Assembly: GCA_030388825.1 (NCBI GenBank)
Contig: CP128835.1
Coordinates: 3,404,001-3,468,000, forward strand
Reading direction: 5' to 3'
DNA length: 64,000 bases
Source: Rossellomorea sp. AcN35-11
GTDB taxonomy: Bacteria > Bacillota > Bacilli > Bacillales > Bacillaceae_B
Shown: in pieces, positions 1 to 64,000 of the stretch
Layout of the letters: the number at the start of each line of letters is the position of its first letter
Position numbering within the stretch: position 1 is the first letter of the stretch
Notes under the pieces: generated by a model
Databases searched by the model: none
The model's input: only the letters and a program-made list of their open reading frames with translations
Told to the model about the DNA's origin: nothing
Position numbers and translations under genes: made by a program

Positions 1-593
1 AGATGATAAAGAGATTTGATCTGCTTCTGGTCAAATGAAAAGCCAGGATTAGTATTTAACACAATGGAAGCCGATGCTTGCTGCATATCATCATTTAAGA
101 AAATCTGTTTCTCCGGGAGATTGATCATGACTTTCGCATCCTGTACGCCCTCGATCCCTCTCATTAGCTGAGCAAGCTCTGTTTGCATGGCGTCGAGTTT
201 TAACACATTAAATTCATTATCAGTCATGCCGAATCCGGCATTCTGACTAAAGAAGGAATAATCGATACTTCCAGAATTAGGAATACCTTCGGCGGCTAAT
301 TCAACCTTTAAGGTATCTACTTGTTCTTTTGGAACCATAATGGTAGAACCACCATCTGATATCTGAGAGGATATCCCTCTCCCATCGAGATTTTCCTTGA
401 TTGTTCCCGTTTCAGAAGGAGATAAATTACTGTATAAAGGAACGAGAGTCGTTCTCGTCGTAAAGAAGCTCACCGTACTAATGAGAATAACGGTGATCAA
501 AAAAGCTGCTCCCATACTTATTTTCTGTTTTTTTGACCTACTTACCCAAAATGTTTTTATCTGTTCTGTATATTTCTTAAACGATTCATTCAT
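1..593 (-). CDS. fliF: Flagellar MS-ring protein FliF, N-terminal part (runs off the window)
   Basis: FliF forms the membrane-embedded MS ring of the flagellar basal body. About 197 N-terminal codons are visible; the C-terminal remainder lies beyond the left edge. The protein starts MNESFKKYTEQ, has one hydrophobic segment at about residues 26-47 and then the ring-building domain typical of the YscJ/FliF family (the stretch reading VPLYSNLSPSE and the later LNTNPGFSFDQ). The ATG at 591-593 follows a GGAGGA ribosome site. It lies 33 bp downstream of fliE in the same operon. No frame break is seen in the visible part. Confidence 0.93.
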   Translation of the reverse strand, partial: MNESFKKYTEQIKTFWVSRSKKQKISMGAAFLITVILISTVSFFTTRTTLVPLYSNLSPSETGTIKENLDGRGISSQISDGGSTIMVPKEQVDTLKVELAAEGIPNSGSIDYSFFSQNAGFGMTDNEFNVLKLDAMQTELAQLMRGIEGVQDAKVMINLPEKQIFLNDDMQQASASIVLNTNPGFSFDQKQIKSLYH

Positions 594-626
594 TACAATC
601 CTCCGGTACATGACTGCAAGAGCCTA

Positions 627-932
627 CTACATTGGCATTCTCATTATTTCTTGATACGCTTCCACCACTTTGTTACGAACTTCCATGGTCGTCTGCAGCG
701 TAATGCTGGCCTTTTGTGAAGCAATCATCACTTGATGCAGATCTACATTTTCTCCCCTGACCATTTTTTCAGTCATTTGATCTGATTGAACTTGCATACT
801 ATTCACTTCATCAATGGACTTTTTAAGTAGCTGGCTGAATTTCTCTGTAGCTTCTGAAGGGGATACATTTTTTTTTTCAAAAGACGGACTGATATGGCCA
901 GGATTTATCGAATTAATATTGTGTATTGTCAT
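627..932 (-). CDS. fliE: Flagellar hook-basal body protein FliE
   Basis: FliE joins the MS ring to the proximal rod and is an early export substrate. The 101-residue product has normal family length. Its C-terminal half carries the conserved FliE pattern: GENVDLHQVMIASQKA, then TMEVRNKVVEAYQEIMRM. It sits between flgC and fliF as in the B. subtilis fla/che operon, 17 bp after flgC, and should be translated from the same long mRNA. Confidence 0.95.
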   Translation of the reverse strand: MTIHNINSINPGHISPSFEKKNVSPSEATEKFSQLLKKSIDEVNSMQVQSDQMTEKMVRGENVDLHQVMIASQKASITLQTTMEVRNKVVEAYQEIMRMPM

Positions 933-949
933 AGAATTAAACCTTCTCC

Positions 950-1417
950 CTATTTGCCGATTTCCAATGATTTCATTAATATGGCTTTATTAGCATTAAA
1001 AACAGTAACATTCGCTTCATATGATCGGGTTGCTGATATTAGATCAACCATTTCACGCAGAGGATCTACATTAGGCAACTTTACATACCCTTCGTCATCG
1101 GCATCAGGATGGTTTGGATCATATACCATCTTAAAAGGGGTTTCAGCATCTTCTTCGATACTTAAAACCTTGACACCACTGCCCACAGAGTTACTGTCTC
1201 TAGTATTCATGGCTTTATTTAGAAAAGATGAAAACTGGTTTTCCTTAGGACCCATGACAACAGACTTCCTCTTATAAGGCTGCCACTTTCCATCGATTAT
1301 TTCTCCCCTAGTCGTTTCTGCATTTGCCATATTTGATGAAATGACATCCATTCTTAAGCGTTGAGCGGTAAGGGCGGAAGCTGTTGTATTCATACTACTG
1401 AAAATCGCCACTATCAT
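950..1417 (-). CDS. flgC: Flagellar basal-body rod protein FlgC
   Basis: FlgC is a proximal rod subunit. The 155-residue product has the N-terminal rod motif (SALTAQRLRMDVISSNMANA) and the C-terminal motif ending VFNANKAILMKSLEIGK, the coiled termini shared by rod and hook proteins. The start ATG overlaps the flgB stop codon (ATGA overlap of 4 nt) and is preceded by AAGGGGAGG, which points to translational coupling with flgB. Confidence 0.95.
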   Translation of the reverse strand: MIVAIFSSMNTTASALTAQRLRMDVISSNMANAETTRGEIIDGKWQPYKRKSVVMGPKENQFSSFLNKAMNTRDSNSVGSGVKVLSIEEDAETPFKMVYDPNHPDADDEGYVKLPNVDPLREMVDLISATRSYEANVTVFNANKAILMKSLEIGK

Positions 1418-1803
1418 TTACCTCCCCTTACAACAGTCTGCAGACTGTTAAACTTTCCATTTATTCGATCTGTCAGGGCATTAAAATAGATTTGATTGGA
1501 TGCCATTTCTGACATTTCCTGATCTAAGTCCACTCCATTGCCATTGTGGTTATATTGATACGCGGTCTTTGTTTTCACTGCTGGATGTTGGCTGCTGGAA
1601 TGAAAGGTAAAATGACGCGGATCGGTCCTCGTTGCACCCAGCTTTTCAACCGATTGATTTAACAACGACTTAAATTCGACTTCTTTTGCTTTGTAATTTG
1701 GGGTATCCACATTTGCTATATTTTGAGAGATTACTTTTTGATTAAGCGAGGCGTAATTCAGTCCTCTTTCCAGATTCGTGAAAGTATTGGAAAATAGTTT
1801 CAC
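1414..1803 (-). CDS. flgB: Flagellar basal-body rod protein FlgB
   Basis: FlgB is a proximal rod protein and the first gene of the fla/che operon. I place the start at the GTG at 1801-1803 (VKLFSNTFTNLE), because it follows AGAGGTG at 6 nt and gives 129 residues, the size of B. subtilis FlgB. An upstream in-frame ATG at 1867-1869 would add 22 residues with no family counterpart and no good ribosome site. The motif NQKVISQNIANVDTPNYKAK marks the rod family. Confidence 0.9.
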   Translation of the reverse strand: MKLFSNTFTNLERGLNYASLNQKVISQNIANVDTPNYKAKEVEFKSLLNQSVEKLGATRTDPRHFTFHSSSQHPAVKTKTAYQYNHNGNGVDLDQEMSEMASNQIYFNALTDRINGKFNSLQTVVRGGK

Positions 1804-2260
1804 TTCAGGCACCTCTATCCGATATTTTGACATGTTACTACTATTTTTTACAAATTTAGCATGCAACACTATTAATTGTAATGTTTAGCAAGTTTTGTGT
1901 CTATGAATATTCCGTAAATTTTTAAGAATAACGAAGATATTCGTAGAATTAGTGACTTTTCGTCTAGTATTCATCCTATAATTACCAAGGTTATCTTTTC
2001 AAAAACAAGTATATTTTTCTATTTATGTTACAGACATATTACGACATTTATCTTAAACCAAAACGGTCGCATGGCTGTCGAAAAAAGTCGTAACATTGTT
2101 GTAACTTCATTGTACTATGCTTGCCATGTATGACAATACCTAACATATAATTCCTGATAGTCCATTAGACTTATTTCACTGAACAATCCAATACATCCCT
2201 CAACATGGTGTACTAATAAGCATTATTGTGTTTAGGTAATTACGTTTTGGGTTCGAATTA
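1804..2260. other. Gene-free control region of the fla/che operon
   Basis: About 460 bp between the codY terminator and flgB hold no reading frame that I can support. The stretch is AT-rich and should contain the operon promoters. I find one convincing sigma-A type promoter (listed separately). I looked for a sigma-D promoter of the TAAA-N15-GCCGATAT type and did not find a good match. Confidence 0.6.
2109..2136 (-). promoter_or_regulatory. Candidate sigma-A promoter for the fla/che operon
   Basis: On the minus strand TTGTCA (-35, 2131-2136) and TACAAT (-10, 2109-2114) are separated by 16 bp. Each box matches five of six consensus positions. Transcription would begin near 2102, giving a leader of about 300 nt before flgB. 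No transcript data are available, so this is a sequence call. Confidence 0.45.
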
Positions 2261-2295
2261 AAAAAGCTGTTCCCTCAAACAGGGAACAGCTTTTT
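2261..2295 (-). terminator. Intrinsic terminator of codY
   Basis: A perfect 15-bp inverted repeat (arms 2261-2275 and 2281-2295, 5-nt loop) whose outer base pairs are A/T gives a GC-containing stem followed by a T run on the minus strand. It lies 14 bp after the codY stop and separates the hslUV-codY transcript from the fla/che operon. Confidence 0.87.
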
Positions 2296-2309
2296 CATTT
2301 TTTTGCTTA

Positions 2310-3089
2310 TTAATTTGTGCGAAGCTTATCTAATTCAACTAAGAATTTATTATTTAATACTTTAATGTACGTACCTTTCATACCAAGTGAACGGGACTCG
2401 ATAACGCCGGCACTCTCTAATTTACGGAGGGCATTTACGATTACAGATCGAGTAATACCCACTCTGTCTGCAATTTTAGATGCTACGAGGAGACCTTCAT
2501 TCCCATTCAATTCTTCAAAGATGTGCTCAATTGCTTCTAGCTCACTGTAAGATAAAGAACTGATTGCCATTTGAACGACAGCCTTACTTCTAGCTTCCAC
2601 TTCGATTTCTTCCGCTTTTTCCCGAAGGATTTCCATACCTACGACAGTGGCCCCGTATTCCCCTAGAATCAAATCATCATCCTCGAAACTTGCTTCGAGG
2701 CGGGCAAGGATTAATGTACCAAGTCTTTCTCCTCCACCAATGATTGGAACGATGGTGGTTAACCCGTTTTTGAAGAACTCCCTATTCTCAACGGGAAAAG
2801 CAGTATATTCACTATTTACATCCAGATTTGGAGATGTTTCCTGGATATTGAACAGATTTTGAGTATACTCTTCAGGGAATTGACGGTCAGCGAGCATCTG
2901 TTTCATTCGCTCATTTTCAATTTGTTGATTGATAGCATATCCCAGAAGCTTCCCTCTGCGACTTACAACAAACACATTCGCTTCAATTACCTTGCTCAGC
3001 GTTTCTGACATTTCTTTGAAATTAACCGGTTTACCTGCCGCTTTTTGCAGCATAGCGTTAATCGTTCTTGTTTTACCTAATAAGTTCAT
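2310..3089 (-). CDS. codY: GTP- and branched-chain amino acid-sensing global repressor CodY
   Basis: CodY binds DNA when GTP and isoleucine/leucine/valine are plentiful and represses starvation, motility and competence genes. The chosen ATG (3087-3089) follows AGGAGG and yields 259 residues, exactly the B. subtilis length; a longer upstream frame has no family support. Residues 1 to about 155 form the GAF ligand domain. The winged helix-turn-helix lies near residues 203-222 ([20 protein letters not shown]). It closes the xerC-hslV-hslU-codY cluster and lies directly upstream of the flagellar operon. Confidence 0.97.
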
Positions 3090-3185
3090 TACTTTTCCTC
3101 CTACTACAACGTAAGTGTATCTATTATTTAATTTTTTATCGAGATTAGTCCATCTATCTTTACCCAATAGAGATGAGGTAAAAAC

Positions 3186-4598
3186 TTATAAAATAAATTG
3201 ACTGAGGTCCTTATCTTTCGATATGGCGACTAACTTATCGTCCACGTACTGAGGTGTGATTTTAATCGTTTCCAATGTAATATCAGGCGCTTCGAAGGAT
3301 AAGTCTTCCAGAAGTTTCTCCATAATCGTATGAAGTCTTCTCGCTCCTATATTATCTGTATTCTGATTAACATCATATGCGATTTCAGCAAGTCTACGAA
3401 TAGCATCGTCAGAAAATTCAATTTGTATACCTTCTGTTTCCATTAAAGCAATATATTGCTTGATTATAGCATTATCAGGCTCGATGAGAATGCGCACAAA
3501 GTCCTCTGTAGATAATTTCTGCAATTCTACCCTGATGGGAAAACGCCCCTGCAATTCCGGGATGAGATCCGATGGTTTACTCATATGGAAAGCACCAGCT
3601 GCAATGAAAAGAACGTGATCTGTTTTAACTGAGCCATATTTTGTGACAATCGTCGATCCTTCCACTATCGGGAGGATGTCACGCTGAACGCCTTCTCGCG
3701 ACACATCAGCTGAAGACTGACCTGATCCTTTACTAGCGATTTTATCAATCTCATCTATAAAAATGATGCCGGATTGCTCTGCACGGACGATCGCTTCCTG
3801 GGTTACTTCATCCATATCTATAAGTTTTTGGGCTTCCTCATTTGTAAGGACTACCCTCGCTTCTTTCACCTTTAGTTTTCGTTTTTTCTTTTTCTTCGGC
3901 ATGAAACTGCTCATGGCATCCTGCATGTTCATTCCCATTTGTTCCATACCTGAACCTTGGAGCATATCAAACATCGACGGCTGTTGTTCTTCTACTTCAA
4001 TTGTCACGAACTCTTCTTCAAGTTCGCCGTTTTGAAGTTTCGTTTCCACTCTTCGTCTTTGCTCCTGGAGTGAGATCTCTTCTTGTTTTACTTCCTCTTC
4101 GTCTGAGTTCCCGGTATCCTGATTGCCACCAAAGATCATTTCGAAAGGATTTTTGTAAGAAGACGATTTCTTCTTGGACGGCACCACCATTTCAACAAGG
4201 CGGCGATTGGCGTTTTCAGCTGCTCTTTCCCGTACACCGACCATCTTCTCCTCTTTTACCAGGCGCACAGACGTTTCAACTAGATCTCTCACCATCGATT
4301 CCACATCACGGCCTACATAGCCTACCTCTGTAAACTTGGTGGCCTCAACTTTTACAAATGGGGCTCTCACCAGTTTTGCGATCCTTCTGGCAATCTCTGT
4401 CTTCCCTACTCCGGTAGGTCCCATCATCAATATGTTCTTAGGGATTACTTCATCCTTTAATCCATCAGCAAGAAGGCTGCGGCGATAACGATTACGCAAT
4501 GCAACCGCAACCGCCCTTTTGGCATCTTTCTGTCCCACAATATATTGATCCAGACGTTCAACAATTTGCCTTGGAGTTAAGTTATCAGTACTCTTCAT
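3186..4598 (-). CDS. hslU: HslU (ClpY) ATPase subunit of the HslUV protease
   Basis: HslU is the AAA+ hexamer that unfolds proteins and feeds them to HslV. The 470-residue product has Walker A GPTGVGKT at residues 60-67, the pore loop context VGYVGRD, Walker [12 protein letters not shown] and the conserved C-terminus ending DLSQFIL, which inserts into HslV. The intermediate I domain contains a lysine-rich stretch. I chose the ATG at 4596-4598, behind AAGGGG, over a GTG nine bases upstream. It lies 64 bp after hslV. Confidence 0.96.
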
Positions 4599-4662
4599 AA
4601 AAGGCACACCCCTTACTTTCTCTATAGTGTGAAAGAATATGAAATGTCAAGCCGATTATTGT

Positions 4663-5205
4663 TTAAAGCTCTTCCACAATAATCTGATCATTTGTATATA
4701 CACATATATCAGCTGCGATCTGCAGGGAAGACTGAGCGATTTCCCTTGCTGTCAGATGGTCTCCAGCGTATTGCTTTAAAGCCCTTCCAGCTGATAAGGC
4801 ATAATTTCCACCGGAACCTATCGCTAAAATGCCATCATCAGGCTCTATGACTTCACCAGTTCCTGAAATTAATAGCAAATGAGCTTCATCCATGACTATC
4901 AACATAGCTTCGAGCTTTCTTAATACCTTATCGCTGCGCCATTCCTTGGCTAACTCAACGGCTGCTCTCGGGAGATTACCGTTGAATTCATGAAGCTTTC
5001 CTTCGAACTTTTCTGACAAAGTGAAAGCATCTGCAACAGAACCGGCAAATCCTGCAAGAACTTTACCATTGAACAGCTTGCGCACTTTCTTTGCTGTATG
5101 CTTCATTACGACGGTATTTCCAAATGTAACCTGTCCGTCACCTGACATCGCACATTTGCCTCTGTGTTGCACAGCAAAGATTGTGGTTGCGTGAAATTGT
5201 TCCAT
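4663..5205 (-). CDS. hslV: HslV (ClpQ) proteolytic subunit
   Basis: HslV is the proteasome-like peptidase of the HslUV complex. The ATG at 5203-5205 follows GGAGG and gives 180 residues. The start [14 protein letters not shown] places the Thr-Thr pair where mature E. coli HslV begins; the later motifs [21 protein letters not shown] and [10 protein letters not shown] are typical of the family. The published B. subtilis enzyme has Ser at position 2, but here position 2 is Glu, so the nucleophile is more likely the internal Thr exposed by processing (inference). The 5' end abuts the xerC stop. Confidence 0.95.
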
Positions 5206-5224
5206 ATCCTGACCTCCAGACTTT

Positions 5225-6125
5225 TCAAGCACGCGGATGATGTGCTAAATACGTTTTTCTCAACTGGTCTTTCGAAACATGAGTATAAATTTGAGTTGAT
5301 GATAATTGAGAATGTCCGAGAAGCTCCTGAACCGTTCTTAAGTCTGCTCCATTATTAAGTAAATGCGTGGCAAATGTATGCCTTAACATATGGGGGTGGA
5401 TCTTTCCGGTTAAGGAAGCCTTCTCGATTATTTTATTCAAAATAAGCCTTATCCCTCTTTGGGTAAGTGCACCGCCACGATGATTGACCAACAACTGGGT
5501 ATGGGTCTGATTTTTCATTAAACTCGGCCTGGATAATGTTATGTATTGTTCTAAAGCATCGTGGGCAAAGCTTCCAAAGGGTACATACCTCTCTTTGTTC
5601 CCCTTCCCTTTTACAAGGATGGTAGAAAGGCCTAAATCAACATCCTTCAATTGCATACCTGTGCATTCACTTACGCGGATGCCGGTGGCATAAAGAAGTT
5701 CAAAGATGGCCCGGTTGCGGATATCTAAAGGAGAGTCACCGCAGCAGGCTTCTAACAATGCCTCTATTTCTTCCTCATAAAAGAAGCCAGGCAGTCGCTG
5801 TTCTTTTTTGGGAAGATTCACAAAGGAAAATGGGTTATCGGTAAGATGTTTTTCCCGGTTCAGATAGCGGTAAAAGCTTCTTAAACTGGATACCTTCCTT
5901 GAAATGGAAGATCTCATCAAGCCATTTTCATGCAGCTTAGTTAAAAAAAAGTCTCGCATCAGAATACTCGACATCTTTTAATGAACTTAAACCTTGTTCT
6001 TTCATAAATACGTAGAATTCTTCAATATCATGACGATAATGTTCAAATGTGTGAGCAGAATAATGCTTTTCTATTTGTATATATTCAGTAAAGGATTGTA
6101 ATTGTTCATCTAAATGATTTTTCAT
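5225..6125 (-). CDS. xerC: Tyrosine recombinase XerC (CodV), frame broken by one extra base
   Basis: XerC with XerD resolves chromosome dimers at dif. The gene is split: an N-terminal part (from [11 protein letters not shown]) ends early and the C-terminal part continues in another frame. The break is at the run of eight A at 5943-5950 (plus strand); seven would restore [13 protein letters not shown] and a product of about 299 residues. The catalytic set is present: Arg in TGIRVSEC, Lys in [15 protein letters not shown] in LLGHSQ, and Tyr in QIYTHVS. The start follows GAGGTG. It is probably an assembly error, because all catalytic residues are intact. Confidence 0.9.
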
Positions 6126-6186
6126 CTTTAACACCTCACAAGGGCTACTAAATAGTAACACAACCGGTGAACCCTTGCAATGAATT

Positions 6187-7486
6187 TTACACTTTTTTCA
6201 CAAAGTTCTGAATTGTTTCCAAGGCCCGTTTGGCATGCTGTTCGTTCCGTTCTTTTTTACCTTTCACCTTTTTTGGCAATTCCGGGAATAGTCCGAAATT
6301 TGCATTCATCGGCTGAAAGTTGTTCTTGTTCGCAGTGGTTATATATCTGGCCATGCTCCCTATCGCAGTTTCATGGGGGAATACTACAGGAGTTGCCCCC
6401 AAGGCCAGCTTTGCGGCATTTATTCCGGCAACCAGCCCGCTTGCAGCGGACTCAACATACCCTTCTACTCCCGTCATCTGACCGGCGAAAAACAGGTTGT
6501 CTTGACCTTTTAACTGGTAAGTATCCATTAAGACATTTGGAGAGTTGATGAAGGTATTTCTATGCATGACCCCATATCGTACAATATCCGCATTCTCAAG
6601 TCCCGGGATTAATTGAAGTACTTCTTTCTGTGGACCCCACTTTAAATGGGTTTGAAAGCCTACAATATTATAGAGTGTACCAGCTGCATCATCCTGCCTT
6701 AATTGTACGACTGCATAGGGACGTTTCCCTGTTTCAGGGTCTTCTAGTCCAACTGGTTTAAGGGGACCGAACAACATGGTCTTCTTTCCACGGGAGGCCA
6801 TCACTTCAATCGGCATACAGCCTTCGAAGAATATTTCTTTTTCAAACTCCTTCAGAGGTACGGTTTCAGCAGAGATAAGGGCATCATAGAAACGATTGAA
6901 CTCTTCCTCGGTCATCGGGCAATTCAAGTAAGCCGCTTCACCTTTGTCATAACGGGATTTTAAATAGACCTTATCCATGTTGATGGAATCTTTTTCGATA
7001 ATCGGCGCTGCCGCGTCATAGAAGTATAGGTGTTCTTCACCTGTTACCTTTCTGATTTTCTCTGAGAGTGCCTCACTGGTAAGCGGTCCGGTGGCAACAA
7101 TGGTAATTCCATCTGGAAATTCCGTCACTTCTTCATGTATGACAGTGACATTCGGGTGGTTCTTCACTTTATCAGTCACATGTGCCGCAAATTCATGACG
7201 ATCAACGGCAAGGGCTCCCCCTGCTGGAACAGAACAGGCATCTGCTGCTGACATAATGACTGACTCCAAATGACGCATTTCTTCTTTTAATACCCCGACG
7301 GCATTAGTTAATGTATTTGCACGAAGTGAATTGCTTGCAAACAAGCTCAGCAAATTTATCTGTATGATGGGCAGGTGTTTGACGTACCGGTCTCATTTCA
7401 TACAGGTTCACCTTTATTCCTCTCTTGGCAATCTGCCATGCAGCTTCACTGCCGGCTAGTCCAGCTCCAATAACATTTACTGACAT
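6187..7486 (-). CDS. trmFO: Folate/FAD-dependent tRNA U54 methyltransferase TrmFO (Gid), frame broken by one extra base
   Basis: TrmFO makes ribothymidine at position 54 in the T loop of tRNA, using methylene-tetrahydrofolate and FADH2. The FAD-binding motif [19 protein letters not shown] is at the N-terminus. The frame changes at about 7335-7336, where one surplus T (plus strand) turns the expected [13 protein letters not shown] into two pieces; removing it gives about 432 residues, close to the B. subtilis protein (435). The ATG at 7484-7486 follows AGGAGG. Later motifs such as [20 protein letters not shown] are intact. Confidence 0.92.
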
Positions 7487-7612
7487 CTATATAGACCTCC
7501 TGATTGACCCTTCATGTTAATCAATAGTATTGTACACGAATGGACAAAGTTAAAAAAGACAAAAGCATAATGAAAATATGTATCGTTTATGATCATACAT
7601 GCAAACAGAAAA

Positions 7613-7659
7613 GGGCTGACCCAATAGGTAATAGAGAAATCACCTGTTGGGACAGTCCC
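7613..7659 (-). terminator. Probable terminator of topA
   Basis: Imperfect inverted arms (7613-7629 and 7642-7659) bearing GGGCTGACCC and GGGACAGTCCC form a hairpin, followed on the minus strand by CTTTTCTGTTT. It lies in the 244-bp gap between topA and trmFO, where no gene is visible. It shares its core with four other hairpins in the window. Confidence 0.5.
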
Positions 7660-7730
7660 TCGTTTCATTGTATTGCTTCATTGTTCAACAATCAATCTTT
7701 TTTTCATTTCTCATGAACAAAAGCTTTACA

Positions 7731-9806
7731 CTACTTCTGCGGTTCTTCTTTATAATCACAACTCGTACACTGAATCTGATTACCTTTTTTAAGCTTTTTC
7801 TCAACTAGTAATTCTGCACACTTCGGACACCTGCGTTCAATCGGCTTATCCCATGACAGGAAGTCACATTCAGGATACTGGTCACACCCATAGAAAATAC
7901 GCTTTTTCTTGCTCTTTCGTTCGATGATGTTCCCTTTTTCACACTTCGGACACTTTACACCGATTTCCTTGACAATCGGCTTTGTATTCCTACAGTCAGG
8001 AAAATTACTGCAGGCCATGAATTTACCGTATCGCCCCATTTTGAACACCATAGGATGTCCGCACTCCTCACAATCTTCACCTGCTGGTTCATCGCGGATC
8101 TCGATTTTTTCCATTTCGTTCTCCGCTTTCTCTAAGTGCTTTTCAAAATCCTGATAAAAACGGTCAATGATTCTTTCCCACTTCACATTTCCGTCTTCAA
8201 TATCATCCAGACTGCGTTCCATGTTTGCCGTAAATTCTACATCAATAATATCCGGGAAGAACTCCCTCACAAGTTCCAGGACGATCTCTCCAAGTTCAGT
8301 CGGAACGAAGCGTTTATTATCAAGTGTTACATATCCACGACGTTGAATGGTATCCAGAGTCGGAGCATACGTTGAGGGACGGCCTATCCCCAGCTCTTCA
8401 AGGGTCTTGACCAGCCTTGCCTCTGTATATCTTGGCGGCGGCTGGGTGAAGTGCTGATTAGGATCAATACTTTCACTCTTTACTGTATCCTTTTCTTCCA
8501 TAGCCGGAAGAATGTTGTCCTTCTCTTCTTTCTGGTCATCCGAACCTTCAACATAGACTTTCATAAAGCCCGGGAACTTCACCTTAGAGCCGGTTGCCCT
8601 GAACATGACTGCACCGTTTACAATGTCAACACTCATCGTATCCATGATTGCAGGTGCCATTTCACTTGCGACGAAACGTTCCCAGATCAATTTATACAGT
8701 CGATATTGATCTCTAGAAAGATATTCTTTCACAGAAGAAGGGTCCCTTAATGTACTGGTTGGACGGATGGCCTCATGGGCATCTTGAGATTTTTGTTGTT
8801 TCTTCTCTTTCCGGTCAGACTGCTTAACGAATTCATTTCCATATTTATTGACAATGTACTCGTTCGCTTCTTTTTGAGCCACTTCTGAAATTCGGGTGGA
8901 GTCGGTTCTCATATAAGTGATAAAACCAACAGTCCCTGCTTTCCCCATTTCTATACCTTCGTATAACTGTTGGGCTAGCATCATTGTTTTCTTTGCACGG
9001 AAGTTTAATTTTCTTGCCGCTTCTTGTTGGAGGGAGGAAGTTGTAAACGGGGGAGACGGATTCCGCTTTCTTTCCTTTTTGGTTACTTTGTTGATCTCAA
9101 AAGAATTACCTTTGATTTTTCCAAGCACTTCTTTTACATCTTCTTCGCTTTTCAAATCAACCTTCTTACCGTCCAATCCGTAGAACGATGCCTGGAACGT
9201 GTCGTTGTCTTTCTTGAATTCAGCTTCTATCGACCAGTACTCTTCGGGAGTGAAGCCCTTGATTTCATTTTCACGGTCAATGATTAGACGTACGGCGACG
9301 GATTGTACCCTTCCTGCACTTAGACCCTTTTTAACTTTCTTCCATAGAAGGGGACTGATATTATATCCAACCAACCGGTCCAATATCCTCCTTGCCTGTT
9401 GCGCATCCACTAAATCCATATTGATCGCCCTTGGATGCTTAAAGGATTCTTTAATGGCATCCTTGGTGATTTCATTGAATACTACCCGGCATTCCGAAGT
9501 GGTGTCCATGTCAAGACTGTGGGCCAAATGCCATGCAATCGCTTCCCCTTCTCTGTCGGGGTCAGCCGCAAGAAAGATTTTCTTTACTTTCTTGGCTGCA
9601 GTCTTCAATTCTTTCAATACAGGTCCTTTACCACGAATCGTTATATATTTCGGTTCAAATTCGTTTTCAACATCCACGCCCATTTGACTCTTAGGCAAAT
9701 CCCTGACGTGTCCCATTGAAGCTCTGACCTTATATTTCTTTCCTAAATAACGTTCAATTGTTTTTGCCTTTGCCGGCGATTCCACTATTACTAAATAATC
9801 TGCCAT
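7731..9806 (-). CDS. topA: DNA topoisomerase I
   Basis: TopA relaxes negative supercoils. The 691-residue product equals B. subtilis TopA in length. The N-terminal Toprim domain begins [19 protein letters not shown], and the catalytic Tyr is in [12 protein letters not shown]. Three four-cysteine zinc ribbons follow at the C-terminus (starting [16 protein letters not shown] and CPKCAELL). The ATG follows AAGGAGG. It is transcribed after dprA; the 299-bp gap between them holds a promoter candidate. Confidence 0.97.
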
Positions 9807-10105
9807 CCAATATGCCTCCTTAAAGAGGGAAATAATCTGTTTTATAGCACCTTGGAATGTTTATTGATCAAGCGAAACGGAAAACGTTTACACTGACATT
9901 CACATAGGTGTGTGTCATATAAAAGTAATAAGAATTGCAAATCCCACTACTTTCCTTGTCTTATATACAGTTTTTGATTCCTGTTGCAAAATGTATAACA
10001 GTTTTACCATAATTGCAACCATTTTGTATGAAATACTTGTAATTATTCACATTCCCCCACAGAAAAGATACTTTATTTAAAGATTCTATATCATATGCTG
10101 GTTGT
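9807..10105. other. Gene-free spacer between dprA and topA
   Basis: An AT-rich stretch of 299 bp without a credible reading frame or strong terminator. It contains a sigma-A promoter candidate for topA at 9962-9989 and long runs resembling TTGCAA and TATA boxes. Confidence 0.5.
9962..9989 (-). promoter_or_regulatory. Candidate topA promoter
   Basis: Minus-strand TTGCAA (9984-9989) and TATATA (9962-9967) are spaced by 16 bp. A second, overlapping -10 reading (TATAAG) has 18-bp spacing. Alternative boxes occur nearby, so the exact start is uncertain. Confidence 0.35.
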
Positions 10106-10981
10106 TTATACTCCAAGTTCAGAAAAAATATCTTCTATTGATAAGACCATTTTTGCTCCTTCCTGTATCAAGCTGTTTGTTCCTTCAGCTAAAGGATCGT
10201 AAATGGACCCAGGGATACAGAATACTTCCCTTCCTTCGTTTAAAGCATAATCCGCGGTTATGAAGGTCCCGCTCTTTTTTCTTGCCTCGGTTACTAGAAC
10301 TGCTTGAGAAAGGCCGCTGATGATCCTGTTCCTTATGGGGAAATGCCATTTCTCTGGTTTAATATACGGAGGATATTCAGAGATGAGGAGATGATGTTTC
10401 ATCATCTGATGGGCCAAATCTTGATTTTGCCTTGGATAAATGTGATCGAATCCTCCCCCCAGAACCCCGATGGTTTGTCCTCCGGAACGGATCGTTTCTT
10501 TATGTGCGATGGTATCCGCTCCTATCGCCAGTCCACTTATGATGACAATCTCTTTCTTCACCAGTTGAGGAATTATGTTTCGAAGAACCGTCTCAGTATA
10601 GGAGGTGGCATTTCTAGAGCCGATAACCGCCATCTTTCTTGCAGATCGAAGAAGCGGTCTGTTACCTTTCAAAAACAGTAAAAATGGGGGATCATAAACA
10701 TTTCTCAGTAGAAGTGGATAATCTTCGTCCACAACGGTTATCCAGTCGATATCATTTTCAGCATACAACTTTTTGTATCTATTTGAATCAAATGAATGGA
10801 GGTCCCGATAGAAGAGTTCAGAATGGATAGTGTTGGATCGTGTGATCTGTTGGAGGATGGATGGGGATAAATCAAATATAGCTGTCATGTCCCGAAGTGA
10901 TTCTACTAATCTTTTTGTACCTTTTAACCCTATTCCCCGGCAGTGGTGAATATGAAATAATACATCACGGTGTTCTTTCAT
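10106..10981 (-). CDS. dprA: DNA processing protein DprA (Smf)
   Basis: DprA loads RecA on incoming single-stranded DNA during natural transformation. The 291 residues contain the Rossmann-like DprA core: AVIGSRNATSYTE, IISGLAIGADTIAH, GGQTIGVLGGGFDHIYP and LVTEARKKSGTFITADYAL. The N-terminal part holds the helix-hairpin-helix-like segment RGIGLKGTKRLV. The ATG follows AGGAGG. It lies between sucD and topA, as in B. subtilis. Its presence is compatible with competence but does not prove it. Confidence 0.95.
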   Translation of the reverse strand: MKEHRDVLFHIHHCRGIGLKGTKRLVESLRDMTAIFDLSPSILQQITRSNTIHSELFYRDLHSFDSNRYKKLYAENDIDWITVVDEDYPLLLRNVYDPPFLLFLKGNRPLLRSARKMAVIGSRNATSYTETVLRNIIPQLVKKEIVIISGLAIGADTIAHKETIRSGGQTIGVLGGGFDHIYPRQNQDLAHQMMKHHLLISEYPPYIKPEKWHFPIRNRIISGLSQAVLVTEARKKSGTFITADYALNEGREVFCIPGSIYDPLAEGTNSLIQEGAKMVLSIEDIFSELGV

Positions 10982-11022
10982 TTATAACCTCCTGTATGGT
11001 TGTTTATTATAGAATATAAAAC

Positions 11023-11050
11023 TGAGACTGATGGCATGCCATCAGTCTCA
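11023..11050 (-). terminator. Terminator of sucCD
   Basis: A perfect 28-nt palindrome (two 14-nt arms with no spacer, so the loop must form from the central GCATGC) lies just after sucD, and on the minus strand it is followed by GTTTTATATT. It separates sucCD from dprA. Confidence 0.72.
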
Positions 11051-11058
11051 CATCATCA

Positions 11059-11961
11059 TTAATGAGTTTTACATTTGTCAAGGATTCCTTCTTCTTTCAG
11101 AACCTTGATTAATGTTTCGCCCATATCTGAAGGTGTCGGAGCAACTTGGATCCCGCATTCATTCATAACGCGGATTTTCTCATCAGCCGTTCCTTTTCCA
11201 CCAGAGATAATCGCACCGGCATGACCCATACGCTTACCTGGAGGTGCCGTGCGTCCGCCGATGAAGCCTACTACAGGCTTGGTCATATTCGCTTTAATCC
11301 ATTCAGCAGCTTCTTCTTCGGCCGTACCGCCGATTTCACCGATCATGATGACAGCATACGTATCCTCATCTTCGTTGAATGCTTTCAGTACGTCGATAAA
11401 ATCTGTTCCATTGACAGGATCCCCACCGATCCCTACAGCAGTAGACTGTCCGATTCCAGCTTGTGAAAGTTGGTGTACAGCTTCATACGTGAGTGTACCG
11501 GAACGTGAAACGACGCCTACATGACCTTTTGTATGGATGTATCCAGGCATGATCCCGATTTTACACTCTTCCGGAGTGATGACGCCAGGACAGTTCGGTC
11601 CAACAAGGCGCGTTTTCTTGCCTTCCATATAACGTTTCACCTTGACCATATCCAGTACAGGAATGTGCTCTGTAATACAAATAGCCAAATCAAGCTCGGC
11701 ATCCACTGCTTCCATGATGGCATCTGCTGCAAATGGAGCAGGAACATAAATGACAGAAGCATTTACACCAGTTGCATTCTTTGCTTCTTCCACTGTATTG
11801 AAAACTGGAACGCCTTCAACCTCGGTACCGCCTTTACCAGGTGTTACCCCTGCCACGATTTGTGTACCGTATTCAAGCATTTGCTTTGTATGGAAAAGAG
11901 CTGTTGATCCTGTAATCCCTTGTACAACAACTTTGGTATCTTTATTAATAAATACGCTCAT
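11059..11961 (-). CDS. sucD: Succinate-CoA ligase, alpha subunit
   Basis: SucD with SucC interconverts succinyl-CoA and succinate with nucleotide phosphorylation in the citric acid cycle. The 300-residue product has the CoA-binding Rossmann start ([19 protein letters not shown]) and the phospho-histidine site in [16 protein letters not shown]. Other family marks are [10 protein letters not shown] and [16 protein letters not shown]. It starts 16 bp after sucC behind GGGGGA. Confidence 0.97.
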
Positions 11962-11977
11962 TAGTCCCCCGCCTTTC

Positions 11978-13138
11978 TTAGCCTACTTGCTCAACGATTT
12001 TTTGTGCGCCGTCTGCCATAGATTCAGCTGCAATAATATTTAATCCTGATTTATTAAGGATTTCTTTACCTAAGTCAACGTTCGTACCTTCAAGGCGAAC
12101 CACAAGTGGTACTTGAAGACCGATCTGCTTAGCTGCCTCTACAACACCAGTCGCAATGACGTCACATTTCATGATTCCACCGAAAATATTAACAAAAATA
12201 CCTTTTACGTTTTCATCAGAAAGAATGATTTTGAATGCTTCGGTTACTTTTTCTGCTGTTGCACCGCCCCCGACATCAAGGAAGTTAGCAGGATCTCCGC
12301 CGTAATGTTTAACGATGTCCATTGTAGCCATGGCAAGACCTGCACCGTTAACCATGCATCCGATATTTCCATCAAGTGAAATATAGCTCAGGTCATATTT
12401 AGAAGCTTCAATTTCTTTTGCATCTTCTTCTTCAAGATCGCGTAATTCAATGACGTCTTTTTGACGGTATAAGGCATTGGAATCGAAGTTGAACTTCGCA
12501 TCAAGTGCCATTACATCTCCATCACCCGTTACGACTAAAGGATTGATCTCTACAATAGAGGCATCCTTTTGTACATAGACATTGTAAAGACCCATCATGA
12601 ACTTGGCAGCTTTTCCAACTAGGTTTTGAGGAATGTTGATATTAAAGGCAATACGTCTCGCCTGGAAACCTGTTAGTCCAACCACTGGATCAATATATTC
12701 TTTAAAGATTTTTTCTGGTGTTTTTTCTGCTACTTCTTCAATCTCTGTCCCGCCTTCTTCAGAAGCCATCAGGACAACTTGGGAAGTGGCACGGTCCAGA
12801 ACTAAACCTACATAATATTCCTTTTTGATATCACAGCCTTCTTCGATAAGTAAGCGCTTTACTTCCTTGCCTTCAGGCCCTGTTTGATGAGTAACTAACG
12901 TTTTACCGATTAGCTCTTCTGCATATGTACGCACTTCGTCCAGGCTTTTAGCGATTTTTACTCCGCCAGCTTTTCCCCGACCACCTGCATGGATTTGAGC
13001 TTTCACTACATACACGCTGGAATTTAACGTTTTCGCCGCTTCTACTGCTTCTTCAGCTGTAAAGGCCACTTTACCATTTGGTACGGACACCCCGTAATTT
13101 CTGAGGATTTCTTTACCTTGATATTCATGGATATTCAT
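11978..13138 (-). CDS. sucC: Succinate-CoA ligase, beta subunit
   Basis: SucC is the ATP-grasp, nucleotide-binding subunit of succinyl-CoA synthetase. The ATG at 13136-13138 follows AGGAGG and gives 386 residues; a longer upstream frame overlaps the promoter and is not used. Motifs are [32 protein letters not shown], the [18 protein letters not shown] loop and NFLDVGGGA. It is the first gene of sucC-sucD. Confidence 0.97.
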
Positions 13139-13183
13139 TTTCCATCCTCCTATCAAACTCTTCAAAAAATAGACTGCGCTTTC

Positions 13184-13212
13184 ATTGTATAAAATGACAG
13201 TATATATGTCTA
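13184..13212 (-). promoter_or_regulatory. sucCD promoter
   Basis: Minus-strand TAGACA (13207-13212) and TACAAT (13184-13189) with exactly 17 bp between them; each box matches five of six sigma-A positions. Initiation is expected near 13177, giving a leader of about 40 nt before sucC. A weak five-base-pair stem with a short T run at about 13255-13280 may end ylqH transcripts upstream. Confidence 0.57.
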
Positions 13213-13376
13213 CCATTATGGTAAAAATATTATATTAATTTAAAAATTCTGAACATAAAATAGAGCAATCTCTAGACTTTATACCTTACTTATAAGTATT
13301 GGCTCTTTGAAATTATTATACTTATAAAATATATTTCATCTCAGGATTACAGGAGATTCCAATTCAAGTCTCCTAT

Positions 13377-13658
13377 TCACTCTTTTTTAGAAATGTCCCT
13401 ATCTAACCGGTAGATGAATGCAAACACCTCCGCTACTGCACCGTATAGTTCTTCTGGAATCGACTCCCCTATATCCAGTTTCCCAAGAAGGGACAGCAGG
13501 CTCTTATCTTCTTGAACCGGTATGTGATGCTCTTCAGCCTGAGCCAGTATGTTTTCAGCAATGATTCCCTTCCCTTTGGCAAGGACCTTGGGAGCCGACT
13601 CTACAGTCTGATCATATCCTAACGCTATCGCTTCTTTTCTTTCATGAGTGTCTTTCAT
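13377..13658 (-). CDS. ylqH: FlhB C-terminal-domain-like protein YlqH
   Basis: A 93-residue soluble protein that aligns with the cytoplasmic C-terminal (post-cleavage) subdomain of the flagellar export switch FlhB: AIALGYD, APKVLAKGKG, AEEHHIPVQED and the helix SIPEELYGAVAEVFAFIYRLD. It has no membrane helices, and it lacks the Asn-Pro of the NPTH autocleavage site, beginning about where the cleaved FlhB fragment would begin. It follows ylqG with a 4-nt overlap. The function is not established. Confidence 0.85.
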   Translation of the reverse strand: MKDTHERKEAIALGYDQTVESAPKVLAKGKGIIAENILAQAEEHHIPVQEDKSLLSLLGKLDIGESIPEELYGAVAEVFAFIYRLDRDISKKE

Positions 13659-15475
13659 ATTTTTAGATCAACTCCCGAAACTGTTTTAAATCGTTCGGAA
13701 ATCACTTTATCCGATAGTGACACCTGTTTATCCGGTGTCTTCACCTTCACCGCCGATAAATGATATTCAAGTTTTTCCAAGCCTACTTTCAACCCGGGAA
13801 TAAAAGACCTGGATATGGTTTCTGCATCTGGATGACCAGTCCAGACCGTTAAGGAAACCACCCGATTTTGAACCTGCATATCAATCAGTATTTCTTTTAA
13901 ACTTGAGAGCTCCAAATAAAATAAAACCCTGCAGTAGTCTTCATCAATTATACCTTTTGCCTTCTCTTTTCCCGTCCATTGAAGGGTCACATCCGTCGTT
14001 TGCCCGAATAAATAAAGCGGGAATTGCTGCACGATTGTAAGAATCGGAAGGGTTTCGTGGGATTGCAGCACACTTGATGGTTCATCTTTAATACAAGGTC
14101 ATCTGCAAGGGACCTTATATCAGGAAGAGGGTGGTTCTGACTAAGACCGATGAGGTGCTGTTTAATGGAAGGGTGGAATTGAATATCTTTCCCTCTTTTC
14201 CCCATTTGAGCTTCAAAATTGATCCCAAAGGTTCCAATGATTCTTTTCAGAACTTTAGCCAACTCTTCTCCTCGTATCGTATTCGTAAGTTCTTGTTCTA
14301 CCTGTAGGTGAAGTTTATGGAACAGTCTTTCCTGATTAGATTCAGGGGATCCTCTGTGATATGACTGAAGGAGCCTCATATAGTTCATTTCCATCGTCTT
14401 CCTTTTCCCATCAGTGACTGCATTCATCAGTTCTTCTGCAGCCATGGAAAACATGCGTTCCCGTCCTTTACTTACCAGAGCTTCTGTATTCAGCCATACA
14501 TTCAGCCATTTATCAACCTGAGCACTTGAAAGTCTCTCTATGTCTCGACCTCTTCCGGTTACAATTGATAATAGCTGATCAAGGTCATTCCGGAGCTTGG
14601 CGGAAGCTGGACCTTTATCATCAGCTAATTCAGTACTAAGAAGCTCCAACCTTTTTCCCCACTGGATAGGAGAATACTGTTTCAGTTCTTCTTTCATCGT
14701 TGCCAGTACCCCGTCCTTCCATTGTTCCATGGAACCACTTTTGTGAAGGAATCCGAGAGATGTCAACAGATCATAATGAGCCAATCGATTAGAAAAGGTT
14801 TGGAATGGATTCATCAGTCCCGATAAAGCTTTCATGGCCAGTTTTTCCGACGCCACCCCATTTAAAGGTTGTTGGATTCCTTTCAGTAATTGAAGTGTGT
14901 CCATGTCCCTGCCGGTGCTCATCAACTTAGAAGTAAGCTCATTCAGCATAGATATAAAACCGCCTGCAGCTGTTCCTGTTTTCATGGACTGAAAAACCCT
15001 GTCAGAAAGGGGAAAATTCCTCTCAGCCATTTCAACCAGAATGTTCATTTGTTCTCCTGTTTTTGCCCCGGTCAAATGCTTCTCAGCAAAAAGGAGCAGA
15101 TCTTTTTGGATGGGGATGTTTTTTTTTCATTAAATCTACGAGTAATTCTTTCATTGCCTTTACATTAGTTGAAATAGACAGATGATCTAATAGACTCGCT
15201 GCTGTCTGTTTACCGTATCCTTCTTTGGTTTGACCGGTTGCGATTAAGTGGAGAGATATACCACTTTCCGATTGTTTTACTTCAACCCAGTAACGCTCGC
15301 CCGCTTGTAATGGAGTATCAAGTTTCGCAATAAACCTTTGGCCGTTCGCAGACACCTCTGCATTTCCCTCGCCAAGCAGCTTATGTACGTTGATATGGAG
15401 AACCCTTCCATTTTGTATTGAAAAGGGTTTTTGTTCAAAACGCTGATTACCTGTCGCGCTATGTATATGTGGCAT
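13655..15475 (-). CDS. ylqG: YlqG, FliK-like protein of unknown function, two frame breaks
   Basis: The repaired product has about 606 residues. The first break is nine T at 15119-15127 (eight would keep the frame: MKKNIPIQKDLLLFAEK). The second is at 14087-14089, where one base is missing (restoring LVLKDEPSSVLQSHETLP). The N-terminal part has beta-rich segments (QRFIAKLDTPLQAGERYWVEV) and the middle is helical. The last 140 residues resemble the C-terminal domain of flagellar hook-length proteins (FliK family): YCRVLFYLELSSLKEILIDM and a following Leu/Val strand-helix pattern. The start ATG at 15473-15475 follows GGGAG. Its partner is probably YlqH (inference from context). Confidence 0.72.
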
Positions 15476-15511
15476 ACCCCTAACTCCCATTCATTGGAAA
15501 ATCGCAGTTTT

Positions 15512-16321
15512 TCATAATACCCCTTTACGATTCATTCTATTTTTTTTAACTGATAAAAGGTCCTTTACGGGTGCAAAGCTCTTACGGTGTATGGGAGTCA
15601 CTCCAAATTTCTCCAGTCCACTTAAATGATCTTTGGTCCCATAACCCGCATTTTTCTCAAACGAATAGCCTGGAAAAGTACCTGCATACTCCTTCATCAA
15701 CCTGTCCCGGGTTACCTTCGCAATGATGGATGCCGCGGCAATCGAGATACTTTTTGAGTCCCCTTTTATGATGGACTGACTTGGGAAGGGGGAATGAATC
15801 TTCATTGCATCAATCAGCAGATACTCTGGCATTACTTCCAGATTGATTAACGCTTCATACATGGCTTTTTTTGTAGCCTCAAAAATATTTATTGAGTCAA
15901 TTTCATCTGCATGGATCATGCCTACTCCAATAGAAGTTGCATGCTCTTTAATGTATTCATAAAACTCTTCTCTTCTTGCTTCTGATAATTTCTTGCTGTC
16001 ATTTAATCCAGGCAAATAGAAATCCTCAGGCAGTATAACGGCTGCCGCTACCACCGGTCCTGCTAACGGACCTCTCCCTACTTCATCAATTCCTGCTATG
16101 TAGGAGTATCCTTCCTTGCGAATTTCTTGTTCATATTTCGTTAGCACGTTGAATTCTTCTCTTTCCTTCACTCTTTTCAAGTGTGCCTGTTCACACTGTT
16201 TTAACAGTTTTTGAACCCCGATTCTCTCGTCCTTCTTAAACTCTTCCAGAATAGGGTCAAGATCAGATGAAGATTGGATGATTTCTTTGATTTCCCTTAT
16301 GGTCTTCTGTCCTGCTGCCAT
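15512..16321 (-). CDS. rnhB: Ribonuclease HII
   Basis: RNase HII removes single ribonucleotides and RNA-DNA hybrids from DNA. The 269-residue product carries the acidic active site: GIDEVGRGPLAGPVVAAA (Asp-Glu), LNDSKKLSE, LLIDAMK and the later AAASIIAKVTRDRLM. The N-terminal 70 residues form the extension usual in Bacillus RnhB. The ATG follows AGGAGG. It lies between rbgA and ylqG. Confidence 0.95.
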   Translation of the reverse strand: MAAGQKTIREIKEIIQSSSDLDPILEEFKKDERIGVQKLLKQCEQAHLKRVKEREEFNVLTKYEQEIRKEGYSYIAGIDEVGRGPLAGPVVAAAVILPEDFYLPGLNDSKKLSEARREEFYEYIKEHATSIGVGMIHADEIDSINIFEATKKAMYEALINLEVMPEYLLIDAMKIHSPFPSQSIIKGDSKSISIAAASIIAKVTRDRLMKEYAGTFPGYSFEKNAGYGTKDHLSGLEKFGVTPIHRKSFAPVKDLLSVKKNRMNRKGVL

Positions 16322-16362
16322 ATTGCTCCTCCTCTATATATCGGATGTCCTTCATATAAATA

Positions 16363-16405
16363 AAGAGGCTGCGCAAAAGAGATTCACCCTTTTTTACAGC
16401 CTCTT
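16363..16405 (-). terminator. Probable terminator of the rbgA transcript
   Basis: Nine-base arms (16363-16371 and 16397-16405) enclose a 25-nt loop that can form an inner A/T stem. On the minus strand a T-rich stretch (CTTTATTTATAT) follows. It lies in the 87-bp gap between rbgA and rnhB. Confidence 0.5.
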
Positions 16406-16408
16406 CTT

Positions 16409-17277
16409 TTATTCGCTTTGTTCTTCTGTTTCCCCGATGATGTCGAACGTCATCGGTCCCAGCTGTACATTTCGGATATCACGGACGATGATTTCAGAAG
16501 TCTTATCATAATTCACTTCTCCACCGGCCATCAGACAGCCTCTTTTAGTCCCGATAATATCAAAGCTTTCCACTACCTCATCAGGTATCTCTTCAAGGCC
16601 GTAGCGCTCTTGTAAACGCTCAGGGTAATGTTCTTCAAGAAATCGCAGACCGTATACGGCAATATCCTGCAAATTCAGGATGGTATCTTTGATAGCGCCG
16701 GTCAGTGCCAGTTTATATCCCACTTTAGGGTCTTCAAACTTAGGCCATAAAATCCCCGGGGTATCAAGCAGTTCAAGCTCTTTCCCGACTTTAATCCATT
16801 GTTGGGCCTTCGTTACTCCGGGAGTATTCCCTGTTTTCGCTATGTTCTTCTTAACCAGGCGATTGATTAATGTTGATTTCCCTACGTTCGGTATACCGAC
16901 AATCATGGCTCTTATGGCCCGGGGTCTCATCCCTCTGGACTTCATCCGGTCAAACTTCTCTTTCAGGATTTCTTTCGCACGGCCTGAACGATGACCTGAA
17001 GTCCTTTTCCAGCCTGGGCATTGACAGCAAGGGCTGTAATGCCCTGTTCTTTAAAATAGTCAATCCACTGATTCGTCCTATTGGTATCAGCCATGTCAGC
17101 CTTATTCAAAAGGACAAGACGGGGCTTTTGCCCAATGATTTCTTCTATCATAGGATTCCTGGATGATAACGGAATTCTGGCATCTACTAATTCAATCACA
17201 ATGTCAACAAGTTTTAGCTTCTCGGTAACTTGTCTACGAGCTTTAGCCATATGCCCTGGAAACCATTGTATTGTCAT
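16409..17277 (-). CDS. rbgA: Ribosome biogenesis GTPase RbgA (YlqF), frame broken
   Basis: RbgA is a circularly permuted GTPase needed for late assembly of the 50S subunit. The N-terminal part contains the shifted G4 motif (LLNKADMAD). After a missing base near 16980-16982 the second part resumes [15 protein letters not shown] with G1 GIPNVGKST and G3 [10 protein letters not shown]. Repaired length is about 289 residues (B. subtilis 282). The ATG at 17275-17277 follows GGAGGTGG. RbgA is essential in B. subtilis, which argues that the break is an assembly error. Confidence 0.93.
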
Positions 17278-17306
17278 ATGACCACCTCCAAACAACTTTT
17301 TTTCTA

Positions 17307-17861
17307 TTATTTCACGAAACCTATATCTTTAACAGGCCAATAAATCACCTTGGTGTCCCCGATTACATCTTCAAGGGGGACTGTGCCGATATGACGACTG
17401 TCTTTACTGAAACGGCGATTATCACCCATCACAAAGATCTCTCCTTCAGGGACAGTCCCTTTTTCAATGATATCTTCCAAGGTGAAATCTTCTGTTAATA
17501 AACCTTCATTTAATTGATCTTTATATTCTTCTAAATAAGGTTCTGAATACGCATTTCCATTAATATATAATGTGTCATTTCTGTACTCTACTTTATCCCC
17601 GGGAAGCCCGATGACCCGTTTAATATAGTCTTTTTTTTCAGGCGCATGGAAAACCACGATATCGAATCTCTCCGGTTCCCCTAATTTACTGACAATCATG
17701 CGATCTCCATTATGTAAAGTAGGCATCATGGATAATCCATCGACCACAATGGGTGCAAATAAAAAGAATCTGATAATTGCAGCTAAACCTACTGCGATCA
17801 ACAGGGCCTTCATCCACTCCCACCATTCATTTTTCTCTTTAACCACATCTCCACCACCCAT
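17307..17861 (-). CDS. lepB: Type I signal peptidase
   Basis: Signal peptidase I cleaves secretory leader peptides on the outer side of the membrane. The 184-residue protein has one N-terminal membrane helix (about residues 17-36), catalytic Ser44 in [10 protein letters not shown], catalytic Lys81 in [12 protein letters not shown], and the family box [15 protein letters not shown]. The start is uncertain: the ATG has a poor ribosome site, and a GTG five codons later has GGTGG close by. It lies between rplS and rbgA. Confidence 0.94.
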
Positions 17862-17997
17862 TGTATTTATCTATCTTTTTCTATTCTACTAGAAAATCTT
17901 GTATTTCTCATTAAAAAAAGGCAGGTTCTAGAAAATAGACAGATGATCTGTGGGACGTCATGAATGAATTTTCCGCCAAAACTCTTTTATAATAAGG

Positions 17998-18025
17998 AAA
18001 AGGAGCTTGTCTCCAAGCTCCTTTT
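17998..18025 (-). terminator. Terminator of rplS
   Basis: A perfect 12-bp stem (17998-18009 with 18014-18025) and a 4-nt loop; the stem starts with AAAA and ends with TTTT, then a T-rich stretch. It lies 10 bp after the rplS stop and separates it from lepB. Confidence 0.87.
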
Positions 18026-18034
18026 CTTACGTTC

Positions 18035-18379
18035 TTATCGAATTTCTTTAATACGTGCCGCTTTACCACGAAGGTTACGTAGGTAATAAAGTTTCGCACG
18101 ACGGACTTTACCGCGACGAATCACTTCAAGTTTAGCGATTTTTGGTGTGTGTACTGGGAAAGTACGTTCAACACCTACACCGTAAGAAATTTTACGAACT
18201 GTAAATGTTTCGCTGATACCGCCACCACGGCGTTTGATTACTACTCCTTCGTATACCTGAATACGTTCACGAGTACCCTCAACGATGTTAACGTGTACAC
18301 GTACTGTATCACCAGGACGGAAAGATGGTAGATCAGAGCGAAGTTGTTCTTTCGTAATATCTTCGATTAATTTGTGCAT
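18035..18379 (-). CDS. rplS: 50S ribosomal protein L19
   Basis: L19 lies at the 30S-50S interface. The ATG at 18377-18379 is 9 nt after AAGGAG and yields 114 residues. The sequence is almost identical to B. subtilis L19 ([57 protein letters not shown]). A 5' leader with a recognisable hairpin precedes it. Confidence 0.98.
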
Positions 18380-18476
18380 CTTATTCAACTCCTTCCAACA
18401 GATGCTCTTACAAAAGCGATGAATTGCAGCGGAACATCGGGATCAATGACATAAGGGGATTCCCCCTCAAGCCACA
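18380..18476 (-). ncRNA. Probable L19 (rplS) mRNA leader
   Basis: From the promoter to the rplS start the minus strand reads a leader of about 97 nt with a strong hairpin (GAGGGG-GAAT-CCCCTT), then CCCGATGTTCCGCTGCAA and TTTGTAAGAGCATCTGTTGG. This order resembles the ribosomal protein leader known upstream of rplS in Bacillus, thought to serve L19 autoregulation. I compared it from memory only; an Rfam covariance search would decide. Confidence 0.5.
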
Positions 18477-18482
18477 AAGATT

Positions 18483-18511
18483 ATAATAACATAGAGACTC
18501 TCAGGATGCAA
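18483..18511 (-). promoter_or_regulatory. rplS promoter
   Basis: Minus-strand TTGCAT (18506-18511) and TATTAT (18483-18488) are separated by 17 bp, in the 136-bp spacer between trmD and rplS. A second -10 reading (TATAAT) lies 3 bp further downstream. It would make the L19 leader and rplS a separate transcript from trmD. Confidence 0.5.
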
Positions 18512-18515
18512 TAGA

Positions 18516-19253
18516 TTATTTAGACTTTCTCCATTCATCCAACCAGGCTTTTTGTCTATCTGTCAGTGTGTAGCTTTCTAAAAGATCCGGTCTTCTTTCA
18601 AACGTCCTCTTCAGACTCTCTTTCTCTCTCCATTCATCGATAAGGCGATGATTCCCTGATATCAACTCTTCCGGGACCTTCATTCCCCTGAAGTCCGCCG
18701 GCCGGGTATAATGGGGATGCTCAAGGAGTCCAGATGAGAACGAATCAAGAATCGGAGAATCTTCATTCCCCAGCACTCCGGGAAGGAGGCGGACTACACT
18801 GTCAATGACTACCATGGCGCCGAGCTCCCCGCCTGTTAAGACATAGTCCCCAATCGAAATTTCGTCCGTTACAACATGCTCCCTGATGCGCTCATCATAC
18901 CCTTCATAATGGCCGCATATAAATACGAGATGATCTTCTTTCGCGAGTTCCTCAGCCTTTTGTTGAGTATATCGCTCTCCTTGTGGACACATGAGGATGA
19001 CCCTAGGCTTCGATTGATGTTCCCTTTTCAATGCGTCAACAGCATCAAAAATCGGCTGAGGCTTCAAGACCATTCCTGCTCCCCCGCCATACGGATAATC
19101 ATCCACTTGATTATGTTTATTGTCTGAGTATTCCCTGAAGTTGATGACGTTGTAGTTTACGGCTTCTTTCTCATATGCTTTCTTGAGGATCGATTCACCA
19201 AAGATCCCTTCGAACATGGACGGGAAAAGCGATAACACATCGATTTTCATCAT
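18516..19253 (-). CDS. trmD: tRNA (guanine-N1-)-methyltransferase TrmD
   Basis: TrmD methylates G37 in tRNAs with G36 and prevents frameshifting. The 245-residue protein has the SPOUT trefoil-knot motifs [24 protein letters not shown] and [18 protein letters not shown]. The start overlaps the rimM stop (TCATGATG), so the two are translationally coupled; the second ATG (19248-19250) is an equally possible start. Confidence 0.97.
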
Positions 19254-19768
19254 GATAACAAGCCTTCCATCGGTTCAATTGTGATGAGCTGATTCTCAAC
19301 ATCGACAGATTTCACTATTTCTTCTATATATGGGATAAGGTGTTCTTTTCCCCGTTGTCCCTTGACTACCCATACATCATTGGCTCCAGGACTTAAAATC
19401 TCTATAATCGTACCAAGGTCTTCTCCTTCAGTCGTCACGACCTTGCACCCAACGATTTCATGGAAATAATATTCGCCTTCATCAAGTTCCTGCAGCTGAT
19501 CTTCCTGCACTTTCAGAATGCCTTCCTTAAACTTCTCGACTTCATTAATATTGTCAAACCCTTCAAAGGTCAGGAGGTCGAAGTTTTTATGCTTTCGATG
19601 GGATTTGATTACAAGGCTCATGGGCTCCTGAGTTTCAGGACGGAATAAAAAGAGGGTATTCCCTTTTTGATAACGTTCCTCGGGAAAGTCGGTAGTCGAA
19701 ACGATTTTCACCTCTCCTTTTACCCCATGGGTATTGACGATTTTGCCTACATTAAACCATTTTTCCAT
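19250..19768 (-). CDS. rimM: 16S rRNA processing protein RimM
   Basis: RimM aids maturation of the 30S head and binds S19. The ATG at 19766-19768 follows AGAGGTG and gives 172 residues. The sequence has the N-terminal beta-barrel ([18 protein letters not shown]) and the PRC-barrel part ([13 protein letters not shown] and [20 protein letters not shown]). It overlaps trmD by 4 nt. Confidence 0.96.
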
Positions 19769-19785
19769 AGCTTTCACCTCTTGCA

Positions 19786-20172
19786 TTAACGAATTTCTTT
19801 CACAAAGCCATCTTCAATAATGATCGTTTTGGATAGTGCTCCTTCTTCCCAATTGTCACCAACTTGAATGTCCATCATACCTTGGACTTCCTTTTCCTTC
19901 AGTTCACTTCCGATTGGAAGTATGGTCAATTGCTCGATCTGAAAATCCAACAGCTTGATCTTGTCAGCCCGTTCATTCAATTCTCTCTCAAAATGCTGAT
20001 TCAATTTATGTGAAGGGTATTTCCTTGCCCTTTCAATCTTTTTCATTTCAAATTGCAGCTGATCACATTCTTTTGACAGCTGCAATTTTTGATTTTCATA
20101 TCGTTTCATCAACAGTTCCTTACTTTTTTCTGTCAGTACCTGTTTAATGGTAATTGTATGTATCACATTCAC
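19786..20172 (-). CDS. ylqD: YlqD family protein
   Basis: A 128-residue protein found in the rpsP-to-trmD cluster of Bacillus. It starts with GTG, 8 nt after GGAGGA. Residues about 15-80 are charged and heptad-like (coiled coil), and a small beta domain follows ([17 protein letters not shown]-like). Its function is not known. The stop codon overlaps an upstream in-frame start of rimM. Confidence 0.85.
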
Positions 20173-20270
20173 AAGGACTTCCTCCTTTTATTCACCCCAC
20201 ACAGCATGCTTGATCTTAAGGGTGTTCTTAGGGGGACGGTTAGTGTAAGGTGTTGGGACTCTGTGCATCT

Positions 20271-20279
20271 ATCATACCA
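20271..20279 (-). promoter_or_regulatory. Extended -10 promoter candidate for ylqD-rimM-trmD
   Basis: The minus strand carries TGGTATGAT, an extended -10 element, in the 234-bp spacer between khpA and ylqD. The -35 region is poor. It lies just downstream of a terminator-like hairpin, so it could restart transcription for the second half of the cluster. Confidence 0.35.
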
Positions 20280-20306
20280 TGGAATCATGGTCGTACCTAT
20301 GAAAAA

Positions 20307-20355
20307 GGGGACTGACTTCTTAAGGCTAGATAGTAACCTTCGTGGGTCAGTCCCC
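20307..20355 (-). terminator. Terminator-like hairpin after khpA
   Basis: A perfect 10-bp stem (GGGGACTGAC at 20307-20316 with GTCAGTCCCC at 20346-20355) and a 29-nt loop that can pair further (AAGG with CCTT). On the minus strand five T follow directly. It lies inside what is usually one operon (rpsP-khpA-ylqD-rimM-trmD), so it may end or weaken transcription there. Confidence 0.6.
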
Positions 20356-20406
20356 TGATTCCAGAGAATTGTCGAGAGGTCCAGGGACCTTCTGGAGAAA
20401 GTCTCC

Positions 20407-20641
20407 TTACTCCACAATCTCTAAAAAGATTTTCTTCTGTTGTGAAGATCCTGCTGCAGCGTATACCACAGTTCGAATCGATTTAGCTACTCTTCCCTGT
20501 TTCCCGATAACCTTTCCCATGTCCTCTGGATGGACGGATAATTGATAGGTTACACCGTTTGATCCATCTTCAATGTCGATATGAACGTCGTCAGGATGAT
20601 CAACCAGGGGGTTTCACAATCGTTAGAATAAGATCCTTCAT
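20407..20641 (-). CDS. khpA: KH-domain RNA-binding protein KhpA (YlqC), frame broken by one extra base
   Basis: KhpA is a small RNA chaperone that pairs with KhpB (Jag). The start MKDLILTIVKP is followed by five G at 20607-20611 (plus strand); with four, the frame continues LVDHPDDVHIDIEDGSNG into the KH core HPEDMGKVIGKQGRVAKSIR and ends KIFLEIVE, 77 residues in all. The GKQG loop is the KH RNA-binding signature. No strong ribosome site is seen before the ATG, which lies 12 bp after rpsP, so translation may be coupled. Confidence 0.88.
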
Positions 20642-20653
20642 CGATCGAATCGA

Positions 20654-21043
<390 letters not shown>

Positions 21044-22387
21044 TTACATAAATGGGAATTTCATCCCTTTTTTCTTTCCTTTTCCTTGCATTCCGCTCAT
21101 TTGTTTCATCATTTTCTTCATATCCTCGAATTGTTTCAGAAGACGGTTTACTTCCTGGATGGAGGTACCGCTTCCTCTTGCAATCCGTTTACGACGTGAA
21201 GCGTTAATGGTCTCCGGATGAATTTTTTCATCCTTCGTCATAGACTGGATGATTGCTTCAACATGACTGATCTGCTTGTCATCGACTTGAAGCTTATCCA
21301 GCCCTTTCATCTTGTTTGCTCCAGGCATCATTTTAAGTAATTCATCAAGTGGGCCCATTTGCCTTACCTGACCTAATTGCTCGAGGAAATCATCAAATGT
21401 GAAAGACATGGTGCGCATTTTTTGTTCGAGTTCTTTGGCTTTTTCTTCATCCACATTGGCCTGGGCTTTCTCGATAAGAGATAGAACATCCCCCATACCC
21501 AGTATCCGGGATGCCATACGCTCAGGATGAAATGGTTCCAAGGCGTCCATCTTCTCACCCATCCCCACAAATTTAATGGGTTTATCAGTGACTGAACGGA
21601 TAGATAAAGCGGCACCCCCTCGAGTATCACCGTCGAGTTTTGTCAATACGACACCTGAGATGCCAAGTGCTTCATTAAAACTTTGGGCAACGTTGACGGC
21701 ATCTTGACCGGTCATGGCATCGACAACGAGGAAAATCTCATCTGGATTTGAGAGTTCTTTAATTTCCTTCAACTCTCCCATCAGGTTTTCATCAATGTGT
21801 AGTCGACCTGCCGTATCAATCAGAACATAGTCGTGATGTTCCTCTTTTGCCTTCTCAATCGCCTGTTTCGCAATTTCAACGGGACTCACCTGATCTCCCA
21901 ATGAAAATACAGGAAGGCTTAATTGCTTCCCAAGAGTTTCTAACTGCTTGATGGCAGCGGGACGATAAATATCAGCAGCCACTAATAGTGGTTTGCGGTT
22001 ATGTTTCTTTCGAAGCAGGTTCGCAAGCTTCCCAGTGGTGGTCGTTTTACCCGCACCTTGCAACCCAACCATCATAATGACGGTCGGAGGACGTTTAGCG
22101 ACGGAAATTTGACTTTGTTCGCCACCCATCAAGTTCGTAAGCTCTTCTTGCACAACTTTAATGACCTGTTGTCCGGGTGTCAGACTCTTCATGACTTCCT
22201 GGCCTACTGCCCGTTCACTAACTTTCTTGACGAATTGCTTCACCACTTTAAAATTAACGTCTGCTTCTAAAAGAGCGAGACGAACTTCACGCATCATTTC
22301 TTTGACATCCGCCTCTGAAATCTTACCTTTGCCACGGATTTTTTGTATTGTACCCTGCAGTCGGTCGGCTAATCCTTCAAATGCCAT
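21044..22387 (-). CDS. ffh: Signal recognition particle protein Ffh
   Basis: Ffh binds signal sequences and the scRNA and docks on FtsY. The 447-residue product has the N domain, the G domain (GLQGAGKTTTTGKLA, DTAGRLHID, TKLDGDTRGGAAL) and a methionine-rich M domain ending KKGMKFPFM. The ATG follows AGGAGG, 12 bp after ylxM, with which it forms a unit. Confidence 0.98.
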   Translation of the reverse strand: MAFEGLADRLQGTIQKIRGKGKISEADVKEMMREVRLALLEADVNFKVVKQFVKKVSERAVGQEVMKSLTPGQQVIKVVQEELTNLMGGEQSQISVAKRPPTVIMMVGLQGAGKTTTTGKLANLLRKKHNRKPLLVAADIYRPAAIKQLETLGKQLSLPVFSLGDQVSPVEIAKQAIEKAKEEHHDYVLIDTAGRLHIDENLMGELKEIKELSNPDEIFLVVDAMTGQDAVNVAQSFNEALGISGVVLTKLDGDTRGGAALSIRSVTDKPIKFVGMGEKMDALEPFHPERMASRILGMGDVLSLIEKAQANVDEEKAKELEQKMRTMSFTFDDFLEQLGQVRQMGPLDELLKMMPGANKMKGLDKLQVDDKQISHVEAIIQSMTKDEKIHPETINASRRKRIARGSGTSIQEVNRLLKQFEDMKKMMKQMSGMQGKGKKKGMKFPFM

Positions 22388-22399
22388 TCATGCCGCCTC

Positions 22400-22732
22400 C
22401 TAATCCAATATTTCAAGATCATCAATGAGTTTTAAACAATGAGAAGAATCGATTGACGGTTCTTCTATCTTTTGTCTGAGTTGATCAAGAAGCTCGTTGC
22501 GTTCTTGAAATTTTTTAAATAATAAAAGCTTTTCTTCGTATTCCTCAATCATGGCCTCTGTCCGTTTAATGTTATCGTATACCGCTTGTCGGCTAACATT
22601 ATACTCCTCTGCGATTTCTCCCAAAGAAAAATCATCCAGATAATAGAGGGACATATAGCTTCTTTGCTTAGGAGTTAACAAAGATTGATAAAAATCGTAG
22701 AGATAATTCATTCTGGTCGTTTTCTCCAGCAC
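22400..22732 (-). CDS. ylxM: YlxM family helix-turn-helix protein (UPF0122)
   Basis: A 110-residue protein thought to assist the signal recognition particle pathway. It resembles sigma-factor region 4: [20 protein letters not shown] and [17 protein letters not shown] form a helix-turn-helix, followed by a charged helix. The start is GTG, 7 nt after AAGGAGG. It heads the ylxM-ffh operon behind a strong promoter. Confidence 0.93.
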
Positions 22733-23029
22733 GGATATCCCTCCTTGTTAAGTGAAAAACCTTTACATATGAAGAATACAGGCTTTACGGGTGTTTGTCA
22801 AGAAGCCATGCCTATTTTTCATCGGAATCTCCAAAATGAAAGATCGTTTCTCTCATTGATGTCAGGAGAAAGCAGGGCAATTCTCCTACACATCCAGCAA
22901 ATACTGATTGACAGAGCCTTGAAGGACGAACGATAAAAGGAAAGCCTTGGGAAAAGAGCGAAAAAGAAAGAGCAGCCCCGGAAAATGACCATTAAAAGTC
23001 TTCCAAAAGGCTACCCTTCTATATCATAT
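22733..23029. other. Spacer between ftsY and ylxM
   Basis: 297 bp with no credible gene. It holds the ylxM promoter and, nearer ftsY, a weak T-rich hairpin region (about 22970-23010) that might end the smc-ftsY transcript; the stem is too imperfect for a firm call. Confidence 0.45.
22773..22801 (-). promoter_or_regulatory. ylxM-ffh promoter
   Basis: A consensus TTGACA (-35, 22796-22801) and TATTCT (-10, 22773-22778) with 17-bp spacing on the minus strand. The start would be near 22766, about 30 nt before the ylxM GTG. Confidence 0.65.
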
Positions 23030-24019
23030 TTAGTCTTCCTCTTGATCCACCAGACTTGAAAACAGGCCGTACACATATTTTTCGGCATCGAACGGCTGAA
23101 GGTCGTCCATCTTTTCTCCGAGGCCGACATATTTAACCGGAATCTCAAGCTCGTTCCTGATCGCCAGCACGATGCCTCCTTTGGCTGTACCATCGAGCTT
23201 CGTCAGAACAATTCCAGAAACATCTGTTGCTTCTTTGAATGTCTTAGCCTGTACCATGGCATTTTGACCTGTGGTGGCATCCAGGACGAGCAATACTTCG
23301 TGGGGAGCTCCAGGAATCTCCCTTTCAATCACACGTTTTACTTTTTCAAGCTCTTTCATGAGGTTCACTTTATTTTGTAATCTTCCAGCTGTATCACAAA
23401 TCAGGATGTCTGCTTTTTTTGCTTTAGCAGACTGAACTGCATCAAACATAACCGCTGCAGGATCACTTCCCGCGGCCTGTTTGATGACAGGGACACCTAC
23501 ACGTTCCCCCCATACCTCAAGCTGTTCGATGGCTCCTGCCCGGAATGTATCACCAGCAGCCAGGACGACATTCTTACCCTGTTCCTTGAACATATGTGCC
23601 ATTTTCCCGATGGTGGTCGTCTTACCTACACCATTCACACCGACAAACAGAAGCACAGTCAGTTGATCTTCCTGGATATTAAGGCTGCTATCCTCTACAC
23701 GGTCCCCCTGATAGATTTCTACAAGTTTTTCTGAGATGACAGATTGAACATCTTCTGTGTCTTGAATATTTCTGCGCTTCACTTCCAGCTTTAATTCGTC
23801 AATCAACTCCATGACCGTATCAAAGCCAACATCCGCTCCGATCAGAATTTCTTCGAGCTCTTCAAAGAATTCTTCATCCACTTTACGGTATCTGGCAACC
23901 AGGTCATTGACCTTTGATGTAAAATTGTTTCTTGTTTTACTTAAACCGTCTTTAAATTTTTCCGTTACGCTATCACTCGATTGGGTAAATTTATCCTTAA
24001 GCTTCTTAAAAAAACTCAA
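23030..24019 (-). CDS. ftsY: Signal recognition particle receptor FtsY
   Basis: FtsY is the membrane-associated GTPase that receives Ffh-bound ribosomes. I choose the TTG at 24017-24019 (MSFFKKLKDKF after initiation), behind GAGGTG, giving 329 residues, the B. subtilis length; the alternative upstream GTG overlaps that ribosome site. Motifs are GVNGVGKTTTIGKMA, AAGDTFRAGAIEQL, DTAGRLQNKVNLM and TKLDGTAKGG. It starts 18 bp after smc. Confidence 0.96.
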   Translation of the reverse strand: MSFFKKLKDKFTQSSDSVTEKFKDGLSKTRNNFTSKVNDLVARYRKVDEEFFEELEEILIGADVGFDTVMELIDELKLEVKRRNIQDTEDVQSVISEKLVEIYQGDRVEDSSLNIQEDQLTVLLFVGVNGVGKTTTIGKMAHMFKEQGKNVVLAAGDTFRAGAIEQLEVWGERVGVPVIKQAAGSDPAAVMFDAVQSAKAKKADILICDTAGRLQNKVNLMKELEKVKRVIEREIPGAPHEVLLVLDATTGQNAMVQAKTFKEATDVSGIVLTKLDGTAKGGIVLAIRNELEIPVKYVGLGEKMDDLQPFDAEKYVYGLFSSLVDQEED

Positions 24020-24037
24020 CCTTTCACACCTCACTAT

Positions 24038-27000
24038 TTAAGATTCAATTAATTCCTTCGTTTCCTGCAATCTGACGGATACTAATTTGGACACACCGGA
24101 TTCTTGCATGGTTACACCATATAGAACATGTGCTTCTTCCATGGTTCCTTTTCGATGGGTGATGACGATGAACTGTGTTTCATCACTGAATTTTTTCAGA
24201 TACTGACTGAATCGCTGTACATTCGCTTCATCAAGAGCCGCTTCTACCTCATCCAGTATACAGAATGGTACCGGGCGGATCTTCAAGATCGAGAACAGAA
24301 GTGCAATCGCAGTCAGGGCACGTTCCCCTCCTGACATCAGCCCCAGATTCTGCAGCTTTTTACCTGGAGGCTGTGCTACTATTTCAACCCCTGTATGAAG
24401 GAGATCAGATGGATCTGTGAGCTTTAAATGCGCTCGTCCCCCACCGAACAACGATTTGAATACATCTTCAAATTCCACTTGAATCGCTGAGAATGTTTGA
24501 TCAAAGCGCTTGATCATTTCTGTGTCCATTTCATTTATGACAAGATAAAGGGTGTTCTTCGCCTCTGTTAAATCATTCTTTTGTTCAGTTAAGAATTCAT
24601 ACCGTTCTTTCACCCGTTCATACTCATCGATTGCACCCAGATTGACGGTTCCGAGCTCTTCCAAGGCCAGTTTCACAAGTTTTACTTTCTTTCTGGCCTC
24701 CTCAACCTCAATCGTCAATGGGTACTCCGATTTAGCTGCTTCATAGGAAAGCATATATTCGTCCCGCAAATGATCAAGACGATTCTCCAGTTCTACATCA
24801 AGACGATTAATCTTTACTTCTTCATCCCTCAAAGCCCCGACCAATCCTTTATGCCGGCGCTTTAATTCCTTTAAATCAAGTTCCTCATCTTCAACGGTAC
24901 GTTGAAGATGAGTCCTTTCTTCCCGTCTCAAAGAAATCAATTTAGAAGTTTCTTCCTTTTGATTCGCACACTCTTCTGCTTGCTTACCAAGCTTCTCTTC
25001 ACCTGAGAAGTTATCCTTCATCTCCGTCTGCAGCCATTGCAGGTCATCCTGGAGTGTCGTTTTTCGCTTTACTGTTTCATCCATGGATTCCTGCAGGCGG
25101 TTTAATTGATTGCGACTGCTGACCAACTGCTCATTTCTTACAGCGAGATTTGCTTTAATATCACTGATTTCATTCAACAATGCGTCCTTTGAAGAACGCT
25201 CGGAATTCTTTTGAAGTGTCAGTTCATTGATTTTTTCATCCAGTCTAACAATCTCTTTTCCAATTTCATGAAGAGATTCCCTTAATTCTTGCATTCTGGA
25301 ATCGTGCTTTTCTTTGACCGATGTGAAATCCTTTTTCTCCAGATCATAAAGTGACAGCCTTTCATCAAGATTCTCACGGGATAATTCATTTTCACGAAGT
25401 TGAGAAAGTAGTTCTTGCTCTTTCAGACGCAACCTTTCTCCCTTCACTCTCATCTCTTCAAGTTTCTTTTCCCTGAAACTGCTCTCTTCTTTAAGGTCTT
25501 TCACTAGTGATTGAAGCTTGTCCGTCTGACTTTCCATCGCAGCAAGCTTATCCTTCATTTCTTCGAGCTCGCTTTTTCTGGAAAGAAGCGAATTTTTCTT
25601 CTGTTTAACTGTTCCACCTGACATAGATCCACCAGGATTCACCACATCTCCATCCAATGTAACGATACGATACCTGTATTGGATAAGTTTCGCAATTTCA
25701 TTTGCACCCTTTAAGTCTTTCGTGATGATTACATTTCCGACCAGATTCGAAATCACCATTTGATAGCGCTGATCAAAATTCACGAGATCTGTACCTACAC
25801 CTATAAAGGAAGGATGGGCTTGAAGCATATTTTTTTGACTTTCAGGTATGGATTTTCCTCTGATGACGTTCATAGGCAAGAAAGTAGCTCGCCCGTATTG
25901 GTTCTTCTTTAAGAAAGCGATGGCTTTACGGGCATCTGCTTCAGAGTCCATTACAATATGTTGCATAGAAGCCGCCAGGGCAGTTTCCATAGCTGTTTCA
26001 TATTTTTTCGGTACGGCTATCAGTTCTGCAACTGCCCCTTGTACACCGGTTAACTGACCTTCCCTTTCCTTGAGGACTTCTTTTACCCCCTGGAAGAAAC
26101 CTGTGTAGTCCTCTTCCATTTCCTCGAGCATTTCTTTCCTGGATTTCGCCTGTTGGAGGAATTGGAAAGCTTGATAGAGCGTTTTTTCCTGCTTTTCATA
26201 TTTCACTTTCACCGATTCTAGCTTCTTCTGTTCCTCCCGGTATAAGTAAACATGCTCATCCATTATTCCTTTTTGCTCCTGCAGCTCTTTGGCAAGCTGT
26301 TTGTGGCGGAGATTCAATTCATCACGCTGCATGACGAATTTTTCATTTTCTGCTTCTAAACGGCCACTTCGATAGGTTTGTTGCTCCAACTGCTGTTCGA
26401 GATACTGAATTTCATTTTTTGCCGAAGCCTGCTGATTCAACTTCTCTATATAATCACTTTTGAAGGATTCAATCACGTCTTCTATGTTTTCGTTGTAGTG
26501 CTTGAATGCATTCTGTTTCGTTATGAGCAGTCCTTTTAACGACTTTACATCAGAAGAGATAGACTTGAATTCCTTTTCAGCCTGATCTTTTTCTGACGTC
26601 AGCTTCTGGATATTCTCCTCAGCCTGCACTATCGCCTGCTTTAATTGAGATTCATTGGATGATGAGTTTTTCTTTCGCTCCACCAAAACTTGTTTTCTAC
26701 CTTCAAGTTTCTCTAACTCTTCGCTTGTAGAAAGGAGCACTTCCTGAAGATTTGATATGGACTCATCCAGGGCAGCGATTTTTTCACGTGTCTGGGTCAG
26801 GACCGTTTCTTTTTTCTGTATGCTGACGGATAAAGCCTCTTCTTCCCTTCCATGGTGTTCAAACTCTTCACTTAGCTTCTCCCATTGCTTATGTAGATCT
26901 TCAATATCGTAGACCGTCAATGCGACTTCGAACTTTTCCAACTCTTCTTTTTTCTCTAGATAATCACGAGCCATAGAAGCTTGGATTTTAAGTGGTTCCA

Positions 27001-27604
27001 CTTGACCTTCTAATTCATGAAGGATGTCATTGACACGATTCAGGTTTTCCTGTGTCTCAAACAACTTATTCTCAGCTTTTTTCTTCCGTGTTTTATATTT
27101 CAATACTCCTGCCGCTTCTTCAAAGATGGTCCGGCGTTCTTCTGGCTTACTGTTTAGAATTTCCTCGACTTTTCCTTGACTGATAATGGAAAAAGCTTCT
27201 TTCCCCAGACCTGAATCCATAAACAATTCAATAATGTCTTTGAGTCGGCAAGGCTGTTTATTCAGTAAATACTCACTATCCCCAGACCTGTACACCCGCC
27301 TTGTGACACTGACTTCACTGTAATCAATCGGCAGGGCACCGTCTTCATTATCCAGAATGAGAGTTACTTCGGCTATGTTAAGGGCTTTTCTCGAATCACT
27401 CCCTGCAAATATGACGTCTTCCATTTTTGATCCGCGGAGACTTTTGGCTGATTGCTCACCCAACACCCATCGGATTGCGTCAATAATATTGCTTTTCCCA
27501 CTGCCGTTTGGTCCTACTACAGCGGTTACCCCCGGGACGAACTCCACGGAAATTCTTTCTGCAAAAGATTTAAACCCCATTACTTCTAGTTGTTTGAGGA
27601 ACAT
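24038..27604 (-). CDS. smc: Chromosome partition protein SMC
   Basis: SMC condenses and segregates chromosomes with ScpAB. The 1188-residue protein has Walker A GPNGSGKSNIIDAIRWVLG at about residue 32, two long coiled coils around a hinge (about residues 500-680, with GRATFLPMNVI and GGSMSGG nearby), the ABC signature LMSGGERALTAIALLFSI and Walker B FCILDEVEAALDEANV. Family length and no frame break. It lies between rnc and ftsY, as in B. subtilis. Confidence 0.98.
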   Translation of the reverse strand: MFLKQLEVMGFKSFAERISVEFVPGVTAVVGPNGSGKSNIIDAIRWVLGEQSAKSLRGSKMEDVIFAGSDSRKALNIAEVTLILDNEDGALPIDYSEVSVTRRVYRSGDSEYLLNKQPCRLKDIIELFMDSGLGKEAFSIISQGKVEEILNSKPEERRTIFEEAAGVLKYKTRKKKAENKLFETQENLNRVNDILHELEGQVEPLKIQASMARDYLEKKEELEKFEVALTVYDIEDLHKQWEKLSEEFEHHGREEEALSVSIQKKETVLTQTREKIAALDESISNLQEVLLSTSEELEKLEGRKQVLVERKKNSSSNESQLKQAIVQAEENIQKLTSEKDQAEKEFKSISSDVKSLKGLLITKQNAFKHYNENIEDVIESFKSDYIEKLNQQASAKNEIQYLEQQLEQQTYRSGRLEAENEKFVMQRDELNLRHKQLAKELQEQKGIMDEHVYLYREEQKKLESVKVKYEKQEKTLYQAFQFLQQAKSRKEMLEEMEEDYTGFFQGVKEVLKEREGQLTGVQGAVAELIAVPKKYETAMETALAASMQHIVMDSEADARKAIAFLKKNQYGRATFLPMNVIRGKSIPESQKNMLQAHPSFIGVGTDLVNFDQRYQMVISNLVGNVIITKDLKGANEIAKLIQYRYRIVTLDGDVVNPGGSMSGGTVKQKKNSLLSRKSELEEMKDKLAAMESQTDKLQSLVKDLKEESSFREKKLEEMRVKGERLRLKEQELLSQLRENELSRENLDERLSLYDLEKKDFTSVKEKHDSRMQELRESLHEIGKEIVRLDEKINELTLQKNSERSSKDALLNEISDIKANLAVRNEQLVSSRNQLNRLQESMDETVKRKTTLQDDLQWLQTEMKDNFSGEEKLGKQAEECANQKEETSKLISLRREERTHLQRTVEDEELDLKELKRRHKGLVGALRDEEVKINRLDVELENRLDHLRDEYMLSYEAAKSEYPLTIEVEEARKKVKLVKLALEELGTVNLGAIDEYERVKERYEFLTEQKNDLTEAKNTLYLVINEMDTEMIKRFDQTFSAIQVEFEDVFKSLFGGGRAHLKLTDPSDLLHTGVEIVAQPPGKKLQNLGLMSGGERALTAIALLFSILKIRPVPFCILDEVEAALDEANVQRFSQYLKKFSDETQFIVITHRKGTMEEAHVLYGVTMQESGVSKLVSVRLQETKELIES

Positions 27605-27615
27605 CTTCTTTCCTC

Positions 27616-28362
27616 CTATTTAGCGTCCAGCTTTTGTTTTAACTTATCAAGCGCCTTCTGTGCGGCTTGCTGTTCAGCTTCTTTCTTGGATCGACCTTTT
27701 CCGACCCCTAATTCTTCGTCATTTAAACTGACACGGGATATAAACTGGCGGTTATGAGCCGGTCCGCTTTCTTCAAGAATGCTGTATTCAATCATTCCAG
27801 CACTGCCCCTTTGCACCAGCTCCTGCAATTGACTTTTATAATCCATCACATGAGAAAAAGCACCGACATTGATTTTTGGATAGACAACTTTTTCAAGGAT
27901 TGAAATGACAGTCTCTAACCCTTGATCCAAATATACCGCTCCGATAAACGCTTCAAAGACATCAGCGAGTAGTGCAGGTCTTTCCCTGCCGCCGGTCATT
28001 TCTTCCCCTTTACCAAGTAGGATGAGATCCCCGAAATTCAATTCAATCGAGAACTTAACCAAAGATGGTTCACACACAATGGCAGCCCGTAATTTTGTAA
28101 GTTCTCCTTCACTCATCATTGGATACTTTTTAAATAGGAATTGAGAAACCGTCAGTTCAAGGACGGCATCCCCAAGAAACTCTAAGCGTTCATTGTCTTC
28201 ATAAGGTTTTCGGCGATGCTCATTCACATAGGATGAATGAGTAAATGCTTGTTTTAGTAGTTTTTCATCATTAAATTTTATCCCAATTTCATCTTGGAAC
28301 GTTTTAAATTTCCCGTCATTTTTATTTTTGGATAGTCCTTTGTTTCTACTTTGCTTCCGCAT
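27616..28362 (-). CDS. rnc: Ribonuclease III
   Basis: RNase III cuts double-stranded RNA, including rRNA precursors and scRNA. I use the ATG at 28360-28362 (MRKQSRNKG), 6 nt after GGTGGAG; this gives 248 residues. The catalytic signature [14 protein letters not shown] and the C-terminal dsRNA-binding domain ([11 protein letters not shown] ... [16 protein letters not shown]) are intact. It heads rnc-smc-ftsY. Confidence 0.97.
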
Positions 28363-28465
28363 AAGGCACTCCACCTTGCTAAATTGTTCTCATTGTATAC
28401 TAATCAAGTTTATGCTAAAAATGGCATTTACGCAAAAGTTTCTTGCGCATATAGGAACACAAATA

Positions 28466-28496
28466 AACTTGGTAGGGGTGAGACCCCTACCAAGTT
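28466..28496 (-). terminator. Terminator of acpP (end of the fapR-plsX-fabD-fabG-acpP operon)
   Basis: A perfect 14-bp stem (28466-28479 with 28483-28496), a 3-nt loop and TTTATTTG following on the minus strand. It lies between acpP and rnc. Confidence 0.88.
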
Positions 28497-28552
28497 TTAA
28501 ATGGTTTTGAATGAAAGGCGGACTTAACCGGCCTTTAAATTCAATCTAACGA

Positions 28553-28786
28553 TTAAGCGTTTGCTTTTATGTAGTTCACAGCATCACCTACTGTGCCGAT
28601 TTTTTCAGCATCATCGTCAGAGATTTCCATGTCAAATTCATCTTCAAGTTCCATAACCAGCTCAACTACATCAAGGGAGTCAGCTCCTAGATCTTCTTTG
28701 AAAGAAGCTTCAAGAGTTACTTGAGATTCATCTACACCTAGACGATCAACGATAATTTTCGTTACACGATCTAATACTTCTGCCAT
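28553..28786 (-). CDS. acpP: Acyl carrier protein
   Basis: ACP carries growing fatty acyl chains on a phosphopantetheine arm. The ATG at 28784-28786 follows GGGGAGG and gives 77 residues. The modification site is the Ser of [18 protein letters not shown]. The protein is strongly acidic, as expected. It closes the FapR-regulated fatty-acid operon and may also have its own promoter. Confidence 0.98.
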
Positions 28787-28807
28787 TTTTGTCACCTCCC
28801 CTCAAGT

Positions 28808-28813
28808 ATTATA
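28808..28813 (-). promoter_or_regulatory. Possible -10 box of an acpP promoter
   Basis: A perfect TATAAT on the minus strand lies 22 bp before the acpP start, in the 94-bp spacer after fabG. No good -35 box is present at the right distance, so the call is weak. An internal acpP promoter would explain extra ACP synthesis. Confidence 0.3.
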
Positions 28814-28880
28814 GAGCATTTTAACCTCTTATGAAAAGGGTATACCTAAAAACATTGGATAAAATATTGTTTTCTTACTG

Positions 28881-29624
28881 TTACATGACCATTCCGCCAT
28901 CGATATGCAGGGTTTGCCCTGTCATATAGGCTGCGGAATCGGATGCAACAAATGTCACTGCTTTGGCGATGTCTTTCGGATCACCAAACCGGCTAAGAGG
29001 GATTTGTTTTAACATTTCATTGCGTACATCTTCAGGAAGCTGGTCCGTCATATCCGTTGAAATGAAGCCAGGAGCAATGGCATTAACCGTAATCCCCCGA
29101 GGTGCCAATTCTTTTGCTGTTGTTTTCGTAAGGCCGATAACCCCTGATTTTGCCGCCACATAGTTTGCCTGGCCAGGGTTTCCACTTACACCCACAATCG
29201 AAGAAATGTTGATGATCCTTCCATTTCTTTGTTTCATCATTTGGCGGGTAACGGCCTTGGTGCATAGGAAGACACCCTTAAGATTGATGTTGATGACATC
29301 ATCCCATTCCGTTTCTTTCATCCTCATCAATAAATTATCTTTCGTGATACCTGCATTGTTGACAAGAATGTCCACTGCACCGAATTGGCCAATCGTTTCC
29401 TTCACCATGGCCTGGACGGATTCACTCTCCGATACATTACATTGAAAAGCAATGGCATTGCGCCCCAATCCTTTTATTTCATCGACCACTTCGTTCGCCT
29501 TCGCCTCACTACCGGAATAATTCACGACCACGTTACAGCCTTCACGGGCAAGCTCCAGGGCAATTTCCCTTCCGATCCCTCGGGATGCCCCGGTTACGAG
29601 GGCTACTTTACCTTCTAAATTCAT
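28881..29624 (-). CDS. fabG: 3-oxoacyl-[ACP] reductase FabG
   Basis: FabG reduces beta-ketoacyl-ACP with NADPH in fatty-acid elongation. It is a 247-residue short-chain dehydrogenase: cofactor loop [12 protein letters not shown] in [14 protein letters not shown], Ser in NISSIVG and the Tyr-Lys pair in [10 protein letters not shown]. It follows fabD by 1 bp, with GAGGAAG before the ATG. Confidence 0.97.
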
Positions 29625-29625
29625 G

Positions 29626-30570
29626 TTAAGCTTCCTCCTTCAACGCTCTTATGGTTTGTTCCAAGGATGCTTCATCTTGAACAGCATACGTTTTCACTCG
29701 CCTATTCACCTTTTTCACTAATCCGGAAAGCACTTTCCCAGGGCCGATTTCTATAAACGTGTCCACACCTGACTCGAGAAGCTTCTCAACCGAATCTTCC
29801 CATTGAACAGGGGAGTATAGTTGTTCGATCAATAATCGTTTGATCTTTTCTCGGTCTGTCACAGGTTCAGCCGTTACGTTGGCAATGACCGGTACACGGG
29901 CATCTTCGATGGTAATAGAATCCAGGATAGAAGCGAACTTATCAGCAGCAGGTCTCATTAATTGCGAATGGAAAGGACCGCTTACCTGAAGCGGGATGAC
30001 TCTCTTCGCTCCGGATTCCTTCGCCTTCTCAGATGCAAGCTCCACACCCTTCACCGTACCTGATATGACAATCTGACCAGGACAATTTAAGTTTGCTAGG
30101 CCTACAGTATGACCTTCTTCAGTAACAAGGTCTGTCACTTCTTTCAGAGCTTCCCTGGAGATACCAAGGACTGCGGCCATCGTACCCTCTCCACTTGGTA
30201 CTGCTTCCTCCATGAATTCCCCTCTTTTGCGCACTGCATAAACAGCATCCTCAAAACCCATGGCTCCTGCAGCGACCAGGGCGGAATATTCACCCAAGCT
30301 ATGCCCTGCGGTAAAATCCGCAGTAATGCCTTCAGCTGTCAAACGATTTAAAATGGCCATACTTGTAGTTAAAAGGGCAGGCTGGGCATTTGTAGTCTGT
30401 GTAAGTTCTTCCTGTGGTCCATCAAATATAACATGTGATAAATCGGAATCCAATCTTTCATCCGCTTTAGTGAAATACGCTTGTACTTCAGGGTATTTAT
30501 CGGCCAATTCTTTTCCCATCCCCACAGCCTGGGAACCTTGTCCAGGAAAAATGAACGCAATTTTACTCAT
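29626..30570 (-). CDS. fabD: Malonyl-CoA:ACP transacylase FabD
   Basis: FabD moves malonyl groups from CoA to ACP. I use the ATG at 30568-30570, which begins directly after the plsX stop and gives 314 residues. Motifs: [12 protein letters not shown], the nucleophile elbow [14 protein letters not shown], and [11 protein letters not shown] with the catalytic His. It is in the fapR operon between plsX and fabG. Confidence 0.97.
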
Positions 30571-30571
30571 A

Positions 30572-31561
30572 CTATCCTTCACTCCCCTTAATTGTGTCTT
30601 TAATGGTATCGGAGACGTTGTACCTCACCATATCCCTTGCCTGTCTCATAGCGTTATATAAAGCAACTTCATTTGAAGAACCATGTGCTTTAATGACAGG
30701 TGCCTTCAGACCAAATAAGCCGGCTCCTCCGTATTCTGTATAATCAAGCATATCTTTCATTTGCTTTAAATCATTTTTCACTAATCCTGCAGCCAATTTA
30801 TTTTTGGCAGAGGCCGTGAACGTCTTTTTAAGCATGGAGAAAACTGACATTGCCGTCCCTTCAATGGTCTTCAACACCATATTCCCGGTGAACCCATCGG
30901 TGACGACGACATCGGCAGGGCCTTCAAGCAAGTCCCTGGACTCTACATTCCCTACGAAATGTATGGGGGCATCCTTCAATAAACCAAACGATTTCTTTGT
31001 TAGTTCATTTCCCTTTTTATCTTCCGTTCCGATGTTCAATAATCCTATCCGGGGATTTTCAATGCCTCTTACTTTCTCTGCATAAATGCTGCCCATGATG
31101 GCGTATTGAAGGAGATGTTCAGGTTTTGCATCAACATTTGCACCAAGATCCAGCATCAGAAACCCTTTTCCATCCAATGTGGGGAGGGTCGGTGCCAGTG
31201 CAGGTCGTTCAATCCCATCTATTCTCCCTACAATAAATAAACCAGCCGTCATGAGGGCACCGGTATTACCTGCAGAGATGCATGCATCCGCTTCCCCATC
31301 CTTGACTGCTTGTGCCATCAACACCATTGAAGCATTCTTCTTCCGCTTGACAGCTCTTACAGGTTCATCAGTTGCTTCAATGACTTCATCTGTATGGATA
31401 ATCGTTAAACGATCTTCTGGAGAGATATACTGTTTGATTTGATTTTCATCCCCGTACAATAACACTTCTATATCACTGAACTCGCTCAATGCCCTTTTTA
31501 CACCGAGTACAATTTCTTTAGGGGCATGATCCCCACCCATTGCATCAACTGCTAACTTCAT
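30572..31561 (-). CDS. plsX: Phosphate acyltransferase PlsX
   Basis: PlsX converts acyl-ACP to acyl-phosphate, the donor for PlsY in phospholipid synthesis. The 329-residue protein has the family motifs [43 protein letters not shown] and [11 protein letters not shown]. It begins immediately after the fapR stop and overlaps the region before fabD, consistent with one operon. Confidence 0.97.
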
Positions 31562-32143
31562 CTACTCTTCATCCTTTGCAGATTTTTTAGAGCGATACAT
31601 TTCAAATTCACCAGTAAAAACGAGTTCTCCACCAACTAAGCTTTGAACTTCTACCATTGTTCGGTCCCTTTGATCTTTTGTATGTATCACTTTTGCCTTC
31701 GCAACAACCCGTTCCCCTTCCTTAACAGGGCGGGTGAAACGAATGGTGGACTTGGCTGTCAGAGCGAGATCATCATCAATGACGGCTACAGCCAGAGAGT
31801 TGGCCTGTGCAAACAAATGATGCCCCCTTGTTATACCATTCCTTACGAAAACATGCTCTCTTTTCACATCGAAAATGGAAATGGCACTATGATCTAATTC
31901 TATATCTATAATTTCCCCTATGACCTCTTCGATTGGCAGGGATTTCACTTCATCTTCAAACGATTTCTCCGCCACGAATTTAATTCGCTCACGCAGCTCC
32001 GGAATGGACAGCTCCATGCGGTCTAATCGAATGGTCTGTACACTGACTTTAAAACGTTCAGCTAATTCTTCATCTGTAATAAAAGGATTATCCTTTATCG
32101 TAACAGTCAGATTTCCCTGTCTTTCTTTTTTAGAAAGTCTCAA
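31562..32143 (-). CDS. fapR: Malonyl-CoA-responsive lipid regulator FapR
   Basis: FapR represses fatty-acid and phospholipid genes and is released by malonyl-CoA. The N-terminal helix-turn-helix ([20 protein letters not shown], then [14 protein letters not shown]) is followed by a hot-dog effector domain ([20 protein letters not shown]). Start choice: the TTG at 32141-32143 gives MRLSKKERQ as in other FapR proteins (193 residues); a GTG and a TTG 6-9 bp upstream are alternatives. Its own promoter carries a FapR operator, so it is autoregulated. Confidence 0.96.
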
Positions 32144-32160
32144 TATCAACACCGTCCAGT

Positions 32161-32179
32161 ATTAGTACTAGGTACTAAT
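32161..32179 (-). promoter_or_regulatory. FapR operator
   Basis: The minus strand reads ATTAGTACCTAGTACTAAT, a 19-nt near-perfect palindrome that equals the known FapR consensus. It covers the expected transcription start (about 32176) of fapR-plsX-fabD-fabG-acpP, as needed for repression by steric block. Confidence 0.9.
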
Positions 32180-32182
32180 AGT

Positions 32183-32211
32183 AGTATATAATCAAAAAAA
32201 GCAGATTGCAA
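32183..32211 (-). promoter_or_regulatory. fapR operon promoter
   Basis: Minus-strand TTGCAA (32206-32211) and TATACT (32183-32188) with 17-bp spacing. The -35 box lies inside the downstream arm of the recG terminator, and the FapR operator follows the -10 box. Confidence 0.7.
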
Positions 32212-32231
32212 GAAATAATCTTACAATCTGC
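32194..32231 (-). terminator. Terminator of recG
   Basis: Arms 32201-32208 and 32224-32231 (GCAGATTG / CAATCTGC) with a 15-nt loop, followed on the minus strand by seven T (32194-32200). It begins 5 bp after the recG stop and overlaps the fapR promoter. Confidence 0.77.
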
Positions 32232-32235
32232 CTTT

Positions 32236-34288
32236 CTAGTCAAGCTTCTCGCCCTCTAATATCCCTGAAGCCGACAGATACCTTCGCAGGGATTCATACT
32301 TAGAATCCTTCCAAAAATGATCGGAATTGATCAGGCTTGAGGCATCATCCCTCGCTACCTCAAGCGCACGATAGTCATGGACCATATCAGCGACTTTAAA
32401 TTCAGGAAGTCCACTCTGTTTTCTTCCAAAGAAATCCCCGGGACCCCTCAGTTCAAGATCTTTTTCACTGAGAACAAATCCATCGTTTGTTTCGGTCATG
32501 ATCTTCATCCGTTCTTTTCCAACTTCTGTTTTCGGTTCTGCGAGAAGGATGCAGTAGGATTGGTGCTCCCCCCTGCCGACTCTTCCTCTCAGCTGATGAA
32601 GCTGTGATAACCCAAAACGTTCAGCATCATAAATCAACATAAAAGTGGCGTTAGGGACATTCACTCCGACCTCTACCACCGTAGTGGATACAAGCACCTG
32701 CAGATGGTTTGCACTGAACTCCCTCATCACTTTATCCTTCTCTTCAGGATGAAGTCTCCCGTGCATCAAACCGACGTTGTACCTGCCTTCAAAATAGTGC
32801 AGCATCTGATTATAGACATCGATGGCATTCTGTACATCGAGCTTGTCCGACTCTTCTATCAATGGACAAATCACATATGCCTGTCTCCCCTGATCCAACT
32901 CCTTGTCCATGAAAGATAACACTCTCGAAAGCATATCCGCTTTTGCCCAATACGTTTCAATCGCTTTCCTTCCTGCCGGCATCTGATCGATGACACTTAC
33001 ATCCATCTCACCGAAAACCGTAATGGCAAGGGTTCTTGGAATTGGCGTTGCCGTCATGAATAACACATCAGGACTTTCCCCTTTTTCCCTGAGAACCCTC
33101 CTTTGATTCACTCCAAAACGATGCTGTTCATCGGTTACAACAAGTCCCAGTCGTTTAAATTGAACATCCTCCTGAATGAGTGCATGTGTCCCAATGAGAA
33201 TATCAATTTCCCCGTCCTTTAGCTTTTCTAATAATAATCTGCGTCTTTTTCCTTTTACCGAGCTTGTTAAAAGAGCCACAGATAGTCCGGCGGGTTCAAG
33301 TAACTCACTAAGTGAATTCGCATGCTGTTCTGCAAGAATTTCAGTCGGAACCATTAAAGCACCCTGAAAACCTGCCGTTACACTCGAATAAAGGGCAATG
33401 GCAGACACGACCGTTTTTCCGGATCCAACATCACCCTGTAAAAGTCGATTCATCCGATAGGGTGACTTCATATCTGCCGATATCTCATTCACTACTCTTT
33501 TCTGGGCATCCGTTAGAGGGAACGGCAAAGAGTCAATGAACGCTTTAACTTTTCCTAAATCATAATGCTGTTGCATACCTGAAGACTGTTCCCTTTCAAA
33601 TTTCCTTAAAGCTTGCATTTTAAGTTGGAACAGCAGGAATTCTTCATATACAAATCGTCTTCTCGCCTGCTTCATGTCTTCAGTAGAATCAGGAAAGTGA
33701 AGGTGATACAGCGCCTCTTTTCGGCTTGAGAGCTTATATTTTTCTATCAGATGATCAGGCAGATTCTCCGTTAGCAGATGACCGTAGTCCTGGAAGGCTT
33801 TCTTTATGAATTTCCTAAGGGTGTTATTTTTCATCGAACCCTTCAATGAGTAAACAGGTTCAAAGTCACCCTGTTTCCCGTGGGGGCCGGCCTGGAAATA
33901 CTGTACAGTGATAATCTGCCTGTTCCTGTCCCATTTCCCTGTCACCGTCACCGTATCGTGAAGGTTGATTTTTTTTCTTTAAATAAGGCTGATTAAAAAA
34001 TACAGCCTGCACCAGATTCCTTCCGACCAGTAATCGCAATGTCAAACGTGACTTTTTTCTCCCGTAATACATTAATGCAGGTTCAGAATGGACCTTTCCT
34101 TCGACGGTCACACGTTCATCATGGGCTACTTCTTCTAAATCCCGAAGCCTGTAATCCTCATACCGGTAAGGGAGGTACTCTAGTAAATCCAGAACAGTAT
34201 GAATTCCCATCGTATTTAGCTGCAGAGCTGTTTCTTCACCAATCCCCTTTATGTTCTGGATCGTCAATTCTTCATTATGAGTCTTCAC
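32236..34288 (-). CDS. recG: ATP-dependent DNA helicase RecG, frame broken by one extra base
   Basis: RecG reverses stalled replication forks and processes Holliday junctions. The break is eight T at 33969-33976 (plus strand); seven restore [20 protein letters not shown] and 683 residues (B. subtilis 682). The N-terminal wedge domain ([14 protein letters not shown]) precedes the helicase motifs [31 protein letters not shown] and [15 protein letters not shown]. The start is a GTG that overlaps the end of sdaAA by 14 nt and has no clear ribosome site, so translation is probably coupled. Confidence 0.94.
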
Positions 34289-35168
34289 GTTTGTTCAGGG
34301 AAACCCCAAAGATTTTTGCTTCAAGCTCTCTGCCGGTAGGTGTAGCAGCCAATCCACCTTGGGCTGTTTCACGAAGAGCCACAGGCATTGTTTGACCGAT
34401 TTTATACATGGCGTCGATCACTTCATCACACGGAATACGACTTGTTATACCCGCAAGTGCCATATCAGCTGCCACCATTGCGTTGGCAGCACCCATGGCA
34501 TTCCGTTTCACACAAGGTACCTCTACAAGTCCCGCTACGGGATCACAAACAAGGCCTAGCATATTTTTTAAGGTAATGGCCATTGCCTCTGCCGATTGAC
34601 TCGGGGTACCCCCGGCCATTTCTACGATGGCAGCAGCGGCCATCCCGCTCGCAGACCCTACCTCCGCCTGGCAGCCACCAGCTGCACCGGAGATGGAAGC
34701 GTTATTTGCGACAACAAATCCAAATGCACCCGAGGCAAATAAAAACCGGATCATTTCATCTTTAGTGGGATTAAGCTTATTTTTAACGGCAAATAATGTT
34801 CCAGGAACTACCCCTGCAGAACCTGCAGTCGGGGTAGCACAAATCGTCCCCATGGCAGCATTCACTTCATTAGTCGCAACAGCTTTACTGACTGCGTCAA
34901 GAATCGTGTCGCCAGATAGTGAGCGGCCCTTCTCGATATACTTTTGTAATAATACAGCATCTCCGCCTGTTAAGCCTGAATGCGATTTCACACCTTCGAG
35001 CCCTCTTGCCACAGCCTGCTCCATTACTTCGAGATTTCTCTCCATCATACTGTATACTTCTTCAAATGTTCTCCCAGTAAACTCGATTTCCTGTTCGATC
35101 ATAATGTCAGAAATTTTCTTGTTCTGACTCTCTGCAAGTTCAACTAACTCTGCTACATTTCGAAACAT
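34275..35168 (-). CDS. sdaAA: L-serine dehydratase, alpha subunit
   Basis: The alpha subunit carries the catalytic 4Fe-4S cluster that deaminates serine to pyruvate. The 297 residues contain conserved cysteines in MGTICATPTAGSAGVVPG, GAAGGCQAEVGSASGMAA and MLGLVCDPVAGLVEVPC. It lies 49 bp after sdaAB and overlaps the start of recG. Confidence 0.96.
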   Translation of the reverse strand: MFRNVAELVELAESQNKKISDIMIEQEIEFTGRTFEEVYSMMERNLEVMEQAVARGLEGVKSHSGLTGGDAVLLQKYIEKGRSLSGDTILDAVSKAVATNEVNAAMGTICATPTAGSAGVVPGTLFAVKNKLNPTKDEMIRFLFASGAFGFVVANNASISGAAGGCQAEVGSASGMAAAAIVEMAGGTPSQSAEAMAITLKNMLGLVCDPVAGLVEVPCVKRNAMGAANAMVAADMALAGITSRIPCDEVIDAMYKIGQTMPVALRETAQGGLAATPTGRELEAKIFGVSLNKREDS

Positions 35169-35217
35169 AAATATGACCTCCTCGCCTGAATGTAAACGCT
35201 ATCATTATAGTAATTGT

Positions 35218-35880
35218 TTAATCGGATATCCGTGTAACTTGAGTAATGTTGGGAAGCGAGGTCAATTCATTGATGACTGCTTCGTCAATCGGCTGATCCA
35301 CTTCAATGGTCATCAAGGCCATCTGACCTTTCTCCTTACGTGAAACATCCATATGTCCGATGTTCAATTGGTGTTTGGCAATGACATTGGATACAGAGGC
35401 AATCGCTCCAAATCTGTCATCATGAACGACAAGGATCGCTGGATGATGTCCTGACAGTTTAAGCTCAAAGCCGTTAAGCTCGATGATTTCAACCTTTCCT
35501 CCACCGATGGATATCCCTACCAATTCAATTTCACCTTTTTCATCACCCATGCGGATCCTAGCCGTATTGGGATGATCTGTGATTGCATCTTCTTCCAGAA
35601 ACTTGATCTTTATCCCTTTTTGCCTGGCTACTTTAATCGATTCGATGATCCGTTCATCATATGTATCATAATCAAGGATCCCCCCCACAATGGCTACGTC
35701 CGTCCCATGTCCCTTATATGTTTTCGCAAATGAACCATAAAACGATATCGTTGCCCATTTCGGCTCCCGGCGAAACAGATTCCTTGCCACCCTTCCTATC
35801 CTCGCAGCACCGGCTGTATGAGAACTCGACGGACCGATCATAACGGGACCGATAATATCAAATACGCTTTTGTATTTCAT
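35218..35880 (-). CDS. sdaAB: L-serine dehydratase, beta subunit
   Basis: The beta subunit completes the iron-sulfur serine dehydratase. The ATG at 35878-35880 follows AGGGGGA and gives 220 residues, as in B. subtilis. Motifs are FDIIGPVMIGPSSSHTAGA and GHGTDVAIVGG; the last 75 residues form an ACT domain (ILVVHDDRFGAIASVSNVIA), which may sense an amino acid. Confidence 0.96.
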   Translation of the reverse strand: MKYKSVFDIIGPVMIGPSSSHTAGAARIGRVARNLFRREPKWATISFYGSFAKTYKGHGTDVAIVGGILDYDTYDERIIESIKVARQKGIKIKFLEEDAITDHPNTARIRMGDEKGEIELVGISIGGGKVEIIELNGFELKLSGHHPAILVVHDDRFGAIASVSNVIAKHQLNIGHMDVSRKEKGQMALMTIEVDQPIDEAVINELTSLPNITQVTRISD

Positions 35881-35932
35881 GGCTATTCCCCCTATCTTAA
35901 CATCCAATCTATATGATCATTCTAACATAATT

Positions 35933-35970
35933 GAAGGGGACACACTCCAATTAGAGCTGTCCCCCCCTTC
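35933..35970 (-). terminator. Possible terminator of yloV
   Basis: Arms GAAGGGGACA and TGTCCCC...CTTC with an inner CTC/GAG stem lie 9 bp after the yloV stop. No clear T run follows on the minus strand, so efficiency is doubtful. It belongs to the GGGGACA/TGTCCCC hairpin group. Confidence 0.42.
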
Positions 35971-35979
35971 CTTTAACCC

Positions 35980-37642
35980 TTATTCAACTGAGAATATATA
36001 GGAGTAAAGTGGTTGTTTACCATTATGAACTTCCACTTCTACCTCTTCATAATGCTCTTCTACATACTCTTTCAAAGAATGGACATCCTCATCTGTTACA
36101 TCCTCACCATAAAGGATGGTCAGGATTTCGGAGTCTTCATCCAGCATTTTCTCAAGTAAGCTCTGTGCTGATTTCTGACGGTCATGGTCAGAAACGACAA
36201 TCTTACCTTCTTCGATTCCCATGAAGTCATCTTTCGCTATGGCAACACCATCAATATTCGTATCTCTGACGGCAAAGGTGATTTGACCCGTTTTAACCTG
36301 TTTGGATGCTTCAGTCATGAACCTCTTGTTGTCTTCAACCGATGCAGATGGATTAAATGCAAGTAATGCAGCCATACCCTGAGGAACAGTCTTCGTCGGA
36401 ACGACCGCCACATCCATTTCAAGAACTTCAGCTGCCTGTTCAGCAGCCATGATGATATTCTTGTTATTAGGCATGATGATGACTTTCTTGGCATTCACTT
36501 CCTCAACCGCTTTCACGATATCCTCTGTACTAGGATTCATCGTTTGTCCGCCTTCGATTACCGAAGTGGCGCCTATGCTCCTGAATAACTCGGCAATTCC
36601 TTCACCCATTGCTACTGTGACTATGGCAAAGTCCACTTCCTTCGGAGGAGCTGCTTCTGCTCTCACCGGCTTCGAATCACCGACGATGCTGCTGTGCTGT
36701 TGTCTCATGTTCTCAATTTTGATATTAATGAGACTTCCGTATTGATGACCATACGTCAACACATCACCTGGCTGTTCAGAATGGATATGTACTTTAGCTA
36801 ATTCATCATCGCTTATGACTAGCAGAGAATCGCCGAATCGGCTTAAATCCTGACGGAAGTCTTCTTCGACAAATGATTGTTTGTCTTCCTCAAATCTGAC
36901 CATAAATTCTGTACAATAGCCAAATTCAATATCTTCCGTGCTCATGAAATCCTGAGCTGTCTTATGATGCTCTGCACTGACAAGATCATTCATGGAAGGT
37001 AAGGAAGCTTGGTTTGAAACTTTCTCCCCTTTAAGTTCTGCTAAAAACCCTTCATATACGAAAAGCAGGCCTTGACCACCACTGTCGACTACTCCAACTT
37101 CCTTTAGGACAGGAAGTAAATCAGGTGTACGATTTAAAGAAGCTTGTGCCTCATCCACGATTGCCTGCATCAGCTTAACGAAATCACTTTCAGTTTCCGC
37201 AACAGAAACACCTTTTTTTCGCAGCATCTTTCGCAACCGTTAGAATCGTTCCTTCAACAGGTTTCATAACCGCTTTATAAGCAGTATCCACTCCTGTTTG
37301 CAGCGCATTGGCAAATTCTACACTTGATAAGGATTCTTTCCCTTCAATCGCTTTACCAAAGCCTCTGAACAATTGGGATAAGATAACACCTGAGTTACCT
37401 CTTGCTCCCATCAATAAGCCTTTTGATAGAGCAGCAGCCACATTTCCAATATGACCTTGAATATGGTTTTGAACTTCCTTTGCACCGGAAGTCATGGATA
37501 AATTCATATTTGTTCCAGTATCACCATCAGGAACAGGAAAAACGTTCAGAGCGTCAACCAGCTGCGCGTTAGCAGATAATTGGGTGGCACCTTGAATCAC
37601 CATTTCAGCAAAACGTTTTCCTTCCAAAGATGTAATCGACAC
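35980..37642 (-). CDS. fakA: FakA-type fatty acid kinase ATP-binding subunit YloV, frame broken by one extra base
   Basis: The protein phosphorylates exogenous fatty acids bound to FakB (DegV-like) partners. The N-terminal DhaL domain ([33 protein letters not shown]) is separated from the rest by a break in seven T at 37213-37219 (plus strand); six restore [19 protein letters not shown] and 553 residues, the B. subtilis YloV length. The C-terminal half has the DAK1-like fold ([20 protein letters not shown]). The start is GTG, after GAGGAGG. It follows yloU. Confidence 0.92.
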
Positions 37643-37657
37643 GAATCTTCCTCCTCA

Positions 37658-38021
37658 CTACGGGTTCGTGACACGAACCCCCCTGCACAAAAATATTTAC
37701 TGAATCTACCGCCAAGCCGACGGTCTTATCAAGAGTATATTTAACCTTGGATTGTACATTATGGGCAATTTCAGAAATTTTTGTACCATAACTCACAATA
37801 ATATACATATCAATATGTACTTCCTCTTCATCTTGACGAACAATCACTCCGCGAGTGAAATTTTCTTTACGTAAGATATCTGTGAAACCGTCTTTAATTT
37901 GGTTTTTTGAAGCCATTCCAACAATTCCGTAGCAATCCACCGCTGCACCTCCAGCAATCATTGCAATGACATCATTCGTAATATCAATTTGTCCGTACTG
38001 CGTTTTTAATTCGATGGACAT
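37658..38021 (-). CDS. yloU: Asp23/Gls24-family protein YloU, frame broken near its 3' end
   Basis: Asp23/Gls24 proteins are linked to the membrane and envelope stress; the exact role here is unknown. The ATG at 38019-38021 follows AAAGGGGG. Six C at 37678-37683 (plus strand) should be five, so that the protein ends NIFVQGVRVTNP with 120 residues, as in B. subtilis. As sequenced, the frame runs on into yloV. Family core: GAAVDCYGIVGMASKNQIKD and VSYGTKISEIAHNVQSKVKY. It forms a unit with yloV. Confidence 0.9.
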
Positions 38022-38257
38022 GGAATGTTTTCCCCCTTTAATTACATGCTTGGCTAAAAACATTTTACTATAAGTATCATGTTTTTGAAAGCTAAACTAT
38101 TATCTCTGCGTGATTTGTTGGTCATCTCCTCTATTTTTCACATAATCCGCATAGATTAGTCATTTAATGTTCAAAGTGATAAATGACAAAGAAAATAGAC
38201 GTTTTCATCCAAATTGATCCTATTCTTTTGTCCTCCCGCAGAGGATAGAAAAGAAAA

Positions 38258-38282
38258 AAGACGCCCAACAACCGGACGTCTT
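38258..38282 (-). terminator. Terminator of rpmB
   Basis: Arms AAGACG(T)CC and GG(G)CGTCTT around a short loop, with TTTTTTC on the minus strand. It lies 13 bp after the rpmB stop and before yloU. Confidence 0.72.
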
Positions 38283-38295
38283 CTCATTTTAAGTA

Positions 38296-38484
38296 TTATA
38301 CGCGTTCTACTTTACCAGATTTCAACGCTCTTGCAGAAACCCATACTTTCTTAGGCTTTCCGTCTACAAGAATTCGAACTTTTTGCAGGTTTGCACCCCA
38401 AGTACGCTTGTTCGCATTCATTGCGTGAGAGCGAGCGTTACCTGAGCTTGCTTTACGGCCTGTTACTACGCATTGTTTTGCCAT
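38296..38484 (-). CDS. rpmB: 50S ribosomal protein L28
   Basis: The ATG at 38482-38484 follows GAGGAGG and gives 62 residues, the usual size. The sequence ([49 protein letters not shown]) matches Bacillus L28. It stands between a promoter candidate at 38547-38575 and its terminator, so it is probably a single-gene transcript. Confidence 0.98.
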
Positions 38485-38546
38485 AATATATTCCCTCCTC
38501 ACTAACAAGAAGCTGAAGTTAATTTCAGTTCCACATTTCGCTTATT

Positions 38547-38575
38547 ATCATAAAGATACTTTAATAATTTATCAC
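38547..38575 (-). promoter_or_regulatory. Candidate rpmB promoter
   Basis: Minus-strand GTGATA (38570-38575) and TATGAT (38547-38552) with 17-bp spacing, about 60 bp before rpmB. The -35 match is four of six. The first hairpin repeat begins only 60 bp further upstream. Confidence 0.33.
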
Positions 38576-38635
38576 ACAACTTTCTATAATGCAATACTAC
38601 AATTAAAACCTTTCAAGAAAAAATACTTTACACAT

Positions 38636-38758
38636 AGAAAAGCGGAGGCGGCTTGGTCAGAGGCGACAGGCATAAGGCGAGTAACCCGGAAAGGCGTTCT
38701 TTGCCTTTTTGGGTTACTCGCCTTATGACCCCGAGCCTCTAGCCGCCGGAGCTGGACA
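38636..38758 (+). repeat. Hairpin repeat family A, copy 1 (complete)
   Basis: A 123-bp element beginning AGAAAAGCGG and ending GAGCTGGACA. It folds as nested stems: GGCGGCT (38647-38653) with AGCCGCC (38741-38747), AGAGGC (38659-38664) with GCCTCT (38735-38740), and a long perfect inner stem from CATAAGG to CCTTATG with a small AAAGGC/GCCTTT hairpin at the tip. It lies in the 600-bp space between rpmB and spoVM. Confidence 0.88.
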
Positions 38759-38761
38759 AAT

Positions 38762-38884
38762 AGAAAAGCGGAAGGGGCTCGCCCTGAGGCGACAAGCATA
38801 AGTGGAGTAACCCGGAAAGGCGCTCTTTGCCTTTTTGGGTTGCTCTGCTGATGACCTCGAGCCTCAAGCCCCTGGAGCTGGACA
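38762..38884 (+). repeat. Hairpin repeat family A, copy 2 (complete, diverged)
   Basis: A second 123-bp copy, 126 bp from the first. It differs from copy 1 at many stem positions, but pairing is kept: GGGGCT with AGCCCC, TGAGGC with GCCTCA, and an inner stem GTGGAGTAACCC with GGGTTGCTCTGC that needs G-U pairs. The unpaired flanks AGAAAAGCGGA and GAGCTGGACA are conserved. Confidence 0.88.
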
Positions 38885-38887
38885 CAC

Positions 38888-38980
38888 AGAAAAGCGGAGG
38901 CGGCTTGGTCAGAGGCGACAGGCATAAGGCGAGTAACCCGGAAAGGCGTTCTTTGCCTTTTTGGGTTACTCGCCTTATGC
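38888..38980 (+). repeat. Hairpin repeat family A, copy 3 (3' end lost)
   Basis: It is identical to copy 1 through the inner stem and then diverges after CCTTATG, so the right outer arms and the GAGCTGGACA end are missing. The remaining spacer to the spoVM terminator (38981-39043) shows no gene. Near identity of copies 1 and 3, with a diverged copy 2 between them, suggests recent duplication or conversion. Confidence 0.85.
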
Positions 38981-39043
38981 CCTCCCAATCAAAGACCCGG
39001 TTAGCGATTTTGCACACTTTTCAATTCAGTGCACCACATAAAC

Positions 39044-39069
39044 AAAAAAAGAGATGGCCCGAAGCCACC
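39044..39069 (-). terminator. Terminator of spoVM
   Basis: A short stem (GGTGGC with GCCATC, one G-U pair, TTCGG loop) is followed on the minus strand by CTC and seven T. It lies 14 bp after the spoVM stop and before the repeat array. Confidence 0.65.
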
Positions 39070-39082
39070 CCCAGCTATTCAA

Positions 39083-39163
39083 TTATTCTTTCTTGAATGT
39101 TCCTAACATCGCCCTCACAAGTCCACCAAGGAATTTTGGTAATTTAATTGTATAAAAACGCAT
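39083..39163 (-). CDS. spoVM: Stage V sporulation peptide SpoVM
   Basis: SpoVM is a 26-residue amphipathic helix that binds the convex forespore membrane and anchors the spore coat protein SpoIVA. The sequence here is MRFYTIKLPKFLGG followed by LVRAMLGTFKKE, nearly identical to B. subtilis SpoVM, including the Pro at position 9 that is needed for curvature sensing. The ATG follows GGGAGGG at 8 nt. The gene is too short for usual gene finders. It lies 113 bp after thiN and is expected to be under sigma-E; I could not define its promoter. Confidence 0.96.
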   Translation of the reverse strand: MRFYTIKLPKFLGGLVRAMLGTFKKE

Positions 39164-39276
39164 TTTTAGTCCCTCCCTACGATCTAAAGAACGTAATGTT
39201 TCACTTGACATCTTTTCAGTCTATTCAAGCAGTTTCAGTTAAGTACATCTTCTTTTCTGCCTGATCATGTGAAGCT

Positions 39277-39924
39277 TCAATCACTGCTTCTTATGACCAT
39301 TAATATGCCGTTTGAAAAGGAAAGAGTACCAGATGATTGTATAAGTTCATTACTAATACATAGTGTGGAACCTCTTAAAATATTCCGTTTTTTTAATGGA
39401 TATTTAAAGCCGGTAAGGGTGATTCCTTCGACAATATCGGTGATGGGCACGAAAGAAATATAGGGTAGATCCTCTACGTTCAAAACCGTATGAGCTCCTG
39501 GCCCGACAAGATATAATTGATTTTGGACGTCGATTATTTCTACCTGTATATCCGTTGTTAGCAAGCCTGGCTTCATGAGTAATTGAAGGTTACCCATGAA
39601 GTGATCCAGCCTTCCACCCGTTGCACCGAAAATGTTAATTTTTTCAGGATTCTGCTCAATGGCCCAGTTGAGGGCAAGTTCAAGATCTGTTTCGTCCTTC
39701 TCCGGCTGATAGCGATTGACTTTTTGGACCTGACTTTGAATGAACTTCCATTCTTCTTCATTTACAGAATCGAAATCACCAAACGCAGCATGGGGCTTCA
39801 TTCCTTGTTGCAATATGGTATATACTCCCCTATCCACACCTATCCACTTCACTTCTCCGCTATTGTATGTTTTCAAATAGGGGATATACCTTTCAGGACC
39901 ACCGGCCACAAGATTCAATTCCAC
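39277..39924 (-). CDS. thiN: Thiamine pyrophosphokinase ThiN
   Basis: ThiN converts thiamine to thiamine diphosphate. I choose the GTG at 39922-39924 (MELNLVAGGPERY), 6 nt after GGAGTG, giving 215 residues (B. subtilis 214); a GTG 9 bp upstream is the alternative. Motifs: GVDRGVYTILQQG, AFGDFDSVNEEE, YQPEKDETDLELAL and GATGGRLDHFMGN. It lies between rpe and spoVM. Confidence 0.95.
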   Translation of the reverse strand: MELNLVAGGPERYIPYLKTYNSGEVKWIGVDRGVYTILQQGMKPHAAFGDFDSVNEEEWKFIQSQVQKVNRYQPEKDETDLELALNWAIEQNPEKINIFGATGGRLDHFMGNLQLLMKPGLLTTDIQVEIIDVQNQLYLVGPGAHTVLNVEDLPYISFVPITDIVEGITLTGFKYPLKKRNILRGSTLCISNELIQSSGTLSFSNGILMVIRSSD

Positions 39925-39984
39925 TTTTTTCACTCCATTCCTATAAAAATAAGCTGACCCTCCTGGATCAGCACTGGTTCACTC

Positions 39985-40635
39985 TTATGATAGAGCTTTT
40001 TTTAATTCTTGAATGGCAGCTCCTCGATCATCGCGGTTGTAAATCGCAGAACCTGCAACAAACACGTCTGCTCCTGCTTTGGCACACACTGCAGCCGTTT
40101 CCGGATTGATCCCTCCATCAACCTCTATTTCAAGTGTAGGATTTACTTCATTTGCCCACTCACGTATTTGTTTGATTTTTGGTACGACTGACGGAATAAA
40201 CGATTGCCCGCCGAATCCCGGATTTACAGTCATCAATAGAACCATATCCACATCTTCCAAGATAGGCTTGACTAATTCAGCAGGCGTCCCAGGATTTAAG
40301 ACAACCCCAGCTTTCACACCTTTACTTTTGATCAGCTGAATCGTCCTGTGCAAATGAGGCTCAGCCTCAACATGGACAGTTATATAGTCGGCTCCTGCAT
40401 CTGCAAATGCATCGATATATTGACCGGGATTTTCAATCATTAAATGGACGTCGAGAGGCAATGTTGTAAGTGGGCGAATTGCTTTCACGATCATTGGCCC
40501 TAGTGTAATATTCGGGACAAAGTGTCCATCCATTACGTCTACATGTATATAGTCGGCTCCTCCTAATTCAACATCTTTAATTTCATTTCCAAGTTCTGCA
40601 AAATCAGCAGACAGGATGGAAGGTGCGATTTTCAT
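39985..40635 (-). CDS. rpe: Ribulose-phosphate 3-epimerase
   Basis: Rpe interconverts ribulose 5-phosphate and xylulose 5-phosphate in the pentose phosphate pathway. The 216-residue TIM barrel has SILSADFAELGNEI, HVDVMDGHFVPNITLGP (metal and base), LMTVNPGFGGQSFIP and EVDGGINPETA. It starts 2 bp after rsgA, so the two are coupled. Confidence 0.97.
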   Translation of the reverse strand: MKIAPSILSADFAELGNEIKDVELGGADYIHVDVMDGHFVPNITLGPMIVKAIRPLTTLPLDVHLMIENPGQYIDAFADAGADYITVHVEAEPHLHRTIQLIKSKGVKAGVVLNPGTPAELVKPILEDVDMVLLMTVNPGFGGQSFIPSVVPKIKQIREWANEVNPTLEIEVDGGINPETAAVCAKAGADVFVAGSAIYNRDDRGAAIQELKKALS

Positions 40636-40637
40636 GG

Positions 40638-41519
40638 TTAATACCTCGGCTTTCTGTCTTTTATTTCTTTATGGAATGTTAAGTAGTGGTCGTACCTGTA
40701 AGAGGGGATTTCCTCTCTTTCCACTGCAGCTTTCACAGCACATTTCGGCTCATTGATGTGAAGACAGCCCCTGAATTTACAGTCGTCTGATACTTCCACC
40801 ATTTCAGGAAAGCAATGTGGAAGCTCTTCTATTTCAAGTTCTGAAAACTCCAATGAACTAAACCCTGGCGTATCGGCAACCAGGCCATCCTCTACATCAA
40901 TCAGTTCCACATGGCGTGTCGTATGTTTCCCTCGTCCCAGGTGGGATGAGATCATGGCTGTCTTTAACTCAAGTTCCGGTTTCAAGGCATTGAGCAAAGA
41001 CGACTTCCCTACACCTGACTGGCCTGCAAAGACAGATATTTTGTCTCGTAAGTATGGAGCTAATTCCTCAACGCCATCATCGGTTTTGGAAGACGTCATT
41101 AGAACCTCATAACCGAATGAACGGTAATGCCTCACATATTGTTCAACCTCTTCTATCTGATGAGGAGTGAGTAAATCCATCTTGGTTACACAAATAAGCG
41201 GTTCGATTTCTTTACTCTCCACCAACACCAGGAAACGGTCCAGCAGAGCAGGGCTGAACTCAGGTTCGCTTGCAGAAAAGACCAGTATCGCTTGATCTAC
41301 ATTAGCAATCGGGGGGCGTACAAGCTCATTCTTACGGTCAAAGACCTTCAGGATGTAACCATCCGTTTTATTCTCCGCTTGAAATTCCACATAATCACCC
41401 ACGAGGGGGGTTATTTTATTTTTGCGGAAATTCCCCCTTCCGCGACACTGGGTAACGCTTCCCTCTGACAGAACATAATAAAAACCACTTAACGCTTTAA
41501 CAATTTTCCCTTCAGGCAT
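40638..41519 (-). CDS. rsgA: Ribosome small-subunit maturation GTPase RsgA (CpgA)
   Basis: RsgA checks late 30S assembly. The ATG at 41517-41519 follows AGGAGG and gives 293 residues. It has an N-terminal OB fold (GKIVKALSGFYYVL), a circularly permuted GTPase domain with G4 CVTKMDLL before G1 GQSGVGKSSLLNAL and G3 DTPGFSS, and a zinc knuckle (CKFRGCLHINEPKC). In B. subtilis it is a PrkC substrate, which fits its place after prkC. Confidence 0.96.
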   Translation of the reverse strand: MPEGKIVKALSGFYYVLSEGSVTQCRGRGNFRKNKITPLVGDYVEFQAENKTDGYILKVFDRKNELVRPPIANVDQAILVFSASEPEFSPALLDRFLVLVESKEIEPLICVTKMDLLTPHQIEEVEQYVRHYRSFGYEVLMTSSKTDDGVEELAPYLRDKISVFAGQSGVGKSSLLNALKPELELKTAMISSHLGRGKHTTRHVELIDVEDGLVADTPGFSSLEFSELEIEELPHCFPEMVEVSDDCKFRGCLHINEPKCAVKAAVEREEIPSYRYDHYLTFHKEIKDRKPRY

Positions 41520-41594
41520 TCGAAACCTCCTATTCATAAACATGTATAAAATATAGTCGTTTGCATTATGTATCCCTTTCATTATAAATGAAAA

Positions 41595-41644
41595 CAAGAG
41601 GACTGTCCCGTCAGGTCTAATAAAAACCCGGGTACAGCCCCTTG
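41595..41644 (-). terminator. Terminator of prpC-prkC
   Basis: Imperfect 16-nt arms (41595-41610 with 41629-41644), with cores GGGGCTGT and GGGACAGTCC, lie 11 bp after prkC, and TTGTTTTC follows on the minus strand. It belongs to the dispersed GGGACTGTCCC hairpin group. Confidence 0.6.
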
Positions 41645-41654
41645 GTCATTCAAT

Positions 41655-43676
41655 TTATTCTTCTTTAGGATATTCGACAGTCCCTGATTTATACTCTTCT
41701 CCGTCTCTCAATATCCTGTATCTGCCCTGGGATCCGTCTTCCAGCGTAAATGTAAGGGTGAATTCTTTATTTTGGGTAATCCCGTCCACTTGATCAGGGT
41801 CGGGATCATCCAATTTACTGTCTTTGTCTTCAATGAATATCTCAATCGCCTGAGGGGTGCCGTCCTGTTTCGTATAATCAACCAGAATATCTAAAGTAAC
41901 CTCTTTGGTTGGAGCTTCTTCAGGTGTATCAGGACCTTTAGACATGACAACATAGACAGTTTCCCCTTTATAAGTGGGGGTTCCAGGCTCCGGCTCATGA
42001 GATATGACTCTGCCTGCTTCTATTTCGTCTGAAAATTTTTCTTCAGATATGACAATGTTAACCCCTTTCAAATCTTCATATTGATCCAGGGCTGCCTGAT
42101 CATATCCTTCTAAATCAGCCATGTCAAATGGTTTGGAACCTTTACTCACCGTGAGGGTTATGGTGGTCTCTTCCGCCACTACCTCTCCTCCTGGGGAAGG
42201 ATCCTGATCCAGTACGGTCCCTGCCATTTCATCTTCATCAAACTCTTCTTCTTTCTCTACCATAAATCCTTTTGCTTCAAGTTCAGACGATACTTCTTCA
42301 AAGTCCTTGCCGACATAGTCCCCGACTTGCACCTTTTCTTTTCCGGTACTGACATAGATATCAATTGCCGATCCTTCATTTGCCAACCTTCCTGCCTTTG
42401 GGTTTGTCTTGATGACAAATCCCTCAGGAATCGATTCATGGGATTGTTTTTTTGTTTCTCCTACAACAAATCCTTCTGAAACGATAGTGGAAATGGCTTC
42501 AGTTTGATCTTTTTCAACGACATCCGGGACTTGGATTTCTTTAGGTCCAAGAAGCTCAGGAATGAAAGTGACGGCAGCAATACCTAATAGAATCAGTAAA
42601 AAGAACAAACTAATGATCAGGATCGGCCACTTCTTTTTACTTTTCTTCTTGGGGTCATTCGTTTTTTCTACCTTTTTATCCTTCTTCCCGCCCTGTACAG
42701 CGGGGGTGGGCATGGTTTGTACGTCGTCCGTGTTGTTTTGATGATGAACGATTGTATCGTCAAGATTTGAATAAGCCTTTTGATCTGTTATGACAGGGAT
42801 GGCTTTCGTCGCTTCATCATCAAGGGGTACGGAAAATTTGGGCTCATTCATGCGGTCGGGATCCAATGATGAAGACAGATCTTCATCCATTTCCTCCAAA
42901 CTCTCGTAGCGTCTGAATGGATCTTTTGCTGTTGCTTTCAATACGATATTTTCCACGCTCTGCGGGATATCGGGATTCCACCTTTTTAATGAGGGCGTTT
43001 CCGACTGTAAATGCTTTAATGCAATTGAAACTGCCGACTCTCCGGAAAAGGGCAGCCTACCCGTCAGTAATTCGAACATGACGATACCAAGTGAATAGAT
43101 ATCTGATTTCTTTGTGGCCATCCCTCCCCTCGCCTGTTCAGGAGAGAGATAATGAACCGATCCCAAGACTGAATTGGTCTGGGTGATCGAAGTGGCACTT
43201 AGAGCCATGGCGATCCCGAAATCGGTAATCTTTACATTGCCTTGTTCATCAAGAAGGATATTATGAGGTTTGATATCCCGGTGCACAATATGATTTTGAT
43301 GAGCATGGGACATGGCAAGTGTCAGCTGTTTCATAATGTCAATCGCTTTTTCTACATGTACAGGTGAATGCTGTTGTATGTATTGCTTCAGAGTCATGCC
43401 ATGGACATATTCCATGACGATATAATATAAATCGTCCTCTTCTCCTACATCGTATATGCTTACGATGTTGGGATGTGCCAAGCTTGTGGCGGACTGCGCT
43501 TCCCTTTGGAACCGTTTGATGAATTCCTCTTCATTGGCAAAATCGATTCGGAGCATTTTAATGGCCACTTCACGATCCAATATCACATCATGAGCTAAAT
43601 AAACGTTGGCCATTCCTCCGCCGCCGATCAGTTTAATGATTCTGTAACGCCCACTGATGCGCTTACCTTCCATCAT
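41655..43676 (-). CDS. prkC: Membrane Ser/Thr protein kinase PrkC with PASTA repeats
   Basis: PrkC senses muropeptides and triggers spore germination and other responses. The 673-residue protein has a Hanks-type kinase domain (about 1-270: GGGGMANVYLAHD, VAIKMLR, HRDIKPHNILLD, DFGIAMA), a basic juxtamembrane stretch, one membrane helix near residue 350, three extracellular PASTA repeats and a C-terminal beta domain. The start MMEGKRISGRY follows GGGTGAT. It lies 4 bp after prpC. Confidence 0.97.
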   Translation of the reverse strand: MMEGKRISGRYRIIKLIGGGGMANVYLAHDVILDREVAIKMLRIDFANEEEFIKRFQREAQSATSLAHPNIVSIYDVGEEDDLYYIVMEYVHGMTLKQYIQQHSPVHVEKAIDIMKQLTLAMSHAHQNHIVHRDIKPHNILLDEQGNVKITDFGIAMALSATSITQTNSVLGSVHYLSPEQARGGMATKKSDIYSLGIVMFELLTGRLPFSGESAVSIALKHLQSETPSLKRWNPDIPQSVENIVLKATAKDPFRRYESLEEMDEDLSSSLDPDRMNEPKFSVPLDDEATKAIPVITDQKAYSNLDDTIVHHQNNTDDVQTMPTPAVQGGKKDKKVEKTNDPKKKSKKKWPILIISLFFLLILLGIAAVTFIPELLGPKEIQVPDVVEKDQTEAISTIVSEGFVVGETKKQSHESIPEGFVIKTNPKAGRLANEGSAIDIYVSTGKEKVQVGDYVGKDFEEVSSELEAKGFMVEKEEEFDEDEMAGTVLDQDPSPGGEVVAEETTITLTVSKGSKPFDMADLEGYDQAALDQYEDLKGVNIVISEEKFSDEIEAGRVISHEPEPGTPTYKGETVYVVMSKGPDTPEEAPTKEVTLDILVDYTKQDGTPQAIEIFIEDKDSKLDDPDPDQVDGITQNKEFTLTFTLEDGSQGRYRILRDGEEYKSGTVEYPKEE

Positions 43677-43680
43677 GTTA

Positions 43681-44430
43681 TCACCCGCTTTCCGTTTCAG
43701 CGGCAAACTCTACAATTACTACGGTAATATTGTCTTCACCGCCATATTCATTGGCTAAATGAATAAGCGACTCCCCTTTATCTTCCAAAGAGTGGTCCTG
43801 TGCTAATATTTCTTTCATTTCCTTCTCCGAAACTTTATTAGAAAGACCGTCTGAACACAATAAAATAACGTCTTCTTCTTCAAACATAATCGTTTTAATA
43901 TCCATCGTAATTGAAGCTTCCGTGCCTATCGCTCTTAGTATTACATTTTTTCTGGGATGATGCTCTGCATCTTCCTTAGAAATCTCACCACTTCTGACTA
44001 ATTCATTCACAAGGGTATGATCTTCTGTCAGTTGATGAAAACCGTTTTCGTTCATGATATATCCTCTGCTGTCACCAATATTGACAATGGTGGCAAACAA
44101 AGAGGTACAAATGGCACCGACCAATGTCGTTCCCATTCCCTCACATTCGGAATTTGATTGAGAATAAGTATATACTTCTTTGTTTACTTCGTTAATAGTT
44201 GATTTTAACCAATTTTCTGCTTCATCAGCTGTTTGAAATTTCCCTGTTTTCTCCCACAAGTCCTTTAAGATGGTAATGGTGAGGTCACTTGCAACATCTC
44301 CTGCTCTGTGCCCCCCCATTCCATCTGCTACAACAGCTAAATGATCGCCATGATGATTCACAAATACGCCTGCACTATCTTCATTCAGTTGACGCACTTT
44401 CCCTTTGTCCGTAAAATAAACAGTTCTCAC
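43681..44430 (-). CDS. prpC: PP2C-type protein phosphatase PrpC
   Basis: PrpC removes phosphate from PrkC and its substrates. The 249-residue protein has the metal-binding PP2C motifs: RQLNEDSAGVF, VVADGMGGHRAGDVAS, VNIGDSRGYI, LLCSDGLSNKV and GGEDNITVVIV. The start is GTG, after GAGGTGACC. It is paired with prkC, as is usual in Firmicutes. Confidence 0.97.
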   Translation of the reverse strand: MRTVYFTDKGKVRQLNEDSAGVFVNHHGDHLAVVADGMGGHRAGDVASDLTITILKDLWEKTGKFQTADEAENWLKSTINEVNKEVYTYSQSNSECEGMGTTLVGAICTSLFATIVNIGDSRGYIMNENGFHQLTEDHTLVNELVRSGEISKEDAEHHPRKNVILRAIGTEASITMDIKTIMFEEEDVILLCSDGLSNKVSEKEMKEILAQDHSLEDKGESLIHLANEYGGEDNITVVIVEFAAETESG

Positions 44431-44717
44431 TTAGGTCACCTCGTCTCTTCTTCTGCACCAAATCCAAGTAGCTCCTTATACTCATAGCCGGTGCATCTCA
44501 GTTCAAAAAATGATTCCTTCTGATTATCTCTGTTAATTAAATGATACGACCTTCATTAAGAATGGAAGCTGAAAAAAGAAAGTCTTTTTGATTTTGATGA
44601 ATTGAACCTTACAGTACACAGTATACGATAATCAAAGATTCATTAAGGGCTGTTGTACTTTTACGACTTATCTGGTGAATTTTCCTGCTTTACTTTCGTG
44701 ATTTGATCAATTTCGAC
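44431..44717. other. Spacer between rsmB and prpC, without rlmN
   Basis: 287 bp with no credible gene. In B. subtilis the 23S rRNA/tRNA methyltransferase gene rlmN (yloN) lies here. I translated the minus strand and saw no remnant of RlmN motifs. The stretch is AT-rich and may hold a promoter for prpC-prkC, but I could not define one. Confidence 0.6.
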
Positions 44718-46054
44718 TCATTTTTTTCTAAAGCAGGATATAAAGAATCCGTCCCCGCCAAAATCCTGGGGAAATACTTGTAATTGATTTTCACTGACGA
44801 ACGGTTTGACGGAATTCGGCAGCTCATCCAGTGGCGCAGGTTCAAACTCGGGATGTTCACGTAAGAAAGCAGCAACCGTCCCTTCGTTTTCATTTTGGTC
44901 CACCGTACAAGTGCTATAAACTAACAATCCTTCTTTTTTCAGGAGTGGTGCAACAGCTGAGAGGATGTCAATTTGGATCTTTTGCAGTGATTGAAGGTCG
45001 GATTCTTTTTTTTGCATACTTAATGTCCGGTTTTCTTCTCAATACACCTAATCCTGAGCATGGAGCATCGACTAAAATACGATGGAACGTTTCTTTTTCA
45101 AACTGATCCCCGGCTTTTCGGCTATCAATGGTCGATGTCTTAATGTTTTCCAACCCAAGACGAGCGGCGTTTTCATCGATCAGTTTAACCTTATGCTTGT
45201 GTAAGTCCAATGCATATACTTCACCGGTCCCGGAGAGTTTCTCAGCTATATGAGTCGTTTTCCCCCCTGGTGCAGCACATGCATCGAGCACTTTCATCCC
45301 ATGTTCTAGCTTTAAGGCATAGGAAACAAGCATGGAGCTCTCATCTTGAATGGTACATTGCCCGTTACGATAAGCATCTGTTTTTGCTAGATTTCCCCGA
45401 AGGGATTGAATGGCTTCCGGGACGATAGGGCTCTCTTTTACTTCTGTTCCACTGTCCGTTAAATGGGCAATCAACTCTTCTCTACTGATTTTGGTCGTAT
45501 TGACCCGGGCCGTTTGTTTCGGTGCAATTAAATTGGTTTCACACATTTCTTTCGTCTTGTCCAATCCGAATTGCTCTTCCCATCTTTTTACAAGCCAATA
45601 AGGATGGCTCGTTTCGATGGCCACCCGTTCAATAGGATCTTTAATGCTGTCCAGGGAAGGAAGCCCTTTTCGCTGAACCGAACGGAGGACGCCGTTCACT
45701 AGTCCAGAAATGCCCTTATGCCCTCTCCTCTTGGCAATTTCTACAGCTTCATAGAAAACAGCACGGTCAGGAATCCGGTCCAAGTATACAAGCTGATACA
45801 GGGATAAACGCAATAAGTTTCGGACCCATTCATCCAGCTTACCTTTAATAAATGGGGATAAATAGAAATCCAATGTCATTTTTCGTTGAATGGTTCCATA
45901 CGTCAGTTCTGTCAACAGTCCTACATCTTTACTTGGCAATTGATTCTTCTCAATCACATGGTTGAGGAGTAAATTGCTATAAGATTGATTTTTTTTCTAC
46001 CGCTTCAATGACTTCAAGTGCTGCTTCCCTAACGGTTTTATTTCGTTTACTCAT
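44718..46054 (-). CDS. rsmB: 16S rRNA cytosine-967 methyltransferase RsmB (Sun), two frame breaks
   Basis: RsmB methylates C967 of 16S rRNA. The frame breaks at eight T at 45989-45996 and at eight T at 45006-45013 (plus strand); seven at each restores about 444 residues (B. subtilis 447). It has the N-terminal NusB-like domain ([20 protein letters not shown]), the SAM site MKVLDACAAPGGKTTHIAEK, the first cysteine motif DAPCSGLGVLRRKPD and the second, VYSTCTVDQNENE. The ATG follows AGGAG and overlaps the fmt 3' end by 8 nt. Confidence 0.93.
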
Positions 46055-46998
46055 GATTTTCTCCTAACATCATACCTTCTTTAAGGTGAGAGCCTGCTCC
46101 AAGCAGATAGTCTTTTGCACTCATTCTTTTTTTGCCGGATGGTTGCAGATCGGTTACTTTAATTCCTACTGTGTCACCGGATGAAACAATGAATCCGTCT
46201 TCTTCTATCTTTATGATTTCACCTGGTACAGAAGAATGCCCTTGGACTTTTTCTCCCCACCAAACTTTCATGACAGCATTTTCTAACGTTGTGTAGGCAA
46301 CCGGCCAAGGATGAAGTCCTCTAATATGATTGTAGATTTCTTCCCCCGCTTCTGGACCAGTCTATTTTTTCCTGCTCCCGTTTTATGTTCCTTGCGAACG
46401 TTGCTTTAGAATCATCCTGTTTAACCGGGGTTATGTCACCAGCGAGCAATCTTGGTACGGTTTCAATGAGTAACTTCGCACCCGCAACGCTTAACTTATC
46501 ATGGAGGGTACCCACATGATCTCTTTCTTCGATTTCCACTTCCACTTGACTGATGATGTCACCTGCATCTAGCTTTTCCACCATATACATAATGGTAATG
46601 CCCGTTTTTTCTTTTCCTTGAAGGATGGAATAATGAATGGGTGCACCCCCTCTGAGTTCCGGAAGCAAAGAGGCGTGTACGTTGATACACCCGTGTTGGG
46701 GAGCTTCAAGCAATGCGTTGGGAAGTATCTGTCCAAATGCAGCTGTTACAATAAGATCGGGTTCAAGTGCCAGTACTTTGTTTAATTCATCTTCATGTTT
46801 AATCTTCTCTGGCTGATAAACTGGAATCCCGTGCTTTTGAGCTGCCACTTTTACTGGAGGAGGTGTCAGTACTCTTTTTCTGCCCACCGGGCGATCAGGC
46901 TGTGTCACAACCCCGATTACATCATAGTGTTCGTCTAATAACGCTTCAAGAACAGGAACTGAGAAATCAGGTGTTCCCATAAAGATTACTTTTGTCAT
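46047..46998 (-). CDS. fmt: Methionyl-tRNA formyltransferase, frame broken by one extra base
   Basis: Fmt formylates initiator tRNA. Five C at 46343-46347 (plus strand) should be four, joining [20 protein letters not shown] and giving 316 residues (usual about 317). Motifs: [29 protein letters not shown], the catalytic [20 protein letters not shown] and the C-terminal OB-like domain. The start overlaps the def stop (TAATGA). It works with Def on the same nascent chains. Confidence 0.94.
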
Positions 46999-47480
46999 TA
47001 CGCTTCATACCCTTCTAATTCTTCTTCTGTCACATATTTTTCTATTTTCGAGGTAAATAGAACACCGTGAAGGTGATCTATTTCATGTTGAATCGCCCTT
47101 GCTAAAAAGTCACGGGCCTGGAATTCAATCACTCTTCCTTTCCGATCATGAGTTCTGACTTTTATGGAGTGAGGACGTGTCACTTCTCCATATAGGCCGG
47201 GGAAGCTCAGGCACCCTTCGAGGTCTGTTTGAGTTCCGTCAGCCTCGATGATTTCAGGGTTGATAAGCTCGATCGTTCCCATATCATCGCCGATATCCAC
47301 CACCGCCACCTGAAGATCGATTCCTACCTGAGGGGCTGCAAGCCCAACCCCATCCGCATCAATCATGGTGTCATACATATTTGCCAATAATTTTTTTAGT
47401 TTCTTATCAAATGCAGTAACCTTCTCACATTCTTTTTCCAGAATGGGGTCCGGGTGCATAACAATTGGAAGTATTGCCAT
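46998..47480 (-). CDS. def: Peptide deformylase
   Basis: Def removes the formyl group from new proteins. The 160-residue enzyme has the three metal-site motifs [18 protein letters not shown] and QHEIDHLHG. The length is that of the short (class 1) B. subtilis Def. The start follows GGAGG, with a gap of about 29 bp after priA. Confidence 0.97.
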
Positions 47481-47509
47481 GTGTCTCCTCCATTTTTCTC
47501 TAATTTATG

Positions 47510-49936
47510 TCACATCATCATATAAGGGTTCATATCTATGGAGATTGTTAACCCTTGGGAAGCATGTTGTTGCTGGTATTGATTTAATACTGTTTTAAGG
47601 GTAATCCCAAGATTTGGTTCCAGCTTGTATTTTATCAAACACTGATAGCGATATCTATTCTTTATCCTGGGGATCGGAGACGCGACAGGTCCAAGGATAA
47701 TCGTTGTCCCTGAAAGCCTTGAACGGATAAAATTCGTCATTCTTTCTGCAATGTCCACTACTTTCATTAAATCTTCATGGCTCAGTGTGATCAGTGTCAT
47801 GTAGTAAAAAGGGGGATATGAACCCATTTTCCTCATCATCATTTCCTGCTGGTAAAAACGATTGTAATCATGATTGGACGCTAGCTCAATTGAATAGTGC
47901 TCCGGCGTATACGTTTGTATGACAACTTCCCCCTGGCAGGGTGTGCCTTCCTGCCCTGCCGCTTACCTGCGTCAAAAGTTGAAACGTTTTTTCTGCTGCT
48001 CTGAAGTCAGGGAGATGTAACATCGTGTCCGCACTAAGGACTCCGACAAGTGTGATATTAGGGAAATCCAGTCCCTTAGCGATCATTTGTGTACCAAGGA
48101 GGATATCCCCCCTCCCTTCCCCAAAAGCTGTTAACAGCTTTTCATGGGGAGCCCTTACGGGACGTTGTATCGACATCCATCCGAATGATCCTGGCCTCGG
48201 GAATGAGTTTCGTCAATTCCTCTTCAACCTTCTGAGTCCCTGTACCAAAATAACGTATATGTTCACTTGTACATTCCGGGCACGAAGAAGGAACTCCCTC
48301 TTCATACCCGCAATAATGACATTTCATCCCATTCGAGAACCGGTGATAGGTCAAGGATATGTCGCAATTTGGACATTGAAGGACGAATCCGCAATCTCTG
48401 CACATTATAAAGGATGAGTGACCTCTTCTATTTAGGAAAAGGACCGTCTGTTCTCCCTTTTCCAACCTGTCCTGAATCTTTTCGAATAGGCTAGAAGAAA
48501 ACATGGAGCGGTTCCCTTTCCTGAGTTCTTCTCTCATGTCCACAATATCGACGGTTGGAAGCGGACCGTCATTCATGCGTTTATCAAGGGTAAGAAGCCC
48601 ATATAAACCTTTAGATGCCCTTGCAAAGGACTCCAAAGAAGGAGTCGCGCTTCCTAATATCACCGGGCAATGATGATATTCTCCTCTGTATATCGCCACA
48701 TCCCTGGCATGATAGCGCGGATTTTCTTCTTGCTTATAACTCGTCTCATGCTCTTCATCGATGATGATGATTCCGATATTCTCAAAAGGGGCAAAAACGG
48801 CCGAACGTGCACCTACGACCACCTTCACTTCCTTTCTTTGAATCTTCCTCCATTCATCATACTTTTCCCCCACAGACAAGCCGCTGTGGAGCACGGCTAC
48901 ATCATTTCCGAATCGCCCCTTGAATCTGTGGACCATTTGGGGGGTAAGGGAAATTTCAGGAACTAATACGATCGCTTCCTTCCCCTCCTGCAATACCCGC
49001 TGTATCGATTGCAGATAGATTTCCGTTTTACCACTGCCTGTTACACCGTAAAGGAGAAATGTATGATGTTGACCCCGGTCTATCGTGTCGAGTATAGGAC
49101 GAATCGCCTGATCCTGCTGTGTGGTCAACGTTAAGGGTGAGGTCTTTTCAAATGTTCTGTTTTCAAAGGGATTCCGATATACTTCAACATGTTTCTCTAT
49201 GAGCAGTCCTTTATTGACCAACGACTTAACTGTGGATGAAGTGGTCGCCATCTCTTCAATAAGAGTGGAAGCGAGGATCCCGTCACCGCCTGGAGCAGAT
49301 TGGATCATATAGTCTAAGATTTGTTTTTGCTTGCTGGCTTGAGGAGGCAAATTCACCATCACATCATCAACGTCATGATCCTCGGTATTGAGATACAGTT
49401 TTCGAACCGTCTTTTTTTTTCCCCTTCGCTTTTACCCTGTATATCACTTCAACCAATCCACGCTTAACTTCTTTATGAATCAAAGGTAAAAGCCCGCTTT
49501 GTTCAATTGTTTTCCAGGACACCTGTCTTTCATACTGAAAGAATCGCTGTAAAGAGAGGTGGAGCTCGCCAGCCCCCTTGCTTTTTTCAAGCACAAAAAT
49601 CTTTTCATATTTTGCCTTCATGGCTGCAGGCAGCATCGATTGAAAGGCAGAAATTTTGAAACAGAGGGTTTTTTCGGTCAGCCAGGTTCCGAGGGTAAGC
49701 AACTCTCTGTTCAACACCGGTGTTAGATCCATCGGTTCAATGATCGGTTTGAGGTTAGAGACTTCGCCTTTTTCCTTTAATTCAATGACAAAGCCCTGGA
49801 TTTTCCTTGGTCCAAAAGGGACAACCACCCTCATTCCCGGAAGGATACCGCCTTTCCATGCATCGGGAATACTATAATCGTAGGAGCGGTCCGTCTGCAT
49901 CGCAGGTACATCCACTATGACACTAGCTACGTTCAT
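47510..49936 (-). CDS. priA: Primosomal helicase PriA, three frame breaks
   Basis: PriA reloads the replisome at abandoned forks. Breaks: nine T at 49412-49420 (eight expected), four G at 48146-48149 (three expected) and five C at 47929-47933 (four expected). Repaired, it has 807 residues (B. subtilis 805). Domains in order: 3'-DNA-binding ([20 protein letters not shown]), helicase ([26 protein letters not shown]), a zinc region with eight cysteines ([14 protein letters not shown] to CPEC), then TTSRKG and IDMNPYMMM at the end. It overlaps coaBC by 14 nt. Confidence 0.95.
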
Positions 49937-51152
49937 GGGAAGTACCTATATCAATGTGCCTGGCCGCTTCTTTAAAAATTTCTTTTGCGACATCCAATTT
50001 TGATAATAATGGCAGGTTTCGAACTTCACCATTTTTTGTCACAATCGATACCCGGTTTGTTTCGGTACCAAATCCTGAACCGTTTTCTTTCACATTGTTT
50101 GCCACGATCATATCTGCCCGTTTTTTTTCAAGTTTAGCCTTGGCATACTGTTCGACATTTGTTGTTTCAGCAGCGAACCCGATAAGGAATTGGTGTGTCT
50201 TTCTTTCACCAAGGCTCTTTAAGATATCCTTCGTCCTCTCGAATTCGATTACAAGATTCCCATCTTTTTTCTTCAGCTTATCTTGGTATGTTTCCTTTGG
50301 AGTGTAATCTGCCACCGCAGCACTTTTTACAACAATGTCAGCAGTCGAAAAAGCTGACTGGACCGCGTCATACATTTCTTCTGCACTGGTGACGGAAACA
50401 AATTCAACCCCTTCTGGAATCTGCAAATGGGAGGGTCCTGAAATCAACATGACGTCTGCCCCCATGGATACTGCTGCTTCAGCAAGGGCAAAGCCCATTT
50501 TGCCTGTTGAACGGTTGGAGAAGAAGCGTACAGGGTCGACCATTTCCCTGGTCGGTCCTGCTGTAATCACTATTTTCTTTCCATGTAGCAGCTTTTGTTC
50601 ACCCACTTCAGCTGAAAAATAATGATCTACCAGTTCCACCACTTTTTCAGGCTCCTCTAATCTGCCTTTTCCAACATATCCGCAAGCTAAATATCCTTCA
50701 CTTGGTTCGACGAACCGGTAGCCAAACTTAAAGAGGGTATCGATATTCCGTTTCACTGCGGGATGGTCATACATATGTACATTCATGGCTGGGGCAATCC
50801 ATACTTTCGCTGTTGTAGCCAGAATGGTTGTTGAAATCATGTCATCTGCAATCCCGTTTGCAAGTTTCCCGATGATATTGGCAGTTGCAGGTGCTACAAG
50901 TACAAGGTCAGCCCAGTCTGCCAGATCAATATGAGCGATCTTTGACGAATCTTTTTCATCAAATGTATCCCAATAGACATCTTGACGGGATAATGCCTGG
51001 AAGGTAAGTGGAGCAACAAATTTTTGTGCAGATTCTGTCATGATGACCTTTACCTCTGCACCTCCTTGAACCAGCTTGCTCGTTAAAGCGGCAGCTTTAT
51101 AGACAGCAATTCCTCCAGAAACACATAATAATACTTTTTTCCCCTTGATCAT
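49923..51152 (-). CDS. coaBC: Bifunctional phosphopantothenoylcysteine synthetase/decarboxylase CoaBC
   Basis: CoaBC carries out two steps of coenzyme A synthesis. The ATG at 51150-51152 follows GGGGGA and gives 409 residues. The N-terminal flavin-dependent CoaC part has GGIAVYKAAALTSKL, VAPATANIIGKLANGIADDM and APAMNVHM; the C-terminal CoaB part has ITAGPTREMVDPVRFFSNRS and KSAAVADYTP. It lies upstream of priA and overlaps its start. Confidence 0.96.
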   Translation of the reverse strand: MIKGKKVLLCVSGGIAVYKAAALTSKLVQGGAEVKVIMTESAQKFVAPLTFQALSRQDVYWDTFDEKDSSKIAHIDLADWADLVLVAPATANIIGKLANGIADDMISTTILATTAKVWIAPAMNVHMYDHPAVKRNIDTLFKFGYRFVEPSEGYLACGYVGKGRLEEPEKVVELVDHYFSAEVGEQKLLHGKKIVITAGPTREMVDPVRFFSNRSTGKMGFALAEAAVSMGADVMLISGPSHLQIPEGVEFVSVTSAEEMYDAVQSAFSTADIVVKSAAVADYTPKETYQDKLKKKDGNLVIEFERTKDILKSLGERKTHQFLIGFAAETTNVEQYAKAKLEKKRADMIVANNVKENGSGFGTETNRVSIVTKNGEVRNLPLLSKLDVAKEIFKEAARHIDIGTSHERS

Positions 51153-51217
51153 TCTGCTTTCCCCCATTACTCTTTATCCTTCTTTTATTATGAAGGATAC
51201 TGATTAAAAAAGAAAAT

Positions 51218-51261
51218 AGGGCTGTCCCAAAAGATCATGAAATCTTTCGAGTCAACCCCCT
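51218..51261 (-). terminator. Possible terminator of gmk-rpoZ
   Basis: Interrupted arms (AGGG...CCCT outside, AAAGAT/ATCTTT inside) are followed on the minus strand by TATTTTCTTTTTT. It lies between rpoZ and coaBC. The GGGCTGTCCC core again matches the dispersed hairpin group. Confidence 0.47.
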
Positions 51262-51287
51262 AGTGTTTTCTTTAAGCAGGACGGTGT

Positions 51288-51509
51288 TTACTCATCAGAA
51301 TAAACGGCTTTGGCATCTCTTTCTTTCATAGATAATTGACCGGCCTGAATTTCTTCAAGTGCTTTCCCTACAAACTTATGTGACTCATATTGGTTCAAAC
51401 GGAAATCCCCTGAGTCTTGCAGGCTTCTCGCTCGCTTAGCCGCGATGCTGACTAGCGAATATTTCGAATCGATCTTCTTCATTAATGAATCAATGGATGG
51501 GTTTAACAT
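51288..51509 (-). CDS. rpoZ: RNA polymerase omega subunit
   Basis: Omega helps RNA polymerase assembly and may respond to (p)ppGpp. The 73-residue protein ([45 protein letters not shown]) is of Bacillus length. The ATG directly follows the gmk stop, with GGAGG inside the gmk 3' end. Confidence 0.96.
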
Positions 51510-52124
<615 letters not shown>

Positions 52125-52397
52125 TTATTTACCCTGCCCTTCTTCTATTAAATCCTCTTTATCTGTTAAACGATGAGCAACGGTTTCCGGTTGAACAGCA
52201 GAAAGGATAACATGATCGCTATCAGTAATAATGACTGCTCTGGTTCTTCTTCCGTATGTAGCATCAACGAGTGTTCCCCGGTCTCTTGCATCTTGAATCA
52301 AGCGCTTGATCGGTGCTGATTCGGGACTGACAATTGAAATGATCCGGTTTGCTGAAACGATATTTCCAAATCCTATATTGATGAGCTTGATGGACAT
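52125..52397 (-). CDS. remA: Biofilm matrix regulator RemA (YlzA)
   Basis: RemA is a DNA-binding activator of biofilm matrix and osmoprotection genes. The ATG at 52395-52397 follows AGGAGG and gives 90 residues: [39 protein letters not shown] and [20 protein letters not shown] match the family closely. It lies between yloC and gmk. Confidence 0.95.
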
Positions 52398-52453
52398 AAT
52401 GCTCCTCCTAATCAATAGTTTAGTTTCGCCTTATTAATAGGAAACTAAACTTA

Positions 52454-53329
52454 TTATTCTACATTTTGCACTTGTTCTCTTAGCTTCTCGAGGGTTGACT
52501 TCAGTTCTACTACAATGGTGGCAATGAAAGAATCATTTGCTTTTGAACCAATTGTATTCACTTCCCGGTTCATTTCCTGAATCATGAAATCCAGCTTCCT
52601 GCCAATAGGTGCATCATCCTGCATAGTGGTATGGAAATACTGAATATGACTTTCCAGTCTCGTCAGTTCCTCGGTAATATCCGATTTATCAGCAAAAATG
52701 GCAACCTCCGTAAGCAAGCGGGTCTCATCAAAGGAAGTTTCATTGTATTCGAGGATCCTTTTTCTTAACCGTTCTCTATAATGGTTGACCACTTCTGGAG
52801 CATGATTGATAAGATCCTCCATTTTGTTTTCAAACTGTTTGAGATGAATGAGGAAATCTTCTTTGAGAAGTTCTCCTTCTTTTTCCCTCATCTTTCTTAG
52901 TTCAATGGCGGCTTGGTCTACAGCGTTCAACACCAGATCTTCAAGCTGTTCATTTTCCTCTTCCAATTCCTCGATAAGCACAAATTCTTCCCTGTTCAAG
53001 AGGTGTGATAATTGCACTTCATCATCTAAAGAAAAGGTCTCTTTCACTTTATTTACTAACTGATAATAATCTTGAATGAGCTTCCAGTCAATATGAAGAT
53101 TTTTATGTACTAATCCTTCACCAGTTATGGTGATGAAAATATCCACTTTCCCTCTTTTGACGCTTTGGGAGACTTTCTTCTTGATTTTCTCCTCAAGTTT
53201 CATAAGTTGACGCGGCATTCTTATGTAACATTCACTGAATCTGTGATTTACGGACTTCATTTCAACCGTTACTGTATGTTGTTCAGAATCTGCTTTGCTT
53301 CTGCCAAAGCCAGTCATACTGACAACCAT
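52454..53329 (-). CDS. yloC: YicC-family endoribonuclease-like protein YloC
   Basis: YicC-family proteins are stress-linked ribonucleases; the exact targets here are not known. I choose the ATG at 53327-53329 (MVVSMTGFGRSKAD), after GGAAGTG, giving 291 residues. N-terminal YicC motif MTGFGRSK and SVNHRFSECYIRMP; C-terminal domain of the DUF1732 type with DITEELTRLESHI, PIGRKLDFMIQEMNREVNT and KANDSFI. Confidence 0.9.
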   Translation of the reverse strand: MVVSMTGFGRSKADSEQHTVTVEMKSVNHRFSECYIRMPRQLMKLEEKIKKKVSQSVKRGKVDIFITITGEGLVHKNLHIDWKLIQDYYQLVNKVKETFSLDDEVQLSHLLNREEFVLIEELEEENEQLEDLVLNAVDQAAIELRKMREKEGELLKEDFLIHLKQFENKMEDLINHAPEVVNHYRERLRKRILEYNETSFDETRLLTEVAIFADKSDITEELTRLESHIQYFHTTMQDDAPIGRKLDFMIQEMNREVNTIGSKANDSFIATIVVELKSTLEKLREQVQNVE

Positions 53330-53401
53330 TACAATCACTTCCAATCTTTTGACGGTACTCATATGGATTTACCGAAATCGTGTGTCCATTCACTTATATA
53401 A

Positions 53402-53435
53402 AAAAGGTAATAGAGGAAATTCTCTATTACCTTTT
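53402..53435 (-). terminator. Terminator of yloB
   Basis: A perfect 14-bp stem (53402-53415 with 53422-53435), a 6-nt loop and TTTTTTATATAAG on the minus strand. It lies 15 bp after the yloB stop. Confidence 0.88.
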
Positions 53436-53450
53436 GGATTATACCACATT

Positions 53451-56132
53451 TCACTGTTTTTTTCTTGCAAAAAATGACCCGGCAAGTAAAAAGGTTGGAA
53501 CGGAGCTTAGACCAATGATCAACAACCAGTCTTTCAGCATAATCGGAACAGTATGGAATATCGGTTGCAGTGTCGGGATATAGATTACAAGCAGCATCAA
53601 AACGAGTGAAGATAAGACAGCCCAAACGAGATACATGTTTCCGAAGGGGTTCCTTGATAATACAGATATTTCACTTCGGCAGTCGAACACATGAATCAAC
53701 TGTGCCATGACCAAGGTTGCAAACGCTACTGTCTGGGCGTATGCGAGATGATCAGGATGGGCTTTATATGACAGCATAAACGCAAGTAACGTGACACTTC
53801 CTATCAAAAAGCCCCGGGATACCACCTTCCACCCGAGCCCCCTTGCAAACACCCCTTCTTTAGGATGACGGGGCTTTCTCTTCATAACATCCTCTTCGGG
53901 CTTATCCAGGCCAAGTGCCATGGCAGGCAGTCCATCTGTCACGAGATTCACCCATAGTATCTGGATCGGTACTAATGGGAGAGGAAGGGCAAGAATCATG
54001 GCAAATAGCATAACGAGAATTTCCCCTACGTTTGAAGCCAGCAGGTATCGAATGAACTTCCTGATATTTTCATAAATATTTCTGCCTTCTGTAATGGCCG
54101 ATTTAATCGTTGCAAAGTTATCGTCTAACAGAACCAGAGACGAGGATTCCTTCGAAACATCCGTCCCTGTGATTCCCATGGCTACTCCAATATCCGAGGA
54201 TTTTATGGCAGGAGCATCATTTACACCATCCCCGGTCATGGCCACGACATGCCCCCTGTTCTGCAGGGCTTTGACGATTTTGAGCTTATGTTCAGGGGAT
54301 ACTCGGGCAAAAACGGATACTTCTTCCACAATCTCTTCTAATTCTTGAACTTCCATTTGATTCAACGCCCGTCCATCAAGGACCCGGTCCTTATTCTTCA
54401 ATATTCCCAATTGCTTGGCGATCGCCTTAGCTGTCAACACGTGATCACCTGTAATCATGACCGTCTTGATCCCGGCTGCACGGCACTCTCTAACAGCCTC
54501 CTTCACTTCAGGTCTTGGAGGGTCGATCATACCCTGTAAGCCAATGAATGTGACACCTTCTTCGATATCCTCTTCTGTCATCCCGTCAATGGACCTTGAA
54601 GTAAGGGGTTTATATGCAATAGCGATGTTCCTCAAAGCATTTGAAGACATGTCGCTGATTGCCTCTTCTACTTTTTGAGATGTTTCACCTGTTTTATGTT
54701 GAAGTCGCCCTTCCCACAAGATGGATTGGCTTTTACCGACTAAAACGTCAGGAGCCCCCTTAGTTACAGAAAAGTATTTCCCGTTTTGGTCCACAATGAC
54801 CACACTCATCATCTTCCTTGTGGAATCAAAGGGAAACTCTTTAACAATCGTAAACTTCTTCTGTAACGACTCCCGTGTTAAACCAGCCTTCAATCCCGCT
54901 ACAAGAAGAGCACCCTCAGTAGGATCACCGTCAACTACAAAGCTTTTCTCACGGGTGACTAATTCCGCATGATTGCACAGCATGCCGAAGGTCAGCAATT
55001 GTTGAAGGGCATTTTCACTATGAGGCGTCACCCTTTGGTCTCCACTGTAGAATTGGCCGTTCGGTTCATATCCGGTTCCTGTTACCGTCCAGGTTCTGCC
55101 TCCACTCCAGAGATGAGTGACTGTCATTTTGTTTTGGGTCAGGGTCCCTGTCTTATCTGAACAAATGACCGATGCGCAACCTAATGTTTCAACTGCAGGA
55201 AGCTTCCTGACAATTGCTTTCTTCTTAATCATCCTTTGTACACCAAGAGAAAGGGCAACGGTCACAATGGCTGGTAATCCTTCAGGAATAGCGGCTACAG
55301 CCAGAGAAACCCCCGCTAAAAACATAGTATACATATCATGCCCCTGAATCACACCGATCCCTACGACTAATGCCGTTAACACGAGGGCTACCGAGATGAG
55401 AATTTTCCCTAATTCTTCAAGCCTTCTTTGCAGGGGAGTGACCATCGTTTCGGCTTTTTGTATCATGTCGGCAATTTGTCCCATTGCCGTTTTCATGCCG
55501 ATGGATGTCACTACCCCCACTCCATTGCCTCTGGTGACCATCGTCCCCATAAAGGCCATATTCTCTAAGTCTCCAAGACTCACATTATCCCCAACGACCG
55601 GCTTAGTGGACTTCGTCACCGGTACTGACTCCCCCGTTAAGGCGGATTCCTCTATTTCCAAATTGTTCGCTTCAATGAGCCGTACATCTGCCCCGATCCT
55701 GTCACCGCTCCCAAAGCGGATAATATCACCAATCATAATTTCCTTGGAAAGAACTTTCACCCATTTTCCATCTCTCAAAACCGAAACCTGGGGTGCAGAC
55801 AATTCCTTTAATGCCTGCAGGGACCTTTCAGCTTTCCGTTCCTGGAAAAAACCTAAGAAACCGTTAATTAACACAATGGCTATGATGGCAATCGCATCGA
55901 TGTATTCCCCGAGCAATCCTGAAATGAGGGTGGCTGCCAATAACACAAGAACCATAAAGTCCTTAAATTGACTGAAAAACAGCAACAAAGCTGACTGTTT
56001 CTCAGCTTCCTCTAATTGATTGTACCCATATTGTTTCCGTCTCTTTGCAACATCATCTGTTGAAAGACCCTCTCGATAATTGGTCTTTAATGACTGCTCT
56101 ATGTCCTCTTGTCTCATCTCATGAAATTTCAT
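53451..56132 (-). CDS. yloB: P-type Ca2+-transporting ATPase YloB
   Basis: A SERCA-like calcium pump, linked to spores in B. subtilis. The 893-residue protein has the cation ATPase N domain, TGES in EESALTGESVPV, the phosphorylated Asp in CSDKTGTLTQNK, MTGDGVNDAPA and about ten membrane helices, with PEGLPAIVTVAL in helix 4. The ATG at 56130-56132 matches the family N-terminus (MKFHEM), but the best ribosome site (AGGAGGAGAG) is 16 bp away, in front of a three-codon reading frame that overlaps it. It is divergent from rqcH. Confidence 0.95.
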   Translation of the reverse strand: MKFHEMRQEDIEQSLKTNYREGLSTDDVAKRRKQYGYNQLEEAEKQSALLLFFSQFKDFMVLVLLAATLISGLLGEYIDAIAIIAIVLINGFLGFFQERKAERSLQALKELSAPQVSVLRDGKWVKVLSKEIMIGDIIRFGSGDRIGADVRLIEANNLEIEESALTGESVPVTKSTKPVVGDNVSLGDLENMAFMGTMVTRGNGVGVVTSIGMKTAMGQIADMIQKAETMVTPLQRRLEELGKILISVALVLTALVVGIGVIQGHDMYTMFLAGVSLAVAAIPEGLPAIVTVALSLGVQRMIKKKAIVRKLPAVETLGCASVICSDKTGTLTQNKMTVTHLWSGGRTWTVTGTGYEPNGQFYSGDQRVTPHSENALQQLLTFGMLCNHAELVTREKSFVVDGDPTEGALLVAGLKAGLTRESLQKKFTIVKEFPFDSTRKMMSVVIVDQNGKYFSVTKGAPDVLVGKSQSILWEGRLQHKTGETSQKVEEAISDMSSNALRNIAIAYKPLTSRSIDGMTEEDIEEGVTFIGLQGMIDPPRPEVKEAVRECRAAGIKTVMITGDHVLTAKAIAKQLGILKNKDRVLDGRALNQMEVQELEEIVEEVSVFARVSPEHKLKIVKALQNRGHVVAMTGDGVNDAPAIKSSDIGVAMGITGTDVSKESSSLVLLDDNFATIKSAITEGRNIYENIRKFIRYLLASNVGEILVMLFAMILALPLPLVPIQILWVNLVTDGLPAMALGLDKPEEDVMKRKPRHPKEGVFARGLGWKVVSRGFLIGSVTLLAFMLSYKAHPDHLAYAQTVAFATLVMAQLIHVFDCRSEISVLSRNPFGNMYLVWAVLSSLVLMLLVIYIPTLQPIFHTVPIMLKDWLLIIGLSSVPTFLLAGSFFARKKQ

Positions 56133-56231
56133 GCACCCATTTCACTCTCCTCCTACGATACGAAAAGTTGTCCCTTCTCATAGCATTCTTATTCAGACTC
56201 GTCCTAAAAAATGATATGATTTACGTATGTT

Positions 56232-56260
56232 TTGCATTTTATCGATCAGTTGGGTAAAAT
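56232..56260 (+). promoter_or_regulatory. Weak candidate promoter for rqcH
   Basis: Plus-strand TTGCAT (56232-56237) and TAAAAT (56255-56260) with 17-bp spacing, in the 213-bp space between the divergent yloB and rqcH. The -35 match is only partial. No yloB promoter could be set with confidence. Confidence 0.27.
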
Positions 56261-56345
56261 CGATTACATTTGGTACACGTAGACCACAACAAAGACGGAT
56301 GAAAAAATCAACCAAAGAAACCGTTTAAAGCAGAGGATGTTGTAT

Positions 56346-58049
56346 ATGTCATTTGATGGATTATTTACGAGAAGTATGACGAAAGAATTGAATGAAAACC
56401 TAATACACGGACGCATTAATAAAATACACCAACCTTACAAAAATGAAATCATCATGATGATCAGGGCGAATGGAAAAAATCATAAAGTCCTATTATCAGC
56501 CCACCCTAATTATTCGAGGGTGCAATTAACCGACGAAAACTACGAAAATCCTGCAGTTCCTCCGATGTTCTGTATGCTCTTACGTAAGCACCTGGAAGGG
56601 TATATTGTCGAAGGCATCAAACAAGTAGAGTTGGACAGGATGATTGTATTTGAAGTTAAAGGCAGAAATGAGATCGGTGATATTTCATACAAACAATTAA
56701 TCATCGAGATCATGGGTCGACACAGCAATATCATTTTAATTGATAAAGACCGAAATATGATCCTGGATAGTATCAAGCATATCTCGCCAAGTATGAATAC
56801 TCACCGTACCGTTTTACCAGGACATACGTATATTCTCCCTCCCCAGCAGGATAAGATAAATCCTCTTGAAGCAACTGGTGATGACGTCTTAAGAGCATTG
56901 GACTTTAATTCAGGCAAACTCGATAGACAGATTGTTCAACATTTCGCCGGAATTTCTCCTCTCTATGCGAAGGAAGTGGTCCACCGGGCAGGGATCGGAA
57001 ATCAGTCGACCGTAGCTGAATCATTCATCAACCTGATTCAATATGCAAAATCCAATGACTCAACACCAACCCTCACCATCGGAGAGAAAGAAACGTTTTA
57101 CTGGATGGATCTCGAACATCTTCAAGGAGAGAAGCAAACCTTCCCTTCACTAAGTGCATTATTGGACCGCTTCTTTTATCAGAAGGCATCACGGGATCGG
57201 GTCAAACAACAGGGAAACGATCTTGAACGATTCCTTCGAAACGAACGGGACAAAAATGTAAATAAAATTGAAAAATTAAGGCAAACGTTGGAGGAAGCTC
57301 GGCAGGCGGACCGATTTCAGTTGCTGGGTGAGCTCCTTACATCTAATTTACATGCAGTCGAACGGGGAATGAAGGAAATCAGCGTGATCAATTATTATGA
57401 TGAAAACGGGGGAACAATCCAAATCCCCCTCAATCCTCAGAAATCTCCTTCAGAGAATGCACAACTTTATTTCTCTCGCTATCAAAAAGCTAAAAACGCA
57501 GTAAAAATCGTCCATGAGCAGATTGAGAAAGCGAACGAAGAGATTGTATATTTAGACCAATTGCTTCAACAATTAGAATCCGCCTCTACAAAAGATGTTG
57601 AAGAAATCAGAGAAGAATTGGAAGAGGAAGGATACCTAAGGACCCGCAGGCAAACAAAGAAGAAAAAGGCAAATGTAAAACCGGCTCTCGAAACCTACAC
57701 TTCCAGCGACGGAACACAAATCCTTGTAGGGAAGAACAATAAACAAAATGATTATTTAACCAACAGGGTCGCAGGAAGGGAAGAAATTTGGCTGCATACA
57801 AAGGACATTCCCGGCTCTCACGTTGTCATCAAGAGTCAAGCCCCGTCGGAAGAGACCATCAAGGAAGCGGCGAATATCGCTGCCTACTTTAGTAAAGCAC
57901 GTGAATCAAGCTCTGTGCCTGTCGATTTCACTGAAGTCAAACAGGTAAAAAAACCGAAGGGTGCAAAGCCCGGATTTGTCATTTATGATGGACAACAAAC
58001 CGTGTATGTAACACCTGATCTGGATTTGGTCCGATCATTGAAGGATTAA
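56346..58049 (+). CDS. rqcH: Ribosome quality control protein RqcH (YloA, NFACT family)
   Basis: RqcH binds stalled 50S-peptidyl-tRNA and recruits alanyl-tRNA to add poly-alanine tails that mark chains for decay. I use the ATG at 56346, 9 nt after AGAGG; an ATG 9 bp upstream touches that site. The 567 residues comprise NFACT-N with Asp97-Arg98 (in VELDRMIVF), a helix-hairpin-helix region, a long coiled coil (about 275-430) and NFACT-R ([20 protein letters not shown]). It is the only plus-strand gene here. Confidence 0.96.
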
Positions 58050-58061
58050 TTTCATTTAATC

Positions 58062-58104
58062 AAGCACTTTCGCTCAAAACGGGGACGGGCGAGAGTGCTT
58101 TTTA
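58062..58104 (+). terminator. Terminator of rqcH
   Basis: A 12-bp stem (58062-58073 with 58089-58100) with one G-U pair and a 15-nt loop, followed by TTTTTATTTT on the plus strand. It lies 12 bp after the rqcH stop. Confidence 0.82.
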
Positions 58105-58247
58105 TTTTGGGCAGAGTGGGTTTACATTCGGATTTCTTCAGGTACCGGCACTAAAATCGGTGTTAATCAGACTATCCACCTTCCAAAGACACTTTTTATT
58201 AATATAAGGCTCTTTAGTAAACATTGTTGCTAATCAGGAGGTAGTAG
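58105..58247. other. Gene-free stretch between the rqcH terminator and the repeats
   Basis: 143 bp without a reading frame, hairpin or repeat that I can support. It begins the 680-bp gap where B. subtilis has the sulfate assimilation genes (cysH to ylnF). Confidence 0.5.
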
Positions 58248-58502
58248 AAGTTGAGTTCCGCTGCAAGGATGCTCGCTTTCCGGGGCTTGAGGTGAGCTCT
58301 CTCGGCTGCGCCTCCGGGGTCTCACCTGTCCAACTGCAGGGCTTAGGGGGGCGAGGTCATAAGCCAATTCTCTCAAAGAAGCAAAAATTCCTTTCTGAGA
58401 GAATTGGCTTATGCTTGTCGCCCCTCGGCAAAGCCCTTCCGCTTTTCTTACTGTCCAGGCTATCCCCTCAGGAGTCGAGCATTCTGGAGCGAGAATCAAC
58501 TT
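58248..58502 (+). repeat. Inverted-repeat element family B, interrupted by a family A copy
   Basis: The left part (58248-58331) and right part (58451-58502) carry matching imperfect inverted ends: AAGTTGAGTTCCGCTGCAAG and the reverse of GAGCGAGAATCAACTT, each next to GGATGCTCG / CGAGCATTC. The left part also has a GGTGAG...CTCACC stem. It resembles a short repeat that I recall from many Bacillaceae genomes. A family A element sits between the two parts, so family B was here first. Confidence 0.75.
58327..58448 (-). repeat. Hairpin repeat family A, copy 4 (nested, minus orientation)
   Basis: Read on the minus strand it begins AGAAAAGCGGAAGGGCTT and ends with the GGACA end of the family. The stems are GGGCTT with AAGCCC, AGGGGC with GCCCCCCT (one extra C) and a perfect 18-bp inner stem from CATAAGCCAATT to AATTGGCTTATG. 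The inner stem sequence is unrelated to that of copies 1-3. CTGTCCA occurs on both sides of the insert. Confidence 0.83.
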
Positions 58503-58757
58503 TATGAGCATTTATCGATAAGATAAATCAATACCAAAATGTTGTTAGAGACTCAGATAATTAGAGATATTTTGTTCTTTATTAGAATGTTCATTGCCAC
58601 ATTTAGCTCTTTCACCTTTAACTCTTAAATAAGTTGAAGGGAACTTCGTAGACACAAACTGATGTACAACCGTCCTAATCAGGATCGGTTCCCCTCATCT
58701 TTTCGGGAGAACATACGTTAAAAAAGCCACATTCTTTTAGAAAAGAACACAATATAA
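58503..58757. other. Gene-free stretch between the repeats and the pyrE terminator
   Basis: 255 AT-rich bp. A loose inverted pair (GAAGGGAAC near 58636 and GGTTCCCCTC near 58690) may form a hairpin, but I see no gene, promoter or T run that makes its role clear. Confidence 0.45.
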
Positions 58758-58783
58758 AAAGCAACTCATTAACGAGTTGCTTT
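58758..58783 (-). terminator. Terminator of the pyr operon (after pyrE)
   Basis: A 10-bp stem (58758-58767 with 58774-58783) and a 6-nt loop, followed on the minus strand by TTTATATTG. It lies 4 bp after the pyrE stop. Confidence 0.82.
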
Positions 58784-58787
58784 CAAC

Positions 58788-59411
58788 TTAACTGCCCCAT
58801 TTCTCCGGATTTTCACTCCAAAGCTTCAATTGTTCCAATTCTTCTTCACGAATAATCGCGTTTTGAAGGGCTACATCCAATAAACTAGAGTAATCCGAAA
58901 GAGCATACGCTTTAATCTTATGATCTACCAGCATGCTTTTTCCTTTTTCTAATTCGTAGGTGAATATCGCAGCCACCCCTAATACATCACAGCCCGCTTC
59001 TCTTAGTGCGTTTACAGCTGTAATGCAGCTTCCTCCTGTTGAGATGAGATCTTCAACCACAACTACTTTTTGTCCAGGTTTCGCTTTCCCTTCAATCTGC
59101 TTCCCTTTTCCATGAGCTTTCGCTTTTGACCGTACATAACACATTGGAAGTTTTAGTTTTTCACTCACCCATGCAGCGTGTGGAATTCCAGCTGTTGCCG
59201 TACCGGCAATGACTTCCACCTCGGGAAATTTCTCTTTAATCATTTCAACAAGACCGTTAGAGATTTCATCCCTAACTTCTGGATATGATAATGTGAGACG
59301 ATTATCACAATAGATCGGGGACTTGATCCCGGATGACCATGTAAATGGCTCCGAAGGGTTTAAAAATACAGCTTCGATGTCTAACAGTCTTTTCGCGATT
59401 TCCCTTTTCAT
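58788..59411 (-). CDS. pyrE: Orotate phosphoribosyltransferase
   Basis: PyrE joins orotate to PRPP to give OMP. The 207-residue enzyme has the PRPP loop [18 protein letters not shown], the flexible loop [16 protein letters not shown] and the orotate-binding [15 protein letters not shown]. It begins immediately after pyrF and is the last gene of the operon. Confidence 0.97.
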
Positions 59412-61798
<2,387 letters not shown>

Positions 61799-61802
<4 letters not shown>

Positions 61803-64000
61803 TGAAAAACCGCCTCTCTCGATTTCGGTTGTGATGGAAGAGCTTCTGCTGAGAATGTCATGGATTCAATCACTCTCAGGATGGCTTCTGCCGTGTCCAG
61901 TGATGTAAGGCATGGAATCCCATTCTCTACTGATTCTCTGCGGATTCTGAATCCGTCCCTGGCCGGTTGTTTCCCCTTGGTTAATGTATTGATCACAAGC
62001 TGTGTTTCTCCGCTTTGGATGATATCAAGCAGGGTAGGACCGCTGGACCCGATCTTATCTACCTCCCGTACGGGAATGTTTGCACTTGTCAGGTGCTCGG
62101 CCGTACCTTTAGTGGCTAGGATTTGATACCCGATATCAATAAAGCGTTGAGCAAGAAGGACCGCTTCATCTTTGTCTTTATCTGCAACCGTCATGAGTAC
62201 TGAACCGTATTCTTTCATTTGCATCCCAGCGGCAACCATTCCTTTGTAGAGGGCTTTCTCTAATGTGAGATCTTTCCCCATCACTTCTCCCGTAGATTTC
62301 ATTTCGGGCCCAAGCGTGATATCCACCCTTCTTAATTTGGCAAAGGAGAATACAGGAACCTTAACATAAACACCGAGTTTTTCAGGAATTAACCCTGAGA
62401 AGTATCCCTGATCTTTCAGGGAAATTCCAAGAATGGACTTCGTTGCAATATTCGCCATGGGTACATTCGTAATCTTGCTGATGAATGGCACAGTACGACT
62501 GGAGCGCGGGTTCACTTCCAGAACAAAGACTTCTCCTTTAGAGATGACATATTGGATATTCAGTAACCCCACAATGTTTAAGCCTTTGGCGAGTCTCGTC
62601 GTATAATCCACAATGGTTTGTTTCTGTTCTGGTGTGAGCTGCTGTGGAGGATAGACCGCGATGGAATCCCCCGAGTGAACCCCAGCCCGCTCGATATGCT
62701 CCATGATTCCCGGGATGACTACGTCCACTCCGTCTGAAATGGCATCCACTTCAATTTCTTTCCCAATCAGATAGCGGTCGATTAAAACCGGATGCTGCGG
62801 GTTGACCTTTACTGCATTCTTCATGTATTGAAGGAGCTCTTCTTCCCGGTAAACAATCTCCATCGCTCTCCCACCCAGAACGTAAGAAGGTCTTACCAGT
62901 ACCGGGTAACCGATGGTTTCAGCAATGGTCATCGCCCCTTCAACAGATACAGCTGTTTTCCCCTTCGGGTTGAGGAATGCCAAGTTCGTTAAGAGTATGT
63001 TCGAATTTATCCCGGTTTTCTGCACGATCTAAATCTTCCAGGGATGTGCCGAGAATTTTGACCCCTCTTCTCACCAGCTCATCTGCTAGATTGATTGCGG
63101 TTTGCCCGCCAAACTGCACGACAACTCCTTTAGGCTTTTCAAGATCAATGATGTGCATCACATCTTCCACCGTAAGAGGTTCAAAGTATAATTTATCCGA
63201 GATACTGAAGTCAGTTGAAACCGTTTCTGGATTGTTATTTACGATGATCGCTTCATAACCTGCTTCTTTAATGGCCCAGACAGAGTGAACGGTCGCGTAA
63301 TCAAATTCAACCCCCCTGACCGATCCTGATCGGCCCTGAACCCAGTACGATGACACTATCCTTGGAAGTGACCTTGGATTCATTCTCATCTTCATACGTT
63401 CCATAGAAATAAGGAGTTTCTGATTCAAACTCAGCAGCCACAGGTATCTACCATCTTATAGACAGGTTTTAACGCATTTTCTTTTCGCCAGATATACAAG
63501 TCTGCTTCAGAACTATTCCAAAGCTTTGCAAGGGTGATATCTGAAAAGCCCATTCGCTTCGCTATTTGACCAAGCTCGAGATTGAAGGGATGTAAGCTCA
63601 GTTCCTTTTCTAACTCTACAATTCTATTCATCTTATACAGGAAGAAAAGATCGATTTTGCTCCAATCATGAATGGTTTCAATCGCTACTCCCCTTCTAAG
63701 TGCTTCCCCGATATAGAAGAGTCGTTCATCTCCAGCTTTGCGGATTCTCTTCTCGATCCACTCGTCTGTAAATTGTTCAGCATCCGCTAATTCCAGATGA
63801 TACGTATTGCTTTCCAGGGAGCGAATCGCTTTAAGAAGTGACTCTTCGAATGTTCTGCCAATTGCCATCACTTCGCCCGTTGCTTTCATTTGCGTACCGA
63901 GGTTACGCTTGGCAGCTTCGAATTTATCAAACGGCCATCTTGGAATCTTTGTCACTACATAGTCAAGGGCGGGTTCGAATGATGCATACGTTTTACCTGT
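61799..64000 (-). CDS. carB: Carbamoyl-phosphate synthase large subunit, C-terminal part, three frame breaks
   Basis: CarB makes carbamoyl phosphate for pyrimidines. About the last 732 residues are present; the N-terminus is beyond the right edge. Breaks: GG at 63438-63439 (read CC on the plus strand; one expected, restoring [14 protein letters not shown]), six C at 63311-63316 (five expected, [15 protein letters not shown]) and four C at 62960-62963 (three expected, [14 protein letters not shown]). The second ATP-grasp domain ([20 protein letters not shown]) and the C-terminal MGS-like regulatory domain ([19 protein letters not shown]) are intact. Confidence 0.95.

Follow-up and report, generated by a model that had tools for sequence, protein, structure and literature searches.

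The interval between rpmB and the gene that we take to be spoVM, in the window (the whole stretch of 64,000 nucleotides that was analysed), carries an array of a repeat whose units of about 120 nt fold as one nested hairpin that has been kept through compensatory change. The plus strand of the unit, which reads AGAAAAGC...GAGCTGGACA, is the strand kept foldable. We give an even chance to the idea that the element is a chromosomal repeat of the REP/BIME kind, with a single-stranded hairpin as its working form, which spreads at replication forks.

The array occupies positions 38636-38982 on the plus strand. It consists of two complete 123-bp units and a third that is cut at its 3′ side, with a start-to-start period of 126 nt on which the sequence, a repeat finder and TRF agree. 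The features of the interval and the further copy in the window are as follows.

38296 to 38484, minus strand: rpmB, which borders the array on its fixed side; an open reading frame with orthologues in 80 of 80 related loci.
38627 to 38632, plus strand: TTTACA, immediately 5′ of the fixed end of the array (direct reading).
38636 to 38758, plus strand: unit 1, complete (AGAAAAGCGG...GAGCTGGACA); a nested hairpin with an outer, a middle and a long inner stem; covariance-model score 137.5 bits at 38638-38757.
38671 to 38727, plus strand: inner hairpin of unit 1; arms 38671-38695 and 38703-38727, 92% complementary, with 7 nt between them.
38759 to 38761, plus strand: 3-nt junction of units 1 and 2 (direct reading).
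38762 to 38884, plus strand: unit 2, complete, its stems altered yet paired; covariance-model score 126.8 bits.
38885 to 38887, plus strand: 3-nt junction of units 2 and 3 (direct reading).
38888 to 38982 (genome C1:3442888-3442982), plus strand: unit 3, cut short at its 3′ side; 99% identity to unit 1 over 95 nt.
39083 to 39163, minus strand: 26-aa open reading frame, the neighbour on the truncated side; presumably spoVM, as named in the preliminary description.
58328 to 58446, minus strand: fourth copy, in composite form, a single unit lying inside a second repeat family; covariance-model score 96.6 bits, flanks read.

Direct reading bears out the preliminary description in that the stems GGCGGCT/AGCCGCC and AGAGGC/GCCTCT of copy 1 are replaced in copy 2 by GGGGCT/AGCCCC and TGAGGC/GCCTCA, both arms changing together, while the two copies agree at both ends (AGAAAAGCGG and GAGCTGGACA) and in the joint GACA(G/A)GCATAAG. 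The three copies at a 126-bp period that it reported are present, but the third is not complete: unrelated sequence follows CTTATG and the 3′ outer arms are lacking. The fourth copy that it mentioned was located by the covariance model at the position given above. Where the window has TTTACA most of the related loci printed have TTGACA, and the element, if present, comes after it.

The plus strand of copy 1 folds at -78.7 kcal/mol (z = -9.0 against dinucleotide shuffles; z = -8.7 for the minus strand) and that of copy 2 at -64.7 kcal/mol (z = -5.5; minus strand z = -3.4). Covariation was assessed in two alignments. The first, A1, holds 56 of the 70 distinct full units from the same genome, near-duplicates having been omitted (104 units were detected); the second, A3, holds one unit from each of the 26 best-scoring loci retrieved from other genera, which were found by the model and aligned by sequence only. 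Both sides change in 22 of 43 pairs in A1, with 283 double-change cells against 85.5 ± 8.7 after shuffling, and in 34 of 40 pairs in A3, with 233 against 70.9 ± 8.4. The covariation score is 0.340 in A1 (at most 0.100 with a slid partner) and 0.610 in A3 (at most 0.150). Under a tree-aware null at E ≤ 0.05, an approximation of R-scape in which column substitutions were re-placed on a FastTree tree in 100 simulations, significant pairs made up 12 of the 40 structure pairs across genera (A3) and five of the 43 within the genome (A1), and in neither alignment did any fall outside the predicted hairpin. With shuffles and slid controls concordant, the covariation goes beyond chance, and by this test it was not lost as more copies were aligned. 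Across genera there is almost no variation in the loop strands GACAAG and ACCTCGA; something may therefore bind at these loops.

The mismatches tolerated within the stems differ between the two strands. Among the cells of paired columns, 216 are G.T (G.U), and A.C, into which G.T turns when the opposite strand is read, accounts for 10. Four columns are mostly G.T, retaining it in 37, 42, 42 and 54 of 56 units; when these are left aside the counts are 41 and 10, five of the ten A.C cells lying in a single column of a variant stem. Of 70 units, 69 fold at lower energy as the plus strand under RNA parameters and all 70 under DNA parameters; the plus strand also folds better in all 26 loci of other genera. 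A cruciform site, one of the readings in the preliminary description, is unlikely, because both strands would then have to fold and the plus strand is kept foldable far more than the minus strand.

Paired changes can also be produced with no selection on a fold, when template switching between the hairpin arms during replication corrects a quasi-palindrome. The long near-palindromic arms, found at replication-oriented sites, would suit such a process, as would remnants that look by eye like hairpin deletions and indicate that slippage occurs. Correction of this kind should nevertheless yield perfect palindromes and erase G.T and A.C equally, whereas G.T stays and A.C is rare. Nor does it fit the loop strands conserved across genera, or one shared site at which the arms, read by eye, diverge stepwise through single mismatches. 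We regard this explanation of the paired changes as quite improbable.

The preliminary description suggested a mobile structured element, and DNA and covariance-model searches locate copies throughout the genome, the genus and the order. The genome of the window (Rossellomorea; contigs C1 of 4.19 Mb and C2 of 0.63 Mb) contains at least 104 units, partial ones included, at 40 or more sites, which are intergenic by a simple ORF rule. These figures come from iterated profile searches and are lower bounds, since only regions around the candidates of a DNA search were covered; that initial search gave at least 98 matches, and 40 of 49 first-look candidates were scored. Contamination of the assembly is given as 9.23%. 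Within Rossellomorea, matches were found in 34 of 36 genomes by DNA search and in 34 of 35 by the covariance model. The genome G014 has no match by either method and is the sole single-contig genome of the genus set of which this is true; it may branch early, since a conserved neighbour gene also matches weakly there. Across Bacillales, matches to the covariance model came from 89 of 120 genomes, spread over 53 of 73 genera, under stricter filters and with at most 30 candidates scored per genome. With the window sequence as a blastn query, which may miss diverged copies, one of 72,556 plasmid records and none of 50,697 phage records matched. The family looks chromosomal because of this near-absence from plasmids and phages.

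Orientation was analysed in the genome of the window (G000) and in the single-contig genomes G007 and G029, in which 119 arrays were placed (40 of the 43 sites listed in G007 and 39 in G029). Fork direction was set with dnaA as the origin and the terminus half a genome away, and gene neighbours were called by a simple longest-ORF rule. In G000, dnaA (C1:1010758-1012072) is matched in two pieces with a TGA, which probably reflects an error in the assembly. Removal of 24 composites and the collapse of shared sites left 60 independent stand-alone groups, 49 of which are head-on to the fork (p 8e-7, groups treated as independent). The bias is also seen in gene-neutral contexts, where the neighbours converge or diverge: 17 of 21 groups are head-on (p 0.007, groups again treated as independent). 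Composites have no head-on bias, nine being head-on and 15 co-directional, and the strand of one array (L039) is ambiguous, minus in one reading and plus in another. We prefer the independent-group count to earlier counts of 34 of 40 in the genome of the window and, among the matches listed, 70 of 95 in three complete genomes, since those mix gene direction and shared sites. Stand-alone arrays thus point against the fork, and at most of their sites the plus strand therefore corresponds to the nascent lagging strand.

The tolerance of G.U on one strand together with compensatory change is the classical signature of RNA, and a functional RNA is one competing account: the plus strand would be transcribed and the hairpin would act in the transcript, through 3′ UTR stability, ribosome stalling after the stop codon or a repeated small RNA. 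The position of the arrays relative to genes is in keeping with this. Where the upstream gene lies on the same strand, the array begins 0-6 nt past the stop codon in 15 of 21 independent groups and 7-56 nt past it in none; in one of the 21 the stop codon lies 23 nt inside the array. Sites also persist, 29 of 61 site groups being common to at least two of three species. On the other hand, the commonest setting, in 31 of 60 groups, is antisense to both neighbours, where a plus-strand transcript would need its own promoter. Copy number and site occupancy vary, and a scan with Rfam 15 gave no match to the array at the gathering score. We consider a functional RNA somewhat unlikely. The sub-threshold Rfam matches over the array, mostly to microRNA families, were taken as chance foldback matches.

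The two ends of the arrays behave differently. The AGAAAAGC end is fixed, and the opposite end is usually cut inside a further unit. Among 96 stand-alone arrays the far end is a truncated unit in 33, a full unit followed by part of the next in 30 and a complete unit with no clear partial in 19; the other 14, labelled as cut between position 100 and the end, were not matched by the unit-end pattern and were unsortable by the rule. A partial next unit is visible by eye in three of these unsorted arrays (L046, L327 and L328) and in one sorted as complete (L341), several of the 19 go directly into a terminator A-tract as judged by eye, and one array in the sorting (L066) is a composite. The cut far end is not universal, given the 19 complete ends, the 14 unsortable ones and 22 composites with exactly one unit. 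The far end was within 6 nt of an opposing stop codon in none of 44 groups.

At one stop-codon locus, a clear unit follows the conserved last codons in six of the 27 loci printed (the query genome included); a degenerate copy is present in one, remnants that look by eye as if the hairpin had been deleted are present in several others, and some have nothing. Short remnants of similar appearance, as expected for unstable palindromes, were seen by eye at L122, L368, L372-L374 and L376. A sharp target motif was rejected, the insertion-site logo having only a weak A-rich preference before AAAAGC; composites were removed from this logo because pooling them made it misleading. Target-site duplications were looked for at C1:955824 (an interspecific, element-free comparison), at one stop-codon locus and at a composite site, and none was clean apart from AGCTGGACAG, a sequence that the unit itself has at its end. 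By direct reading, neither of the ends AGAAAAGC and GAGCTGGACA is the inverted repeat of the other. Each of the 29 multi-unit arrays in the genome of the window lies on one strand, head-to-tail; in G028 a single partial copy adjoining an array (L191) was called on the opposite strand.

A second hairpin repeat family (GACTCCTGCGGGAATAGCTGGACAGGTGAGACC...GCGGAAAGCGAGC) occurs in the window at about 58300-58560 and at L286, L291, L322 and other loci, often with one 123-bp unit at a fixed place. In 22 composites exactly one unit lies within this second family, immediately after AGCTGGACAG; looser patterns give 23 or 24, and the copy at 58328 is of this kind. Two copies of the second family with no nested unit were found with one pattern in the regions searched. 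That the composite units sit right after what is also the unit's own end is a hint, short of proof, that this end may act as a landing site. The composite units also resemble one another, which suggests that composites spread in their composite form as well.

Comparison with a strain of the same species (G024) showed differences of array length at shared sites. There 22 of the 40 sites in the genome of the window were matched, with flanks 97-100% identical, and all were occupied; most of the G024 regions were chosen for carrying the element, so empty sites would be missed, and one region chosen by its flanks had three of three sites occupied. Array length was unequal at 15 of the 22 matched sites, by about whole units at 13, as in one array of 621 nt that measures 496 nt in G024. 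At the locus in the window 347 nt are reduced to 95 nt of one unit, with flanks that match 100% over 700 nt on each side.

In the flank-chosen region, each of four other species has the element at the first two sites, in one case as a degenerate remnant; at the third it is present in G021 and missing from G004, G026 and G028. The rpmB site itself recurs: the distance from the rpmB start to the fixed end is 152-154 nt in G000, L080, L082 and L083 and 175 nt in Neobacillus mesonae MER TA 107 (L130), and the element is missing at that place from five other Neobacillus loci inspected (L103, L106, L107, L111 and L122). From this sharing across strains, species and rpmB loci, sites are long-lived, through either old inheritance with loss or a hot spot. 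The mobile element of the preliminary description accordingly stands in part: copies are dispersed, but no new insertion was seen among the matched sites and many site groups are shared between species, so that mobility is something we infer.

In the account that we favour, of a REP/BIME-like repeat, the plus strand would work as a single-stranded hairpin. It would be inserted or copied at forks where it is the nascent lagging strand, with copying that would start at AAAAGC and have no fixed stop. Slippage or unequal recombination would then lengthen or shorten the arrays, and hairpin deletion would account for their decay. The candidate agents are a host HUH/Y1 protein or template switching at the fork, and the element need not benefit its host. 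A fuller version, which we offer tentatively and hold to be rather doubtful, is a replication-coupled chromosomal satellite: the nascent lagging strand would receive copies of the hairpin that begin at a fixed point and have no fixed stop, and the hairpin would use its own end (AGCTGGACA) as a landing site, giving tandem arrays and nesting, and it would be kept across Bacillales by a host enzyme and not by a transposase of its own.

Known lagging-strand HUH elements, according to one account (PMC6006769), use the lagging-strand template. Plain IS200/IS605 behaviour does not fit unmodified, because the lagging template here carries the other strand and not the foldable one. The Y1_Tnp regions of the genome of the window (L075-L079) held no element at E < 1. 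Three chromosomal Y1_Tnp/RAYT-like genes (L075-L077; C1:1403039, 1527473 and 1229050) have no adjoining element. Y1_Tnp is found in 36 of 36 genomes of the genus, including the element-free G014, and for this reason its presence is not discriminating. A Y1/RAYT gene linked to the element thus finds no support, none being element-flanked in this genome; a RAYT may yet act at a distance.

One fixed end, one truncated end and an orientation relative to the fork are also the traces expected of a reverse-transcribed retroposon, in which minus-strand RNA would be copied from its 3′ end with the nascent lagging strand as primer. The foldable strand is, however, not the presumed RNA strand, and reverse transcriptase (PF00078) has matches in no more than 17 of the 36 genomes of the genus, with none found in element-rich genomes such as G007, G026 and G028. 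Its matches in the genome of the window are all on contig C2. Reverse transcriptase was rejected as the mobiliser because it does not co-occur with the element, no match having been found in 19 of the 36 genomes, and we think a retroposon highly improbable.

The element works like REP/BIME yet misses three of their defining features. According to two accounts (PMC3733652, PMC6006769), REP/BIME share with it a high copy number, an intergenic location, palindromic structure and mosaic, grouped copies, and in both cases a connection with single-stranded DNA and with replication has been put forward. The REP/BIME unit, however, is 20-40 nt long and the present one about 120 nt; REP hairpins have a tag on their 5′ side, GTAG or CGTC, which is lacking here; BIME units alternate in orientation, whereas the present arrays run head-to-tail; and the RAYT (TnpA-REP) gene is flanked by its element, which is true of no such gene in this genome. 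GTAG never occurs in the first 20 nt of units. At the 3′ foot the letters are GGAG in 46 of 56 units in A1 and 12 of 26 in A3, and GTAG in one and four, respectively; by eye, GTAG is at the 3′ foot of many composites.

Intergenic stem-loop repeats have been described closer at hand: bcr1 of the Bacillus cereus group (147-167 bp) and Bhal-1 of B. halodurans (74 bp), as given in one account (PMC2267715). By description they are stem-loops of a similar size class in Bacillus relatives. Reportedly, bcr1 is specific to the B. cereus group, and on this description it would differ from an element that occurs in 53 of the 73 genera examined. The BOX elements of Streptococcus pneumoniae are dispersed structured repeats whose inner modules vary in copy number; here it is the whole unit that is repeated, with one array end fixed and the other usually truncated. 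MITEs of DDE transposons are small, non-coding, dispersed and hairpin-forming, all of which holds for the present element, but its ends are not inverted repeats. Integron attC arrays (e.g. VCR) are similar in length and tandem layout. Among the matches listed from open-licence papers there was no description of the family, and matches to fragments of the unit were unrelated.

The element is thus an abundant structured repeat of many bacilli genera that is unmatched by Rfam. It lends itself to joint measurement of covariation, strand preference and replication orientation, and so one can ask whether selection acts on RNA or on single-stranded DNA. Since array length differs between strains of one species, the arrays could be used as a typing marker; they may also be a source of spurious open reading frames. 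A 134-aa minus-strand frame that spans the array in the window was rejected as coding because periods elsewhere are often not multiples of three (e.g. 124 and 125).

Two further observations concern the window. Its sole at-threshold Rfam match is the L19 leader (RF00556) at 18399-18440 on the minus strand. In addition, rpmB is on the same strand as rpe, as in the window, in only three of 80 related loci (L080-L082) and on the opposite strand in the other 77; as the array adjoins rpmB, there is therefore an inversion break near the array.
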